From positions 1-64,000 of the forward strand of contig JAFGXR010000034.1 of the NCBI GenBank assembly GCA_016936555.1: 64,000 bases of DNA. Direction: 5' to 3'. The notes beneath the pieces are model-generated. The model was not told the origin of the DNA and made no database searches. It saw only the letters and a program-made list of their open reading frames with translations. A program made the position numbers and the translations under genes. This document shows, piece by piece, positions 1 through 64,000 of this stretch. How positions within the stretch are numbered: position 1 is the first letter of the stretch; each line of letters begins with the position of its first letter. Origin of the DNA: Spirochaetales bacterium. GTDB taxonomy: Bacteria; Spirochaetota; Spirochaetia; DSM-2461.

Positions 1-6
1 ACTAGT

Positions 7-1032
7 TTGAAATACTTTTTTGAGAAGATTCCTGAGCTTGCCCTTACCTGTGCCGGTTCTCTACTGGGTGTTGTACATGGAGATTCTTCCTTTCCCGTAG
101 GAAAAGTTTCGTTTATGAATCTGTACCCTATGACATTTGAAGAGTTTCTACTGGCTCTAAATGATAATCAATCACTGGATTATATAAACAATCTCTCACT
201 GGAATCGTCCTATCTGCCGGAAATTATTCACAATCATCTCATGGATCGATTAAGGGAATACATGATTACAGGCGGAATGCCTGAAATTGTGGAAGACTAT
301 ATAACTTCAAACGCTTCAAAAATGGAAAAATTTGAAAAAATCAGGATAAAACAAAATGAGCTTCTCACAGCTTATCGAGGAGATTTTGCCAAATATTCGG
401 GAAAAGTTCATGCTAATAGTATAATTTCTGTATTTGAATCGATCCCAGCTCAACTGGCTAAAGATAATAAACGTTTTATTGCTTCAAAAGTGGAAGGTGA
501 AGGAAGGTTTTCCAAATTAAAGTCATCTATTGACTGGCTTCTGGGAGCCGGTCTTCTGATCCAGGTAAAAATTACCAATAGAGGGGAATTACCTCTTTCT
601 GCTTTCACAAAAGATAATTTATTTAAATTGTATTTTTTTGATACCGGTTTACTGGGAGCGCTTGGGGGATTATCCCCCAAAGCTATATATCTGGAACAAA
701 ATCTTTTTGCCACATACAAAGGGGCATTTTGTGAGAATTTTATTGCACAGGAATTTACAGCCTCAGAGGGAAATAAACTCTATTCCTGGATGAATAATAC
801 ATCAGAAGTGGAGTTTCTGCGGGAAATCGATGGAGAGTTGTTTCCGATTGAAGTGAAAGCGGGATTATCGGGAAAACTGAAAAGCCTGAATGTCTATGTT
901 TCCAAATACAATCCGCCTTACAGAACAAGATTCAGCGCAAGGAATCTGGAAATAAACCATCAATCACAAATGCACAGCTATCCTTTATACCTGGCAGGGC
1001 GTTTTCCCCTCAGCGCTTCCACTCCAGAGTGA
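7..1032 (+). CDS. AAA-family ATPase with DUF4143-type C-terminal region, N-terminus probably cut by the window edge
   Basis: Text such as 'FPVGKVSFMNLYPMTFEEFLLAL' and 'VEFLREIDGELFPIEVKAG' is typical of the ATPase/DUF4143 family; no Walker A is present, so the 5' part lies outside the window. Confidence 0.75.
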   Translation: MKYFFEKIPELALTCAGSLLGVVHGDSSFPVGKVSFMNLYPMTFEEFLLALNDNQSLDYINNLSLESSYLPEIIHNHLMDRLREYMITGGMPEIVEDYITSNASKMEKFEKIRIKQNELLTAYRGDFAKYSGKVHANSIISVFESIPAQLAKDNKRFIASKVEGEGRFSKLKSSIDWLLGAGLLIQVKITNRGELPLSAFTKDNLFKLYFFDTGLLGALGGLSPKAIYLEQNLFATYKGAFCENFIAQEFTASEGNKLYSWMNNTSEVEFLREIDGELFPIEVKAGLSGKLKSLNVYVSKYNPPYRTRFSARNLEINHQSQMHSYPLYLAGRFPLSASTPE

Positions 1033-2131
1033 AACAGGTTTCGGGGCAGACACTGAGACAAAGCCCGCACCCCGTGCATTTATCCGTATCGACCTGAACC
1101 TTTCCATCCCGCCCTTTCTCAACTGCCCCGAAGATACAGGCCGTCTCACAGAGAGAGCAGCCGGGACGGGGGCAGTTTTTCGCCATCATGGCCACTTTTG
1201 GCTCCAGAATAATCTCATCGAAGGATTTCAGGCGGTTCAGGGCTTTCCCTCTCACTTCATCCAGAGAATTGTATCCTTTGCTCTCCATCCATCCCCGCAG
1301 GTCCTCCAGAATTTCTCCGATAACGCCCAGCCCTTTGAAAATGAGGGCTGACTGCAGCTGGCATGTCGAGGCTCCCAGCATGATGTATTCCAGAAGATGA
1401 TTGAACCGGCTGATCCCCCCGATCCCGGAGACGCTCAGATTCACGGTCTGGCAGATCGTCGCCACGGCACCCAGCCCGATGGGCCGGATGGGATCGCCGG
1501 AATAACCGCCGTATGTGGGCAGAAAGGGACTCATGGAATTGATATCCACTCCCAGAATGGAGCGGATCGTATTAATGGCGCTGATACCGTCGGCCCCCGC
1601 ATCCTCTGCGGCTTTGGCCAGCGCAGCCAGATTATTCACATTGGGCGAGAGTTTGACCATGACGGGAATGTTAACAGCTTCCACCACTTTCCGGACCGTT
1701 TCGTAGAGATTGGGAGGATCGCAGCCCAGAACAGACAGCCCCTCTCCATGGGGAGAGGAAATGCCGAGCTCCAGCGCATCGGCGCCATAGCGCTCCACCG
1801 TCCGCCCGAGAAAAGCCATTTCCGAAGGGCTGTGGGCCAGAATATTAGCTATGACGACCCCTCCGTGCTCCTTGACCATCCCGATCTGCCGTTTCCATTC
1901 CTCCAGGGAATACTCGCTGTAGAGGCGTATATTCTGGAGCGCGCCGTCATGGCCCGTCAGACGGGGCCGGACATTGGGCCGGATCTCATTGAGAATGGTC
2001 TCGGTCACCACAGCGGAAGCCCCGGCATCGAGCGCTTTGATCATCATTTCCCCGCTTCTGGTCAAAGGTCCCGATGAGATGATAAGGGGATTTTTCAGCT
2101 TGATTCCCATTAGTTCGCAGGATAGATCCAT
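1010..2131 (-). CDS. Dihydroorotate dehydrogenase-like / PreA-like oxidoreductase with C-terminal 4Fe-4S ferredoxin domain
   Basis: DHODH-like barrel motifs (NPLIISSGPLT, VMVKLSPNV, SGIGGI) and CPRPGCSLCETAC / CTGCGLCLSVCP cysteine clusters. Confidence 0.85.
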   Translation of the reverse strand: MDLSCELMGIKLKNPLIISSGPLTRSGEMMIKALDAGASAVVTETILNEIRPNVRPRLTGHDGALQNIRLYSEYSLEEWKRQIGMVKEHGGVVIANILAHSPSEMAFLGRTVERYGADALELGISSPHGEGLSVLGCDPPNLYETVRKVVEAVNIPVMVKLSPNVNNLAALAKAAEDAGADGISAINTIRSILGVDINSMSPFLPTYGGYSGDPIRPIGLGAVATICQTVNLSVSGIGGISRFNHLLEYIMLGASTCQLQSALIFKGLGVIGEILEDLRGWMESKGYNSLDEVRGKALNRLKSFDEIILEPKVAMMAKNCPRPGCSLCETACIFGAVEKGRDGKVQVDTDKCTGCGLCLSVCPETCFTLEWKR

Positions 2132-2142
2132 ATTTTTCTCCC

Positions 2143-3180
2143 TCAGGTCGGCTGATCGAAAATCTCGCTGACCCTGGTTTCGTGACCGCAGGATTTCCGT
2201 ATTTTCAATCTCGGCCGCAGGTATATATTCTGAGCCGGAGGATTTTCCTCATCGGACTCAACTTCTTCAATCAGAATGCGGGCGGAGATAAGACCCATCT
2301 TGTAGACGGGCCAGGAAACAGTAGTAAGCTTGGGCTCCAGGAGTGAAGCCATCCGGATATTATCATAACCTATAACAGAGATGTCATGGGGGATCCGCAG
2401 CCCTTCGGCTTTCAGGGCATCGACGGCCCCCATGGCCATAAGGTCGTTGGCGGCGAAAACCGCATCGGGCAGCGGTGAAAGCTTGAGGAGTTTCAAAGCA
2501 GCCAGATAGCCGCTGTCTACATCATCAGCCCCTTCCACCATCAACTCCTTCGAAACCGCTATGCCTTCGCTCAGGAGGGCTTCGGTATAACCGAGAGTTT
2601 TATCCCGGTTTTCCAGGTGGTCGCCGTCTCCGCCGATATAGGCGATTCTCCGGAAGCCGAGGCTTATCAGATGACTGACAGCCAGATAGGCTCCTTCCCG
2701 GAAATCGGAATAGACGCTGTTTATATTTTCATTGAGAATGTTCTGTCCGAAAAGAACAAGGGGGATTTTTTTCCGCCGGATCTCCTCGAAATCCTCTTCC
2801 TGCAGAAGGGTGAAGGCCAGAATGATCCCGTCGATTTTTTTATCGATGAGCATGCGGATATAATCCTGTTCCTTGCTCCGGCTTTTCTCCGTGTTGCAGA
2901 GAAGGAGATTATATCCCTTCTCATGAGCCACCTGTTCGACGCCCCGGGCGATTTCCATATACTGGGGATTGACGATATCGGGAATAACGAGACCCACCGT
3001 ATGGGACCGCTTGAGATTGAGGCTTCTGGCAAAGACGTTGGGAGAGAAATCCAGCTCCTTCATAATGCGGTCGATATGTTCTTTTGTCTTGGGGGAAACT
3101 CGTTCCGGATGATTTAAAACACGGGACACTGTGGCGACAGAAACCCCGGCTCTCCTGGCTACTTCCCGGATATTCGGCAT
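2143..3180 (-). CDS. LacI-family transcriptional regulator
   Basis: N-terminal HTH 'MPNIREVARRAGVSVATVSRVLNHPERVSPKTKEHI' plus periplasmic-binding-like domain; 12 nt upstream of the DHODH-like gene. Confidence 0.95.
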   Translation of the reverse strand: MPNIREVARRAGVSVATVSRVLNHPERVSPKTKEHIDRIMKELDFSPNVFARSLNLKRSHTVGLVIPDIVNPQYMEIARGVEQVAHEKGYNLLLCNTEKSRSKEQDYIRMLIDKKIDGIILAFTLLQEEDFEEIRRKKIPLVLFGQNILNENINSVYSDFREGAYLAVSHLISLGFRRIAYIGGDGDHLENRDKTLGYTEALLSEGIAVSKELMVEGADDVDSGYLAALKLLKLSPLPDAVFAANDLMAMGAVDALKAEGLRIPHDISVIGYDNIRMASLLEPKLTTVSWPVYKMGLISARILIEEVESDEENPPAQNIYLRPRLKIRKSCGHETRVSEIFDQPT

Positions 3181-3248
3181 AATTTCATACTAACATAACC
3201 TCAATGCCCTTTCCACACATTTGCTCAAATATATGCTACGATAAAATC

Positions 3249-4009
3249 ATGCCCGACTGGTTGATTTACAGCCTCACCGCGACGCTGTTTTACGGAATCA
3301 TGAACTTTCTCTACAAACTGGCCGCCGAGAGGAAATACGTCAATCCCGCGGTCGTTCTGACCGCAGCGGCAACGGTGGTAACCTCTGCCGCTGCCACACT
3401 GGTTATAAACGGAACAGGATTCGGCAGGCTGGCTCCCGCCCTACCCTACGCCCTGGCAAACGGAACCCTTTTCGCCTTCGGAGCCCTTTCCAAATTCAAA
3501 GCGCTGAAACTGGCTCCGGCGTCCATAGTCTTTCCCGTCAACAAGTCGAATATTCTCTTCGTGATTCTTATAGGATTGCTTTTTTTCAATGAATCGCCTT
3601 TGCTCTCCTGGCTGCACTCTGTACATCTTTCTCCATGACTGCGGGAAAACTCGCCTCGACCAGAGTCGACCGGACATCCTATATTCTGCTCTCCTACGGC
3701 ATCGTCGCCATCGTCTCTTCCATAACCTATCTGAGACGAACGACTGAAGATGAGAAAAAAGCAGCATTCCGGGGAGCGGGGGTATTCCTGACAGGAGGAA
3801 CGATCGGGCTGCTGAACTATTTCGGTTACAGACTTGTCCTCTCGTCCTTCGCCGCCGGGAACATGTCTCTCGTTCAACCGGTTCTGGCTCTGTCCATATT
3901 AATACCGATCACCTTGTCGGCCATAATCTACAGAGAGAAGCTGACTTTCATCAGAATAGTCAGCATCGCCCTGACACTGGCCTCAATCCTACTTATAAAA
4001 AGCAGCTGA
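3249..4009 (+). pseudogene. EamA/DMT-family transporter, interrupted by a frameshift or small deletion near 3590-3600
   Basis: The two halves lie in different frames: ORF 3204-3638 (from M at 3249) ends 'FVILIGLLFFNE..', and the second frame resumes 'IAFALLAALCTSFSMTAGKL..' through 4009. Confidence 0.7.
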
Positions 4010-4023
4010 TTTAATCGGACTTC

Positions 4024-4605
4024 TTAAGATTCTTCTTTTGAGGAAGATTCCTTGAGAAGTTTGACGAGGAACTTGAAGTCCGGCGTTCCGGCCCGTTCCA
4101 GCAGATAGAAGATCAGGGTTTCGGCATTCAGGATATGAGCGCCCGCTTCTCTGGCGAGATCGAGCCCGTTATGCCACCGCAGAGTCGTGGAGGAGAGGCA
4201 CCCGTCGCTGATAAGCAGAACTTCTTTTCCCTTCCTCCGCAGATCCAGAACGGTCTGGAGAACGCAGATATGGGTTTCCAGCCCGCAGACCACGGCTATA
4301 TCGCGCTCGTTTTCGGCAAAATCCTTCCGGAATTCCTCGCTTCCGAAAGCGCTGAAAGTGATCTTGTCCTTAAAGGAATAACCGGACCAGTGATCCAGGA
4401 CTTCCTGATCGGTCAGCCCCAGCCCCTTCCGGTAGTGGTCCGTACCGATCATGGGGATTCCCAGATGTCCGAACATCCGCACCAGAAGCATGATATTTTT
4501 CTGCGCGGTCTCCCTGTATTTGTCTTTGATCAGAGGGAAAAATTTCTCCTGGTAATCGACCAGAATAAACAGCAGATTGTCCTTTTTAATTTTGTCCCAA
4601 ATCAT
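4024..4605 (-). CDS. Isochorismatase-family cysteine hydrolase
   Basis: 'FILVDYQEKF', 'VVCGLETHICVLQTVLDLRRKG' motifs; start placed at internal Met (MIWDKIKKD), overlapping the end of the MATE gene. Confidence 0.9.
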   Translation of the reverse strand: MIWDKIKKDNLLFILVDYQEKFFPLIKDKYRETAQKNIMLLVRMFGHLGIPMIGTDHYRKGLGLTDQEVLDHWSGYSFKDKITFSAFGSEEFRKDFAENERDIAVVCGLETHICVLQTVLDLRRKGKEVLLISDGCLSSTTLRWHNGLDLAREAGAHILNAETLIFYLLERAGTPDFKFLVKLLKESSSKEES

Positions 4606-5954
4606 TGAATAATCCTCATCTCTTTCCAGAAGCCCAGCCTGTAACGGATAAACATGGCCAGCCCCAGAAAAACTACAAAACTGATAAACCCGAGCCATAC
4701 GACCAGGGGGTGTAAAACTAAAACCTTAATCATTATCCACGCCAGTAATGCCAGAATCCAGTGCATGGCCACGGAAATATACATGACCCATTTCGTATCG
4801 CCGGCTCCCCGGAGCGTACCGGAAAATACAAGCTGGACCACATCGGCCATGATATAAATCGAAGCGAGACGCAGCATGGATTTGGAAAGGGAGACGACGG
4901 CCCCGTCGGCCCCCGACAGCCCCCGGGCGAAGACACCGACCAGCGGCCCGGCCAGAAATACAAAAAGCATGACCATGGAAAAGCCGTATACCGCTCCCAC
5001 TTTCATGGCCAGATGTGAAACCCTGAGAGCCCCCTCGGGATTATCGGCTCCCATCTGCTGGCCCACAAGCGACGTTATGGCAAACCCCAATCCCAGCATG
5101 GGAATAAAGGCGATCATATCGTAATTGAAGGTTATTGTCACGGCGGCGGCCACATCGGCCGAATAGGAGTGCATCATCTGGACAAAGAGATTGAAGGCGA
5201 AAACATTGAGAAAGAGCTCGATACCGGCGGGAACGCCATAGCGAAGAAGCTTTCCCATAATGGGCTTATTGAATTTCCAGACCTCCGGACCGTGATGTTC
5301 CCTGTATATCTTATGCCTGAGAAAAGCTATGACGAGAATCAGGCTGATGAGGAAGCTTCCGGCAAGAGTTCCGACGGCCGCTCCGCTGATCCCCATTTCG
5401 GGAAAACCGAATTTCCCGAAAATAAGAACATAATTTACAGGGATATTGATTAACATACCGGCCAGATTGGCATACATGACGGTTCCGGTTTTGCCTATTC
5501 CCAGGAAAAATCCGGCAAATGCCGTCCGGATTAAAGCAAATATACCGCCGAGCATTAATAGGCGGAAATAAGTGGTTTCCAGAACGATCTGCTCGGGAGA
5601 GTGCCCCGAAATCTGAAAAAAACGGCTTACGAGAGGAATAAAAAGAAGCCCAAGGGGATAAAAGAGGACGGACAACCTGATGCCCTGTGTCACAGTGCTG
5701 ACGCAATTGCCCTCCTCTCCGGCTCCGTAGTACTGGGCGGAGAGGGCATTTACATAGCCGACCGTTCCCGTAAAGAGGCTCATAAAAACAAAGGAGGACA
5801 GTCCTCCGCTCATGGCGGCGGAAATATGAGCCTTGCCCAGCCAGGAAAGAAAGAGGCGGTCGGCAAACATCATGACCGTTTCCGAGGCCTGGGAAATAAT
5901 CATGGGCAGAGCGATTATCAATAATGCTTTGAGATCGGGTGTTCTGGAAGACAT
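4602..5954 (-). CDS. MATE-family efflux transporter
   Basis: 450 aa polytopic protein, 'ALPMIISQASETVMMFADRLFLSWLG' MATE N-terminus. Confidence 0.92.
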   Translation of the reverse strand: MSSRTPDLKALLIIALPMIISQASETVMMFADRLFLSWLGKAHISAAMSGGLSSFVFMSLFTGTVGYVNALSAQYYGAGEEGNCVSTVTQGIRLSVLFYPLGLLFIPLVSRFFQISGHSPEQIVLETTYFRLLMLGGIFALIRTAFAGFFLGIGKTGTVMYANLAGMLINIPVNYVLIFGKFGFPEMGISGAAVGTLAGSFLISLILVIAFLRHKIYREHHGPEVWKFNKPIMGKLLRYGVPAGIELFLNVFAFNLFVQMMHSYSADVAAAVTITFNYDMIAFIPMLGLGFAITSLVGQQMGADNPEGALRVSHLAMKVGAVYGFSMVMLFVFLAGPLVGVFARGLSGADGAVVSLSKSMLRLASIYIMADVVQLVFSGTLRGAGDTKWVMYISVAMHWILALLAWIMIKVLVLHPLVVWLGFISFVVFLGLAMFIRYRLGFWKEMRIIQ

Positions 5955-6047
5955 AGACTCAGTATAGTTCTACATAATCATATGTCCAGTGACAATTTCC
6001 CGAATCAACCACAAAAATTAAAATGAGAAAGAGGATTAACTGCGGTC

Positions 6048-6209
6048 TTACTCGTGACCGGCTTCTTCGCGATACCAGCCGCATTCATCGCAATAGTAGT
6101 AGGAACGTCTGTCCACCAGGTTTTCAGGTGCGTAAGTCAGCGGTTTCTTGCAAACCGGGCAGATGGTCACGGAATTGGTTCCCTGGTTGGTTTCATTCTT
6201 ATCAGGCAT
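6048..6209 (-). CDS. Small (53 aa) zinc-ribbon protein, not in the supplied ORF track
   Basis: Translation MPDKNETNQGTNSVTICPVCKKPLTYAPENLVDRRSYYYCDECGWYREEAGHE; two CxxC pairs; GGAGG 5-9 nt upstream of ATG. Confidence 0.75.
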   Translation of the reverse strand: MPDKNETNQGTNSVTICPVCKKPLTYAPENLVDRRSYYYCDECGWYREEAGHE

Positions 6210-6344
6210 AGCTCATCCTCCGAAAAAATAATGAATAAATCTTTATTGAATAATTATCCACCCGTTTTTTCCTGCAGGCAAGTTATAAATACAGAAAAAA
6301 TCAGACAGTTTGTTTTTCCTCGCGGAAAAACCTATACTATTTCT

Positions 6345-7109
6345 GTGAAGTTAAAGTTAATTCTTATAACTTTTCTTTTCCTCATCTTTCCCCTTTCCGG
6401 ACAGGAATTATATGTAATGGCAGTTGACTATCCGCCATTTACGGATCAAACCGGCGATGGCTACGGTATGTCTTTCGAGATTATCAGCGCCGCTTTTGAA
6501 AACAGCCGCTTCACTGTAAAACCGGTTTTCTTCCCCCCGGCCCGGTGCGAACTGGATTTCAAATCGGGTAAGTATCCGGTCTCTCTCTACAATAATCTGT
6601 CTTTTCAGGAAAAAGCCAATCTGAAACAGATCCTGATTCAGAGAGTGTCTCTTGTTTTTTATTACAATAGTGAAATTATGGATTTTCAATGGACGGAGCT
6701 TTCCGATCTGAAGGAAAAATCTGTCGGCTTCCTAAGGGCGAACCACAGCACGTCTCTCCGTTCATATCTGGCCGGCATAGGCGTAAGGATTGTCGAAGTG
6801 AACTCAATGGAGCAGGCATTTCAAATGCTGACCCTGGGGAGAATAGACCTCACCGTTTCCGTCGATCTGACAGCCATTAATTTCCTGAACAGCAGGCTAC
6901 CCGGGAGTAATTCCATAAAACAGGCTGAAAAAGCATTTATGGAAATAGAAGGGGGTCCCTGGTTCAATTTCGACCATCCGGACGGAGAAGCCGCCTACCA
7001 GGCCTATAAGGATGGGAAGAAACGGATCATCGATGATGGAACTCTATTAAACATTCTGGAGAAGTATTACGGTAGAGGCATGGTCCCGGACAACACTATT
7101 ATTTATTAG
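6345..7109 (+). CDS. Periplasmic substrate-binding protein (SBP_bac_3-like)
   Basis: Probable GTG start giving signal peptide VKLKLILITFLFLIFPLSGQ; 'VMAVDYPPFTDQTGDGYGMSFEII'. The listed ORF start at 6054 overlaps the antisense zinc-ribbon gene. Confidence 0.7.
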   Translation: MKLKLILITFLFLIFPLSGQELYVMAVDYPPFTDQTGDGYGMSFEIISAAFENSRFTVKPVFFPPARCELDFKSGKYPVSLYNNLSFQEKANLKQILIQRVSLVFYYNSEIMDFQWTELSDLKEKSVGFLRANHSTSLRSYLAGIGVRIVEVNSMEQAFQMLTLGRIDLTVSVDLTAINFLNSRLPGSNSIKQAEKAFMEIEGGPWFNFDHPDGEAAYQAYKDGKKRIIDDGTLLNILEKYYGRGMVPDNTIIY

Positions 7110-8028
7110 CTGATCCCTTTCCTGTATTGTGAAAAAGATTCAGAAGCTCCCACCGGCTGTTTATGCCGCATTTTTTATAGAGCTGATATACCCTGTGCTT
7201 TATGATACTCAGCGTTGTGTTTCTCTCAAAGGCTATCTCTTTATTGCTTTTCCCCTCGTCAATGGCGATTGCGATCTCCTTTTCCTCATCTGTCAGATGA
7301 TACAAATCAGCAAATTCTCCGGGAAATAATGCGACCCGTCCCTCTTCAGGATTATTCCATTTCCTGCGGAGAAGCAATGGAAGCAGGAACAGATATGCCG
7401 TATAGGGCAAAACCAGAGAAAGGACGAGAGTGACCGGTCTCAACAATTCAAAAGCATAAAAAAGACCGTCGGCAGCCTGACCGAAAGACTGAAGGAGAAG
7501 GAAAACATTAAGCAGAAGATCCTTTTCTCCCCGGAAAACTCTCAGCAGACAGCATAACAATATGATTCCCTTTACGGACAGAATGGGGATGACAGAAAAA
7601 CCCGTGACGTTTCTCAGAGAATAGGGAATGAAAAAGAGCGGGTTCCCCTTCAATAACTGTATATAGGCCAGTATGGAAAAGAAGGCGAAAAAGGCGATTC
7701 CTAGATAAAAGGGAAATGATACTTTTCTCCCCGATAAACGGCCCATTCCCATCAGTAAAAAGAAGTGGGACAGGTAAACGAGAGAACAGTAAACCAGCCC
7801 CCCGCGGGGATGTGAGGAAAACCGCACGGAAAAGATATAGAAACGGCTGAGATCCCCATATCGCGCCAAAGCGAAAATAACGGTTCTGGCCATAATAAGC
7901 GTGACAGCGATGAGAAAAAAAATAACAGTTCTGTTTCGGTGCAGCAGATAGTTCTGAATGAGAATGGCAAGCGCAGCAAAAGCCAGAATCAGAGTTAATA
8001 CCTGTACCAGAAAAATAAAATGAACCAT
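7099..8028 (-). CDS. Membrane-anchored LuxR-type HTH regulator
   Basis: Multiple N-terminal hydrophobic segments and a C-terminal LuxR HTH 'LTDEEKEIAIAIDEGKSNKEIAFERNTTLSIIKHRVYQLYKKCGI'. Confidence 0.85.
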   Translation of the reverse strand: MVHFIFLVQVLTLILAFAALAILIQNYLLHRNRTVIFFLIAVTLIMARTVIFALARYGDLSRFYIFSVRFSSHPRGGLVYCSLVYLSHFFLLMGMGRLSGRKVSFPFYLGIAFFAFFSILAYIQLLKGNPLFFIPYSLRNVTGFSVIPILSVKGIILLCCLLRVFRGEKDLLLNVFLLLQSFGQAADGLFYAFELLRPVTLVLSLVLPYTAYLFLLPLLLRRKWNNPEEGRVALFPGEFADLYHLTDEEKEIAIAIDEGKSNKEIAFERNTTLSIIKHRVYQLYKKCGINSRWELLNLFHNTGKGSANK

Positions 8029-8107
8029 AAAGGCATTTTAAGCCATCGGAACCAAAGTTCAAAGGACGGATTTTCATTTTGGACCTACTCTGGAAATGGA
8101 GGAAATA

Positions 8108-9853
8108 ATGAAAATCAGAAGTATTAGCCTTGTGGCGATTATTGTCGTTTTATTGTCCTGCGAAAGCCATTTTGAAAAATCATATGACTTCAGCTGTTTG
8201 ACATTCAGTGAGTATCTTGACCGGACATACAGCGCGTTATTAAAGACCTATCCCGAATTGGTAACCGAACAGGGACTGGATAGAGAGTTAGGTCTGGACG
8301 GAAGGGAACTGGACAACTGGGATGAGGACTTTCTGAAACAACGGGAAAAGCTGGAAAGGGAAATTCTCTCCGGGCTGAACGGCTATGACCCCGGGAAATT
8401 GACCGCAGAGGATGAAATATCCTACCACATTTACCGCTATTACATCGAAGATCTTGTGGAGGGGCAGAAATTCAGGCATCACAATTACCTGGTCCATTAT
8501 ATGCTTACGGGAATCAATGTTTCGACGGAACAGTTCTTTACAGAGATTATTCCCGTCAATACTCCCGTCGACGCGGAAAAATATATCAGCAAACTGAAAG
8601 CCGTCTTCCCCAAAATGAAACAAATTGAGAGGCAACTGGAAATTCAGGAGGAAAAAGGGATTATTCTGCCGCTTTCTCTATCCGGAGCCGCTCTGAACAG
8701 CCTTAGATCGGTCAGCCGCCAGAAACCATCGAACTGCACCTTTTACACTGCATTTGAAAAAAAACTGACACAAGCCGGAATAGATGGAGCCCGGAAAAGG
8801 GCTTTACTGACCGAAGCGGAAGAAGCCTGCCGGGAGTCTGTTATTCCCGGATACAAACTTCTGGAAAACAAGCTCATCAGTCAGCAGGCTTCAGCTCCGG
8901 GAGAAACGGGAGTGGTTCATCTTCCCGACGGCAGAGCTTTCTACGAATATGCCTTGAAGCACCACAGCAGCAGCACCATGAGCCCCCGGGAAATACATGA
9001 AACAGGCCTGGCGGAACTCCGAAACATCCATGAGGAGATGAAAGATCTATTCGGCCGGCTGGGATATGATAAGAACCTCACCGTCAGCGAATTATACAGA
9101 TCTCTGGAAAGAAATAACAGAAAAATGTCAGGGAATGAGGTTGTGGAAGAACACCGCAGACTTATCAGCGAAGCCATGGACTGGATGAAAGATTATTTCT
9201 CACAGTTCCCCCCATCGGGTATCGAAGTAAAAGCGGACAGCTTCGGCGGTTTTTATATTCCTCCGTCTTTCGACAACTCCCGTCCCGGTGTTTTTTATGC
9301 CTCAACAGGGTCAGTCGGTTCCTTCACACTGCCGACTCTGACCTTTCATGAAACTTACCCGGGGCACCACTACCAGATATCCCTTGCGGGATCGATGGAT
9401 CTGCCCCTGTTCCGGAGACAGGCTTTTTTTACAGGTTATCTGGAAGGATGGGCCCTTTATTCCGAGTACCTGATGGATGAAACAGGCTATTACGGTGATG
9501 ATATTCCGGCACGTCTAGGATATCTGCAGGCGCAGGCATTCCGGGCCGCGCGCCTTGTCGTCGACACAGGCCTTCACTTATATGGTTGGGATATGAGAAA
9601 AGCAACAGAATTCTTTATGGAAAACACAGGGTTCGACAAAGGTTTTTCTACAAATCAGGTATACCGGTATCTGGTATGGCCCGGACAGGCGGCATCCTAT
9701 TACAGCGGATTTCTGGAATTGCGCAATATACTCGATGAGGAGAAAAGCCGCCGGGGAGATCGTTTCGACTATAAATCCCATCATGACCGGATTATAAACA
9801 ACGGCCCCATGCCTCTTGCCATTCTTAAGGAGGAGATTTTCCCCAATGAATAG
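8108..9853 (+). CDS. DUF885-family lipoprotein (putative peptidase-like)
   Basis: Lipobox-like 'VVLLSC'; DUF885 motif region 'TFHETYPGHHYQISLA', 'YLEGWALYSEYLMDE'. Confidence 0.9.
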   Translation: MKIRSISLVAIIVVLLSCESHFEKSYDFSCLTFSEYLDRTYSALLKTYPELVTEQGLDRELGLDGRELDNWDEDFLKQREKLEREILSGLNGYDPGKLTAEDEISYHIYRYYIEDLVEGQKFRHHNYLVHYMLTGINVSTEQFFTEIIPVNTPVDAEKYISKLKAVFPKMKQIERQLEIQEEKGIILPLSLSGAALNSLRSVSRQKPSNCTFYTAFEKKLTQAGIDGARKRALLTEAEEACRESVIPGYKLLENKLISQQASAPGETGVVHLPDGRAFYEYALKHHSSSTMSPREIHETGLAELRNIHEEMKDLFGRLGYDKNLTVSELYRSLERNNRKMSGNEVVEEHRRLISEAMDWMKDYFSQFPPSGIEVKADSFGGFYIPPSFDNSRPGVFYASTGSVGSFTLPTLTFHETYPGHHYQISLAGSMDLPLFRRQAFFTGYLEGWALYSEYLMDETGYYGDDIPARLGYLQAQAFRAARLVVDTGLHLYGWDMRKATEFFMENTGFDKGFSTNQVYRYLVWPGQAASYYSGFLELRNILDEEKSRRGDRFDYKSHHDRIINNGPMPLAILKEEIFPNE

Positions 9854-10138
9854 AATTCTCATATTACTGCTTTCTATCGTAATATTTCCGGCACAGAGCT
9901 GAAAGAAATTCTCGACGGGAAAAAAATTGACCGCTTGATTCTTGCGGGACTGGCTTCCTCGGGCTGTTACGGCGCTACGGTGAGAGAAGCCTACCGTCTC
10001 GGCTATCAAACCATAGTTGCCTCTGACGCTCATGCCGATCAGATTCGGGGTAAAGCCGATGATCTGAATAACCAGTTGGCCAATTATGAGAATCTGCTGA
10101 TAATGAAAACCGAAGAGATACGTTTTTCAAAAAAGTAG
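9846..10138 (+). pseudogene. Remnant of a secreted isochorismatase-family protein
   Basis: Frame A: signal-peptide-like MNRILILLLSIVIFPAQS* (9846-9902). Frame B: NISGTELKEILDGKKIDRLILAGLASSGCYGATVREAYRLGYQTIVASDAHAD.. to 10138, an isochorismatase C-terminus; the middle is missing. Confidence 0.65.
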
Positions 10139-10185
10139 GGGTTTCCGCCGGGAGCCGATCCGTCAGGAAGAAATGTACCTGGATC

Positions 10186-11970
10186 TCAGGTCTTGAATTT
10201 ATTGACTTCTTCCGCCATGAGGGAAACGGATCGGCTCATCTTCGAAGACACGGTCCTGACCTCATCAGCGGCGGAGCGGATGCTCTCCATTCCGGTTCCG
10301 ATGCCCTCTATCTCCTGAATGACCAGATCGGACAGCTGCCGCACCGACCCCATGGATTCCTCCATTTCATCGGACCCCTTATCGATTTCATTGACAGAGT
10401 TCTTTACGGATACGGAAGAGTCGCGCAATACGGTCATGGCCTCAAGTATCTGACCTCCTCCGCTCTTCAGTTCATAGGTACTGGTGCTTATTTCATCGAG
10501 GGCGGAAATGACATCGCTGATCTCCCTCTCTATCGTTTCAAAAGCCGTCTGGGTTTTCCCGCTCATATGGACGGCCGATCTGATTTTCTCGATAACCTTC
10601 TGCAGGACCTTGGCGATCTCCGTCGAGTTCTCCCCGGTTGTCTCGGCAAGCTTCCTTATTTCGTCTGCGACAACGGCGAATCCCTTTCCCGCATCTCCGG
10701 CATGGGCCGCCTCGATAGCGGCATTCATGGAGAGTAGGTTCGTCTGGGAAGCGATTCCCGAAATGATATCGGTCATGGCGGAAATATCATCGATATTGCT
10801 GTATATCTCCTCAACGGCTTCTACAGTTTCATCGAGCATGTCCCGGCCTTTTGCGGTATTTTCCGTAAGAAATCCGGCGGCTTCCCGCTTCTTCTCCGTA
10901 ATCATGGCCACGTTTTCCATAGAGGCGATCATCTCGGTAACCGCAGCCGACGACTCTTCAGCCATGGCCGACTGTTCAGCGGCCTGAGTGTTCAGAGAGG
11001 TGATATTCGCGCTGATCTGGCGGACGACGGTAATGGAACTGTCGATCGTCCGGCTGAACTGGTCGATCTGACCGGATATACTGGAGAGACTTTCCCGGAT
11101 CCGGTTGATGGAATCAACGGTTCGGTCTCCCGAAGAGACAAGCTGTTTTTCCAGTTCAAGATTCAATTCCGCTCCGTCTTTTATATTCCGGACAATCCCC
11201 TTCAGCCTTTCGAGAAAACTGTTGAAATGCCCGGCCAGATCACCCAGTTCATCGCGGGACGATACGGTCAGAATCCTGGTAAGGTCCCCTTCCCCTTCGG
11301 CAATGGTCTGGAGCCTCCGTGCCGCTCTGCGCACAGGTGAGACGATGAGGCGGATGAGAATCAGAGATAAAGAGAAGACGAGAAGAACCGACACAGTTAT
11401 GGATATAATGGCATTACGGACCTCTCCGGACGCGAGGAGTCTGGTTTGCTCGACAATAATCTGACGGTCATCCTCAAGCTTATCTATCTGCTTGTCGATT
11501 TCGTTAAGAACCGTTGATCTCTGATCCAGAGCAGCCGAGACAAGGCTGAAATCGACCTCGACCCCGTTCTGCAGAGGAATCACGAGTGAGTTATCGATGA
11601 GTTCCAGAAGATCGGATGAACCGCCGAAAATCCTGATCGCACTGTTCCGGTCCTCCGCCGATTCCTGCAGATCGAGAAATTCCGTCATCAATGTATGGAT
11701 TTCCTTTTTCATGGAGTCGAACTGGGTACGGAACCGGTCCGTTTTAACCGATTCGGGATCGATTATGAGATTCCGCGCCGAAAGAAGAACCCGGGTCGTC
11801 ATATTGTTATAGCGGAACAGCATATTCATCTGTTCGCTTTTATTGAGGCTTTCATCCATTCCATCGCGAAGACCTATTACTCCCTTTATAATAAGAAGGG
11901 AAGAAACGGTGAATACGAGCAGAATGAGAATCAGTGAGGAACCGATTTTAAATCCAAGACTCATTCTCAT
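10186..11970 (-). CDS. Methyl-accepting chemotaxis protein
   Basis: HAMP and signalling domain '[41 protein letters not shown]'. Confidence 0.97.
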
Positions 11971-12050
11971 AATGAAACTCCGTTAATTATACTACCGGCA
12001 CTTTTTAAAATTATGAACAATACTAGAAAGAATTACAGGGTCTGTCAACA

Positions 12051-13208
12051 TTATTTGGATTCAACTCTGTTGCGCCCTTTCGATTTGGCTTCATAGAGGG
12101 CGATATCGGTATTTTCCAGCAGTTCCTCTTTATTCCGGGCATCCATATCAAAAGAGGTCACGCCGAAGCTGACGGTAAAGCGGATATCCTGCCCGTTGAA
12201 AGGATGATTGTTCATTTCTACTATTTTTCTGATTCTTTCGGCGGTTTCAACGGCATTCTTTTTTTCCGTATTGGGCAGAAGAATCATGAATTCCTCTTCA
12301 CCGTACCGGGACAGGACATCATTGATCCTCAGGTTTCTCTCGACAATTGTTTTAAATGCCATCAGAACGGAATCTCCGGCCAGATGGCCGTGTCTGTCAT
12401 TGATCTCCTTGAAATGATCAATATCCCCCATAAGGAGCGAAAAGGTGAGGCTTTCTCTTTTGGACCGGGCGATTTCTCTATTCAATTCATCGAGAAAAGC
12501 TCTTCGGTTCAAAGCTCCGGTCAGGGCATCGAGCCGGGCTCTCCTTTCCAGATCATCTTCGAGGACTGCACAGGAAATCCAGATCAGAGAAAAGCCCGAA
12601 TTGATCAGGAAGAGAATAAGAACGATGAAATAAGCTGCGAAAACAAGGTCGGGATCTACGGGACTTCCGGGATTCAGTTCCAGAATTGCAAATGCAACCC
12701 TGAGGAGAGAATACGCGGAGACAAGCAGAAAGCCGGCAGCCATGTTGTTTTTCTGCCTGGAGAGCCCTCTTCTGCCGTCGAGAAGAAAAAGAATGGCTCC
12801 GTAAACCGATTCTCCCATCAGAAAAGTATTGATGATGATAATCGCCGGAAAAGAGGGCATATCAAAGAGAACGATATATACTAGAGCACCCGCCGTCAGA
12901 ACCAGAAGAAACCAGTGGAGCCACTGCGCAGGCAAAATCACCTTCAGAAAAGACGCCGACCCCAGTATGAAAAAGATATAGGCAAGGATAATCAGAACGT
13001 TACTGCCCGCCAGGGAAATAACATCGGGAATGAGCGGTTTGAAAGATGAGAGGAGCAGTCCGGCCAGGAGCAGCAGATCTCCGTAGGCAAAAAAGCGGAT
13101 ACTGAAAAAGCGCCGGTTATCAAATGCAAAACGGAACAATCCGACTGAAATGAGAAAAGAGAGAATCATGGTCACCAGACCGAGGGTTTTTATATCGGGA
13201 AACTGCAT
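12051..13208 (-). CDS. Membrane diguanylate cyclase (GGDEF domain with degenerate GEEEF-type active site)
   Basis: C-terminal 'DALTGALNRRAFLDELNREI...GDIDHFKEINDRHGHLAGD...YGEEEFMILL'; N-terminal TM helices. Confidence 0.93.
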   Translation of the reverse strand: MQFPDIKTLGLVTMILSFLISVGLFRFAFDNRRFFSIRFFAYGDLLLLAGLLLSSFKPLIPDVISLAGSNVLIILAYIFFILGSASFLKVILPAQWLHWFLLVLTAGALVYIVLFDMPSFPAIIIINTFLMGESVYGAILFLLDGRRGLSRQKNNMAAGFLLVSAYSLLRVAFAILELNPGSPVDPDLVFAAYFIVLILFLINSGFSLIWISCAVLEDDLERRARLDALTGALNRRAFLDELNREIARSKRESLTFSLLMGDIDHFKEINDRHGHLAGDSVLMAFKTIVERNLRINDVLSRYGEEEFMILLPNTEKKNAVETAERIRKIVEMNNHPFNGQDIRFTVSFGVTSFDMDARNKEELLENTDIALYEAKSKGRNRVESK

Positions 13209-13261
13209 ACTTTTATTCTAAAAGGTTAAATAGGATAAATCGAACAGAAAATTGGAAAACT

Positions 13262-13294
13262 GCACGGAACAGCTTGATTAAGGCGGTTCCGTGC
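13262..13294 (+). promoter_or_regulatory. Hairpin in the tyrS leader region
   Basis: Perfect 9-bp inverted repeat GCACGGAAC (13262-13270) / GTTCCGTGC (13286-13294), 15-nt loop containing AAGG. Confidence 0.6.
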
Positions 13295-13389
13295 TTTATT
13301 CTCTCTTTATGAGAATTTCTGCATTTTCGGTGCTCAGCTATTATTACCTCGCCAAAGTCCCTGACAGGCCACCTCTGCAGAAATTGTAA
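13291..13389 (+). CDS. Candidate Tyr-rich leader peptide of tyrS, 32 aa if GTG start; alternative ATG at 13309 gives 26 aa
   Basis: Frame reads (V/M)LYSLFMRISAFSVLSYYYLAKVPDRPPLQKL*; three consecutive Tyr codons TAT TAT TAC at 13339-13347; AAGG 7 nt before GTG; followed by terminator and tyrS. Confidence 0.65.
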   Translation: MLYSLFMRISAFSVLSYYYLAKVPDRPPLQKL

Positions 13390-13410
13390 TTTCATTATAC
13401 ATGCAATTTC

Positions 13411-13446
13411 AGACCCGCAGGTTTCGGCCTGCGGGTCTTTTTTTTT
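13411..13446 (+). terminator. Intrinsic terminator/attenuator immediately upstream of tyrS
   Basis: AGACCCGCAGG-TTTCGG-CCTGCGGGTCT perfect stem followed by a T run of about 9, ending about 22 nt before the tyrS ATG. Confidence 0.9.
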
Positions 13447-13468
13447 ATCAAATCCGGGGAGGAAGAAA

Positions 13469-14680
13469 ATGGATCTGAATCATGAAGTGGAAAGACAGAT
13501 GGAGATTTTATCATCGGGAGCAGCGGAAATTATTCCGGATAACGGGCTGAGAGAGAAGATTCGCAGTTCTATCGGGAATGGAATCCCCCTGAGAGTAAAG
13601 GTGGGAATCGACCCCACATCACCTCATGTTCACCTGGGGCATATGGTCGTTTACGGAAAACTGAGACAGTTTCAGGACCTGGGGCACAAGGCGGTCCTCA
13701 TAATCGGGGACTATACGGCGAGGATAGGAGATCCGACAGGAAGGAACAAAGAAAGGGCGCCGCTGACCGAAGAGGAAGTAAGGGCGAACAGCCTCACCTA
13801 CAGGGATCAGATTTTCAAAATCGTCGATGAATCAAAGACGGAGGTCCATTTTCAGAGCCGAGGTTTTGATACATTGACTCTCCAGGAAATCATGACAACG
13901 GCATCAGCTTTTTCGACAGCCCATATGCTCACCCACGAAACCTTCAGAAAGAGGCTGGGAAAAGGGGACAGGCTCTCTCTCCACGAGCTTTTCTATCCTG
14001 TCCTCCAGGCCTGGGATTCCCTGCTGGTCAGATCCGATGTGGAACTGGGCGGGCTCGATCAGAAATTCAATATCCTCTGCGGCAGAGATCTGCAGAAAAG
14101 CAGAGGAATGTCGCCCCAGGCGGCTCTTTTCATGCCCCTTCTCGAAGGGACCGACGGAAGAAAGATGTCCAAAAGCTTCGGAAATCACATTCCCGTCAAT
14201 GCCGATCCGCAGGAGAAGTTCGGAAAAGTCATGTCTATCAGTGATAATCTGATCATCCCCTGGTTTACCCTTGCCGCCCAAAAGAGCGGAGAGCAGATAA
14301 GCCTGCTGAATGAGCGGCTGCGGAATGAAAATCCGAGGGATATAAAAATGGAACTGGCCTCTGAAATAGTCAGAATCTACCACGGAGCTGAAGAAGCGCA
14401 GAGATGCCGACTCGGATTTGTCAATCAGTTCAGCCGCGGAGAGATACCTGAAGAGATCCCCCGCTTCTTTCTTGGGAGCAGAGAAATGAAACTGACGTCG
14501 ATCTTAAAAGAATCCGGTTTATACCCATCCATAAGTGAAGCGCGAAGACTCATTGTGCAGGGAGGGCTGAAAATTGATGGAAAGCAGATAGGCGATCCTG
14601 ATTTCACACTGACGCCGGGCGGAGACGGTTCTGTTATAATAAAAGCAGGCAAGAGGAAATACCTGAAAGTGAACAGATAA
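13469..14680 (+). CDS. tyrS: Tyrosyl-tRNA synthetase
   Basis: 'VKVGIDPTSPHVHLGHMVVYGKLRQFQDLGHKAVLIIGDYTARIGDPTGR', 'GRKMSKSFGNHI' class I signatures; C-terminal S4-like domain. Confidence 0.95.
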   Translation: MDLNHEVERQMEILSSGAAEIIPDNGLREKIRSSIGNGIPLRVKVGIDPTSPHVHLGHMVVYGKLRQFQDLGHKAVLIIGDYTARIGDPTGRNKERAPLTEEEVRANSLTYRDQIFKIVDESKTEVHFQSRGFDTLTLQEIMTTASAFSTAHMLTHETFRKRLGKGDRLSLHELFYPVLQAWDSLLVRSDVELGGLDQKFNILCGRDLQKSRGMSPQAALFMPLLEGTDGRKMSKSFGNHIPVNADPQEKFGKVMSISDNLIIPWFTLAAQKSGEQISLLNERLRNENPRDIKMELASEIVRIYHGAEEAQRCRLGFVNQFSRGEIPEEIPRFFLGSREMKLTSILKESGLYPSISEARRLIVQGGLKIDGKQIGDPDFTLTPGGDGSVIIKAGKRKYLKVNR

Positions 14681-14759
14681 ACGGTGCCGGAAGCCCGGAA
14701 ACGAATAGAATTTCCTTTTATGGGCCGACTTACCGATATTTTTAATCAGGAGGCACGCC

Positions 14760-15632
14760 ATGAAAAAAACAGCCCTTCTGCTATTTGCCGTTCTGGCTGC
14801 AGGAACTTTGTGGCCCTACGAAGTGTACAGGGGCAATATCTATCCCGGAGCTGTCAACCATATAAACTCAGCCTTCAGCTGCGGGCTGTTCAGCCTCAAT
14901 GCAATGGAAAGCTCATTCCGGGAGATCACGGTGAAACAGACTCCGGCATTCAATAACAGGGAAACGGTCTATCAATACGGTTACAGCAGCGACGGACGGC
15001 TTATATCCTTTATGGAAAACAGCGATTCCTACAGCTATGAATATAAGGGAAATGAATTGAGTTCCGTAAAATTCAACGGAACGGACATCTACTTCCCCAC
15101 CCCCTATTTCGTCACAATCAGAAAGGGTGGGGATGAACTCCTTTTCGATCTGGAGAAAGATGGCTCGGGAAATATAACAGCTATAACCCTTAAGGATGAA
15201 AACGGAACCAGATATTTTTTCAGCGGGGGACGGCTGGATGCAGTGGAATCAATCGGTAGAGGTGATGACAGTTTTGCAGGCCGGTACGTCTATGATAATG
15301 ACAGGAATCTTATCGGTTACCGAAAGGAAACATCGGAAGGCCGGGGCGAATCGAAGATAAAGACAGTTTACGCCTTTTCCTATGAAGGTGACAGAGTCAG
15401 TGATTACCTATATGAGAAGAGCGGGCCGGGCCGCTCTTTTGAAAGGACCCATTGCACCTTCGAATATATAGATAGTTCCGACGGCCGGATCGAAAGGGCA
15501 TTCGCCATCGACGACGACGGGAACATCCATGGAACGGCACAATACGAATACAGCGGTGCCAACGCGTACAAGATCGTGATAACCGATAGCCGGAACCGCC
15601 TGCTCGAAACCATTGAGGTTTCGAAGAATTGA
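14760..15632 (+). CDS. Secreted protein with RHS/YD-like repeats, function unknown
   Basis: Signal peptide MKKTALLLFAVLAAGTLWPYE; repeats such as 'YQYGYSSDGRLISF', 'YVYDNDRNLIGYRKE'. Confidence 0.7.
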   Translation: MKKTALLLFAVLAAGTLWPYEVYRGNIYPGAVNHINSAFSCGLFSLNAMESSFREITVKQTPAFNNRETVYQYGYSSDGRLISFMENSDSYSYEYKGNELSSVKFNGTDIYFPTPYFVTIRKGGDELLFDLEKDGSGNITAITLKDENGTRYFFSGGRLDAVESIGRGDDSFAGRYVYDNDRNLIGYRKETSEGRGESKIKTVYAFSYEGDRVSDYLYEKSGPGRSFERTHCTFEYIDSSDGRIERAFAIDDDGNIHGTAQYEYSGANAYKIVITDSRNRLLETIEVSKN

Positions 15633-17384
15633 TCAGGCGCTCACATCGATAAACGAAAAAGTCTTCACGTCAAAGAGCCCGCGGTCCGTCAGCTTGATAT
15701 CGGGAATAACGGGCAGCGCCAGAAAGGCCAGCGGCATAAAGGGATCCATTTCCGGGTTGATATGAAGCGCCTTCCTGGCCAGAGTTATCATGCCGTTGAG
15801 TTTTTCCGCTAGCCGGCCGCTGTTCATATCGGTCATTAATCCGGCTATGGGAAGTTCGAGAGTGTCGAGCACCTTTCCATTCGAGACGATAGTTATTCCA
15901 CCTCCGCACTCCTTCAGCTCCCGGACAGCCCGGATCATATCGTCATCATTATCGCCTGCCACAACGATATTGTGAGAATCATGGGCGATGGAGGACGCCA
16001 CAGCCCCGCCTTTCAAACCGTAATTTTCCAGAAGCCCCAGGCCGATATAGCCCGGACCTTTATGCCGTTCGATAACGGCGACCTTTATAAGATCGCATCG
16101 GTCGCCCACGGTAAAATTGCCATCGCGGTCGCGAATGACCTTCCGGACAACTTTTTCCGTAATGAGACTGCCCGGCTTCATGGATATGACATTGGCTTTA
16201 TCCGATGACATGGCAAGCCTGAACATGTCCTTATAAATTGATTGCAGGTGAACTGTATAAAGTACATGCCGATCCTCAAGGGAATCGATCGAATACTGAT
16301 ATACACCTTTGTCTGCCGCGATAATTCCGCCGATATAAACCGATTCCACGTTGAAATCTTCCAGATTGTCGGCTATGAGAAAATCGGCATCATAACCGGG
16401 AGCAATAGCCCCTTTACCCTTAAGGCCATAACACTCAGCGGAATTAATAGTCGCGATGCGGATAACTGTCACGGGGTCGACACCCGCCTTGAGCGCCAGT
16501 CTCACATTGTTGTCTATATGGCCGATATGGATGATATCTTCTGCCTGCCGGTCATCGGTACAGAAACAGCAGCGCCGGGAATTGCTCTCGCTGACGCCCT
16601 TGATCAGTTCTCTCAGGTCCGATGCCGCCGACCCTTCGCGAATGAGCACGTACATGCCGGCGCGGAGGCGGTCCCTCATTTCCTCGAGGCTGCTGCACTC
16701 GTGATCGGTTTTAATTCCCGAGACAGCATAGGCGCTGAGAGATTTTCCCGTCAGGGTCGGTCCGTGACCGTCGACGAACTTTCCGTGATTGACAGCCAGA
16801 GTGAGCTTGTCCATTATGTCGCTTCTGCCCTGAATGACACCGGGATAATCCATCATCTCCCCCAGTCCCTTGACCCGGTCGTCATCGATGAAATGCTTCA
16901 TATCCTCAATGCGGATTTTCGCGCCGGAATCTTCAAAAGGGGTGGCGGGCACGCAGGAGGGAATCATAAAGTAAACATCGAGGGGCGTATTGTCCGAGGC
17001 GTTCATCATATAGCGGATGCCGTCGTTGCCGCAGACATTGGCAATTTCGTGGCAGTCGGCGATGACAGTCGTCGTACCGCGGGGAATGACAATGGAGGCG
17101 AAGTTCTCGGGAGTGCCCATGGAGCTCTCGATATGGACATGAGCATCGATGAGACCGGGAACGACTGTTCTGCCTTTCAGATCTATCTCTTTTATTCCCC
17201 GATAGATTATATCACTGTCTCCTTCGTAGGAAACTGCGGCGATTTTCCCGTCGCTGACCGCAATGTCGCCTTTTAAAATCTCACCCGAAAAGACATTCAC
17301 GATTGAGCCGTTTTTTAAAACGAGATCGGCGGGCAGCTCTCCGTAGGCTGTTTTTATTAGCTTTTTCATCTCTCCGCTTTTCAT
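15633..17384 (-). CDS. ade: Adenine deaminase
   Basis: 'VVPGLIDAHVHIESSMGTPENFASIVIPRGTTTVIADCHEIANVCG' and 'GLTDM..' / 'VASSIAHDSHNIVVAGDND' typical of bacterial Ade. Confidence 0.95.
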   Translation of the reverse strand: MKSGEMKKLIKTAYGELPADLVLKNGSIVNVFSGEILKGDIAVSDGKIAAVSYEGDSDIIYRGIKEIDLKGRTVVPGLIDAHVHIESSMGTPENFASIVIPRGTTTVIADCHEIANVCGNDGIRYMMNASDNTPLDVYFMIPSCVPATPFEDSGAKIRIEDMKHFIDDDRVKGLGEMMDYPGVIQGRSDIMDKLTLAVNHGKFVDGHGPTLTGKSLSAYAVSGIKTDHECSSLEEMRDRLRAGMYVLIREGSAASDLRELIKGVSESNSRRCCFCTDDRQAEDIIHIGHIDNNVRLALKAGVDPVTVIRIATINSAECYGLKGKGAIAPGYDADFLIADNLEDFNVESVYIGGIIAADKGVYQYSIDSLEDRHVLYTVHLQSIYKDMFRLAMSSDKANVISMKPGSLITEKVVRKVIRDRDGNFTVGDRCDLIKVAVIERHKGPGYIGLGLLENYGLKGGAVASSIAHDSHNIVVAGDNDDDMIRAVRELKECGGGITIVSNGKVLDTLELPIAGLMTDMNSGRLAEKLNGMITLARKALHINPEMDPFMPLAFLALPVIPDIKLTDRGLFDVKTFSFIDVSA

Positions 17385-17583
17385 ACATACCCCCTCTCTC
17401 AGTCTAATCCGAAGCCCGGTAAAGAATCAAACAGCGAGCCTTAACAGATAATCATATTGTCAGACATTGAATTTGTAAAGCTATTTCAACATAATGCAAC
17501 TTTTTGTAAAAATCTCTTGTTCAATGGCCATTCTCAAGAGAGAATGTATGAAAGTAATACAATTGAATCGGAGGAATTAATTA

Positions 17584-18876
17584 ATGGACAAGTTTTTTAA
17601 GCTTACCGAAAAAGGTACCAATGTCAAAACGGAAATCCTTGCCGGTATCACGACTTTTCTGACCATGGCCTACATCCTGGCCGTCAACCCGGGGATCCTC
17701 AGTGCAACAGGCATGGACGCCGGTGCGGTATTTACGGCAACGGCCATTTCTTCACTTGTTGCCACACTCGTCATGGCTCTGGTGGCCAATCTGCCATTCG
17801 CTCTGGCACCGGGTATGGGACTCAACGCTTTTTTCGCTTTTACTGTTGTTCTGGGAATGGGAAAATCCTGGCAGTTCGCCCTGACCGCTGTTTTCCTTGA
17901 AGGTCTCATCTTCATAGTTCTAACCCTTTTCAATATCAGAGAAGCCATTATCAACAGCATCCCGATGAATATCAAGAAAGCTATCTCTGTCGGTATAGGA
18001 CTTTTCATCGCCTTTATCGGACTTCAGGGTGCCGGAATCATCGTCGACAATCCCGCCACTCTCGTCGGACTCGGCAGCTTCTCCAGCGGTCCCGTTCTCG
18101 TTGCGATCATCGGTCTCGTCATTATTGCGATTCTTCACGCGTTCAAAATCAAGGGATCTCTGCTGATCGGTATCATCGTCGCGACAATCGTCGGAATTCC
18201 TCTCGGAGTCACAAATCTTCAGGGCTTCAAATTATTCAGCGCTCCTGCATCGCTTTCCCCCATTCTCTTCAAGTTCGAATGGAACAGCATCTTCTCTTTT
18301 GAAATGTTCGTCGTTCTCTTCACCTTCCTTCTCGTGGATATGTTCGACACAGTCGGCACCCTCGTCGGTGTTTCCACTAAAGCCGGAATGCTTACAGAAG
18401 ACGGGAAAGTTCCCAGAGCCAAACAGGCTCTCTTCGCTGACGCGATCGGAACAACTGTCGGAGCCTGTCTCGGAACCAGTACAGTTACGACATATGTGGA
18501 AAGCGCCGCCGGTGTTGAAGAAGGCGGAAGAACAGGTCTGACGGCTCTGACTACAGCAGTTCTCTTCCTTCTTGCCGTTTTCCTCTCTCCCCTCTTCCTG
18601 GTTATCCCCGGTGCCGCAACAGCTCCCGCCCTCATCATGGTCGGTCTGTTTATGATGTCACCTATCAAAGAGATCGAATTGAGCGAGGTGACAGAGGCGC
18701 TTCCGGCTTTCCTGACGATTATTATGATGCCCCTCACCTACAGCATTTCCGAAGGTATCTCTTTCGGTATTCTCAGCTACGTGTTGCTGAAAGTGACTAC
18801 GGGAAAAGCCAAAGATGTCAGCGTTATGACTTACATCGTCGCCGCCATCTTCCTTCTCAAGATCATCGTCGGCTGA
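17584..18876 (+). CDS. NCS2-family purine permease (AzgA/PbuG-like)
   Basis: 'EILAGITTFLTMAYILAVNPGILSATGMD', 'LAPGMGLNAFFAFTVVLGMG'. Confidence 0.93.
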   Translation: MDKFFKLTEKGTNVKTEILAGITTFLTMAYILAVNPGILSATGMDAGAVFTATAISSLVATLVMALVANLPFALAPGMGLNAFFAFTVVLGMGKSWQFALTAVFLEGLIFIVLTLFNIREAIINSIPMNIKKAISVGIGLFIAFIGLQGAGIIVDNPATLVGLGSFSSGPVLVAIIGLVIIAILHAFKIKGSLLIGIIVATIVGIPLGVTNLQGFKLFSAPASLSPILFKFEWNSIFSFEMFVVLFTFLLVDMFDTVGTLVGVSTKAGMLTEDGKVPRAKQALFADAIGTTVGACLGTSTVTTYVESAAGVEEGGRTGLTALTTAVLFLLAVFLSPLFLVIPGAATAPALIMVGLFMMSPIKEIELSEVTEALPAFLTIIMMPLTYSISEGISFGILSYVLLKVTTGKAKDVSVMTYIVAAIFLLKIIVG

Positions 18877-18898
18877 CGAATCCGAATGAATATTTATC

Positions 18899-18947
18899 GG
18901 GGTTGTTGCTAATGCCGGAGAATTCTATTCCGACCCTCAGCCCCGCC
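18899..18947 (+). repeat. Intergenic hairpin repeat, copy 1
   Basis: GGGGTTGTTGCTAATG...CTCAGCCCC, resembling the element at 35740; lies just downstream of a stop codon. Confidence 0.45.
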
Positions 18948-18990
18948 TCTTCTCCCTCCGGGGAAAAGAGGAGAAAGTCAACCATCCTCT

Positions 18991-19009
18991 CCTCTCCCTC
19001 ATGGAGAGG
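18991..19009 (+). repeat. Intergenic palindromic element
   Basis: CCTCTCC-CTCAT-GGAGAGG stem, followed by GGGTTCAGGTTGAATGAAT; resembles common degenerate dispersed hairpin repeats. Confidence 0.4.
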
Positions 19010-19264
19010 ACGGGTTCAGGTTGAATGAATGGACTTTTGAAGCAGTCCCCTTCACCCCGGGAAAATTCGGCTCATAACCCTTTCTTGCATAATCTGAACG
19101 TCTTATTGTCTGATTTTAAACACATTGCTTTCTTACATAAATGTTGAAAATATTCACAATCCCTGTATAATCGGCGTTTTTTATTCTTCATGTTTTATTG
19201 ACAAGTTTTTTCCTAAGCGAGAGAATTATTCAGGACAATAAACCAATCAAGGAGTAAGGCTATT

Positions 19265-20464
19265 ATGAAAAAGATTTACGCGCTTCTGCTGGCTCTCATG
19301 CTGGCATCAGGTTATCTTTTCGCTTCAGGCGGTCAGGACACTGCTGCTGCTGACGATCAGGGAGGAGAGGAAAAAGTTAAAGTGGGATTCGTATATATCG
19401 GACCCGCCGGTGACTTCGGATGGACATATGCCCATGAACAGGGCCGCCTCTATCTGGAACAGCAGCTTCCCTGGGTTGAAACAATTACTGTTGAAAGCGT
19501 TCCCGAAGGCGATGCTGTCAGATTTATCGACAGAATGGTTCAGCAGCAGAAATGCGATGTCATTTTTACGACGAGTTTCGGATATATGGACGATACGGTT
19601 CAGGCAGCCGCCAAATATCCCGACACGACGTTTTTCCACTGTTCCGGTTTCAAGAGATCTCCCAATATGGGTACCTACATGGGCGACATGTACCAGATCT
19701 ACTACCTGAACGGCCTTATCTCCGGAGCCCTGACAGAAACCGATAAAATCGGTTACGTCGCCGCATTCCCCATACCCGAGCTGTTCCGCCATATGAACGC
19801 TTTCGGCCTGGGAATCAAGGAAGTGAATCCCGCCGCTACAGTCAATGTAAAATGGACCTACGCCTGGTACGGACCGGACAAGGCCAGGGAAGCCGCTGAA
19901 GCTCTCGTATCCGAAAAATGCGATGTTCTCGGTTTCACCGAAGATACACCCACGGTGATCGAAGTGGCTCAGGAGCATATGGAAAAAGGCGATACAGTTT
20001 ACGCTCTCAGCCATTACAGCCCCATGCAGGCTTACGGTGAAGATGCAACCATCACCGGTCAGCTCACAGACTGGGGCGTCATCTACGAACAGGTGATGAA
20101 GGATTACAAAGCCGGCAAAACAGCCGATCTATCCAATTACGACCTGCTCTGGCTCATGAAGGAAAACGCCGTCGAGCTCGGTGCTTCATGGGATGAGAAA
20201 ATCAACGGCAAATACGTTGATGCTCTGAAAGCCAAAATGATCGACCACGCCGAGTTCGGAAACATTTCCGTTTACGACCTGGTTATGAAGAGATATGATC
20301 AGATGAAACAGGGAAGAGAAGTTTTCGACCCCTTCACCGGGCCTATCTACGATCAGAACGGAAACATGACCGTTGCCGAAGGTGAGATCGCGTCTATCGG
20401 ACATCTCTTCGGCGAAATGATGTATCAGGTGGACAACTTCGCCACACCTCTGCCCCAGAACTGA
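19265..20464 (+). CDS. BMP-family ABC transporter substrate-binding protein
   Basis: Signal peptide; 'VGFVYIGPAGDFGWTYAHEQGRLYLE' BMP/PnrA-like motif. Confidence 0.93.
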   Translation: MKKIYALLLALMLASGYLFASGGQDTAAADDQGGEEKVKVGFVYIGPAGDFGWTYAHEQGRLYLEQQLPWVETITVESVPEGDAVRFIDRMVQQQKCDVIFTTSFGYMDDTVQAAAKYPDTTFFHCSGFKRSPNMGTYMGDMYQIYYLNGLISGALTETDKIGYVAAFPIPELFRHMNAFGLGIKEVNPAATVNVKWTYAWYGPDKAREAAEALVSEKCDVLGFTEDTPTVIEVAQEHMEKGDTVYALSHYSPMQAYGEDATITGQLTDWGVIYEQVMKDYKAGKTADLSNYDLLWLMKENAVELGASWDEKINGKYVDALKAKMIDHAEFGNISVYDLVMKRYDQMKQGREVFDPFTGPIYDQNGNMTVAEGEIASIGHLFGEMMYQVDNFATPLPQN

Positions 20465-20489
20465 TAAAGTATCGTAAGCAGAAAAACCC

Positions 20490-20514
20490 GGGGGACCATA
20501 GAGTCCCCCTTTTT
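20490..20514 (+). terminator. Intra-operon terminator/attenuator between substrate-binding and ATPase genes
   Basis: GGGGGAC-CATAGA-GTCCCCC followed by TTTTT. Confidence 0.75.
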
Positions 20515-20543
20515 CCGTAAATCCGCCCTCAGGGAGTATTTAA

Positions 20544-22076
20544 TTGAAACGCATAGAAAAACTGGAAATGAAGGGCATCTGCAAATCCTTTGTCGGCGTC
20601 AAAGCCAACAGAAATGTAGATCTGACCATTGAAAAGGGAGATATTCTAGGACTGCTCGGGGAGAACGGAGCCGGAAAAACGACTCTGATGAACATCCTCT
20701 ACGGCCTCTATATGCCCGACGAGGGACAGGTCCTTGTCAATGGCGAGCCCCTTCATCTCAAGAGCCCCAAAGACAGCATGAAAGCGGGAATCGGAATGAT
20801 TCACCAGCATTTCATGCTTATCCAGAAACACACGGTTCTGGAAAATATCGCCCTGGGATATGCCGAAGCCCCTTTCCTCTTTCCCCAGAAATATATGAGA
20901 AAGAGGATTGAGGAGTACTCCCGTAAGTTCGGTCTGGAAGTTGATCCCGATAAAAAAATATGGGAACTTTCGGCGGGGGAGCAGCAGCGGGTCGAGATCC
21001 TCAAAGCCCTGCTCCGCAATGCCGACCTGCTCATTATGGATGAACCCACATCTGTACTGACGCCCCCGGAAGCTGATGAACTCTTCGAGATTCTGAGAAA
21101 AATGATCGGGGAGGGCCATTCGGTCATCCTCATCAGTCATAAGCTGGAGGAGATCATCAGCATCTGCAACCGCGTTATGGTTATGCGCAAGGGCGAAGTA
21201 ACCGGTGCTGCGGAAATAAAGGATGTGACCAAAGTCGATCTGGCCCGGATGATGATAGGAAGGGAAATAAGCGCCTCCTATGAAAAAGCCGCTCTCGAAC
21301 CGGGTGATCCGGTTCTGGAAATCGCTTCGCTTTCGGTGAACAGCGATCAGGGACTGCCTATCGTCAAAGATTTTTCCATGACTGTGAGGCGCAATGAAAT
21401 TCTGGGAATTGCCGGAGTTTCGGGCAATGGCCAGAGAGAAATGGTCGAAGCCGTAACAGGCCTGCGCAGAGCCGAAAAGGGAACTGTCAAGCTCCAGGGG
21501 CGGGAAGTCACCAACAAATCGGCCCGGACGATTCACAATCTGGGAATCAATCATGTCCCCGAAGAGCGAATCAAGTTCGGAACCGTCGCCAATCTTCAGC
21601 TTTTTGAAAACTCGGTTCTGAAAAAGCACCATGAAAAGCCCTACAGCACCAATATGCTGATGAACTATCCCCTTATTAAAAATCACGCCGACTCCATTAT
21701 TGAAAAATACCATGTGGACGCAGCCTCCATAAACGTTCCGGTTAAAAACCTCTCGGGCGGCAATATGCAGAAACTGATACTGGGACGGGAAATCGCTTCG
21801 GAACCGAGTCTTCTTATTGCGGCTCACCCCACTTACGGCCTCGATGTCGGCGCGGCGGAATATATCCGCAAAGAGCTGATTCATGCCAGAGACCGGGGAG
21901 GCGCCGTCCTTCTCGTCTCGGAGGACCTGGAAGAGCTTTTTCAGGTCTGCGATAAAATAGCTGTCATGTTCGAAGGGAGAATTATGGGCATCGTCGATCC
22001 GTCGGACTGCGATATTGATGATATCGGACTGATGATGGCCGGAACCTCCGTCGGATTAAAAGGAGAGAAGAACTGA
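20544..22076 (+). CDS. ABC transporter ATP-binding protein, two ABC domains (nucleoside/sugar type)
   Basis: Walker A GENGAGKTT; second-domain signature 'LSGGNMQKLILGREI'. Confidence 0.95.
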   Translation: MKRIEKLEMKGICKSFVGVKANRNVDLTIEKGDILGLLGENGAGKTTLMNILYGLYMPDEGQVLVNGEPLHLKSPKDSMKAGIGMIHQHFMLIQKHTVLENIALGYAEAPFLFPQKYMRKRIEEYSRKFGLEVDPDKKIWELSAGEQQRVEILKALLRNADLLIMDEPTSVLTPPEADELFEILRKMIGEGHSVILISHKLEEIISICNRVMVMRKGEVTGAAEIKDVTKVDLARMMIGREISASYEKAALEPGDPVLEIASLSVNSDQGLPIVKDFSMTVRRNEILGIAGVSGNGQREMVEAVTGLRRAEKGTVKLQGREVTNKSARTIHNLGINHVPEERIKFGTVANLQLFENSVLKKHHEKPYSTNMLMNYPLIKNHADSIIEKYHVDAASINVPVKNLSGGNMQKLILGREIASEPSLLIAAHPTYGLDVGAAEYIRKELIHARDRGGAVLLVSEDLEELFQVCDKIAVMFEGRIMGIVDPSDCDIDDIGLMMAGTSVGLKGEKN

Positions 22077-23152
22077 TGACCGTTACCATACTGCCCAGAG
22101 AGAAAACATCAGCTCTCTTTAACGCGCTGATACTCTTCGGCTCCCTCCTGGCGGGACTCGTCGCCGTGGGAGTTGTCTTTCTCGCAAAGGGAATCAATCC
22201 TTTTTTTGCTATCGGTGAAATCTTCACAGCCTCCTTCGGAAGCGCTTTCGGCTTTCAGGAAACTCTGACCAAAGCCATCCCCCTCATTCTCATAGGAAGC
22301 GGACTGGCTTTGGCCTACAGGGCGAAATTCTGGAATATCGGAGCGGAGAGCCAGCTTCTTCTGGGAGCAGTCTTCGCCACCTGGATAGGCCTGAAATTCG
22401 GACCGGGGCTTCCGGCATGGGCCATTCTCCCTCTGATGTTTCTCGCCGGTTTTATCGGAGGAGGGCTCTGGGGACTGATTCCGGCCATATTCAAAGTGAA
22501 ATTCGGCATCAATGAAGTTATCTCCACCCTGATGCTGAACTATATAGCCGCTGAATTTGTAAAATTTCTGGTCGTCGGCCCCTGGAAAGGCGAGACGAAA
22601 TACGGCTATCCCTACACCGATGACCTTCCGACACAGGCAATTCTCAAGCATTTAGGCTCTACCAGAATATCTCTGTTAATGCTGGTTATCGCGGTCTGTA
22701 CGGCACTGGTTCTGGCTTTTCTCGTATACAGGACAAGGTTCGGTTATGAGATACGCGTCATTGGGGAAAACCCCGAAGCGGGACGCTATGCCGGAATCGA
22801 TTTTTTCCGAACGTCACTGATAATGATGTTCATATCGGGCGGTGTAGCCGGTCTGGCCGGCGTCGGGGAGTTGAGCTCCATCCATCACCACCTCAGCTAT
22901 CCCGAAACCATAAGCGCCGGGTACGGTTTTACGGCCATCATCGTGGCCTGGCTCGGCAGACTGAACCCGGGATTCTCCATACTGTCAGGGCTTTTCTTCG
23001 CCGGAATTATCGTCGGGGGAGACGCCATACAGATGTCCATGGGATTGCCCGCCACAACGGTTAATGTCTTTAACGGTCTGATCCTCATTTTCCTTATAAC
23101 AGGAGACTTCCTCCTGAATCACAGAGTCAGATTTCAAAGGAGAGTCCTCTGA
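22076..23152 (+). CDS. ABC transporter permease (nucleoside-type, BMP system)
   Basis: Position in operon and polytopic sequence 'LAYRAKFWNIGAESQLLLGAVFATW'. Confidence 0.92.
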   Translation: MTVTILPREKTSALFNALILFGSLLAGLVAVGVVFLAKGINPFFAIGEIFTASFGSAFGFQETLTKAIPLILIGSGLALAYRAKFWNIGAESQLLLGAVFATWIGLKFGPGLPAWAILPLMFLAGFIGGGLWGLIPAIFKVKFGINEVISTLMLNYIAAEFVKFLVVGPWKGETKYGYPYTDDLPTQAILKHLGSTRISLLMLVIAVCTALVLAFLVYRTRFGYEIRVIGENPEAGRYAGIDFFRTSLIMMFISGGVAGLAGVGELSSIHHHLSYPETISAGYGFTAIIVAWLGRLNPGFSILSGLFFAGIIVGGDAIQMSMGLPATTVNVFNGLILIFLITGDFLLNHRVRFQRRVL

Positions 23153-24078
23153 TGCTCGAAATAATAACATCCATTCTTGTCCGGACCGTTGTAGCCGGAA
23201 CGCCCCTCCTGCTCGGAACGCTGGGCGAAGTAATTTCCGAAAGAGCGGGAATTCTCAATCTCGGAGTCGAGGGGATGATGTCCCTCGGGGCGGCGACGGG
23301 ATTTATCGTCACCTTCACCACAGGGAATCCCTGGCTGGGCCTCATGGCCGCAACCATCGCCGGAGCGCTTATTTCGGTAATCCATGCCTTCGTCACAGTT
23401 TCGCTGAGAGCGAATCAGGTCGTTTCGGGACTGGCCCTCACCATGCTCGGCCTCGGATTGAGCGGCCTATGGGGAAAACCCTATATCGGCCGCCCCCTGA
23501 CAACCAAAATGCACGCTATAAGGATTCCCGTTCTTTCCGATATTCCCGTTATCGGGAAAGTACTTTTCTACCAGGATCCCTACTTCTACCTGTCGGTCGC
23601 GCTGGGAATTCTCGTCTGGTTTCTCATGAAGCACACAAAAGTGGGAATCACCGTCAGATCGGTCGGGGAAAACCCCAAAGCGGCGGAAACCCTGGGCATC
23701 AATGTGGCCAGAGTCAAATACCTCTGTGTCATGGCCGGTGGAGCTTTTGCCGGCATGGCGGGAGCCCATCTCTCCACTGCCTACAGTAAATCCTGGATCG
23801 AGGGGATGACTTCGGGCCGCGGCTGGATCGTCATAGCCCTGACGATTTTCGCTCTCTGGGAGCCTTCGCGGGCTTTTGTCGGCGCCTACGTTTTCGGGGG
23901 AATTTTCGTTATTCAGTACGTTCTGCAGCCACTCGGGATTTCACCCAATCTTCTGGCCATGCTTCCCTATGCGACGACCCTCGGCGTTCTGCTTTTCTAC
24001 GGCATGAGCAAAAAGGGCAAGCGAAGGATGAGCGCGCCGGCCACTCTGGGCGAGCCCTATATCCGCGGATCCCGTTAA
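23152..24078 (+). CDS. ABC transporter permease (nucleoside-type, BMP system)
   Basis: 'GTPLLLGTLGEVISERAGILNLGVEGMMSLGA' motif; ATG overlaps upstream stop. Confidence 0.93.
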   Translation: MLEIITSILVRTVVAGTPLLLGTLGEVISERAGILNLGVEGMMSLGAATGFIVTFTTGNPWLGLMAATIAGALISVIHAFVTVSLRANQVVSGLALTMLGLGLSGLWGKPYIGRPLTTKMHAIRIPVLSDIPVIGKVLFYQDPYFYLSVALGILVWFLMKHTKVGITVRSVGENPKAAETLGINVARVKYLCVMAGGAFAGMAGAHLSTAYSKSWIEGMTSGRGWIVIALTIFALWEPSRAFVGAYVFGGIFVIQYVLQPLGISPNLLAMLPYATTLGVLLFYGMSKKGKRRMSAPATLGEPYIRGSR

Positions 24079-24087
24079 GAATTGTTT

Positions 24088-24116
24088 CTGCCGCCTCTTC
24101 AAAGCCGCGGCGGCAG
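24088..24116 (+). terminator. Candidate terminator after the BMP ABC operon
   Basis: CTGCCGCC ... GGCGGCAG stem, T-rich stretch shortly downstream. Confidence 0.55.
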
Positions 24117-24187
24117 GAACTTATAATTTTTTTCACATCAACAACAGAAGTCTGACGCGATAAAGAACGAAGGTTTTATCGACCCTA

Positions 24188-25957
24188 TTATTGAGAAACA
24201 TCAGGATTGAAACTCCTTTCAGCCGGGAAGACAAGGGTGAACACAGCTCCCCCTTCCGGCAGATTATCGGCTGAAATCGAACCATTATGGCTTTCCATAA
24301 TATTGTAGGAGACGTTTAATCCGAGGCCTGTGCCTTTTCCGGGGGATTTTGTCGTAAAGAAAGGATCGAACAGATGATTCAAATGCTTTTCATCTATACC
24401 CGGGCCGTTATCGGCGATAGTACAGACTACCGAATCATCACGGTCTTCAACTCTTATGGTGATCAGCCCCTCCCCTCTTTCTCTGTCATCCCTGTCTATC
24501 GATTCAAGAGCCTGGCAGCTGTTGAGAATGATATTCAGCAAAATCTGACTGATCTGGCCGGGAACGCACCGGATCATCCCCTTCCCCGCGGTTTGAAGAT
24601 CGACGGAACCGACATAGCGGATTTTATCTTCCAGGATTTTAATCGTCTCCTCTATAAGATCCATTATCCTCGTTGAAACGAAGGCATCTCCGCTTTTTTG
24701 AGACAATCCGCGTATGTTGTCGACAATACCGGAAATTTTATTTATTCCCGTCTCGTTATCGAGGAGAATCTGGTTCATATCTTCAAGAAGATAATCAATT
24801 TTAAGGCTTCTGATCTGTTCCTCATTTCCGCTCGCATTTTCCGGAGCCCTCAAAATTTCAAAGGCCCTGCTGATTTTTTCCATATGTCTTCTCAGAGTTC
24901 TCAGATTGCTTTTTATGTAACCGATGGGATTATTGATTTCATGAGCCATTCCGGCAGCGAGCAGCCCCAGTCCGGAAAGCTTTTCGTTCATTTGTATCCT
25001 GGCCTGTAAATGCTGCATCTCCTTCTGCTCCAGAGTCATCCTGTTAATACCTTCCGAAAGGTGATCAAAAACATCCGCTTCTTCGGAAATCGGGCAGGTA
25101 ACCGAGTAATCCCCTTTTCCGACGGCGTCTACGGAGGAAAGGATTTCTCCGATTCTTTTCTCCGCATAGCCGATCCGGACCGTATCCCTGTTGATTCTCT
25201 CCATCATGGACGATATGGAATGGCCCAGGCTCCAGATCTCATCGCGGACTTTTGTCTCGGGAACGCGGGGCAGATCACCGGGCATATACCGGGAAGCGCA
25301 GCGTTCCAGCTTCCCCAGGCGGACGACGATAAGATTGAACATAAGGATATAGACCGAAACCAGAACAATTGTAAAAATGACAACGATTTTCAAACCGTTA
25401 CGCAGCATCGTATCATTTTTTTTTACAGTGGATCGGAATATCTCCCGAATCTCCAGTTCCTTCCTGTAAAGTCCTGAATCAATCAGCGACGTGATGCGTT
25501 CAACGTTTTTATCTTCGCCGGAAATGACCGATAGATAAACATCTATATTCGCAGTAAGGAATTCTTTACTCAAATCAGAATGTAAACGGAAAAATTGATC
25601 CAGTTCAGCTCTATCCTGGTCCGTTTCCGCGAAATCATGAAAACCGTTCTCCTGAAGAAATGTGATTTCTTCCTCAACATAAGTGTTCCAGATCTCACCG
25701 GATTCCCTGATACGGTTCAAATAGGGGTCGGCGCTAAATGAAGAATCGTTGTTTAAGAGCGACAGGGATAAGTTCCGGACCAGCTCGAAGAGCTCGCTTT
25801 CAATCTGCTTCAAAATGAAAAACTGCCGGTAGGCGTTATCGGTCCTGCGATTGTCCATCCGGTAGCCATCCACGACATAATAGAGATTGACAAGAGTCGC
25901 TACGACGCTGAGAAAGATAATCAGAACAGTAAGTGTTATTCTTCGACGGAGCGTCAT
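24188..25957 (-). CDS. Membrane sensor histidine kinase
   Basis: 'GLLAAGMAHEINNPIGYIKSNLRTLRRH' H-box and 'DNGPGIDEKHLNHLFDPFFTTKSPGKGTGLGLNVSY' ATPase domain. Confidence 0.95.
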   Translation of the reverse strand: MTLRRRITLTVLIIFLSVVATLVNLYYVVDGYRMDNRRTDNAYRQFFILKQIESELFELVRNLSLSLLNNDSSFSADPYLNRIRESGEIWNTYVEEEITFLQENGFHDFAETDQDRAELDQFFRLHSDLSKEFLTANIDVYLSVISGEDKNVERITSLIDSGLYRKELEIREIFRSTVKKNDTMLRNGLKIVVIFTIVLVSVYILMFNLIVVRLGKLERCASRYMPGDLPRVPETKVRDEIWSLGHSISSMMERINRDTVRIGYAEKRIGEILSSVDAVGKGDYSVTCPISEEADVFDHLSEGINRMTLEQKEMQHLQARIQMNEKLSGLGLLAAGMAHEINNPIGYIKSNLRTLRRHMEKISRAFEILRAPENASGNEEQIRSLKIDYLLEDMNQILLDNETGINKISGIVDNIRGLSQKSGDAFVSTRIMDLIEETIKILEDKIRYVGSVDLQTAGKGMIRCVPGQISQILLNIILNSCQALESIDRDDRERGEGLITIRVEDRDDSVVCTIADNGPGIDEKHLNHLFDPFFTTKSPGKGTGLGLNVSYNIMESHNGSISADNLPEGGAVFTLVFPAERSFNPDVSQ

Positions 25958-27099
25958 AAGCTGTTGATTTCCACTGACAGGAGGGTCATATCATCGGTCC
26001 TTTCCCGATTGGACAGACTCCCCTGAATGCTGTCGATAACCTTTTGCGAGAAGTTCAGGTCTCCAGCGGTCGAGGTCAAAAGAAGAACGTTCTCAAATGA
26101 CGTATCTTCGAGCTCGGCCTCGGGCAGGCCGTCTGTAAACAACAGGAGTCGGTCCCCTGCTTCCAGAGATTCCCGGCTATCGAAAAACTCCAGTTCGCTG
26201 TCGAAACCGAGGGCAGTTCCATTGGATTCGATCGGGAAAAGAGAACCGTCCCGCAGAACCAGAGGATGGACATGTCCTCCGTTGGAAACAGTAACGTCCC
26301 GCCTCTTCAGATCGACAAGACAGGCGCAGAAGGTGACGATCATGGCCTGTGTCTGATCGAGCTCATGGCAGATACGTTTATTTAACCAGAACAACAGTTC
26401 CGAAGGTTTGAATGAAGAATGATCTCTATTGCGCTCCACCACTTCATTTATGAGTGTTTTGATGATAAAAGTGACAAAAGCCGCTTTGACACCATGTCCC
26501 GCAACATCACCTATCAGGACCATGAAACGGTCTTTGTCGAATGAAAAAACATCGTAATAATCACCGCTGCAGTAAAGCTGGGGAACAGGGCTGTAGCAAA
26601 TTGAAAAGGCGATCCTCTTGTCTACGGGAAAGGGTCGCGAAAGCAGCAGCTTCTGCAATTCGCCCCCCCACCGGAGCTCTTCGTTGAGTTTCCGTACATA
26701 CGCATCTTTCTCTTTTCTCAGATTATAGAGAACGAGCGCTTTTTCCACCTCCAGAATAAGAGGCTCTCTCTGCCAGGGTTTGAGGATAAAAGAAAACAAA
26801 CCGGTCCTGATTGTCCTAATGATGTCTTCGATTTCCGTATGAGCCGTCAGAAGAATGGAAATGATGGATTCATTGAGCTCTTTGACTTTCTCCAGAAAAT
26901 CACAGCCTTTCATGACAGGCATCTTCTGGTCGGAAATGACAAGCGCTACGGAATCGGAGTGAAGTTCTATATAGGAAAGGCCCTGCAGCGGTGAATCGAA
27001 CTTCATCAGTTCCATATCGCTTTCATCGGATAAATCAAAGAGTTCCCGTTCCAAAGCACGAAGAACTTCCGGCTCGTCATCTACCAGGACGATTTTCAT
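25954..27099 (-). CDS. Response regulator with C-terminal PP2C/SpoIIE-type phosphatase domain
   Basis: REC domain MKIVLVDDEPEVLRALE...VISDQKMP; phosphatase text 'CSGDYYDVFSFDKDRFMVLIGDVAGHGVKAAF', 'DRLLLFTDGLPEAE'; 4-nt overlap with kinase gene. Confidence 0.92.
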   Translation of the reverse strand: MKIVLVDDEPEVLRALERELFDLSDESDMELMKFDSPLQGLSYIELHSDSVALVISDQKMPVMKGCDFLEKVKELNESIISILLTAHTEIEDIIRTIRTGLFSFILKPWQREPLILEVEKALVLYNLRKEKDAYVRKLNEELRWGGELQKLLLSRPFPVDKRIAFSICYSPVPQLYCSGDYYDVFSFDKDRFMVLIGDVAGHGVKAAFVTFIIKTLINEVVERNRDHSSFKPSELLFWLNKRICHELDQTQAMIVTFCACLVDLKRRDVTVSNGGHVHPLVLRDGSLFPIESNGTALGFDSELEFFDSRESLEAGDRLLLFTDGLPEAELEDTSFENVLLLTSTAGDLNFSQKVIDSIQGSLSNRERTDDMTLLSVEINSL

Positions 27100-27275
27100 C
27101 TTTTCCAAACACACCTCCGAAAAGAGAAACTGCCCCGCTATCATTATAGACCCCTTTCTCGGAAAAACAAGATTTTGGATCATAATTATACTGTTTATAT
27201 ATAAATTATTATTGACTTCAGCTAAGGGTTGAGAATAATTTACAGAGACACCGTGTTTATCAGAAAGGAATATAA

Positions 27276-27848
27276 ATGAAAAAGTGGTTACTGAGAATTA
27301 TTTACACAGCGGCTCTATTGTCCATCGGCTTCGCCATAGGCTTCAGGACCTATTCACCCTATCAGTTGCATTTATGGGAAAAAGAAGAGGCGGCAAAAAA
27401 TGAAATGCTGGGAAGTCCCGCTCCCGATGTGTCCATGGCTCTGCTCGACGGCGGAAACTGGAACCTGAGAGATCAGAAGGGCAAAGTAATCCTTCTCGAT
27501 TTCTGGGCCACCTGGTGCGAGCCCTGTGTGGATAAAATTCCGGAATTAAAACGAATATACGAAAGATACGGAGACCGGCAGGATTTTGAAATCATCGGCG
27601 TCTCTCTCGACACGGACAGAGAGGCCCTTGCAGAACTGATAAAGGATGAGAGCATTTCCTGGGTGCAGTTGTTCGATGAGGAATCCGGATGGGAGAACGA
27701 TTTGACAAAGGCATTCAATATCGATGGGATTCCCGCAGTCTGGATAATCGACAGAGAAAATAACATTTCCGGAGTGGATCTCTACATGGAAGAGGAAATT
27801 CTCGAGGCTTTGGAATCAAGCTTGAATTGGGCAGGGAAAATAGATTAA
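27276..27848 (+). CDS. TlpA/ResA-like thioredoxin-fold protein
   Basis: N-terminal membrane anchor and 'GKVILLDFWATWCEPCVDKIPELKRI'. Confidence 0.92.
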   Translation: MKKWLLRIIYTAALLSIGFAIGFRTYSPYQLHLWEKEEAAKNEMLGSPAPDVSMALLDGGNWNLRDQKGKVILLDFWATWCEPCVDKIPELKRIYERYGDRQDFEIIGVSLDTDREALAELIKDESISWVQLFDEESGWENDLTKAFNIDGIPAVWIIDRENNISGVDLYMEEEILEALESSLNWAGKID

Positions 27849-27854
27849 CAGCTC

Positions 27855-28457
27855 TCAATTCTTTTCGACAGTAAAGGTGTCGATAAACAGGTCGAGAAGC
27901 TTCACCGAATTCTCCGGAACGAAGCTGTCGAGGAGGACCATCTGGAAGGCGAACGATTCGATCATGGCGAAGATCTGATCGACCGTTTCGGCGACGGGTA
28001 TGTCCTTGAACTCTCCGACTCTTTTTCCCTGGTTGATCAGCACGGAAAAAAGATAATGGAGCCTGAGCGTTCTTCTCTTGATTTCTTCTGAGTAATCGTT
28101 GCCTTTCCGCTTCATCTGGAACAGAAAGTCGACGAGACTGACGATGAAGGGCTTGTTGGTGTAGCTTTTGTTGATAACGTCCCTGCAGATTGCTTTCAGC
28201 TTTCCCTCGTAATTGAGCGATTCATCACGGGATATGGTCTTGTATTCCTTGAAGAGATCTCCTGTGACATGCTTGATAGCGAACTGGAAAATCTGCTCCT
28301 TGTCTTTGAAATACTGATAGAGGGTGGGACGGGATATTTTGCAGACATCGGCGATGTAAGAGAGATTGGTATTCTGAAAACCTTTTTTCGCGAATATGAG
28401 AAGAGACTGTTCCAGAATCTGTCGCTTCCTGGTTTCGTGATTGATAATCTTAGGCAT
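27855..28457 (-). CDS. TetR-family transcriptional regulator
   Basis: N-terminal HTH 'RQILEQSLLIFAKKGFQNTNLSYIADVCKISRPTLYQYFKDKEQIF'. Confidence 0.93.
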   Translation of the reverse strand: MPKIINHETRKRQILEQSLLIFAKKGFQNTNLSYIADVCKISRPTLYQYFKDKEQIFQFAIKHVTGDLFKEYKTISRDESLNYEGKLKAICRDVINKSYTNKPFIVSLVDFLFQMKRKGNDYSEEIKRRTLRLHYLFSVLINQGKRVGEFKDIPVAETVDQIFAMIESFAFQMVLLDSFVPENSVKLLDLFIDTFTVEKN

Positions 28458-28496
28458 TCTTCACCGTTCTCCTGAGCCATTTTTTAAAAAAGAGAA

Positions 28497-28520
28497 AGGA
28501 GGCTTCACAAAAATGAAGCC
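28497..28520 (-). terminator. Candidate terminator/attenuator between fabV and tetR
   Basis: Minus strand GGCTTCA-TTTTTG-TGAAGCC followed by TCCTTTCTCTTTTTT. Confidence 0.55.
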
Positions 28521-28628
28521 CCCCATGCGGTTTTTCAAGAGGGATAAAATATAATTTTCATTTTCAGCTTTCCGGCAACGCCGGTTCGATATACTTGCGC
28601 TGAATTGTGAGGTAAAAAATTACACTTT

Positions 28629-29810
28629 TTAGTCTTCTAAAACCACATCTTTGCCATAGTCGATCCCTTCAACGTCGAATCCGTGAAGTTGAAGAAAATC
28701 CTTCCTATATCCAATAATATCCGTCACCTCGGCTAGAGTTTCCGTGGAAACCCTGTCCCAGAGACCGGATACTTCGGCCTGAACATCATCCCTCATTTCG
28801 AGGTCGTCGATTCTGATTCTACCTTCCGAATCGACAGGGGTTTCCCCCCCTACATAGAGTCTCTCATCAAAGAGACGGTAGATCTGCTCCATACAGCCCT
28901 CGTGTATGCCCTTCGCCTTCATCACCTTGAAGAGGATAGAGATATAAAGGGATACAACGGGGATATAGGCACTGGCTCTGGTAACGAGAGCTTTATTGAC
29001 CGAAACAAAGGCACGGCCCCCTTTGGCTTTCAGCTTCTCATCGAGTTTGAGGGCTGTCGCTTCCAGGTGCTCCTTCGCCTTACCGATCGTTCCGTTTCTG
29101 TATATGGAAGCGGTTACTTCGGGACCGATATAGGAATAGGCTACGGTCTTCACATCATCGGCCAGAACACCCGCTTCGCTTAATGTGTTTATCCAGATTT
29201 CCCAGTCTTCCCCACCCATGACTTTAACTGTGTTTTCCACATCGCCGTCCTGGGCCGGTTCGATTGTTAAATCCCGGACTGTTTCTTTCATAAAATCGAC
29301 ACTTTTCGCCGTAAAGGATTCTCCGATAGGTTTCAGAGCCGATTTGTGCATAATCCCCGTCGCAGGATCGGTCCGCACAGGTGATGCCAGGCTGTAAATG
29401 ATGAGATCGACTTTGCCGAAGTTCTCTCTGATAAGTCCGATCACTTCTTCGCGGATCTCGTTGGAATAGGCATCACCATTAATGGTATGGGAGAAAATTC
29501 CCGCAGCTTTCGCCTGACGGTCGAACTCGGCATTGTTGTAATAACCGGGCGAACCGGGCTTTTTAGCCGAAGGCTCTTTCTCGAAGGAGATACCGATCGT
29601 CCCGGCTCCCGACGAAAAGGAAGCCGCTATTCTCGAGGACAGACCGTATCCCGTGGAACAACCGATAACCAGAGCGTTTTTCGGACCATCCACTTTTTTC
29701 TGAGCTTTTGTCCACTCTATCTGCTCGTTCACCATGGCCGCACAACCATCGGGATGAGTAGTCAGGCAGACATTGTTGATTATCATCGGTTTTACATGAA
29801 CTGAAGCCAT
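28629..29810 (-). CDS. fabV: Trans-2-enoyl-ACP/CoA reductase, FabV type
   Basis: 'VKPMIINNVCLTTHPDGCAAMVNEQI', 'VIGCSTGYGLSSRIAASF' FabV signatures. Confidence 0.93.
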   Translation of the reverse strand: MASVHVKPMIINNVCLTTHPDGCAAMVNEQIEWTKAQKKVDGPKNALVIGCSTGYGLSSRIAASFSSGAGTIGISFEKEPSAKKPGSPGYYNNAEFDRQAKAAGIFSHTINGDAYSNEIREEVIGLIRENFGKVDLIIYSLASPVRTDPATGIMHKSALKPIGESFTAKSVDFMKETVRDLTIEPAQDGDVENTVKVMGGEDWEIWINTLSEAGVLADDVKTVAYSYIGPEVTASIYRNGTIGKAKEHLEATALKLDEKLKAKGGRAFVSVNKALVTRASAYIPVVSLYISILFKVMKAKGIHEGCMEQIYRLFDERLYVGGETPVDSEGRIRIDDLEMRDDVQAEVSGLWDRVSTETLAEVTDIIGYRKDFLQLHGFDVEGIDYGKDVVLED

Positions 29811-30238
29811 TACATCTCCTCTTTGGAGCCGACAACACACATCCACGACGCTTCGGCCGCCACATCGTCACCGACATAGGCTTTACCGCTCTGTTTGATC
29901 ATTCTTCCGGAGATGCGGTCATTTTTAATTTCAAATCTCACTTCGTCGCCGGGGCGGACCTGTTTTCTGAATTTAGCTTTCTCGATGGTGGCGAGAAAGA
30001 AGAGAGACCCTTCGGGCAGAACGCCGGCCTGATTGACACCGGCGCCGCCGCACTGGGCCATGGCTTCCACGAGAAGCACGCCGGGCACCACGGGGTACTC
30101 GGGAAAGTGGCCTTTGAAAAAGTACTCTTTATCAGTGTACAGTCTGTATCCGACAATGTTCTCTTCCGTTACTGTTTCCAGTCTGTCCACATAGAGAAAG
30201 GGATCTCTATGGGGAAGAAGTTTTTCCATTTCATTCAT
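29810..30238 (-). CDS. fabZ: 3-hydroxyacyl-ACP dehydratase, FabZ type
   Basis: 'LLPHRDPFLYVDRL', 'GHFPEYPVVPGVLLVEAMAQ' hotdog motif. Confidence 0.92.
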   Translation of the reverse strand: MNEMEKLLPHRDPFLYVDRLETVTEENIVGYRLYTDKEYFFKGHFPEYPVVPGVLLVEAMAQCGGAGVNQAGVLPEGSLFFLATIEKAKFRKQVRPGDEVRFEIKNDRISGRMIKQSGKAYVGDDVAAEASWMCVVGSKEEM

Positions 30239-30243
30239 AATTC

Positions 30244-31494
30244 TTAATCCTTGTATCTCTGTATAATCAGGGCGCCGTTGTGTCCGCCGAATCCCAGGGA
30301 ATCGGAGAGGACCGTATCGATCTTCCCTTCTACAGGTTTATTGGGCACGTAATCGAGATCGCACTCCGGATCGGGGTTGTCCAGATTGAACGTAGCCGGG
30401 AATATGTTATTTTGAATAGCCAGTACGGAAATAATGGCTTCCAGTCCGCCCGCAGCTCCGACAAGATGGGATGTCAGGGATTTGGTGGACGAAACTTTCA
30501 GCTTGTAGGCATGGTCTCCGAAAGCCCCTTTGATCGCTTTTGTCTCGATAGGGTCGTTAGTGGGAGTCGATGTCCCGTGGGCATTGATATAGTCAACGTC
30601 CTCCGGTTTGATTCCCGCATCTTCCAGAGCCATCTGCATACAGCGGATCATACCTGCTCCTTCCGGGTCGGGGGCTGTAATGTGTCCCGCATCGCAGGTA
30701 ACTCCGTAACCGGTTACTTCGGCCAGAATGTCGGCACCCCTCCTTTTGGCGTGCTCCAGCTCTTCCAGAACAAGAATACCGGCACCTTCACCGAGAATGA
30801 ATCCGTCTCTGTCCTTATCGAAAGGCCGGCAGGCTTTCTGAGGTTCGTCATTGCGTGTGCTGAGTGCGTGTATCTTATGGAATCCCGCTGCGGCCAACTT
30901 GGTAATGGCGGCTTCGGTCCCTCCGGTCACGATAACATCGGCCTGATTGTTCCTGATGGCGTTGAGTGAAGCACCGATAGCATCGGTTCCCGAAGCACAG
31001 GCCGTTGCCAGTACGTAACAGGGCCCCTTCAGACCATACTCTATGGCAATGTTCCCCGCCCCCTCATTGGTTATCATTTTGGGAACGGTCATGGGAGCGA
31101 CTCTGGAAGGTCCCTGTGCAATGATGTTTTCAAGCTGCTCTTCCACAACTTCAAAACCACCGATTCCGTTCCCCAGGATGACACCGGCTCTCCAGGGATC
31201 GAAAGCATCAGGGTTTTTAAGACCCGCCTGCTCCAGGGCCTGATCGGCCGAAACGACGGCGAACTGTGTAAAAAGAGCCATTTTCCTGGCGCTTTTACTA
31301 TCGATATAGTCAGAAGCATTGAAATCCTTAACTTCGCCTACGATACGTGCGCCGTACTCTTCAGCGGGGAAACGGGTCAGCGGACCGATTCCCGTTTTTC
31401 CTTCCATCAGACCTTTCCAGGTATCATTCACATTATGGGCAATGGGGTTTACCGTTCCCATGCCGGTTATCACAACTCTTCTTCTAGCACTCAT
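30244..31494 (-). CDS. fabF: Beta-ketoacyl-ACP synthase II
   Basis: 'VVITGMGTVNPIAHNVNDTW', 'ATACASGTDAIG', 'NAHGTSTPTNDPIE'. Confidence 0.95.
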   Translation of the reverse strand: MSARRRVVITGMGTVNPIAHNVNDTWKGLMEGKTGIGPLTRFPAEEYGARIVGEVKDFNASDYIDSKSARKMALFTQFAVVSADQALEQAGLKNPDAFDPWRAGVILGNGIGGFEVVEEQLENIIAQGPSRVAPMTVPKMITNEGAGNIAIEYGLKGPCYVLATACASGTDAIGASLNAIRNNQADVIVTGGTEAAITKLAAAGFHKIHALSTRNDEPQKACRPFDKDRDGFILGEGAGILVLEELEHAKRRGADILAEVTGYGVTCDAGHITAPDPEGAGMIRCMQMALEDAGIKPEDVDYINAHGTSTPTNDPIETKAIKGAFGDHAYKLKVSSTKSLTSHLVGAAGGLEAIISVLAIQNNIFPATFNLDNPDPECDLDYVPNKPVEGKIDTVLSDSLGFGGHNGALIIQRYKD

Positions 31495-31507
31495 TTTCAC
31501 AAAACTC

Positions 31508-32251
31508 CTACATTGCCATTCCGCCGTCAACGCTCATGACCTGACCGGTGACGTATCGGGAAAGATCGGATCCCAGGAAGAGAGCCATATTGGCAATGTC
31601 TTCGGGCTGACCGAGCTCCTGCATGGGAATCTGGGCGATGATGGCATCTTTCTGTTTGTCATTGAGTTTGTCCGTCATGGGAGTGACGATAAATCCGGGA
31701 GCGATGGCATTGGCCCGGATTCCGCGGCTTCCGAACTCTCTGGCCAGGGTCTTGGTCAGACCGATGGCACCCGATTTGGAAGCGACATAATTGGCCTGGC
31801 CCGCATTCCCCTGGATTCCCACAACGGAAGCCATATTGATGATCGAGCCTTTGATTTTAGCTTTAACCATAGCCCTGACAATGGGTTTGGATATGTAAAA
31901 CATACTGTAGAGATTGACTTTGAGAACCAGGTCCCAGTCCTCGGCTTTCATACCGAAAAGAAGACCGTCTTTCGTTATTCCGGCGTTATTGACCAGAATA
32001 TCGATTCCGCCGCTTTTCTCAAGAATCTGAGACACGAGATCGGTCATCTGTGCTTCATCCGCCACATTCCCCAGGAAGAGTTCCAGCGTTCTGCCCTTCC
32101 CGGCAGCCAGAGCTTTCAGAGAATCGAGATCCTGCCCTTCATCGAGAGAGATGATATAGACATCGGCACCGTTAACCAGGTATTTTTTTACGATTTCCAT
32201 TCCGATACCCTGAGTACCGCCTGTGATCAATGCTTTTTTTCCTTCTAACAT
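31508..32251 (-). CDS. fabG: 3-oxoacyl-ACP reductase
   Basis: 'KALITGGTQGIG', 'NNAGITKDGLLFGM', 'YVASKSGAIGLTKTLARE', 'MSVDGGMAM'. Confidence 0.95.
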   Translation of the reverse strand: MLEGKKALITGGTQGIGMEIVKKYLVNGADVYIISLDEGQDLDSLKALAAGKGRTLELFLGNVADEAQMTDLVSQILEKSGGIDILVNNAGITKDGLLFGMKAEDWDLVLKVNLYSMFYISKPIVRAMVKAKIKGSIINMASVVGIQGNAGQANYVASKSGAIGLTKTLAREFGSRGIRANAIAPGFIVTPMTDKLNDKQKDAIIAQIPMQELGQPEDIANMALFLGSDLSRYVTGQVMSVDGGMAM

Positions 32252-32275
32252 TTTTGCCTCCATTTTTTATCCACC

Positions 32276-33262
32276 TTACCAGCGCAGAAGATTTCCGCCG
32301 TAAGCCAGTCCGGCTCCGAACCCGACTGTGAGAATAAGATCTCCCTTCTCGAGAAGTCCTTTTTCATCCATTTCATTAAGAGCTATGGGGATAGTCGCTG
32401 CCGAAGTATTGGCATATTCCTCAATATTGAGAAAGAACTTATCCATACTCATGCCGAGTCTTTTGGCCGCAGCCTGAATTATTCTCTGATTGGCCTGATG
32501 GGGTACGATATACTTCAGATCATCGACAGAGATATTATGCTTTTCCATGAGAAGCCTGATGACTTCCGTCACGGACCGCACAGCGAAGTTGTAGACCTGT
32601 CTTCCATCCATATAGATGAAGGAGTCTTCATCGACCGGTTCGCCGATGACCAGAGGGTTCTTCGAACCGCCCTTATGAACTTTCAGAGCTTCAGCGCCGC
32701 TTCCCTCGGACCTGAGGTATTTGTCGAATATATCCGATTTATCATCATCAGTATGGGAGAGAACGACTGCACCGGCTCCGTCTCCGAAGAGGACGCAGGT
32801 ACTTCTGTCGTTCCAGTTCAGATAAGTGGATAGCTTTTCCGCCCCGACAACCAGAACTTTCTTCATACCGCCGACGATCATGGACCGGCCGACTTCCAGC
32901 CCGTAAATAAATCCGGTACACCCCTGTGCCAGGTCAAAGGCACCGGCGTTTTCCGCGCCCAGTTTTTCCTGCAGAATACTGGCTGAAGCGGGAAAGATCT
33001 TGTAATCGGGAGTACTGGTTGTAAATATGATACAATCCAGTTCATCCACGGAAACTCCCGCTTTCTCCAGAGCTCTCAGCGAAGCCTGATGGGCGATGTC
33101 TGTACAGGTTTCCTCTTCCGATGCGATATAGCGCGAACCTATTCCCGTATGGGAGCGGATCCACTCATCGGAAGTATCGATATTATAGATTTCAGCGAGC
33201 TGATCGTTCGTCACTCGGTTCGGCGGAGTGTACGCGCCCACTGATAAAATTTCTACCGCCAT
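32276..33262 (-). CDS. fabH: Beta-ketoacyl-ACP synthase III
   Basis: 'ILSVGAYTPPNRVTNDQLAE', 'DLAQGCTGFIYGLEV', 'IVPHQANQRII'. Confidence 0.95.
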   Translation of the reverse strand: MAVEILSVGAYTPPNRVTNDQLAEIYNIDTSDEWIRSHTGIGSRYIASEEETCTDIAHQASLRALEKAGVSVDELDCIIFTTSTPDYKIFPASASILQEKLGAENAGAFDLAQGCTGFIYGLEVGRSMIVGGMKKVLVVGAEKLSTYLNWNDRSTCVLFGDGAGAVVLSHTDDDKSDIFDKYLRSEGSGAEALKVHKGGSKNPLVIGEPVDEDSFIYMDGRQVYNFAVRSVTEVIRLLMEKHNISVDDLKYIVPHQANQRIIQAAAKRLGMSMDKFFLNIEEYANTSAATIPIALNEMDEKGLLEKGDLILTVGFGAGLAYGGNLLRW

Positions 33263-33306
33263 TAAATATCCTCCGGGATTTAAAACCACATAACAGTAAT
33301 AACCGT

Positions 33307-33335
33307 ATTGTTAACACATTTTAATAAAATGTCAA
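33307..33335 (-). promoter_or_regulatory. Candidate fab operon promoter overlapped by a palindromic operator
   Basis: Minus strand TTGACA (33335-33330), 17-nt spacer, AACAAT (33312-33307); perfect palindrome ACATTTTA-A-TAAAATGT at 33316-33332. Confidence 0.6.
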
Positions 33336-33421
33336 TAATAACACTTCCCCCTGAATCTGTTATTAACCGAGTCTCACTAAAAAAAATTGTTTTAGATCTT
33401 TTATTCTGATAAAGTATCCCT

Positions 33422-33991
33422 ATGAATGGAGCCGTACTGGCGGGAGGCAAATCCTCCCGGATGCATTACCGGGATAAGGCAACTCTCCTGTACAATGAAA
33501 TGACCTTTCTCGAACTGATAATCTCCCAACTTGCAGACTTTAAAAGGGTCCTGGTCATTTCGAACAGCGATCCCGGGAAATTCCCTTTCGTGAAAGCCGA
33601 TTTCTACAGCGACATCATTCCCGGCATCGGCCCTCTGGGGGGGATATATACGGCACTGACTCACTCTGATGAAGATCGGGTCTTTTTCACGACCTGCGAC
33701 ATGCCGCTTATCTGCCATGACGTTATTGCCCCCCTGGCCGATGCCGGCGATCAATACGATATAGTCGTTCCGGTCCACGAAGGCAAACACGAAATGCTGT
33801 TCGCCCTTTATTCCAGGAACTGCCTGCCCCGGATAGAGGAGATGATTTCCCGGAAGCAATATAAAATAACCGGGATTTTTGAGGATAAAACCCTCAAAGT
33901 CAGGGAAATTCCTGTTAATGATTCTTTCATGAGATACCTGACCAACATCAACACTCCGGAGGAATATTCGAGATTATCCCGGCAGATATGA
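33422..33991 (+). CDS. mobA: MobA-like molybdenum cofactor guanylyltransferase
   Basis: 'GAVLAGGKSSRMHYRDKATLLYNEM', 'CDMPLI', 'GIGPLGGIYTAL'. Confidence 0.85.
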   Translation: MNGAVLAGGKSSRMHYRDKATLLYNEMTFLELIISQLADFKRVLVISNSDPGKFPFVKADFYSDIIPGIGPLGGIYTALTHSDEDRVFFTTCDMPLICHDVIAPLADAGDQYDIVVPVHEGKHEMLFALYSRNCLPRIEEMISRKQYKITGIFEDKTLKVREIPVNDSFMRYLTNINTPEEYSRLSRQI

Positions 33992-34062
33992 AGATATTCT
34001 TTCTGTTTTTTTCACTGTCTGTTTATATTATTCTTTGATAGAATAAAGGCAGGAGATGACAG

Positions 34063-35730
34063 ATGAACAAAGAACCCTGGTCATTTCTGGATGAATACAG
34101 AGGGACTGACTTTCAAGGTCAGTGGCCCACTCTTCCGGAAATGCTGAAAATAACCGCAAAACGGTATCCCGAAAGACGTGCTTTCACCAGCTTTTCCCCC
34201 GAACTGCTGGAGTTCAGCTACAGCGAAGTTCTGGAAAAAGTCGAAAACTACGGCCGCTTTCTCCACGATCTGGGAGTCCGGAAAGGCGACCGCGTCGGAG
34301 TCACGGGAAAGAACTCGCCTCAGTGGGGTCTCGCGTACCTCGGAATACTCTTTTCCGGCGCCGTTGTGGTTCCCCTCGATTACGGATTGAAAAACGAGGA
34401 AATTCAGGGATTGATGGATACGGCCGGAGCAGAAATCCTTTTCTGCGATGAAGAGAAATATGACTTTTTTAAACAGGCCGGCCTGAAAGAACTGATCAGC
34501 CTTTCACCCAAAAAGGAAAACTACATTCTTGATCTGAATCAGGGTAGCGGAGAAGAAATTCAGCTTCCTGAGGAAGAGGATCTGGCAGCCATACTCTTTA
34601 CATCGGGAACGACCGGCGTTTCAAAAGGGGTCATGCTGACTCACAGCAATTTTGTCAGCGATTGTTATCTGGCTCAGGCCAATATGAATATATTTCATAC
34701 CGATGTGTTCTACGCCCTGCTGCCGCTGCACCATTCCTATTCCATGCTGGCCGTTTTCATTGAGTCTCTTTCCGTTGGTGCGGAAGTGATTTTTGCCAAA
34801 GGCCTGGCTATCCAGCAGATTCTCAAAGATCTGAAAAACGGTAAAGTGACCATGTTCCTGGGTATTCCCATGCTTTTCAATAAACTGATAAAAGGGCTGA
34901 TGAAGGGAATCAGAGATAAGGGAATCATCGTTTACGGACTGATCCGCTTTCTCATGTGGGTCAGCGGCATTATAAAAAAATACATTCATGTCAATCCGGG
35001 GAAGAAAATGTTCGGCTCGATCCTGAAGCAGGTGTCCCTCGATACAAACAGAATCTGCATCTGCGGAGGCGGCCCTCTGCCCGAATCGACTTTTAAAATG
35101 TTCAACCAGCTGGGTATCGATTTCGTTCAGGGTTACGGACTGACAGAAACATCGCCGATCGTCGCGCTCAATCCGAAAGAAGCCTACAGGGAAGCGTCGG
35201 TCGGAAAAATGATTCCCCGAACTGAAACAAGAATCCTCGATCCCGACGAAAGAGGCTGCGGAGAAATTGCCATCAGCGGGCCCATGGTCATGAAGGGTTA
35301 TTACAAAAATCCTGAAGCGACAGCGGAAGTTCTGACGGAAGAGGGATTTCTGAAAACCGGCGATGTGGGCTACCTCGACGAGGATAACTACCTCTATCTG
35401 ACCGGTCGGGCCAAATCCATGATCGTTACAGAAGGCGGCAAGAATGTCTTCCCGGAAGAAATAGAAGATAAATTCCAACTCTACGATGAAATCGAACAGA
35501 TTCTCATCCGCGGTTTTCTCCTCGACGAGAAAATGAAAGTGGAAGGGATCGAATGCCTGATTTATCCCTCCGATGAAGGGAAAAATGCCGGCGAGGCAAG
35601 GTTCCAGGCGATAATCGATGAAGTGAACCGTGAGCTGAAATCCTTCCAGAAAATCAACCGTCACAGAATCCTCGACGAGCCGATGGAAATGACGACGACG
35701 CGGAAAATTAAAAGGTTTGCGGTGGAATAG
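34063..35730 (+). CDS. AMP-forming acyl-CoA/acyl-ACP synthetase
   Basis: 'AAILFTSGTTGVSKGVMLTHSNF', 'GYGLTETSPIVALNP', 'YLTGRAKSMIVTEGGKNVFPEEIE'. Confidence 0.93.
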   Translation: MNKEPWSFLDEYRGTDFQGQWPTLPEMLKITAKRYPERRAFTSFSPELLEFSYSEVLEKVENYGRFLHDLGVRKGDRVGVTGKNSPQWGLAYLGILFSGAVVVPLDYGLKNEEIQGLMDTAGAEILFCDEEKYDFFKQAGLKELISLSPKKENYILDLNQGSGEEIQLPEEEDLAAILFTSGTTGVSKGVMLTHSNFVSDCYLAQANMNIFHTDVFYALLPLHHSYSMLAVFIESLSVGAEVIFAKGLAIQQILKDLKNGKVTMFLGIPMLFNKLIKGLMKGIRDKGIIVYGLIRFLMWVSGIIKKYIHVNPGKKMFGSILKQVSLDTNRICICGGGPLPESTFKMFNQLGIDFVQGYGLTETSPIVALNPKEAYREASVGKMIPRTETRILDPDERGCGEIAISGPMVMKGYYKNPEATAEVLTEEGFLKTGDVGYLDEDNYLYLTGRAKSMIVTEGGKNVFPEEIEDKFQLYDEIEQILIRGFLLDEKMKVEGIECLIYPSDEGKNAGEARFQAIIDEVNRELKSFQKINRHRILDEPMEMTTTRKIKRFAVE

Positions 35731-35739
35731 ATAAAAAGA

Positions 35740-35774
35740 GGGGCTGTTGCCAATGTCCATTGACACTCAGCCCC
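35740..35774 (+). repeat. Intergenic hairpin repeat, copy 2
   Basis: GGGGCTG-TTGCCAATGTCCATTGACACT-CAGCCCC; compare 18899. Confidence 0.45.
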
Positions 35775-35847
35775 CATACAGCCTCTCCCGGCAGCCTGCG
35801 GGATCCTGTTTGAATCCTCATTCTGTAATTCCGGCTCTATCATCGGG

Positions 35848-35973
35848 TCAGACGATCCTCAGGTAGACCAATGTCTGTTTGATCAATTGGTAGGCTACTT
35901 CACCAAAGGTAATGGGTCCGGTGATATGACCTGTTTTTTTTCCTTCCAGTTCGCCATATGCGTATTGCAAACG
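35848..35973 (-). pseudogene. Possible C-terminal gene remnant, family not identified
   Basis: Open frame RLQYAYGELEGKKTGHITGPITFGEVAYQLIKQTLVYLRIV* with protein-like composition in an otherwise AT-rich 530-nt gap; no clear start. Confidence 0.3.
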
Positions 35974-36007
35974 TTATGACACATATCCCGATTTTACCTG
36001 ATGCCGA

Positions 36008-36032
36008 CTATCTGCCTGTCCAAGGCAGATAG
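36008..36032. repeat. Perfect 10-bp inverted repeat
   Basis: CTATCTGCCT-GTCCA-AGGCAGATAG. Confidence 0.6.
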
Positions 36033-36261
36033 GATCCCTTAATTCTGACTAACAAGACCCTGTTTTTTTTAATTTCTTTACAAGCCCTGCATCCGTGATA
36101 TAATGCTTTAATTATACATTTATTCAAAAAGTGTAAATAAAAAATCATTCTAGAGAGACATATAAAAGTCTATCTGAATAAAAATATTTTTTTATAGAAT
36201 TATTCCCGCGGTTGTATTACCGTATTGAAAATAACCTAACAAAAAGTATCTGGAGGATATG

Positions 36262-37080
36262 ATGGGTCTGAATTTGGTGGTGCTTGTAAAACAGGTGCCT
36301 GATACTCAAAACATAACCGGCGAAGCTATGAAGGAAGACGGAACAGTCAACAGAGGAGCTCTCCCGGCGATTTTCAACCCCGAGGATCTCTACGCGCTGG
36401 AAGCGGCACTTAGAGTCAAAGAAGCTGCACCCGGTTCGAAAGTTCACGTGCTGACGATGGGTCCCCCGTCGGCGGAGCAGGTTCTGAAGGAATCATTGTA
36501 CAGAGGGGCCGATTCGGTCGCCCTCATAACCGACAGAAAGTTCGCCGGCGCCGATACTCTGGCGACATCCTACGCTCTCAAATGCGCCATCGAAACAACG
36601 GGAAAGTACGATATCGTTTTCTGCGGACGCCAGGCTATTGACGGCGATACGGCCCAGGTCGGTCCCCAGACGGCAGAAAAGCTAGGCATAAACCAGATCA
36701 CCTGTGTGGATCACATCGAGCAGACCGATGAAGATTCCCTCATTGCCAGAAGGTCCATAGAAGGCGGTTTCGAAGTTGTCAAATCGGCCTATCCCGTTCT
36801 CGTCACCATGACCGATGAAGGTCACGTTCCCCGGACATCCTCCGCCATCAAAGTCATGACATATAAAAACAAAAAAGCCGGCGATCCGGAAATCCCCATG
36901 TGGAGTATTGAACATATCGGCGCCGATTTCGAAGCCTGCGGGCTCAAAGGCTCTCCCACGAAAGTAAAAGAGATCGAATCGGTCGTCCTGAAAGCCCAGG
37001 AGCTTCAGATGATTGAGAACAGCGACGAAGGCCTCAGCAATCTTATGCACAGCCTTATTGCGGATCACACGTTAGGATAG
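36262..37080 (+). CDS. etfB: Electron transfer flavoprotein beta subunit
   Basis: 'LVVLVKQVPDTQNI', 'VFCGRQAIDGDTAQVGPQTAE'. Confidence 0.93.
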   Translation: MGLNLVVLVKQVPDTQNITGEAMKEDGTVNRGALPAIFNPEDLYALEAALRVKEAAPGSKVHVLTMGPPSAEQVLKESLYRGADSVALITDRKFAGADTLATSYALKCAIETTGKYDIVFCGRQAIDGDTAQVGPQTAEKLGINQITCVDHIEQTDEDSLIARRSIEGGFEVVKSAYPVLVTMTDEGHVPRTSSAIKVMTYKNKKAGDPEIPMWSIEHIGADFEACGLKGSPTKVKEIESVVLKAQELQMIENSDEGLSNLMHSLIADHTLG

Positions 37081-37093
37081 AGGAGAGAAGATT

Positions 37094-38119
37094 ATGAGCA
37101 ACAATATATGGGTTTTCATCCAGCAGGATGACGGCAAAATAGCCGATGTCAGCCTGCAGCTTGTCAGCAAGGCTACAGATCTGGCCCGGGATTACAACAG
37201 CAGAACCGGAGAATCCGTTCAGGTGGAAGCGCTTCTCTTCGGAGAAAATATCAAAGGACTGGCGGCAGAGCCTGTCAAATACGGAGCGGAAAAAGTTTAC
37301 TGTGTCGATGATAGGCGGCTGAAACACTACACGCCCGTCCCCTTTACCAAAGTTCTGATCGATCTGATTCAGAAAGAAAATCCTCAGATTATCCTCTACG
37401 GTGCCACGACAACCGGAAGAGATCTCGGCCCCCGCGTTGCCTCCGCCCTTAAGGTAGGGCTTACGGCCGACTGTACAGACCTTCAGATAGGCGATTACGA
37501 ATCAAAAGGGGAAACCTACAGCAATATCCTCTACCAGATACGTCCCGCTTTCGGGGGAAATATCGTGGCGACCATTGTCGCTCCCGAGAAAAAGCCCCAG
37601 ATGGCGACAGTCCGCGAAGGGGTTATGAAACTCAACGAACCGGATTTTTCGAGGAAAGGGGAAATCGCCGATGTCCCGTCTATTGTTGAGGATGCCGATT
37701 GTCTGACGGAAATCCTCGAGCGGGTCCAGCAGGAGAAAGCGGTCAATCTCACAGCATCCCAGATCATCGTCGCCGGCGGTATGGGCGTGGGAACCAAAGA
37801 GGGATTCGATATCATCGCAGACTTCGCCAGAACAATCGGAGCCGATCTGGCGGCCTCGCGGGCCGCCGTCGATGCGGGATTCATCCATAAGGACCACCAG
37901 GTCGGGCAGACCGGCGTCACCGTCCGGCCCAAACTGTACATCGCCTGCGGAATTTCCGGGGCCATCCAGCACAGAGCCGGTATGGACCAGAGCGCCAAGA
38001 TCATCGCCATCAACAATGATCCCGACGCGCCTATCTTCCAGATCGCCCATTACGGCATCGTCGGAGAGATTAACGACGTCATCCCCAAACTGAAAAAAGC
38101 CTTTACGGCAAAAGCATAA
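37094..38119 (+). CDS. etfA: Electron transfer flavoprotein alpha subunit
   Basis: 'GATTTGRDLGPRVASAL', 'VRPKLYIACGISGAIQHRAGM', 'IIAINNDPDAPIFQIAHYGIVG'. Confidence 0.95.
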   Translation: MSNNIWVFIQQDDGKIADVSLQLVSKATDLARDYNSRTGESVQVEALLFGENIKGLAAEPVKYGAEKVYCVDDRRLKHYTPVPFTKVLIDLIQKENPQIILYGATTTGRDLGPRVASALKVGLTADCTDLQIGDYESKGETYSNILYQIRPAFGGNIVATIVAPEKKPQMATVREGVMKLNEPDFSRKGEIADVPSIVEDADCLTEILERVQQEKAVNLTASQIIVAGGMGVGTKEGFDIIADFARTIGADLAASRAAVDAGFIHKDHQVGQTGVTVRPKLYIACGISGAIQHRAGMDQSAKIIAINNDPDAPIFQIAHYGIVGEINDVIPKLKKAFTAKA

Positions 38120-38131
38120 GGAGTCCGATCA

Positions 38132-39841
38132 ATGGCCAATTTTCTACACGACAACGAAGATATACTGTTCCACCTGGAACATATGGATATGGACAGAGTC
38201 ATCACTCTGAAGGAACTGGAGTTCGCCGACAGAGGCAAATATCCCCATGCCCCCAATGATATTGACGATGCCAGGGATTCCTATAAAAAAGTCCTGGAGA
38301 TCGTCGGAGAAATCTGCGGTGATTACCTGGCCCCCCAGGCTGCTGAAATCGACAAAGAGGGAGTCAAACTCATCAACGGAGAAGTCCAGTACGCGAAGGG
38401 AACAGCCGAAGTTCTCGACCTCTTCGCCAAGGCCGATCTGATGGGCTTCGCCCTTCCGCGAAAATACGGAGGATTGAACTTCCCCACTCTCATGACTTCC
38501 ATCGCCGCCGAAATGGTTATGAGAGCCGACGGTTCATTTCTCAATTTCGGTCTCCAGCAGGACATTGCCGAAACCATCAACAAATTTGCTTCGGAAGAGC
38601 AGAAAATGAAATACCTTCCCAAGCTCTGTACCGGTGAGCACGGCTCCTCCATGATCCTCACCGAACCGGATGCCGGATCGGACCTTCCCGCCGTTGCCCT
38701 GAGAGCCTATCAGGATGAGAGCGGGCAGTGGTATCTCCACGGGGTCAAGAGATTCATCACCAACGGATGCGGGGAAATCGGACTGGTTCTGGCCCGTTCC
38801 GAAGATAAAACAGGGGCCAGAGGGCTTTCCCAGTTCATCTATAAAAGAGATTCGAAGATGGTTATCCGCCGTCTCGAAGACAAACTGGGGATCCACGGTT
38901 CACCGACCTGTGAGCTCCAGTTCAACGACGCGCCCTGCGAACTCATGGGAGAGAGGGGACGGGGTCTCACGGAATACACCATGTGGCTGATGAACAGCGC
39001 CCGCCTGGGAATCGGCGCCCAGGCCGTGGGAATCGCCGAAGCGGCTTACAGAGAAGCGGCGAAATACGCCTCGGAAAGAGAACAGTTCGGCAAGAGCATC
39101 GACACCATGGTTCCCGTTTACGAAATGCTGACTGATATGAAAGTGTCCATTGAAGCGGGACGGACCCTCCTCTACGAGACCGCCAGAGTCGTCGATATAA
39201 AAGAAGGCCTGGAGCATATGGCTGAGGTATATCCCGAAAGAGCCGCTGAGCTGAAAAGCGATATGAAGCTCTACAGGAAACTCGCCGGTCTGCTCACGCC
39301 CATGGTAAAAGCCTACGCAACGGAAATGTGCAACAAAGTCGCCTACGATGCTATCCAGATCCACGGCGGAACAGGCTATATGCGGGAGTTCAACGTGGAA
39401 CGCCATGCCCGGGATGCGAGAATCACCAATATCTACGAAGGGACAACTCAGCTCCAGATCGTCGCGGCCAGCCCCGGCGTCACGTCCGGTACGGCGAAAA
39501 TGCTGATCGATGAATACGATCAGGAAGATAACAGCCACATGGGAGAAACTCTCGCTCTTGTCAGAGAGGCGAAAGAGAAACTCTACGCCACAGTAGAGCT
39601 GGTCAACTCGGCGAAAAACAAAGTGTACAGCGACTACCATTCTCAGAGACTGGTTGAAATGGCAACAGCCATTATCCAGTCCTACCTGATGATGAGAGAC
39701 GGGAAGCACAGCGACAGGAAGAAAAAGGTCGCCGAGCTTCATATCGAAAAAGCCTGCTCACTGGTTGAACACCACAGGCACTTCATCGCGGAGGGAAGAG
39801 CCGTACTGCTCGACCACTACAAAGAGATTATCGGGGTATAA
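38132..39841 (+). CDS. Acyl-CoA dehydrogenase
   Basis: 'MILTEPDAGSDLPAV', 'YASEREQFGKSI', 'QIHGGTGYMREFNVERHARDARITNIYEGTTQLQ'. Confidence 0.95.
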   Translation: MANFLHDNEDILFHLEHMDMDRVITLKELEFADRGKYPHAPNDIDDARDSYKKVLEIVGEICGDYLAPQAAEIDKEGVKLINGEVQYAKGTAEVLDLFAKADLMGFALPRKYGGLNFPTLMTSIAAEMVMRADGSFLNFGLQQDIAETINKFASEEQKMKYLPKLCTGEHGSSMILTEPDAGSDLPAVALRAYQDESGQWYLHGVKRFITNGCGEIGLVLARSEDKTGARGLSQFIYKRDSKMVIRRLEDKLGIHGSPTCELQFNDAPCELMGERGRGLTEYTMWLMNSARLGIGAQAVGIAEAAYREAAKYASEREQFGKSIDTMVPVYEMLTDMKVSIEAGRTLLYETARVVDIKEGLEHMAEVYPERAAELKSDMKLYRKLAGLLTPMVKAYATEMCNKVAYDAIQIHGGTGYMREFNVERHARDARITNIYEGTTQLQIVAASPGVTSGTAKMLIDEYDQEDNSHMGETLALVREAKEKLYATVELVNSAKNKVYSDYHSQRLVEMATAIIQSYLMMRDGKHSDRKKKVAELHIEKACSLVEHHRHFIAEGRAVLLDHYKEIIGV

Positions 39842-39860
39842 TCTATCCCTTGAATCTTAT

Positions 39861-39888
39861 GGACCGCCGGCCGGCGGTCCTTTTTTTT
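39861..39888 (+). terminator. Intrinsic terminator after the etf/acyl-CoA dehydrogenase operon
   Basis: GGACCGCCGGCCGGCGGTCC perfect palindrome followed by T8. Confidence 0.92.
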
Positions 39889-39919
39889 CGATACATCACC
39901 CTATGGCTCATTTCCGAAC

Positions 39920-40732
39920 TCACTCTTCTACAGAGAATCCGGAATATTTGATCTCCAGATCAGCAAAATCCCTTTCCCGCGAGACGGAAATTTCTGTCCA
40001 GATCCGTTCTGCAAGATCCCGATCGCTTCTGACCAGTTGATCGGAAAGCATGAGATAGTACTCTTTCGTTACCACAGGAGGCGTCACCTTGATAATATCC
40101 CCATAATTACGACTATTGCTCCGAAGGATGCTGTCCCCTGTAATATCCTGGACAACAATTCCTTCCAGCCTGCGGTTTTCCAGCATCAGGAAGCCCCCTT
40201 CGGTACTCTGGAATTCAAAAACCTCATATCCTGAGCGCGCCAGATCTCCGACTATAGAGTAACCGAGTGGCGCGCCGAGTGAATTCCTGGAATATCCGGT
40301 AAAGAGGGTGCCGTTCCAATCGAGCATGGCATCGGCTTTTTTATAGAGAGAATAGGAGATGACAGCCATGCTTCTGGATTTATCCACCTCTCCTTCATGA
40401 GTTCCGTCAAGGGTCGGATACCATCCGATTTCCAGTCTGTCCCGGCTGTAGCTGGCATTGAATATACCATCGACCAGATTATTGCCCAGGCTGTAGAGGC
40501 ATCTGGGCCATGGAAGGCGAACCAGTTCGATGGTCAATCCCTCTATGGACTCTTCCAGCATCTGAACCATTTCAACAGCTATTCCGGGGTAATTTTCCGG
40601 TATCAGACCTCCGGAGCCGAGATAGTAGGGAGGCTGTTCCTTGTCTTCATAGGCTATGACAATATTTTCTCCCCGGAGAATTTGATGGAATGAGATGAAA
40701 ACAATAATTAAAAGCCATAGATATTTATTCAC
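39920..40732 (-). CDS. Periplasmic substrate-binding protein (SBP_bac_3-like)
   Basis: Signal peptide; 'IVIAYEDKEQPPYYLGSGGLIPENYPGIAVEMVQML'. Confidence 0.75.
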   Translation of the reverse strand: MNKYLWLLIIVFISFHQILRGENIVIAYEDKEQPPYYLGSGGLIPENYPGIAVEMVQMLEESIEGLTIELVRLPWPRCLYSLGNNLVDGIFNASYSRDRLEIGWYPTLDGTHEGEVDKSRSMAVISYSLYKKADAMLDWNGTLFTGYSRNSLGAPLGYSIVGDLARSGYEVFEFQSTEGGFLMLENRRLEGIVVQDITGDSILRSNSRNYGDIIKVTPPVVTKEYYLMLSDQLVRSDRDLAERIWTEISVSRERDFADLEIKYSGFSVEE

Positions 40733-40811
40733 AATGCTTCCGCCTTCAATTATACATTAAAAGCGTTTATGATTGTTTGCTTTTAAAACAGATTATTACG
40801 ATAATTGAAAT

Positions 40812-42260
40812 ATGGCAGCCGATGAAGACCCGATTGGAGAACAGGTAGAAGAAGTCATTGAATCCCTTATGGAACAGGATTGCCCCGAACTGCAGGCTCT
40901 CGATGACGGGGAGGCTGATGAGCCGAACCGCGATGGTTCCGTGGAAATTCATATAAGCCCCGATAAAATGTTTGTGCTGGCCACGTTTTTCCCCCATCTC
41001 GGATCAGGGAAACGACAGAGTGCAGCAGATATCGTATCTGTTCTGACAGAACAGGGGATCGACCGGAGTCTTATCAGGAAAGAAGTCATTGATGATGCAT
41101 TGTGGAACTGCGAGAAAAACTCCAGCTCCCTGAAGGATGTGGAAGTGGCCAGAGGCATTGAGCCGGCCGACGGAGAGGAAGAACACATCAGTCTGCTTCT
41201 GAACCCCCGGCAGTACATCATGGCGATGAATCTCATTCGCAGGGATTTGAAAAAACAGAATGTCAATTACAGAAACTTCTCCCGTCTCTGTATTCTGGAA
41301 AAGAATACTCCTGTCGCCATCAAGTGCGATGCCATTCCCGGGAAAAACGGAATCAATGTTAAAGGAGAGGAAATTCCCTGCCGGATCAGACAGTTTGAAA
41401 CGGTCAGAATCGGCGACAACCTTGTACTGAATGACTCGGGTGATGTTCTGGCAGACAGGCATGGGGAGTTCGTCTATGAAAATGGAACAATATCCATCAA
41501 CGAAGTCCTCACACTGCGAAAGGGTGTAAATTACCATACGGGAAATATCCATTTTCCCGGCGCCGTTGAAATTTTCGGAGAGGTGGAGGACGGATTCAAG
41601 ATTCAGGCCGGAAAGGATATCCATGTCCATGAGACCCTTGCGGCATCTGACATTCTCTGCGGGGGAAATCTGACAATTCACGGCGGCGGCATAATCGGAA
41701 GAAAGGAACACAAGGTTATCGTCGAGGAAAGGACTGAGGCCAATTTTGTCGAAAGAGTCCATCTGGAATCCAGGAAAGGCATTCTGATTAAAAAGGAAGC
41801 CTATCTGTCCTACCTGTACACAAATGGAAAAGTCGTCTTTCAGCCCGGGGGAAAGCTTATCGGAGGAGAGACCTACAGCCAGAACGGTCTGGAAGTCACA
41901 GACCTGGGAAATGATAAAAACCTGAAAACTGAAGTCTATACGGGCATCGATTACAAGCTGATGAAAATGCTCATCCAGATAAAATCCTTCCGCGATTCCC
42001 TGCTCCAGCTGCAGGCGCAGAAACCCTCCGATGAAAAACTGAAGTTCGACGAACAGATTCTCAAATGCAACCTGAGCATGGAATACCTGCTTGAGCATCT
42101 GGACCACGATGAACAGGCACAGATAATAATAAGCGGCACGGTTTATCCCGGCACGGTCATCCATATCTGCAATGCCAGACGGACCGTTACCGAAGAGATG
42201 AAAAGCGGAACATTCAAACTGGACAAGGGAAAGGGGATAATCGACTTTATTCCGTTCTGA
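40812..42260 (+). CDS. DUF342 / FapA-domain protein
   Basis: 'GKNGINVKGEEIP', 'NYHTGNIHFPGAVEIFGEVEDGFKIQAGKDIHVHETL' typical of DUF342. Confidence 0.88.
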   Translation: MAADEDPIGEQVEEVIESLMEQDCPELQALDDGEADEPNRDGSVEIHISPDKMFVLATFFPHLGSGKRQSAADIVSVLTEQGIDRSLIRKEVIDDALWNCEKNSSSLKDVEVARGIEPADGEEEHISLLLNPRQYIMAMNLIRRDLKKQNVNYRNFSRLCILEKNTPVAIKCDAIPGKNGINVKGEEIPCRIRQFETVRIGDNLVLNDSGDVLADRHGEFVYENGTISINEVLTLRKGVNYHTGNIHFPGAVEIFGEVEDGFKIQAGKDIHVHETLAASDILCGGNLTIHGGGIIGRKEHKVIVEERTEANFVERVHLESRKGILIKKEAYLSYLYTNGKVVFQPGGKLIGGETYSQNGLEVTDLGNDKNLKTEVYTGIDYKLMKMLIQIKSFRDSLLQLQAQKPSDEKLKFDEQILKCNLSMEYLLEHLDHDEQAQIIISGTVYPGTVIHICNARRTVTEEMKSGTFKLDKGKGIIDFIPF

Positions 42261-42711
42261 CGATATAGAGCTCCACCGCATCGATAATCTGCTGATATCC
42301 CGTACAGCGGCAGAGATTCCCGCTGAATGCCTTGCGTATTTCATCCCGCGAGGGATGGGGATTCTTCTCCAGAAGGTCCAGCCCCTTCATAATCATACCG
42401 GGCGTACAGAATCCGCATTGAATGGCCCCGGAATCGATAAATGCCTGCTGAAGGGGGTGAAGCGTCCCGTCGGAGCTTTCCACGCCCTCGATAGTGACAA
42501 CTGATTTTCCAACGACTTTACTCAGGGGAACCACACAGGATTTTTTGGCCGCTCCGTCGATCAATACCGTACAGGCGCCGCAGGCCCCTACTCCGCAGCC
42601 GTTTTTGGTTCCCGTCAGTTCCAGGTCCTCGCGGATGTAGTTGAGAAGTTTTTTATCCAGAAGAGAGTCGTCAAAATGGTAGACCCTGCCGTTTACTGTT
42701 ATCTCGTTCAT
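42247..42711 (-). CDS. Xanthine dehydrogenase-type 2Fe-2S subunit
   Basis: 'GTKNGCGVGACGACTVLIDG', 'IQCGFCTPGMIMKGLDLL', 'GNLCRCTGYQQI'. Confidence 0.95.
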   Translation of the reverse strand: MNEITVNGRVYHFDDSLLDKKLLNYIREDLELTGTKNGCGVGACGACTVLIDGAAKKSCVVPLSKVVGKSVVTIEGVESSDGTLHPLQQAFIDSGAIQCGFCTPGMIMKGLDLLEKNPHPSRDEIRKAFSGNLCRCTGYQQIIDAVELYIVRTE

Positions 42712-44966
42712 TCTGCTGCTCCTTCCAGTTTGATGGGCAGGGAGAACTGCCGCACTCCCGTAGCGTTATAGATGGCATTGGCAATGGCTGCCGCGGCTAT
42801 TTCCGTTGCCGGCTCGCCTATTCCCTTCACTCCCGAAGGAGTGGTTCTGTCCTCGTTTTCGATAATGATCGCTTCGATTTCCGGCATATCCACCGATTTG
42901 GGAATCCTGTATTTGTTGAAGTTCGGGTTCATGATTTTCCCGCCTTCAATCTGAAGGTCTTCCGTCAGAGCCATTCCCAGTCCCTGGGCGATGCCGCCGT
43001 AGATCTGTCCTTTCACCAGCTCGGGATTGATAGCCCGCCCCACATCGTGGCCGGCTGTGGCCTTGATCACTTTGACTTTCCCTGTCTTTTTATTGACGGT
43101 CAATTCCACGACGTTACAGCTGTAGACGTAGGTGAAGTAAGCGTCGCCCGCGCCGACTTCATCATCCCAGGAGACCCGCGGAGCTTTGTACTCGCCGAAG
43201 GCGAAGGGATAAGTTCTGTGGAGAAACATCCTGTGCATGGCCTCTTCCCAGGTGAGAGAATAACTTCCCCCGGCCACGAGCCTGTCCTTTTCAAAACGGA
43301 TGTCTTCGGGGTCGCAGCGGAAATCGTCGCTCAGAGTTTCCCGGATGATCTTCTTGAGCTTTGCCGAGGCTTTCCGGACGGCGCTGACCCCCATCATGGT
43401 TCCCCGCGTCGCCACGGTGGTTCCGCTGTCGGGTATGGAGGTTGTGGACGACCGGTTGTAGCGGATACGCGAAAGGGGAACATCAAACTCCTCGGCCAGC
43501 GCCAGCATCATAACCGACTGGGCGCCCTGCCCGTTCTCGTGAATCCCCGTATCGAGTACGATCGATCCGTCGAACTGGCAGTTGACCATACAGGCGGCGA
43601 AATCGAGACCTTCCGCACCGACACTGGATCCCCTGTAGGAGATAGCCAGCCCCGTGCCGTATAATTCATCGCTATCGGATTTTCCCCGGCTGCTCTTCTT
43701 CACATTTTCAAGATACCCCGATCTGGCTATGACCTTGTCCATGACCTCTTCCATGGAGACGATATGGCTGTCCAGCTTCTGGCCGGTAATGGTGATACTG
43801 TCCTGCCGGACCATATTGATCCGCCGGAACTCCACGGGATCCAAATCCAGTTCCTCGGCGCAGATATCCATCATCTGCTCGATGGCGAAGTTGACCTGAG
43901 GCGTTCCGAACCCCCTCATGGCGCCGGTGAAAACATTGTTCGTTGCCACTCCGATCACATCGGTATGGACGTTGTCCACGACATAAGGGCCGGCGCACTG
44001 GGCGGTGGACCGCCAGGTGGACCAGGGCGTGGTGGAAGTGATCCCCCCCGACTCGGAGAGCATATAGGTATTGAGGGCGAGAATTTTTCCCTCAGGGGAA
44101 AGACCGTATTTATATTTCATGATGTAGGGGTTGCGCTTGTAGCTCTCCCGGAAAGACCACTCGCGGTCGTATAGGATTTTTACGGGGACCCGGAGCAGAG
44201 ACGCGGCGAGAGCGGCCCGTGCGGCGATGACCGAAATGGTGTCGTCCTTTCCTCCGAAACTGCCTCCCGTCGGGTGACTGTAGACGACGAAATCGGCAAA
44301 CTGGCGGTTCAGAAAGGCGGAACAGTATCGCCTCGTACTGAAGGGGTGCTGGAATGTCCCGTAAAGCTCGATCGTCCCGTCAGTCAAGGGATTGGCGAAA
44401 GCGCACTCCGGTTCCATATAGGCGTGTTCCACGAAAGGCGTACGGAATTCTCTCTCGACGATTTTGTAACAGGCGGGAAACACCGCTTCGGCATTTCCCC
44501 GGCGCACATGATGATGGGTCACCTTATTCCCGGGAAACTTTTCGTTTACCAGATTGGATTTTGCTCCCAAAGCAGTTTTCTGATCGAGAACCGGTTCCAG
44601 CTCTTTCAGCTCCCATTTGACAAGGGCGGCAGCCTGAAGTGCGATGTCTCTCGTATCGGCCACCACCAGAGCTATAACATCGCCGTGATAGCGGATCTTC
44701 TCCCTGGCGAAGATATAGTGGTCGTGCTCGATCTGGCCCCATGCCGGCTCGCCGGGCACATCTTTCCAGGTGAGAACTTTTCTCACGCCCGGGAAGGATT
44801 CCGCTTCAGCCGTATCGATACCGAGAATTTCTGCGTGAACCGAATCGGTGTAGACGGGAACACCGTGTATCATACCGTGAAACGTATAATCGTCTGCGTA
44901 TTTAGCCCGGCCGGTGACTTTCGCGACCGCATCATTGCGAAATACTTTCTTCTCTGAATCTTCCAT
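42708..44966 (-). CDS. Xanthine dehydrogenase-type molybdopterin-binding subunit
   Basis: 'VAKVTGRAKYADDY', 'HPTGGSFGGKDD', 'GAMRGFGTPQVNFAIE', 'GIGEPATEIAAAAIANAI'. Confidence 0.95.
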   Translation of the reverse strand: MEDSEKKVFRNDAVAKVTGRAKYADDYTFHGMIHGVPVYTDSVHAEILGIDTAEAESFPGVRKVLTWKDVPGEPAWGQIEHDHYIFAREKIRYHGDVIALVVADTRDIALQAAALVKWELKELEPVLDQKTALGAKSNLVNEKFPGNKVTHHHVRRGNAEAVFPACYKIVEREFRTPFVEHAYMEPECAFANPLTDGTIELYGTFQHPFSTRRYCSAFLNRQFADFVVYSHPTGGSFGGKDDTISVIAARAALAASLLRVPVKILYDREWSFRESYKRNPYIMKYKYGLSPEGKILALNTYMLSESGGITSTTPWSTWRSTAQCAGPYVVDNVHTDVIGVATNNVFTGAMRGFGTPQVNFAIEQMMDICAEELDLDPVEFRRINMVRQDSITITGQKLDSHIVSMEEVMDKVIARSGYLENVKKSSRGKSDSDELYGTGLAISYRGSSVGAEGLDFAACMVNCQFDGSIVLDTGIHENGQGAQSVMMLALAEEFDVPLSRIRYNRSSTTSIPDSGTTVATRGTMMGVSAVRKASAKLKKIIRETLSDDFRCDPEDIRFEKDRLVAGGSYSLTWEEAMHRMFLHRTYPFAFGEYKAPRVSWDDEVGAGDAYFTYVYSCNVVELTVNKKTGKVKVIKATAGHDVGRAINPELVKGQIYGGIAQGLGMALTEDLQIEGGKIMNPNFNKYRIPKSVDMPEIEAIIIENEDRTTPSGVKGIGEPATEIAAAAIANAIYNATGVRQFSLPIKLEGAAE

Positions 44967-45199
44967 AATCAGGCAGCCTCCAAAGGTAAACAAGTTCTTA
45001 TCGCAATCTTTCTATTTGAATTGAAAAAGACAGGGAGAAATCAATAGTGAAAATTTATCCCTCAAAGTAAAAAATGTCAAGAAAATGCCGTCTCCATATT
45101 TACATTTTTCAGAATATCAGACATTCTGTCAATTTTTGCTGTCGCGATTCTGAAATCCGTTATACAATAGACAAAAATCTATACAACGGAAGGTCAATA

Positions 45200-46600
45200 A
45201 TGAGTGATACAAATCGCAAGATCGCTACGGACATGATCTACAGGCTGAATGACAAGCCCCCTGTAGCTCAATCGTTTTTCGCTGCACTGCAGCACATGAT
45301 GGCAATTTTCATCGGGATCATCACCCCGCCCGTCGTCATCGGCGGAGCTTTGGGCCTGACTCCCGACCTCAAGGCATTCATCATCAGCATGGCTCTATTC
45401 GCATCGGGCATCTCCACCTTCATACAGATAAAGAAGATCGGCCCCATCGGTTCCGGCCTTCTCAGTATCCAGGGAACCAGTTTCACATTTCTCACCCTCT
45501 CCATCGGGATCGGACTTTCGGTTCTGGCAGGCGGCGGGACTCAGGAACAGGCGCTGGGAACGATTTTCGGCGTTTGTATCATTGCATCCCCCGTTGAAAT
45601 GATTTTCAGCCGCTTCATTCCCCTGCTGAAAAAAATTATCACCCCCCTTGTCAGCGGTATCGTCGTAACGCTTATCGGTATGTCCCTCATTAAAGTCGGT
45701 ATCACCGATATCGGCGGGGGCCAATGGCTGCTCGACAACAAACCGGAACTCTTCGCCAATCCCGTGAACCTCATGCTCGCCGGAATCGTGCTGGTCGTTG
45801 TCATCCTGTTCAACCGCAGTTCCAACAAATGGTTCAGAATGGGTGCCGTCGTTTTCGGTCTGGTCGTGGGATACACCGTGGCCGCCTTTATGGGAAAAGT
45901 AAATTTCTCGAGCATCAGCACTCTCAAGATCATCACAGCGCCCATCCCCTTCCGCTTCGGCTTTCACATCGCCTGGGGTTATGTCATCCCCATGGCCCTG
46001 CTTTATCTAATCACCACAGTGGAATCGATCGGAGACCTGACGGCGACATCGATGATTTCGGGAGAGCCCTTCGAAGGTGATCTCTATATCAAACGTATTT
46101 CCGGCGGAGTTCTGGGAGACGGAGTCAACAGCGCCATCGCGGGCATCTTCAACTCCTTCCCCAACACGACATTCAGCCAGAACAACGGCGTTATACAGAT
46201 GACAGGCGTCGCCAGCAGATACGTTGGTTACTGGATCGCCGGACTTCTGGTCCTGATGGGAATGTTCCCCATCGTCGGAGGCCTTTTCTCCGTCATTCCC
46301 AACTCGGTCCTCGGAGGAGCCACCATCATCATGTTCGGGACAGTCGCCGCTTCGGGAATCAGAATCATCGCCACCAACACCATCAACCGAAGAGGCGTTC
46401 TGATCATGGCCCTCTCCTTCGGTCTCGGCCTCGGCGTTGTATTCGTGCCCCAGATACTCTCCCACGCGCCGTCCATCATCAAGCAGATCTTCGGTTCCGC
46501 TATCACAACCGGCGGTCTCACGGCAATCTTTCTCAATATCGTGCTTCCCCGCTCTTTCCACAAACAGGAAGTGGGACACGATCCGATGGACAATGCCTGA
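45200..46600 (+). CDS. NCS2-family uracil/xanthine permease
   Basis: 'ALQHMMAIFIGIITPPVVIGGALGL', 'TFSQNNGVIQMTGVASRYVGY'; start set at MSDTNRK. Confidence 0.93.
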   Translation: MSDTNRKIATDMIYRLNDKPPVAQSFFAALQHMMAIFIGIITPPVVIGGALGLTPDLKAFIISMALFASGISTFIQIKKIGPIGSGLLSIQGTSFTFLTLSIGIGLSVLAGGGTQEQALGTIFGVCIIASPVEMIFSRFIPLLKKIITPLVSGIVVTLIGMSLIKVGITDIGGGQWLLDNKPELFANPVNLMLAGIVLVVVILFNRSSNKWFRMGAVVFGLVVGYTVAAFMGKVNFSSISTLKIITAPIPFRFGFHIAWGYVIPMALLYLITTVESIGDLTATSMISGEPFEGDLYIKRISGGVLGDGVNSAIAGIFNSFPNTTFSQNNGVIQMTGVASRYVGYWIAGLLVLMGMFPIVGGLFSVIPNSVLGGATIIMFGTVAASGIRIIATNTINRRGVLIMALSFGLGLGVVFVPQILSHAPSIIKQIFGSAITTGGLTAIFLNIVLPRSFHKQEVGHDPMDNA

Positions 46601-46611
46601 CAATTCATATA

Positions 46612-46638
46612 GGGCTGCCCCGGCAGCCCTTTTTTTTT
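46612..46638 (+). terminator. Intrinsic terminator after the NCS2 permease
   Basis: GGGCTGCC-CC-GGCAGCCC followed by T9. Confidence 0.92.
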
Positions 46639-47479
46639 ACAATGGATAGTTTCTTCTGAAAGTGTCGGGCGAAATCCCTTTGATTCTTTTAAATACCTTG
46701 CTGAAGTGAAATCTGTCGCGGTAACCGAGCCGGGCGGAAATATCGTCCAGCTTATCCCGGGAACTGAGTATCTGCTCCGCCGCAATCTGGATCTTCAGAG
46801 AGTCTATATAGTGCTTCGGCCCCATGCCCGTTCTTTCCCGGAAGACCCTCCTGAACTGGTTTTCACTGAGATTGCAGAAAGACGCCATTTCCCCGACGGT
46901 CCACCATCTGTCCTGGGAACGGCTGAGTTTATTCAGAAGAAGACCGATCTTATCCTCCATGCCCCCCTTCCCGGCCTCTTCCCTTTCCCGGAAAAGGTCG
47001 TAGAGAAGCTGCTGAAGCGCCCCGTTGGCCCGGATCTGCCCGGCATCGGAGAGATTCAGAGCCTCCTGAATAACAGGCAGAAGCCTCCGGCTTTTTCCGA
47101 TGGAAACGATTCCGTTATCGAAAACCCCGCTCTGAAAAAGGAAATCCGCAACAGGTCCGTCAAAGCAGATAAAATCTTCAACAAACTTCGTTCCGTCACC
47201 GCCGTAACTCTGAACAAATCCGGGAGTGGAAACAACCCCTTCCCCTGCTGAAAAATAACGGATAGGATCTCCCGGTGTCCAGTACCAGCCTTTCCCCTCA
47301 ATCAGGTGACAGATACTGTAATAGGAAAACCGTCGGGGAACGGGTTTTTCCAGTGGCTCGTATGACACCCCTCTCTGGAAGTGAGATATTCTGAATCCGC
47401 TTTTCCGGTGAATTTCCCTCTCTCCCGGCTGTTTATCGTATTCGATTATATCTATATTGTTGATTTTGACATCACCCAT
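46637..47479 (-). CDS. AraC-family transcriptional regulator
   Basis: C-terminal double HTH 'WWTVGEMASFCNLSENQFRRVFRERTGMGPKHYID...RLGYRDRFHFSKVFKRIKGISPDTFR'. Confidence 0.94.
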   Translation of the reverse strand: MGDVKINNIDIIEYDKQPGEREIHRKSGFRISHFQRGVSYEPLEKPVPRRFSYYSICHLIEGKGWYWTPGDPIRYFSAGEGVVSTPGFVQSYGGDGTKFVEDFICFDGPVADFLFQSGVFDNGIVSIGKSRRLLPVIQEALNLSDAGQIRANGALQQLLYDLFREREEAGKGGMEDKIGLLLNKLSRSQDRWWTVGEMASFCNLSENQFRRVFRERTGMGPKHYIDSLKIQIAAEQILSSRDKLDDISARLGYRDRFHFSKVFKRIKGISPDTFRRNYPL

Positions 47480-47541
47480 GGTGTTTTTTTACATCCTCAT
47501 AGGCTAAAAATCAAGTTAAACTGAGTGATATGGAGGATATA

Positions 47542-49107
47542 ATGTCTACCAGCAATAAGATAAGCCTGATTCCCGATGTTTCGGAAATTAAAACAATTGA
47601 TTCGATTTTTACATTAACAGCCTCAACTTCGATCTCTGTCTCAACCGGGGAGATTATGAACAAGGGACATCTGCTCCGCGGCTATTTAGCCGTGCCGACG
47701 GGATTCCCACTCCCCTTATCTGTCGGACATGAGGGTGAGATCCAACTGATACTCGAAGGAGAACCGGACAAAAGCCTGGAGGAACCGGGAGATGAGAGCT
47801 ACAGTATATGCATTACGGAGAAAAACTGCCTTCTGAAGGCACCCGCTCCGGCTGGCCTGGCAAGAGCCGTCCAGACATTCCGACAGCTTTTTCCTGCGGG
47901 GATCTTCTCTTCAGAACCTGACAAAATAATTGCCTGGGAAATACCCGGCTGTGAGATCTCCGACTCGCCCCGCTTCCCCTGGAGGGGAATGCACCTCGAT
48001 GTGTGCCGTCACTTTTTCACCAAAGAAGAGGTGATGCGTTTTATCGATCTGATAGCACTGTACAGATTCAACCGCTTCCACTTCCATCTGACTGAAGACC
48101 AGGGTTGGCGCCTTGAAATAAAAAAATACCCCGGCCTGACGGAAGTCGGAGCCTGGAGGGATTCGACACTGATCGGCCACGCTCTGGATAAACCGAAACG
48201 CTACGACGATACACGGTACGGCGGGTTCTACACACAGGATGATATCAGGGAGATCGTTGCCTTCGCCGCCATGAGGGAAATAACCATAGTTCCGGAAATC
48301 GATATGCCCGGACATATGCAGGCGGCCATTTCCGCTTATCCCGAACTGGGCTGTACGGATCAGACACTCAGACCGCTCTGCCACTGGGGCATCTGCGAGC
48401 ACATACTGAATGTCGAGGAGTCGACCGTCAGCTTTATGAAAGATGTCCTCGACGAAGTGATGGAGCTCTTTCCGGGGAAATACATACACATAGGCGGCGA
48501 TGAGGCCCTCAAATACGAATGGGAAGAGCAGAGACGGGTCCAGGACAGAATGGCGGAACTGGGTCTAAAAGGGGAAATGGAATTGCAGAGCTGGTTTATC
48601 CGTCAGATGGCAGAGCATATCCAGTCGAATGGCCGTGAAGTTATCGGATGGGACGAGATCCTGGAAGGCGGTCTGGCTGCTGGTGCTGCCGTCATGAGCT
48701 GGCGCGGGGAAAAAGGCGGGATCGAAGCCGCTTCCCTGGGCCACAAAGTGGTTATGACACCGGAAGAATACGTCTATTTCGACCATTATCAGGGAGATAA
48801 GGAAAGCGAGCCGCTGGCCATTCACGGCTATACCACTGTGGAGAAAGTCTATTCCTATGATGTCGTCCCGCCGGTCCTTCCCGACAAACAGAAGCATCTG
48901 ATTCTGGGTTCGCAGGGGCAGCTATGGTCCGAATATATTCCCGATTTCAAACATCTGGAATATATGGCTTTTCCGAGAGTCTGCGCACTGTCCGAAGTTC
49001 TCTGGCTGGAAAAAGAGAAAAGAGATTTTTCCTCATTTTCAAAACGGCTTGAAAATCACAAATCTGTTCTTGAAAATCTGAACGTCAATTACCGGAAAGG
49101 TAATTAA
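47542..49107 (+). CDS. Beta-N-acetylhexosaminidase (GH20)
   Basis: 'FPWRGMHLDVCRHFF', 'FHFHLTEDQGWRLEIKKYP', 'HIGGDEALKYEWEE'. Confidence 0.95.
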   Translation: MSTSNKISLIPDVSEIKTIDSIFTLTASTSISVSTGEIMNKGHLLRGYLAVPTGFPLPLSVGHEGEIQLILEGEPDKSLEEPGDESYSICITEKNCLLKAPAPAGLARAVQTFRQLFPAGIFSSEPDKIIAWEIPGCEISDSPRFPWRGMHLDVCRHFFTKEEVMRFIDLIALYRFNRFHFHLTEDQGWRLEIKKYPGLTEVGAWRDSTLIGHALDKPKRYDDTRYGGFYTQDDIREIVAFAAMREITIVPEIDMPGHMQAAISAYPELGCTDQTLRPLCHWGICEHILNVEESTVSFMKDVLDEVMELFPGKYIHIGGDEALKYEWEEQRRVQDRMAELGLKGEMELQSWFIRQMAEHIQSNGREVIGWDEILEGGLAAGAAVMSWRGEKGGIEAASLGHKVVMTPEEYVYFDHYQGDKESEPLAIHGYTTVEKVYSYDVVPPVLPDKQKHLILGSQGQLWSEYIPDFKHLEYMAFPRVCALSEVLWLEKEKRDFSSFSKRLENHKSVLENLNVNYRKGN

Positions 49108-49543
49108 AAAGTCCGACCACCTCCGCGGCTGACCCGGCGCGGAGGACTTTTTCGCAGAAAGCCGAGTCCCGGCTGATATTTGCAATCTCCGTCAGGGCCT
49201 GGAGATGAGGTCCCGTCTGATCGGGAGCCGCGAGAATGAGAAAAAAGATAGTCGAAGGCTGCCCGTCCAGCGAGTCAAAATCAATTCCATCGGGGGAGAG
49301 CCCGACGGCAACGGTAAGCTCTTCGATTCCCGGTATTTTGGCATGGGGGATGGCGATTCCTCCGCCGAGACCTGTACTCGAAAGCTCTTCTCTATCGAGA
49401 ATGGCTTTATGGGCTGTCTTAATATCTTTCAGCTTTCCCGCATCTTTCAGGATGTTGAGAAGCTCCACGATCACTTTATCTTTGTATTTGGACTTGAGGG
49501 GAATCTTTACAGTTTTTTCATCTATCGCTTCGAAAAGGGCCAT
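49085..49543 (-). CDS. PTS fructose-type EIIA / PtsN-like protein
   Basis: 'STGLGGGIAIPHAKIPGIEELTVAVGLSPDGIDFDSLDGQPSTIFFLILAAPD'. Confidence 0.92.
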   Translation of the reverse strand: MALFEAIDEKTVKIPLKSKYKDKVIVELLNILKDAGKLKDIKTAHKAILDREELSSTGLGGGIAIPHAKIPGIEELTVAVGLSPDGIDFDSLDGQPSTIFFLILAAPDQTGPHLQALTEIANISRDSAFCEKVLRAGSAAEVVGLFNYLSGN

Positions 49544-49591
49544 AAATGTAAAATAGGGGATTTCACCAAAAGAAACAAGAAGGTTTTCAGC

Positions 49592-49990
49592 TCAACAGGC
49601 AATCCGGAACCGTGCATTGCAGATAATGGCCCCGTCATTCTCTCTTATAATGGATTGGTGGCAGATTCTTTCCTTCTCCCCGTCAGAATCCATGCGGCAC
49701 AGAAGAATTAAATTATCACCGGCAAAACTCTGGCTGTTATAGTTGAGTTCGATAAAAGTTATTTCCTTTAATTCGATATCAACTTCCTTCAGCTGCAGCA
49801 TATCGAGGCTATGCCCCAGAGCCTCGATATGATTCACAGCGGAATCCTGCATAAAGTCGCACAAAAAAGAGGGATGAACAAACCTCTCTTCGGAGACATG
49901 AAAAAAACGTACGGGATATTGATGCCTCCAGATCCTGTTCTCGACAGCTTCCACAAACACTACCTCTTCCCGATGTGTGCTTATGTTCAA
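49592..49990 (-). CDS. Hotdog-fold acyl thioesterase-like protein
   Basis: 'YPVRFFHVSEERFVHPSFLCDFMQDSAVNHIEALG' acyl-ACP thioesterase-like layout. Confidence 0.6.
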   Translation of the reverse strand: MNISTHREEVVFVEAVENRIWRHQYPVRFFHVSEERFVHPSFLCDFMQDSAVNHIEALGHSLDMLQLKEVDIELKEITFIELNYNSQSFAGDNLILLCRMDSDGEKERICHQSIIRENDGAIICNARFRIAC

Positions 49991-50020
49991 TATTTAACTT
50001 TATAATTTTTAAACTGTCAA

Positions 50021-50911
50021 CTATGATTCAAAATTATATTCGCAGAGATCTATAAGCTGTATGCGGTTATCCACACCGATCTTGTTGAATATCCGGTAGA
50101 GATGCTGTTTCACCGTACTCTCCTTGATATTCAGCTGTTCGGAGATTTCTTTGTTCGATGCCCGGAATTTAACGAGAATCCTTATAACATTGATCTCCGA
50201 TGGTGTCAGATTGCATTTTTCAAAATCAAAGGGCTCTTTCGTGCTTTTAAAATCGAGATACTGCTTTTCCAGCTCTTCAAACTGCTTCTGGCTCTGGGAG
50301 ATCCGGTCCCTGAGCTTGTCCCGGTCTATAACCAGATTGAGGATTTCGTTTTTCATCCTCTTTTCATTGCTGATGATTTTATCCAGTTCCAGTTTAAAAA
50401 CCATATAACAGACGAATAGGAAAAAAGTCATGAACATAACAACCTGCAGACCGGCGACCACTCTTCCCGCATGCCAGGCTGAAAACCCGATAAATGAAAT
50501 GACCATAAAATAAAGAATCATGATTTTGGCTATCAGACTCTTTTCCAGCATTCTGTATTTATACATGAGCGCGATAGCCAGAATACCGAATGTCAAACCG
50601 TAAATACCATTGTACTGATCCCAAACGGATATGGTAAAAGCGGCAAAAATTACAAGGATCTGAACTAACTGTACGATATAGCTGCTTTTGCGTATATAAG
50701 AAAAAACAATGAATGGAATTGTCAGCAGTAAGGTTAGAAATACAGTTATATCTGTCATTACTTCTCTCAGATTCAAGTGACTGACAAATAAGCTAAGCAT
50801 TATATTTGCAACAGTTGCGAAAAGTCCTGAAATGGAAAAAATAACGGATATTCTTCTTTGAACCTGAAGAATATTGTCTGAGTCTTCTTGGGAAATATAG
50901 TTTTTCTTCAT
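50021..50911 (-). CDS. Membrane-anchored LuxR-type HTH regulator
   Basis: Several N-terminal TM helices; C-terminal 'LTPSEINVIRILVKFRASNKEISEQLNIKESTVKQHLYRIFNKIGVDNR'. Confidence 0.85.
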   Translation of the reverse strand: MKKNYISQEDSDNILQVQRRISVIFSISGLFATVANIMLSLFVSHLNLREVMTDITVFLTLLLTIPFIVFSYIRKSSYIVQLVQILVIFAAFTISVWDQYNGIYGLTFGILAIALMYKYRMLEKSLIAKIMILYFMVISFIGFSAWHAGRVVAGLQVVMFMTFFLFVCYMVFKLELDKIISNEKRMKNEILNLVIDRDKLRDRISQSQKQFEELEKQYLDFKSTKEPFDFEKCNLTPSEINVIRILVKFRASNKEISEQLNIKESTVKQHLYRIFNKIGVDNRIQLIDLCEYNFES

Positions 50912-50984
50912 AATAAAGGCCTCATACTTTTGTGATTAGTGTAATATAAAGAAAGAGAATCATAAAGGTAAACATTACCTGTCG

Positions 50985-51000
50985 TATAACTTTAGTTATA
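50985..51000. promoter_or_regulatory. Palindromic operator candidate, copy 1
   Basis: TATAACT-TT-AGTTATA, perfect 7+7 bp palindrome in the divergent LuxR/hypothetical intergenic region. Confidence 0.6.
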
Positions 51001-51052
51001 TTTGATGTTTTGGATTTCTTGTTTACCATTACCCAAAACCGGAGGTACTCCC

Positions 51053-51622
51053 ATGACAGAAAAAGCCCTAATGTACAATGAAAAAACAGAAGCGGGAACA
51101 TTTTCAGAAACGACCTGGAATGATTTGATTGATAGACTGGCAATTCTTTTTGATTTTTCTGAAGAGAAAAAAATAAGATTCCAGAAAAACAGACTGGCAA
51201 AGCTGATTGCTGCGCTCCCATTTTTAGCAAAATGCGACGATCCCTACAGAACTGCGATCTCTCATCTTACTATTACATATCTTGCATCACATAAAGCGGG
51301 AAAAGATATTTTCAGCCATAACTTTGCCGATAACAAATCTTTAATGAATAGACTTGAACCCATTTCAAGTTTTAAGGGGGGTAATAAGTTAATCATTGAC
51401 AGAGGGATGAATATTCTTGCTGTTATTATGCTCGCCGACCACAATAAAGATTGCAGAATTGACAAAACAGAAGGGAAATACAATCCAGTTTCTTCGGGAA
51501 TCTGGAATTTCGATGAAATATCCAGTGAACTGGAAATAAAAATAAACTCGGTTGATTGTCCGGCTATGGATGACATTATCTCATTTGAGGACGCAAGAGC
51601 TTACTGGTGGGAGTATAGATAA
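51053..51622 (+). CDS. Hypothetical protein
   Basis: ORF with GGAGG upstream of MTEKALMYNEKTEAG; no recognised family. Confidence 0.75.
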   Translation: MTEKALMYNEKTEAGTFSETTWNDLIDRLAILFDFSEEKKIRFQKNRLAKLIAALPFLAKCDDPYRTAISHLTITYLASHKAGKDIFSHNFADNKSLMNRLEPISSFKGGNKLIIDRGMNILAVIMLADHNKDCRIDKTEGKYNPVSSGIWNFDEISSELEIKINSVDCPAMDDIISFEDARAYWWEYR

Positions 51623-51628
51623 CTCCAG

Positions 51629-52102
51629 TCACATTCCCTGGAACCGGGAGATGATTCTTCCGGTTTCAGTCAGATTAAAACAGATATCGTACAGCTGATA
51701 GATACAATCGCAATCCTCATCACTGACAACTGATTCCGAACCGACTACCAGATAAGTCTGCCCTCCGAGATCCTTTTTTTCGAGAGAAACGGTGAGTACG
51801 GAGGAATTGTGCCACATATCGCCGAAGAGCCAGTCAACAGTTGTGGTAAACCGGAAATTCTTCTCCTCCCAGGCACTGACCAGTCTGGCGATTACATCGG
51901 AAGGGATCAGTATAACCGATTCGTAGAGATCATTGACCACGTAGAGATAGACGCTGCCTGTTACTTCGTTTTTCAGAAAAGAGTAGTCAACTTCATCAAA
52001 ATTTTCGAAATAGGAATTCTGATATAGAGCCTGTCCGCTGATCAGAGGCTTCTGAAAATCGTTTACAAAATACTCTGTCTGAATAAAACCTGATATACTC
52101 AT
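51629..52102 (-). CDS. Hypothetical protein
   Basis: 157 aa ORF with CCGGAG SD upstream; no recognised family. Confidence 0.75.
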   Translation of the reverse strand: MSISGFIQTEYFVNDFQKPLISGQALYQNSYFENFDEVDYSFLKNEVTGSVYLYVVNDLYESVILIPSDVIARLVSAWEEKNFRFTTTVDWLFGDMWHNSSVLTVSLEKKDLGGQTYLVVGSESVVSDEDCDCIYQLYDICFNLTETGRIISRFQGM

Positions 52103-52147
52103 AGTTCACTCCGGAGACAGATTAAGACGATTTATAAAGAATGTCTA

Positions 52148-52163
52148 TTCAACTAAAGTTATA
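52148..52163. promoter_or_regulatory. Palindromic operator candidate, copy 2
   Basis: TTCAACT-AA-AGTTATA, shares 13 nt (AACTAAAGTTATA, inverted) with copy 1; upstream of marR. Confidence 0.5.
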
Positions 52164-52202
52164 ATACTTTACGGTCAGGGAAAAATATCATACAACTAGT
52201 AT

Positions 52203-52631
52203 ATGGTTCAAAATGATACGACTGAAGAACAGTTAAAAATATTCGTCCGCCTGCTCCCGAGTATCGACAGGCTGGTATATCCCGAACTCCCGGAATTACA
52301 GAAAGAATATAAACTCAACAAAACTCAGATAAAGACAATTATGATCACCGGCCTCTACAACGGATCGGTGATGAAAGAGCTCTGGGAGATACTCAATGTA
52401 ACAAAGGGGAATTTATCAATTCTCATAGACTCGCTAGTAAACAAAGGTTTTGTAAAATGCGAAAGGCAGACCGATGACCGCAGGAAAGTGAGAGTCTATC
52501 TGACCGATACGGGAGAATTCCTATACAAGACAATCCTGAAGCAAACGGAGTCCCACATTCAGGGTAGCAAACTGAAGATAAACAAGAAGGAAACCGAGAT
52601 CCTGAAGAAAATGATTACGATTATGGATTAG
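52203..52631 (+). CDS. MarR-family transcriptional regulator
   Basis: 'ELWEILNVTKGNLSILIDSLVNKGFVKCERQTDDRRKVRVYLTDTGEFLY' winged helix. Confidence 0.9.
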   Translation: MVQNDTTEEQLKIFVRLLPSIDRLVYPELPELQKEYKLNKTQIKTIMITGLYNGSVMKELWEILNVTKGNLSILIDSLVNKGFVKCERQTDDRRKVRVYLTDTGEFLYKTILKQTESHIQGSKLKINKKETEILKKMITIMD

Positions 52632-53395
52632 GCGATTCCGCCGTTGCTGTACAGCAGCTGGCCGTTGACCCATTGCCCTTTTTCGGAACAGAGGAAGCTG
52701 ACGAGATTGGCGCAATCCTCAGGTGTTCCCAATCGTTGGGAAAGGGTTATATCGCCAATAATCTTTTTAAGATTGTCATCCATCCACCCCGTATCCGTAG
52801 CTCCGGGATTAATGACATTGGCTGTTATACCCTTGTCCCGGAACTCAACAGCCGATGCCAGGACAATACGGTCCAGAGCTCCCTTGCTGGCACCGTAGGG
52901 GAGATTTCCGGCCGTATGATCACTGGTAAGGGCGATGATTCGCCCCGATCCGGGATTTCCCCTGAACCGCAGCCCGAATTCCCGAATCAGAAGCCAGGAG
53001 GCTCTGGCATTAATGGCAAAATGCCTGTCGAAACTATCAATTGTGGTCGTGAGAATATCGCTGTCAACAGAATAGCAGTGGGAGAGAATCATAGCCCCGA
53101 CAGATCCCTGTTCCGACTCGACTGAATCGAATAACCTTTCCGGTTCAAAGCTGTCGCTCAGATCCACAGGATAGAGATGGACCGCGGCGCCGCAGAGTTT
53201 CAGCTCCTCTCTCAATTCCTCAACGTCTCGGTCCCGGCTGCCCCAGGGCATGGATTTATCATAGGGCTGCCAGTAGCTCAAGGCCAGGTCCCAGCCCTCT
53301 TCAGCCAGAGAGCGGGCGATGGCCGCTCCGATACCGATGCGCCGGCTGGCTCCCGTTATGAGAGCCAGAGGCCTTCTCCCGTCAGCTGAAAACAT
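52628..53395 (-). CDS. Short-chain dehydrogenase/reductase
   Basis: 'ALITGASRRIGIGAAIARSLAEEGWDLAL', 'YGASKGALDRIVLASAVEF', 'NVINPGATDTGWM'. Confidence 0.92.
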   Translation of the reverse strand: MFSADGRRPLALITGASRRIGIGAAIARSLAEEGWDLALSYWQPYDKSMPWGSRDRDVEELREELKLCGAAVHLYPVDLSDSFEPERLFDSVESEQGSVGAMILSHCYSVDSDILTTTIDSFDRHFAINARASWLLIREFGLRFRGNPGSGRIIALTSDHTAGNLPYGASKGALDRIVLASAVEFRDKGITANVINPGATDTGWMDDNLKKIIGDITLSQRLGTPEDCANLVSFLCSEKGQWVNGQLLYSNGGIA

Positions 53396-55181
53396 GGAGA
53401 TCCCGCTGTCTTTCCCGCCGGAACTGCCTGGTGTACAGATCGAAATAATGTCCTCTCCGGCTCAGCAGTTCGCGATGGCTTCCCATCTCTTTGATCTTTC
53501 CGTCCTCGATAACGAGAATGCGGTCGGCATGGCGGATGGTCGAGAGCCTGTGGGCGATAACAAAACCGGTTGATCCTTCGAGCAATGTGTCCATTCCCTT
53601 CTGGATCAGGTCTTCGGTGATGGTATCGATGGAGCTGGTCGCTTCATCCATGATGATGATTTCAGGGCGGGCCAGAATGGCACGGGCCAGAGAGATCAAC
53701 TGCTTCTGTCCGACCGACAGAAGCGTTCCCTCCTCTCCGACATCCTCCTGATACTGATTCTCAAGCCCGGCAATGAAATCGTGGGCATGAGCCAGTTTCG
53801 CCGCTTCGATGACTTCCTCATCAGTCGCGTCGAGCCGTCCGTACCGGATATTATCCATAACCGTACCGGAAAAAAGATGGGGCGTCTGGAGAACGACACC
53901 CAGTTTCGACTGGAGGGACTGCTGGGTAAATTCCCTGTAGTCCCTTCCGCCCATGAGGATCTGACCCTCTTTGGGTTCGTAGAAGCGGCATACCAGATTG
54001 ACTATGGTCGATTTGCCTCCGCCCGTCGGTCCGACAAGGGCGATCGTTTCTCCGGGTTTGACTTTCAGGGAGAAATCGCTGAGAACCGGGTTGTTCTTTT
54101 CGTAGTAAAAATCCACATTTTTAAACTCGATATCCCCTTTGACCGACTCGACATCATAAGCTTCGGGGGAGTCTTTGATCTCCGGCTCCGTATCGATCAG
54201 CGAGAACACCCGTTCCGCGCTGGCCACGGCCTGCTGCATCTCTCCGTAGACTCTGGCCAGATCGGAAACCGGCCACATCATAAAGGTGATATAGCTGATG
54301 AACGCCTGTATCCCCCCGATGGTGAAGAGCCCCAGCTTGAACTGGAAACCGCCGAACCAGAGAACGGCCCCGAAGGCGACCGCCGTCAGGAGCTGGACGA
54401 TGGGCAGAAAGATGGCCGACAGCCAGATGGCCCTGTAGGATGCCCCGTACATGTTGTCGGTCAGCTCTCCGAACTGGGAGAGATTTTTCTTTTCCCTGAC
54501 CAGCGCCTTGATGATTTTGACGCCGGTTATGTTTTCATTAAAGGCCCCTGTAATCTTCGAATTGATGGACCGCACTTTCCTGAACTCGCCGATGATGTAC
54601 TTCTGAAATCTGAGAGCGATGGTTATTAATACGGGCAAAGCCACTGCGACGATTAGCGCCAGCTTCCAGTTTATGAGAAACATGAAAACCATGGCCGAAG
54701 TGATGTTGGTCAAAGCCCAGACCATATCGAGCAGGTTCCATGTCACCAGATCGGAGACTCTCTGAATATCGGAGGTACAGCGTGAGATGATCCACCCGAC
54801 GGGAGTCTTGTCGAAATAGGAAAAGGAGAGATCCTGCAGATGATTGAAAAGCTTCTTTCTCAAATCGTACTGGATCTGCTCGCCCAGTCTTCCGGCGCAG
54901 TAGATGAAACCGAAAACCGTTCCCGCCAGCAGAATATGAAGAGAACCGTACACAGTCATATACCGGAGAAGCAGGGGCCCGTTTCCGGGAATGACCGCTT
55001 CGTCTATGGCGTTTTTGACCATGTATGTATTAAAAGCCTCCGTAAAAGCCGTTATCATGATAAAGATGATGAAACCGATGAGCAGCGGCCAGTGGGGCGC
55101 CGCCTGCTTCAGAATCCTCGTAGCCGTTTTAAAGGAGAGCTTGTTGCTGAAGCTCTCCTCTTTAAAATGCGATTCAGCCAC
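53382..55181 (-). CDS. ABC exporter half-transporter (MsbA/LmrA-like)
   Basis: TM domain plus 'VGPTGGGKSTIVNLVCRFYEP', 'LSVGQKQLISLARAILARPEIIIMDEATSSID'. Confidence 0.95.
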   Translation of the reverse strand: MAESHFKEESFSNKLSFKTATRILKQAAPHWPLLIGFIIFIMITAFTEAFNTYMVKNAIDEAVIPGNGPLLLRYMTVYGSLHILLAGTVFGFIYCAGRLGEQIQYDLRKKLFNHLQDLSFSYFDKTPVGWIISRCTSDIQRVSDLVTWNLLDMVWALTNITSAMVFMFLINWKLALIVAVALPVLITIALRFQKYIIGEFRKVRSINSKITGAFNENITGVKIIKALVREKKNLSQFGELTDNMYGASYRAIWLSAIFLPIVQLLTAVAFGAVLWFGGFQFKLGLFTIGGIQAFISYITFMMWPVSDLARVYGEMQQAVASAERVFSLIDTEPEIKDSPEAYDVESVKGDIEFKNVDFYYEKNNPVLSDFSLKVKPGETIALVGPTGGGKSTIVNLVCRFYEPKEGQILMGGRDYREFTQQSLQSKLGVVLQTPHLFSGTVMDNIRYGRLDATDEEVIEAAKLAHAHDFIAGLENQYQEDVGEEGTLLSVGQKQLISLARAILARPEIIIMDEATSSIDTITEDLIQKGMDTLLEGSTGFVIAHRLSTIRHADRILVIEDGKIKEMGSHRELLSRRGHYFDLYTRQFRRERQRDLHVFS

Positions 55182-56964
55182 TTATGGCCTCCTTTTCCAG
55201 CTCCGCATCCAGTTCCGCTTCAATTTTGTTCTGCAGTTCGAAAACGTGCTTGTAAAACCCCGGAACCGCGATGAGCGATTGATGAACGCCCCTCTGAATG
55301 ATCTCCCCGTTCTTGAAGACGAGAATCTGATCGGCATCGATGAGGCTCTGGACCCGGTGGGCGATAATAAAAGTCGTCCGGTTCTTCATCAGCGAATTGA
55401 GGGCGTCGCGTATGTTGTCTTCCGTCTCGGCATCGACGGCCGATGTGGAATCGTCGAGTATGAGAATCCTGGGATTTTTGAGAATGGTCCGCGCTATGGC
55501 GATGCGCTGTTTCTGCCCGCCCGAGAGCGTGACCCCCTTCTCTCCCACGATCGTGTCATACTTTTCGGGGAAGGACATGATGCTCTTGTGGATGGAAGCC
55601 GCCCTGGCCGCTTCGAAGACCTCATCGTCCGAAACATCCCGGTCCACCCCGTAGGTGATATTTTCCCTGATGGATGTGGAGAAGAGAAAAGGTTCCTGTT
55701 CGACGATGCCTATATTGCGCCGGAGAAAATGACGGGAATACTCTTCAATAGGGCGTCCGTCGATCAGTAACTCCCCGCCGTCTTTCCGGTAGAATCCGGG
55801 CAGAAGATTGACGAGCGACGTCTTACCCGAACCGGTCTCCCCGAGCAGGGCGACCGAATGGCCGGGTTCGCAGATTATATTCACTTTTTTCAGCACTTTT
55901 CCGGAGTTGTCGTAACTGAAAGAGAGATCCCTGTACTCGATATGCCCTTTCAGCGGCGCATCGTCGAGACCGGTGGTCAGGTCTTCCTGATCGTTGAGCA
56001 GGATCGATGCGACTCTCCCGTAGGAAACCGATGCCGTGGACAGCTGGGCGACGATGCGGCCCATCTGCTGTATGGGCCAGATAATGGTATTGAGAAATCC
56101 GATATAGGCGACCATATCGCCGATGGACAGTTTGCCATCCATCACCATAAAAGCCGCCGTGACAATTCCGAAGACCTGCTGCGCCGCGCAGACGATATGG
56201 GAGCTCGGCCAGTACATGGCATGGTTGATGAGAAACCGTTTGCCCCTTTTGAATTTCTCTTTGTTCTCATCGTCGAATTTCTCCATTTCGAATTCCTGGC
56301 GGGCGAAGGCCCGGACGACGCGGACTCCCGTAAGATTCTCCTGTACCGACGACGAAACCTTGCCGTCCTGGTCCTGATAGGATTCATAGGAGTCGTGGAT
56401 CCTCCTGAAAAAGAAAACGGACATGGCCACCAGAAGCGGCACGACGATGATGGAGAGAAGAGCCAGCTTCATATTGAGGTAGAAAATGGAAAACAGATTG
56501 ATGAGAAACATGAAAAATATCCGGGACAGGCCGGAGATCATTTCATTGTAGAAGCGCCTGATCGCATCGACGTCGGAAGTCGATTTCTGAATCAGCTCCC
56601 CGGTTCTGGTCTGATCGTGATAGGAGAAGGACAGCTTCTGAATATGATCGAAAATGGAGTTTCTCAGATTACGGGCGATGCCCTCGGCTGTTCCCCCGAC
56701 CCCTCTGGCCGTGAGAAAGGAGAACAACCCTCTTAAAAGGGCGAAGCCTATATAAAAGAGAGAGAAATAAATGAGCGGAAAGCGCCAGTCTCCCGTATTG
56801 ATGATGTCATCGACATAGTAACGGAGGACGAAATATCCGGCCGTCCCTGCCGCCACTTCGACGGCCTGAAAAAAAAGAGCCGAAAAGAATCTGACCCGGA
56901 ACCCTTTAAGCAGAAACCAGAGACCGCTGCCTGAAGAGGACGGGATGTTGTTGATAGTGCGCAT
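55174..56964 (-). CDS. ABC exporter half-transporter (MsbA/LmrA-like)
   Basis: TM domain plus 'LLGETGSGKTSLVNLLPGFYRKDGG', 'LSGGQKQRIAIARTILKNPRILILDDSTSAVD'; overlaps partner gene by 8 nt. Confidence 0.95.
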   Translation of the reverse strand: MRTINNIPSSSGSGLWFLLKGFRVRFFSALFFQAVEVAAGTAGYFVLRYYVDDIINTGDWRFPLIYFSLFYIGFALLRGLFSFLTARGVGGTAEGIARNLRNSIFDHIQKLSFSYHDQTRTGELIQKSTSDVDAIRRFYNEMISGLSRIFFMFLINLFSIFYLNMKLALLSIIVVPLLVAMSVFFFRRIHDSYESYQDQDGKVSSSVQENLTGVRVVRAFARQEFEMEKFDDENKEKFKRGKRFLINHAMYWPSSHIVCAAQQVFGIVTAAFMVMDGKLSIGDMVAYIGFLNTIIWPIQQMGRIVAQLSTASVSYGRVASILLNDQEDLTTGLDDAPLKGHIEYRDLSFSYDNSGKVLKKVNIICEPGHSVALLGETGSGKTSLVNLLPGFYRKDGGELLIDGRPIEEYSRHFLRRNIGIVEQEPFLFSTSIRENITYGVDRDVSDDEVFEAARAASIHKSIMSFPEKYDTIVGEKGVTLSGGQKQRIAIARTILKNPRILILDDSTSAVDAETEDNIRDALNSLMKNRTTFIIAHRVQSLIDADQILVFKNGEIIQRGVHQSLIAVPGFYKHVFELQNKIEAELDAELEKEAISG

Positions 56965-57053
56965 AAGATGGACCTCCCCCTTTCAGAATATAGTTCTAAA
57001 TAGTAGGAAAACCCAATTTTGTTTTCAAGGGAGAGAATGGGTAGAATTGAAGA

Positions 57054-58226
57054 TTATTCAACTATGGTTTTTCTTATTTTTTCCAGATAGTCAATTGATG
57101 CATTTAAGTCGAAATTTTCATTATTAATAATAATCGAATGGAAAATATTTTTAAATGGTACTGTTAATTTTTCGTGACTGTTTCTTTCAAAGGATGGAAC
57201 ATAAGAATCGAAGGTATCCAAAAAAGTAAAAGCAGTATTTAAATCCTCTCTGCCGAGGGACCCGGCAATATCCGGTCTGATAGAAATCAGATCGGAATGT
57301 TCCTGAATGATTCTCTGTCCTTCGGCACTTTGAACATACTCGAGGAATTTCCGGATGCTCCTCTGGTTATCACTGGAACCGGGAGAGACAAAGCCGGAAG
57401 TGGATAAAACAGCAGTATCAGTATCGGGGAAAGGCATCCAGCCAAGATTTTCTCTAAAAATTTCATCCGCTTCCTCGTAAAAGAAGCTACCGGAAAGAGA
57501 CAAGAGAGCCCTCTCACCCTCTAGGGAATGAATCGTATCATACCAGTCATTTGATTGAGTTTCCTGGAGGAACACCCCGGCTTCTACAAGTGATGACATT
57601 AATTCAAACAACTCCAGAACACGGTCATCAGAAAAAGAAATTTTCCCTGAAAGGAGCTGGTCATGAAAGTCCTTACCGTTATTTTTCAAGTCCAGATAAT
57701 CAAGCCAGATAGATGAAGTCCAGCGTATTCTGGACATAATAGAAAAATGATACCGGGAAGATAAATCAATCAGCTCCTCAAAAGAGGCAGGAAGTTTGAT
57801 ACCAAGGTCATCAAGATAGGATTGACTATAATAAATACCCCAGGGGTACCATGAAACAGGGAAGAACGTGGTATCGCTGAAAAAAACATTTGGTATAGAC
57901 TTATCGAAGTTCACTTTAGGTGTCGCAAGAAGTCCGCTCTCATGAAGCTCCCTGACCTGATAATTCTTAACGAAATAATAAAGATCAGCCTTCCCGTCTT
58001 CCTCCAGGATCTGTTTATGCATTTCCTGAACCGGCTTGTATGAATAATGAACGAAACCTCCCGTTTTTTCATGAAAACCGTTAACGAGAGGAAGGATAAA
58101 ATCCCGTTGAGAAGCATCCATTTCGGGAAAGACAACTGTCAGCTCAATGGGTCTTGTCCACAGAACAACAGTTCCCGCTGCCAGAGCAGCGAGAACGATT
58201 GCTGTTAATATAACTATTCGTTTCAA
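57054..58226 (-). CDS. Extracellular solute-binding protein (family 1-like), membrane anchored
   Basis: N-terminal TM; 'ELTVVFPEMDASQRDFILPLVNGFHEKTGGFVHYSYKPVQEMHKQI'; 7 nt downstream of the giant ORF. Confidence 0.75.
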   Translation of the reverse strand: MKRIVILTAIVLAALAAGTVVLWTRPIELTVVFPEMDASQRDFILPLVNGFHEKTGGFVHYSYKPVQEMHKQILEEDGKADLYYFVKNYQVRELHESGLLATPKVNFDKSIPNVFFSDTTFFPVSWYPWGIYYSQSYLDDLGIKLPASFEELIDLSSRYHFSIMSRIRWTSSIWLDYLDLKNNGKDFHDQLLSGKISFSDDRVLELFELMSSLVEAGVFLQETQSNDWYDTIHSLEGERALLSLSGSFFYEEADEIFRENLGWMPFPDTDTAVLSTSGFVSPGSSDNQRSIRKFLEYVQSAEGQRIIQEHSDLISIRPDIAGSLGREDLNTAFTFLDTFDSYVPSFERNSHEKLTVPFKNIFHSIIINNENFDLNASIDYLEKIRKTIVE

Positions 58227-58232
58227 ACTTTA

Positions 58233-61200
58233 TTACTCCGGTATGTAATAGGTAATTCTGTAATAATCACTGGAAGCGTATCCGATAGCTTTCTCCCAGA
58301 GGTTATCATTTCCTGTATCAAACTCAATACTTGTCCTTTTACTGTCGACCTCGTAAGCCAGAGGTATGTTCTGAGTTTCCCAGACCTCGTCAGAAGCATC
58401 TACACTTCCATCATAATTCGTATCAAAGGAGCTTTCAATTGTCGCAATCTTAAGGCCATCGAAGGAATTCACTTTAGAGACATCAAGATAAGATATGACC
58501 GGGCTTGCCCCGTTAAGGGAAAGATCCGCCCACATACCGACAGATCCAATAGAATCAACGGTCACTTCCGGCCCGAATGAATAAGCGGTATTACCGTCAG
58601 TCGGATTATTCGTCGATTTGATGTAGCAGAGGTCTCCCGTACTGGTTTTATAGTAAGCAAGATGGACATATCCGGAACTGTCTATTCTCATCGAGACATA
58701 TTTTCCGGAATAACTGCTGTTCGCAGTGACATCCTGAGTTGTCCAGTTCGCCGCAGATGGATTTGTACTGTTTGAATAAGCAATTTTCAATTTTTGGTTT
58801 GCGACATCGTAATAGGCTATTACAGGATACAATGTGGATGGTGTGACATCAATAGCGTTATATTCTCCTGCCTTCATATTCACATTTCTTGATCCTGTTC
58901 CACCGACAACTCTTGTTCCATCATCTGCATCATAATATCCATCAATATTAATCCAGGAAGTCTGTTCAGCAGTCTGGAATGATGTCAAATCCTTTCTGTC
59001 ATATTTAATCGATTTTGTATCTGTATCATAGTAACTGATATGCGAAATATTCCCTACGGTCTTAACTCTCTGGTTTATGAACTGCATCAGCATTTCATCA
59101 TGATAGAGTTCTTCCATGTAATATGTTCTACCGGATCTCCATACCTCGACACCGCCTGCTCCATTTGCATCCCAGCTACTATTACCATAGGTATTTGCAT
59201 TGTATACAACGGAAAGCTGGGTGCCGTAACTTATATCAGTGTGCTCTGCAGGATCATAGGATGAGAATATTCTTGTTGTAGTATCATTATCATTGGAATT
59301 AACAAGAACATCAGCCAGAGAATAATTGCTCCAGGATGCATAAAGCACTCCACTTCCGTCCATCGTCATCGCGGGATGTATGGGATCCTGGCTACCAGTA
59401 AAATATCCGCGGTTTGATCCCGTCTGATTGTCATCAGACTGCCAGATATGAATATACCGGTCATCAGTCCAGAGAGATGTTCCTTCTACATAGGGATTGC
59501 TTTCCTTATTATATGTTGAAGAATTACTGTTGAGGTTATTGATCGCCGTAACACTGTTTACCGTAACAGTCAGATATCCGCTGGCTGCAGCAGCAGGAAC
59601 ATTTGTAGTGATTTCTCCTGAAGCGGAACTGTTGCTTGTAGAAGTAGCTCCGATCATTACAGAGTCCCCTGTACCACCGGCGCGGAGGTTATATCCATTG
59701 ATCTGAACGCCGGTCTCTCCCCGTCTCAATGGATAGAATCCCAGTTTAGAGCGGTTCGTGTTAAATCCTGTTCTTGTTATCGACTCAATATAGGGAACGA
59801 TATCATAAGTCTCCACATCGCTTACCGTCGGGTTGGAGTAGTCCCGGGCCTCGAATGTTACATCGAGATCGAGTTCAGCAATATTGGTAATTGTAGCCGA
59901 ATCCCATTCATAACTGAAAGAGACAGAGTGGCCTTCCTTCCAATCGAGGGACTGATTTGTGATAACGCCGCCATTTTTGGCTGTAAACAGACCGGAGTCC
60001 CATTCCGCCAGAATTAGTGGTGTTTCGCCTTCAATATTGAGAACGATATCCTGAACCATAGTATCGTCTGTAACTGTTCCCTGGAATTTAACGGTACCGC
60101 TTATGTCATAATCCGCACCGTTTCCGTTGTCACCCTGATCGAGATGACCATCAACAACAGAAGACTGGGTGAGCGCGGTCATGGTCAAAACAGGAGGAGC
60201 CGTATCAGCACCCTTGATTTCCACACTGATATTCTTGGTAAGCTTCAGGTCTGCGCCTTCATAGAGACGTATTGTGAAAACAGCATCTCCTTCCGGATAG
60301 TTAACCGAGCTTGATGTATCTATAATTACTGCCGTCGTTGGCGCGGAAGTAAAAATTGTCGGGTTGCCCAGATTATCATCAATCTCGAGATTGAATCCTG
60401 TTTTGGTTCCGCCGAAAAGTTCAAAATAGAGAAGCCCCCGGCGAGCCTGGAATGCCTGGGGATAGGCAATCTGTTCGGAAGGTTCGACCGTACCGTCATT
60501 ATCGAGGTCCGATCCGACGATAAGCATGATTTCCACGTAATGAGAGGCATTACCGGCTTTATCGTAGATAACGTAATGTACTTCGACGGCCTGGTTATTA
60601 TCTATATAGCTCGTATTGAACCATGTTGCCCAGCTTGTTTCTCCCGAAGCGTAAGATATATCCTCAATAAAACCATCTCCATCATTATCTATAAGTCCCT
60701 GTTCGGTCGTATCGTCAATCACGATAAAATCGGAAGCATTGGAATCTAAAGGATAAATGACATCACCGTTACCGTCTCCGAAGTCACGGGTTGTCGATGT
60801 GCTGACAGCACCGGTCAGAGGAGTAATGATATTGCCTTCCTGGGCTATGTACACTTCAACCCGGCCAAAACTGCTGACGACTCCCGTATCTTTTGCCGTT
60901 CCCGAAATGGTAATGCTGTTACCAGCATCATATACTCCGCCGGCTGATCCGATATCATCAACTTTGCCCGTATAGGCACCAGTCGGTGCAATATTATCTA
61001 CGCTCAATTCAAGATTACTGAACGACTGATATCCGGTTGTATCCGTAACTTTAAGACGTACTTTAACGATAGCGGAATTATCAGCAAGACCCAATCCGCC
61101 GGCACCGACTGTCGCTTCGGAATCTTTATTGATGTCCAGTGAATAGCTTAATGTGTTTCCACTGTAAACCGATTCGTAGCTCAATCCTCCGTTATAGCTG

Positions 61201-64000
61201 ATATCGACTGCTGTAATACCATCATTATCCGTAAGATCCGCCAGCAGATTGATATTTCCGCTGATATCCGTACCACCGCCGTTCAATCCAAAATTGGATA
61301 TATCGGGGAAGGTTTCATCCAGTGTGATCGTTCTGGTCAATTCAATACTCTGAGCCCCTTCAATATCCTCAGCCATAAACTGAATATGGATATAGTTTTC
61401 AGCCGACACGGTATTCCAGGCTTTAGAACGGTAGAGTTCTCCTGTCGAGTTGATCTGAAGTTTCCAAACACCGCTCTGGAAATCGGAAATTTCATACCAG
61501 GTCCCTTCTCTTTCGAAGGGATCATTGGTGCCGTTTGCTCCATCGAGGTCGAAGGAATCGACATAATCGCCGTCACCGTTAATGTCAATTCTGGCATAAA
61601 CAGCATCGACAGCTTCATTATCCGTTGCCGTACCGATTATCAGAATGGCACCGCCCAATGTTGAATTATCAGAAGGTGTTGTAACACTGACAACCGGCTT
61701 ATCAAGATCCGGACTGATATTGAAACTGTACGACGAGATAGTTGTCTGATTGCCGGCGGCATCGGTCGCTCTGATTTCAACAGGATAATTATATGTTCCG
61801 TCACCATTATCTGTGGCATCATCTGTTACAGCTGACGTAACGGAATTGAAAGTGTAATTCCAGTTGTAAGTTCCGGAAAGAGTTTCCCAGGAACCTGTAA
61901 GTCCGCGTTTCATTTCTACAGAGGCGATTCTTTCATCGGTGGTTGTTCCCTGGATGGTGACTTCGCCTGTTACCAGAGCGCCGTCTGAAGGGTACTGGAT
62001 GTTTATAGCAGGATCGACCGTGTCAATTGTTACGGACCGTTCTTTGACCGTGCTGTTTCCGGCAATATCCGTTGCTTCATAAACCAGAGTTATGGAATCA
62101 TTTTCATAGGCATCGGGAAGTCTCTCGAGAGCGAAATCCCAGACATATTTACCTGCGACTGAATCGTAGTAGTACTCACCGGTTCCTTCAGTCGTTATAA
62201 GCCCCACACCGGGATCGGAAGTGAGCTCGACCGAAGTGACATTGTCGGACTGAACAGCTGTGATTGTCAGAGAATTAATTGCGAGATTGTCATAAGCTTC
62301 ACCGTCCGTTGTAACGTTTCCGCTGACATAGGAACCCTGCGCGGGAGAATTCACAGTTATAACAGGAGAACCAGAGTCTTTGAGAACCATGGTTTTCAAA
62401 GTCTGTCCGCTGTATTTCGACCAATCAACAGGTATGGCGGCCGAAGTGGCATCGGCACCGTTCAATTCGAAGTAATAGAGATCGTCGGAGACCGGAAGTG
62501 CATAGGACCAGGGCACATAGGTTGAATTACTTCCTGCAACAACACTGCCGGATACATCTGTTCCGTTCTGCAGCAAAAGGAGAGACGAGGCATCAAAAGC
62601 GTCATCATCTTCGGCTGTTCCGGATATTTTTGCACCCGTTCCGAGCAGAGGTATATCTGTTGCAACCATACCGGAGAAATTGCTTTCTACCGCAGCTGTA
62701 TTCGTATCAACTGCGCTGACAGAGTAAGTATAGGTGGCACCGGCTTTGGCACTCAAATCGGCATACCAGGTTATGGATGAATCTTCATCGGCTCCATTTA
62801 TAACTCTGACAGGAGTCGGAACACCATCGAATGTTAAAACGATTGAATCGATATCAACCCCGTCACTGTCCAGAAGCACGCCGGCGAGAATATAGTCGTC
62901 AGCCGAGACATAGGCCGTTGAGAGCTGGGAGAACACACTGATTCCCGACAGACTCAGAGAGGGCATATCCTCTTCCTGATCAATGGCAAAGGAAAGACTT
63001 TCATCGACGCTGTTGCCCGCGGAATCGACAGCCGTTACTGTGATGGATATTGGTCCATCGGCATAATATCCAGAAGGAGTCAGATCGAGATTGTAGCTCC
63101 AGCTGTATGTTCCCGTAACGATCTGATCATTCAGGTCGGCCAGGGTTCCCGGTCCGTCAATATCGATTACAACAGAACTGATGGTCGATAAAGCATCGCT
63201 GACAGTTCCCTGAATGATATAGCTCTCACCATTGACTACTGAAGATCCGTTGAGATTGATGAAAGAGACAACCGGAGGATCATCATCAAAGAAGATATCT
63301 CTTTTCACAACAGTGCTGATTTTACCGACAAGGTCGGTCGCTCTGATGAGAACCTCATTATTTCCGTCGGAAAGTTCTGAAGTTATATCGAGAGTCATAT
63401 CAACACCGGTGTATTCGGTCCGGCTCGAATCAGCAGCCCAGTCAGAGCCGTTAATCATCATTTCAAAGTAAACAACATCTTCTACGGGTCCACCGTCCAG
63501 GAGATCACCATGAACAAGGCCGTTCGTTTCATTAATGGTTATTTCGAGGACAACATTGCTGTTCGTGGTAATATTTGTGCCGATCAATCCGTCTTCAATA
63601 ATAACGGGAACTGCCTGGTCGATATCGAATTCGACCGTTTCAGCAGATGCGAAAGGGGTTCTGTTGCCCGAAGAGTCTTCGGCGAGAACATGGATATACC
63701 ATTTTCCTTCTGCTCTCCCCGTATCAACACCTCCTCCGTCGATATCAAAATCATCGGAAAAACTCCAATAACCCGATGTCAACAAGGGAGTGTAATCACC
63801 AATCGTTGTGGAGGCTGCAGCGTTCTGATCGATTAAATAGTAGATCTTTTCAACGCCGACGCCCGCATCGGAGCTGGAGCCGCTGAATGTGAATATATCG
63901 CCGGACAGTGAATTGACTCCGATCTGTCCTGCACCGGGATTACTTACAGTCAGAGTTTCGGGAGCCGTCATATCGAGACGAATCGTGGAGAGGATTTCCG
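58233..64000 (-). CDS. Giant multi-Ig-like repeat surface/secreted protein, N-terminus beyond window
   Basis: Open frame continues to the right edge (..EILSTIRLDMTAPETLTV); repeated Ig-like modules (e.g. 'DLDKPVVSVTTPSDNSTLGGAILIIGTATDNEAVDAVYARI'), IPT-like segment, Ca-binding-like D-rich loops. Confidence 0.9.
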   Translation of the reverse strand, partial: EILSTIRLDMTAPETLTVSNPGAGQIGVNSLSGDIFTFSGSSSDAGVGVEKIYYLIDQNAAASTTIGDYTPLLTSGYWSFSDDFDIDGGGVDTGRAEGKWYIHVLAEDSSGNRTPFASAETVEFDIDQAVPVIIEDGLIGTNITTNSNVVLEITINETNGLVHGDLLDGGPVEDVVYFEMMINGSDWAADSSRTEYTGVDMTLDITSELSDGNNEVLIRATDLVGKISTVVKRDIFFDDDPPVVSFINLNGSSVVNGESYIIQGTVSDALSTISSVVIDIDGPGTLADLNDQIVTGTYSWSYNLDLTPSGYYADGPISITVTAVDSAGNSVDESLSFAIDQEEDMPSLSLSGISVFSQLSTAYVSADDYILAGVLLDSDGVDIDSIVLTFDGVPTPVRVINGADEDSSITWYADLSAKAGATYTYSVSAVDTNTAAVESNFSGMVATDIPLLGTGAKISGTAEDDDAFDASSLLLLQNGTDVSGSVVAGSNSTYVPWSYALPVSDDLYYFELNGADATSAAIPVDWSKYSGQTLKTMVLKDSGSPVITVNSPAQGSYVSGNVTTDGEAYDNLAINSLTITAVQSDNVTSVELTSDPGVGLITTEGTGEYYYDSVAGKYVWDFALERLPDAYENDSITLVYEATDIAGNSTVKERSVTIDTVDPAINIQYPSDGALVTGEVTIQGTTTDERIASVEMKRGLTGSWETLSGTYNWNYTFNSVTSAVTDDATDNGDGTYNYPVEIRATDAAGNQTTISSYSFNISPDLDKPVVSVTTPSDNSTLGGAILIIGTATDNEAVDAVYARIDINGDGDYVDSFDLDGANGTNDPFEREGTWYEISDFQSGVWKLQINSTGELYRSKAWNTVSAENYIHIQFMAEDIEGAQSIELTRTITLDETFPDISNFGLNGGGTDISGNINLLADLTDNDGITAVDISYNGGLSYESVYSGNTLSYSLDINKDSEATVGAGGLGLADNSAIVKVRLKVTDTTGYQSFSNLELSVDNIAPTGAYTGKVDDIGSAGGVYDAGNSITISGTAKDTGVVSSFGRVEVYIAQEGNIITPLTGAVSTSTTRDFGDGNGDVIYPLDSNASDFIVIDDTTEQGLIDNDGDGFIEDISYASGETSWATWFNTSYIDNNQAVEVHYVIYDKAGNASHYVEIMLIVGSDLDNDGTVEPSEQIAYPQAFQARRGLLYFELFGGTKTGFNLEIDDNLGNPTIFTSAPTTAVIIDTSSSVNYPEGDAVFTIRLYEGADLKLTKNISVEIKGADTAPPVLTMTALTQSSVVDGHLDQGDNGNGADYDISGTVKFQGTVTDDTMVQDIVLNIEGETPLILAEWDSGLFTAKNGGVITNQSLDWKEGHSVSFSYEWDSATITNIAELDLDVTFEARDYSNPTVSDVETYDIVPYIESITRTGFNTNRSKLGFYPLRRGETGVQINGYNLRAGGTGDSVMIGATSTSNSSASGEITTNVPAAAASGYLTVTVNSVTAINNLNSNSSTYNKESNPYVEGTSLWTDDRYIHIWQSDDNQTGSNRGYFTGSQDPIHPAMTMDGSGVLYASWSNYSLADVLVNSNDNDTTTRIFSSYDPAEHTDISYGTQLSVVYNANTYGNSSWDANGAGGVEVWRSGRTYYMEELYHDEMLMQFINQRVKTVGNISHISYYDTDTKSIKYDRKDLTSFQTAEQTSWINIDGYYDADDGTRVVGGTGSRNVNMKAGEYNAIDVTPSTLYPVIAYYDVANQKLKIAYSNSTNPSAANWTTQDVTANSSYSGKYVSMRIDSSGYVHLAYYKTSTGDLCYIKSTNNPTDGNTAYSFGPEVTVDSIGSVGMWADLSLNGASPVISYLDVSKVNSFDGLKIATIESSFDTNYDGSVDASDEVWETQNIPLAYEVDSKRTSIEFDTGNDNLWEKAIGYASSDYYRITYYIPE

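Follow-up and report, generated by a model that had tools for sequence, protein, structure and literature searches.

A predicted tyrosine-codon leader peptide attenuator upstream of a second tyrosyl-tRNA synthetase gene in Spirochaetia

The leader of tyrS2, a gene for a second tyrosyl-tRNA synthetase (TyrRS) in a Spirochaetales bacterium, very probably acts as a ribosome-mediated transcription attenuator, which senses the charging of tRNA-Tyr and controls this auxiliary synthetase gene. The locus lies in a stretch of 64,000 nucleotides, referred to here as the window (GenBank assembly GCA_016936555.1, contig JAFGXR010000034.1). An initial annotation of the window had proposed that ribosome stalling at tyrosine codons modulates termination before tyrS, and comparison with related tyrS loci supports this proposal.

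In the proposed mechanism, transcription would begin at the leader ATG or immediately beside it, and a ribosome would initiate translation on the leaderless RNA. When Tyr-tRNA is plentiful, the ribosome would reach the stop codon and cover region 2 (Table 1), so that the terminator forms and tyrS2 is off. When Tyr-tRNA is scarce, the ribosome would stall midway through the ORF, on the Tyr codons, and hinder formation of the hairpin between regions 1 and 2 (1:2), after which region 2 would be free to pair with region 3 and some of the 5' arm of the terminator, permitting RNA polymerase to read through into tyrS2. On a ribosome-free leader the 1:2 hairpin would form, leading to termination. From sequence we infer where the transcript starts, that initiation is leaderless, and that stalling and readthrough occur. 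The mechanism itself is classical, while the amino acid, the target gene, the phylum and the leaderless start look new.

The tyrS2 locus and its product

On the plus strand of the window, a promoter-like site, a 26-codon ORF, a 21-nt gap, a terminator, a Shine-Dalgarno sequence and the tyrS ATG follow one another in an intergenic span between tyrS2 and a divergent GGDEF gene, the ATG of which is at 13208 (Table 1). The initial annotation had described the short ORF with consecutive TAT TAT TAC codons, which is present in the sequence, and had correctly placed a terminator with a T9 tail 21 nt after it, followed by the tyrS Shine-Dalgarno sequence and ATG. The terminator arms, AGACCCGCAGG and CCTGCGGGTCT, occupy 13411-13438, the nine T residues occupy 13438-13446, and the Shine-Dalgarno sequence is GGGGAGG. 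The predicted fold of 13262-13468 is 5.4 standard deviations below dinucleotide shuffles (z -5.4), much of which is due to the terminator and a 5' hairpin. Shuffling the upstream region of the window tyrS 1000 times gave an ORF of 15-40 codons with three consecutive Tyr codons in 2 cases; for seven other leaders the count was 0-5 per 1000.

Table 1. Features of the tyrS2 leader region, in window coordinates
Feature	Position	Strand	Details and basis
Predicted sigma70 promoter	13274-13302	+	-35 TTGATT 13274-13279, 17 bp, -10 TATTCT 13297-13302
Predicted transcript start	about 13308-13310	+	Expected from promoter position
Leader peptide ORF, 26 codons, MRISAFSVLSYYYLAKVPDRPPLQKL	13309-13389	+	ATG 13309, TAA 13387-13389; no Shine-Dalgarno sequence, probably leaderless
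Tyr codons TAT TAT TAC, candidate regulatory	13339-13347	+	Inside 15-nt block AGCTATTATTACCTC, identical in G011
Region 1, AATTTCTGCA	13314-13323	+	Codons 2-5; predicted partner of region 2 when the leader is ribosome-free
Region 2, CTGCAGAAATTGTA	13375-13388	+	ORF end and stop codon; predicted to pair with region 1 or region 3
Region 3	13402-13429	+	TGCAATTTC 13402-13410, GCAG 13417-13420, GGCC 13426-13429; stall-state folds of G000 and G011
Intrinsic terminator	13411-13446	+	11-12 bp GC-rich stem, nine T; sequence, folds, G011 identity
tyrS2, second tyrosyl-tRNA synthetase, of type 2, 403 aa	13469-14680	+	Synthetase and S4 domains; Pfam PF00579, PF01479, PF22421; NCBIfam TIGR00234

The product of tyrS2 is nearest to the solved structures 6bqy, 6byq and 1h3e. 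A housekeeping type-1 tyrS, ~31% identical to tyrS2, is found on another contig of the genome. Of 395 genomes sampled from the class, 367 have type-1 tyrS and 10 have type-2 tyrS, with further type-2 members in other samples. A strong type-1 match was present in all tested genomes with a leader-bearing type-2 gene except G491 and G543, the assemblies of which are <80% complete; this tally leaves out G607, G630, G613 and G616. Elsewhere in the class, genome G453 contains two type-1 genes (G453:C30 and G453:C112).

Several observations concern the surroundings of the locus. Downstream of tyrS2, a 290-amino acid protein encoded at 14760-15632 matches no Pfam family, and this neighbor is also found in G011, a genome of the same genus. 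G011 has a nearly identical segment between the start of the GGDEF gene and the leader promoter (13209-13250). The GGDEF gene may also be leaderless, with a minus-strand TAGAAT 6 nt ahead of its ATG.

Conservation of the leader and its alternative pairings

The TyrRS of G011 is 80% identical to that of the window, and its gene is preceded by the leader MKISVIFANSYYYLYQDLYWPILQKL. Identity between the two leaders is complete in region 1 (8/8), the Tyr block (15/15), region 2 (12/12), region 3 (7/7) and the terminator (36/36), or 78/78 positions in total. The spacers are identical at 4/14, 12/25 and 11/16 positions (27/55, ~50%), the first two of these flanking the Tyr block.

Comparison of related tyrS upstream regions, as the initial annotation had advised, revealed a Tyr run and a terminator at 16 loci, those of the window and 15 other spirochaete genomes. 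A leaderless-looking Tyr-rich ORF followed by a terminator precedes type-2 tyrS in 13 Spirochaetia genomes from several families, and a Tyr-rich leader cassette precedes type-1 tyrS in three genomes. A terminator kept after loss of the Tyr run, which the annotation had named as contrary evidence, was found at none of the tyrS loci compared. Carriers in one genus are G390, G607, G630, G613 and G616, with leaders such as MKRFNLRNQYYRPYSLHLLRGGMRY and MKNVMTVNKYYYRYNGSFLPGGGMKG. The leader of G491 is MLIITSYYYYIDSKMRRFRPPE; other carriers include G520, G490 and G543 (YYYY or YYY), G525 (YYYY) and G403, which has YY only and is the weakest. The type-1 cassettes are YYYYY leaders in three species of genus g4, which belongs to the window's own family. 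Apart from the Tyr cluster the leaders are mutually unlike, and the distance from stop codon to T-run is 38-64 nt in the 12 leaders measured. A search of the regions upstream of long ORFs in the loci examined, 282 in total, gave 11 strict matches, all of them before tyrS and two of them alternative starts of one locus, and the upstream regions of the non-tyrS control genes within this set contained no such Tyr-rich ORF.

No leader was found before the type-2 tyrS genes of G030, G409 and G501, at the other type-2 tyrS loci scanned in the phylum, or in the 85 type-1 upstream regions scanned outside g4. One type-1 match (L228) was rejected as AT-rich and lacking a terminator, and G502 was left out of the leader tally, its contig beginning inside the gene. 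In a protein tree, 12 leader-bearing type-2 TyrRS share a single clade with the leader-free enzyme of G030 (bootstrap 98, SH-aLRT 93). The type-2 TyrRS of G409 and G501, encoded by genes without a leader, cluster with clostridial enzymes, and T-boxes precede some of the clostridial genes; the G403 TyrRS has a very long branch that makes its placement impossible. A simple account of these sequences would be one old gain of the leader with loss in G030, the type-1 leaders of g4 being separate.

Within the window leader, region 1 pairs in predicted folds with TGCAGAAATT (13376-13385) of region 2. This 1:2 hairpin has 10 bp in the window and fewer in G011, which shares the first 8 nt of region 1, and it forms when leader intermediates are folded with no ribosome present. 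Since region 1 precedes the Tyr codons, a ribosome stalled at those codons would occupy the loop of the 1:2 hairpin and not region 1 itself. In the alternative antiterminator pairing, GAAATTGTA (13380-13388) pairs with TGCAATTTC of region 3, and additional pairs form between CTGC (13375-13378) and GCAG and between GGCC (13367-13370) and the GGCC of region 3. Region 3, with which both region 2 and GGCC 13367-13370 pair in the antiterminator, extends over the 5' arm and loop of the terminator, which is thereby invaded. This fuller set of pairings goes beyond the helix described in the initial annotation, which was thought to compete with the terminator base only.

Masked folds, in which a ribosome was placed either at the first Tyr codon (stalled) or at the stop codon, distinguish the two states. 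In the stalled state the end of the ORF pairs with the terminator region in every member tested. With the ribosome at the stop codon, the model gives little structure, if any, until the terminator sequence is complete, and then the terminator forms. Relative to shuffles, the stall-state fold of the window has a z of -0.47 and those of the other leaders range from -0.42 to -2.15; all eight leaders lie on the stable side, only two of them below 5%, with the window at 32%. The same test on proven E. coli leaders gave z of -0.9 to -3.2, pheM and hisL being weak. At stalled-state equilibrium the window terminator still wins (P 0.98), and the terminator is also favored in four of five E. coli leaders (trpL, pheM, hisL and thrL). 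Because proven E. coli attenuators score similarly, the energy test is not decisive for the antiterminator. The annotators' failure to draw a convincing antiterminator was fair for the window taken alone, and the folding that they had suggested yields alternative pairings with a window antiterminator that is weak by energy; relatives of the window supply stronger comparative evidence.

In the genus g69 leaders, the region 2 position at column 69 pairs with column 49 (1:2) and with column 106 (2:3), and column 106 pairs with column 136 (3:4). These columns read C/G/C/G in G390, U/A/U/A in G607 and U/A/U/G in G630, with every pair kept, and an inner antiterminator pair changes from GC to AU. This covariation involves those three sequences and pairs picked by eye from folds; a permutation control gave 113/500 and 164/500, by which chance was not rejected, and is underpowered with three sequences. 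In genus g4, AGGGGCTGT at the end of the ORF is predicted to pair with ACAGCCCC of the terminator, invading it, and a small hairpin enclosed by the antiterminator, read from the sequences, changes from ACGAT:ATCGT to AGGGT:ATCCT. For the group, the folds of tested members and the g69 position indicate an antiterminator that would be mutually exclusive with both the terminator and the upstream hairpin.

Leader start and alternative explanations

The position of the promoter and the missing Shine-Dalgarno sequence suggest that the leader ORF probably starts leaderless. With manually entered sigma70 hexamer weights, which underlie all promoter scores given here, the window promoter scored 10.6, the best in the interval -200 to +160 around the leader ATG (next 7.4), and the fraction of shuffled segments reaching this score was 0.002. 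Its -10 element ends 6 nt before the ATG, and G011 has TTGATT-17-TAATCT in the corresponding position. In 12 leaders, the top-scoring sigma70-like site of the ~360 nt scanned ends 6-12 nt before the ATG, and two of four further leaders fit this spacing, giving 14/16 in all; in the AT-rich G607 and G630 the top-scoring promoter is elsewhere than the leaderless position. A convincing Shine-Dalgarno sequence is absent before all leader ATGs tested, a weak match in G390 overlapping its -10. It is unlikely, against this background, that translation of the leader involves a longer 5' UTR, whether through a start at GTG 13291 or through a more distant upstream promoter, with attenuation otherwise the same, although the GTG is in frame and weaker promoter-like sites were found upstream. 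The initial annotation had offered both 13291 and 13309 as starts. The ATG at 13309 stands; the GTG was rejected, as it lies within the predicted promoter and the sister genome G011 keeps only the ATG. A 9-bp hairpin over the GTG (13262-13294), also pointed out there, does add to the fold z and was likewise rejected as part of the switch, being absent in G011 and upstream of the predicted start. Because promoter-like sites end just before the leader ATG, the GTG is an improbable start and this hairpin would be outside the RNA. Transcription starting downstream of the leader had been raised as an objection to attenuation; the predicted start coincides with the leader ATG instead. Genes in the same window show the leaderless layout too: the long ORFs at 5954 (-), 8028 (-), 47479 (-) and 55066 (+) have a promoter-like site that ends 6-7 nt before the start codon and lack a Shine-Dalgarno sequence, making them candidate leaderless genes, so this organism may commonly use leaderless starts.

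Other readings depart further from ribosome-mediated attenuation. The terminator is strong alone and the window antiterminator weak, as would be expected of a constitutive partial terminator before tyrS2 accompanied by a meaningless Tyr-containing ORF; however, the Tyr cluster is tyrS-specific and kept at 16 loci with otherwise unlike leaders, the stop-to-terminator distance is similar across loci, and conservation with G011 is limited to the Tyr codons and pairing regions, making this explanation highly improbable. Hardly more room is left for nascent-peptide arrest of the kind known for TnaC and macrolide leader peptides, sensing something besides Tyr-tRNA charging: peptide-mediated stalling at Tyr runs is compatible with the sequence, but the peptide is unconserved beyond Tyr across families, the target is the cognate synthetase, and the trpS version described below has Trp in place of Tyr. 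Control by a T-box, a tRNA-binding riboswitch present before clostridial relatives of this TyrRS (tyrS homologues L002, L004, L005 and L079), is exceedingly unlikely. The RF00230 T-box covariance model, which does match the clostridial homologues, had no match in the window at gathering score or among the weak matches listed for 13200-13500, nor was a T-box found in the spirochaete leaders scanned, and the leader is ~138 nt long with translated features conserved instead. No other Rfam family reached its gathering score in these searches; Trp_leader (RF00513) scored 14.7 bits (gathering 41, E 2.2).

Related systems and biological meaning

A similar arrangement precedes a second trpS of this genome (G000:C99; L273 1304-1560), where a Trp-Trp-Trp leader, MNRISFVKLNSFILWWWLNR, and terminator-like hairpins are found before the gene. 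The promoter of the trpS2 leader, TTGACA-18-AATAGT, ends 6 nt before the ATG of this leaderless-looking ORF. The other trpS of the genome (L274) has no such leader, and none was found before the genes of this genome for synthetases of the PF00133 and PF00587 families.

The tyrosine genes of Firmicutes are usually T-box controlled. In two uncultured Firmicutes, L008 (labelled Lachnospira) and L010 (Eubacteriales), a Tyr-rich leader, MNQNFKSTLYLYSYYYRRICL, is located ~300 nt before tyrS, with an SD-like GGGAG, downstream terminator-like hairpins and no Rfam T-box.

Among known systems, the E. coli trp, phe, his and thr leaders and pheM-pheST likewise combine a run of cognate codons, a terminator and mutually exclusive helices, with similar fold statistics. 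The proposed attenuator differs from them in its amino acid (Tyr rather than Phe, Trp, His or Thr), its target tyrS, its occurrence in Spirochaetia, its probably leaderless ORF and, in the window, the placement of region 1 5' of the Tyr codons. Control of a synthetase gene by codons for its own amino acid has been described for trpS and leuS (PMC1262725) and for Streptomyces trpS1, an extra, antibiotic-resistant synthetase under attenuation (Vecchione and Sello, 2010, doi 10.1128/JB.00290-10, as cited in PMC4787780), and trpS2 of this genome looks very similar. In contrast to trpS1, the present system involves another phylum and amino acid. Mycobacteria, in which many transcripts are leaderless, contain short leaderless upstream ORFs that are likewise rich in the amino acid to which the genes after them relate, here cysteine (PMC4633059). 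These ORFs concern cysteine genes of Actinobacteria, their authors call the proposal speculative, and that part of the paper describes no terminator switch. T-box control of tyrS/tyrZ in Firmicutes (Williams-Wagner, 2015, as cited in PMC9437257) shares the signal, the target gene and related TyrRS enzymes, whereas T-box RNA binds tRNA directly, without a leader peptide, and none was found here. In the literature found, classical synthetase attenuators were those of pheST, trpS and leuS, with tyrosine genes assigned to T-boxes (PMC1262725), and the open-licence literature yielded neither a Tyr-codon leader peptide for tyrS nor a leader-peptide attenuator in a spirochaete.

If the attenuator is real, tyrosine and the Spirochaetia would join leader-peptide attenuation, and attenuation would appear to work on leaderless transcripts. 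The leader would also constitute a ready-made in vivo sensor of failing tRNA-Tyr charging and would suggest a purpose for spare synthetases. By likeness to the auxiliary trpS of Streptomyces, tyrS2 may back up the housekeeping TyrRS, either in emergencies or as an inhibitor-tolerant enzyme. More tentatively, and with the balance slightly against it, leaderless mini-genes of cognate codons could be a general way in which some Spirochaetia silence spare synthetases (TyrRS-2 and TrpRS-2) until charging by the main enzyme fails, e.g., under a synthetase inhibitor. They would then represent a translation-sensing alarm for back-up synthetases.
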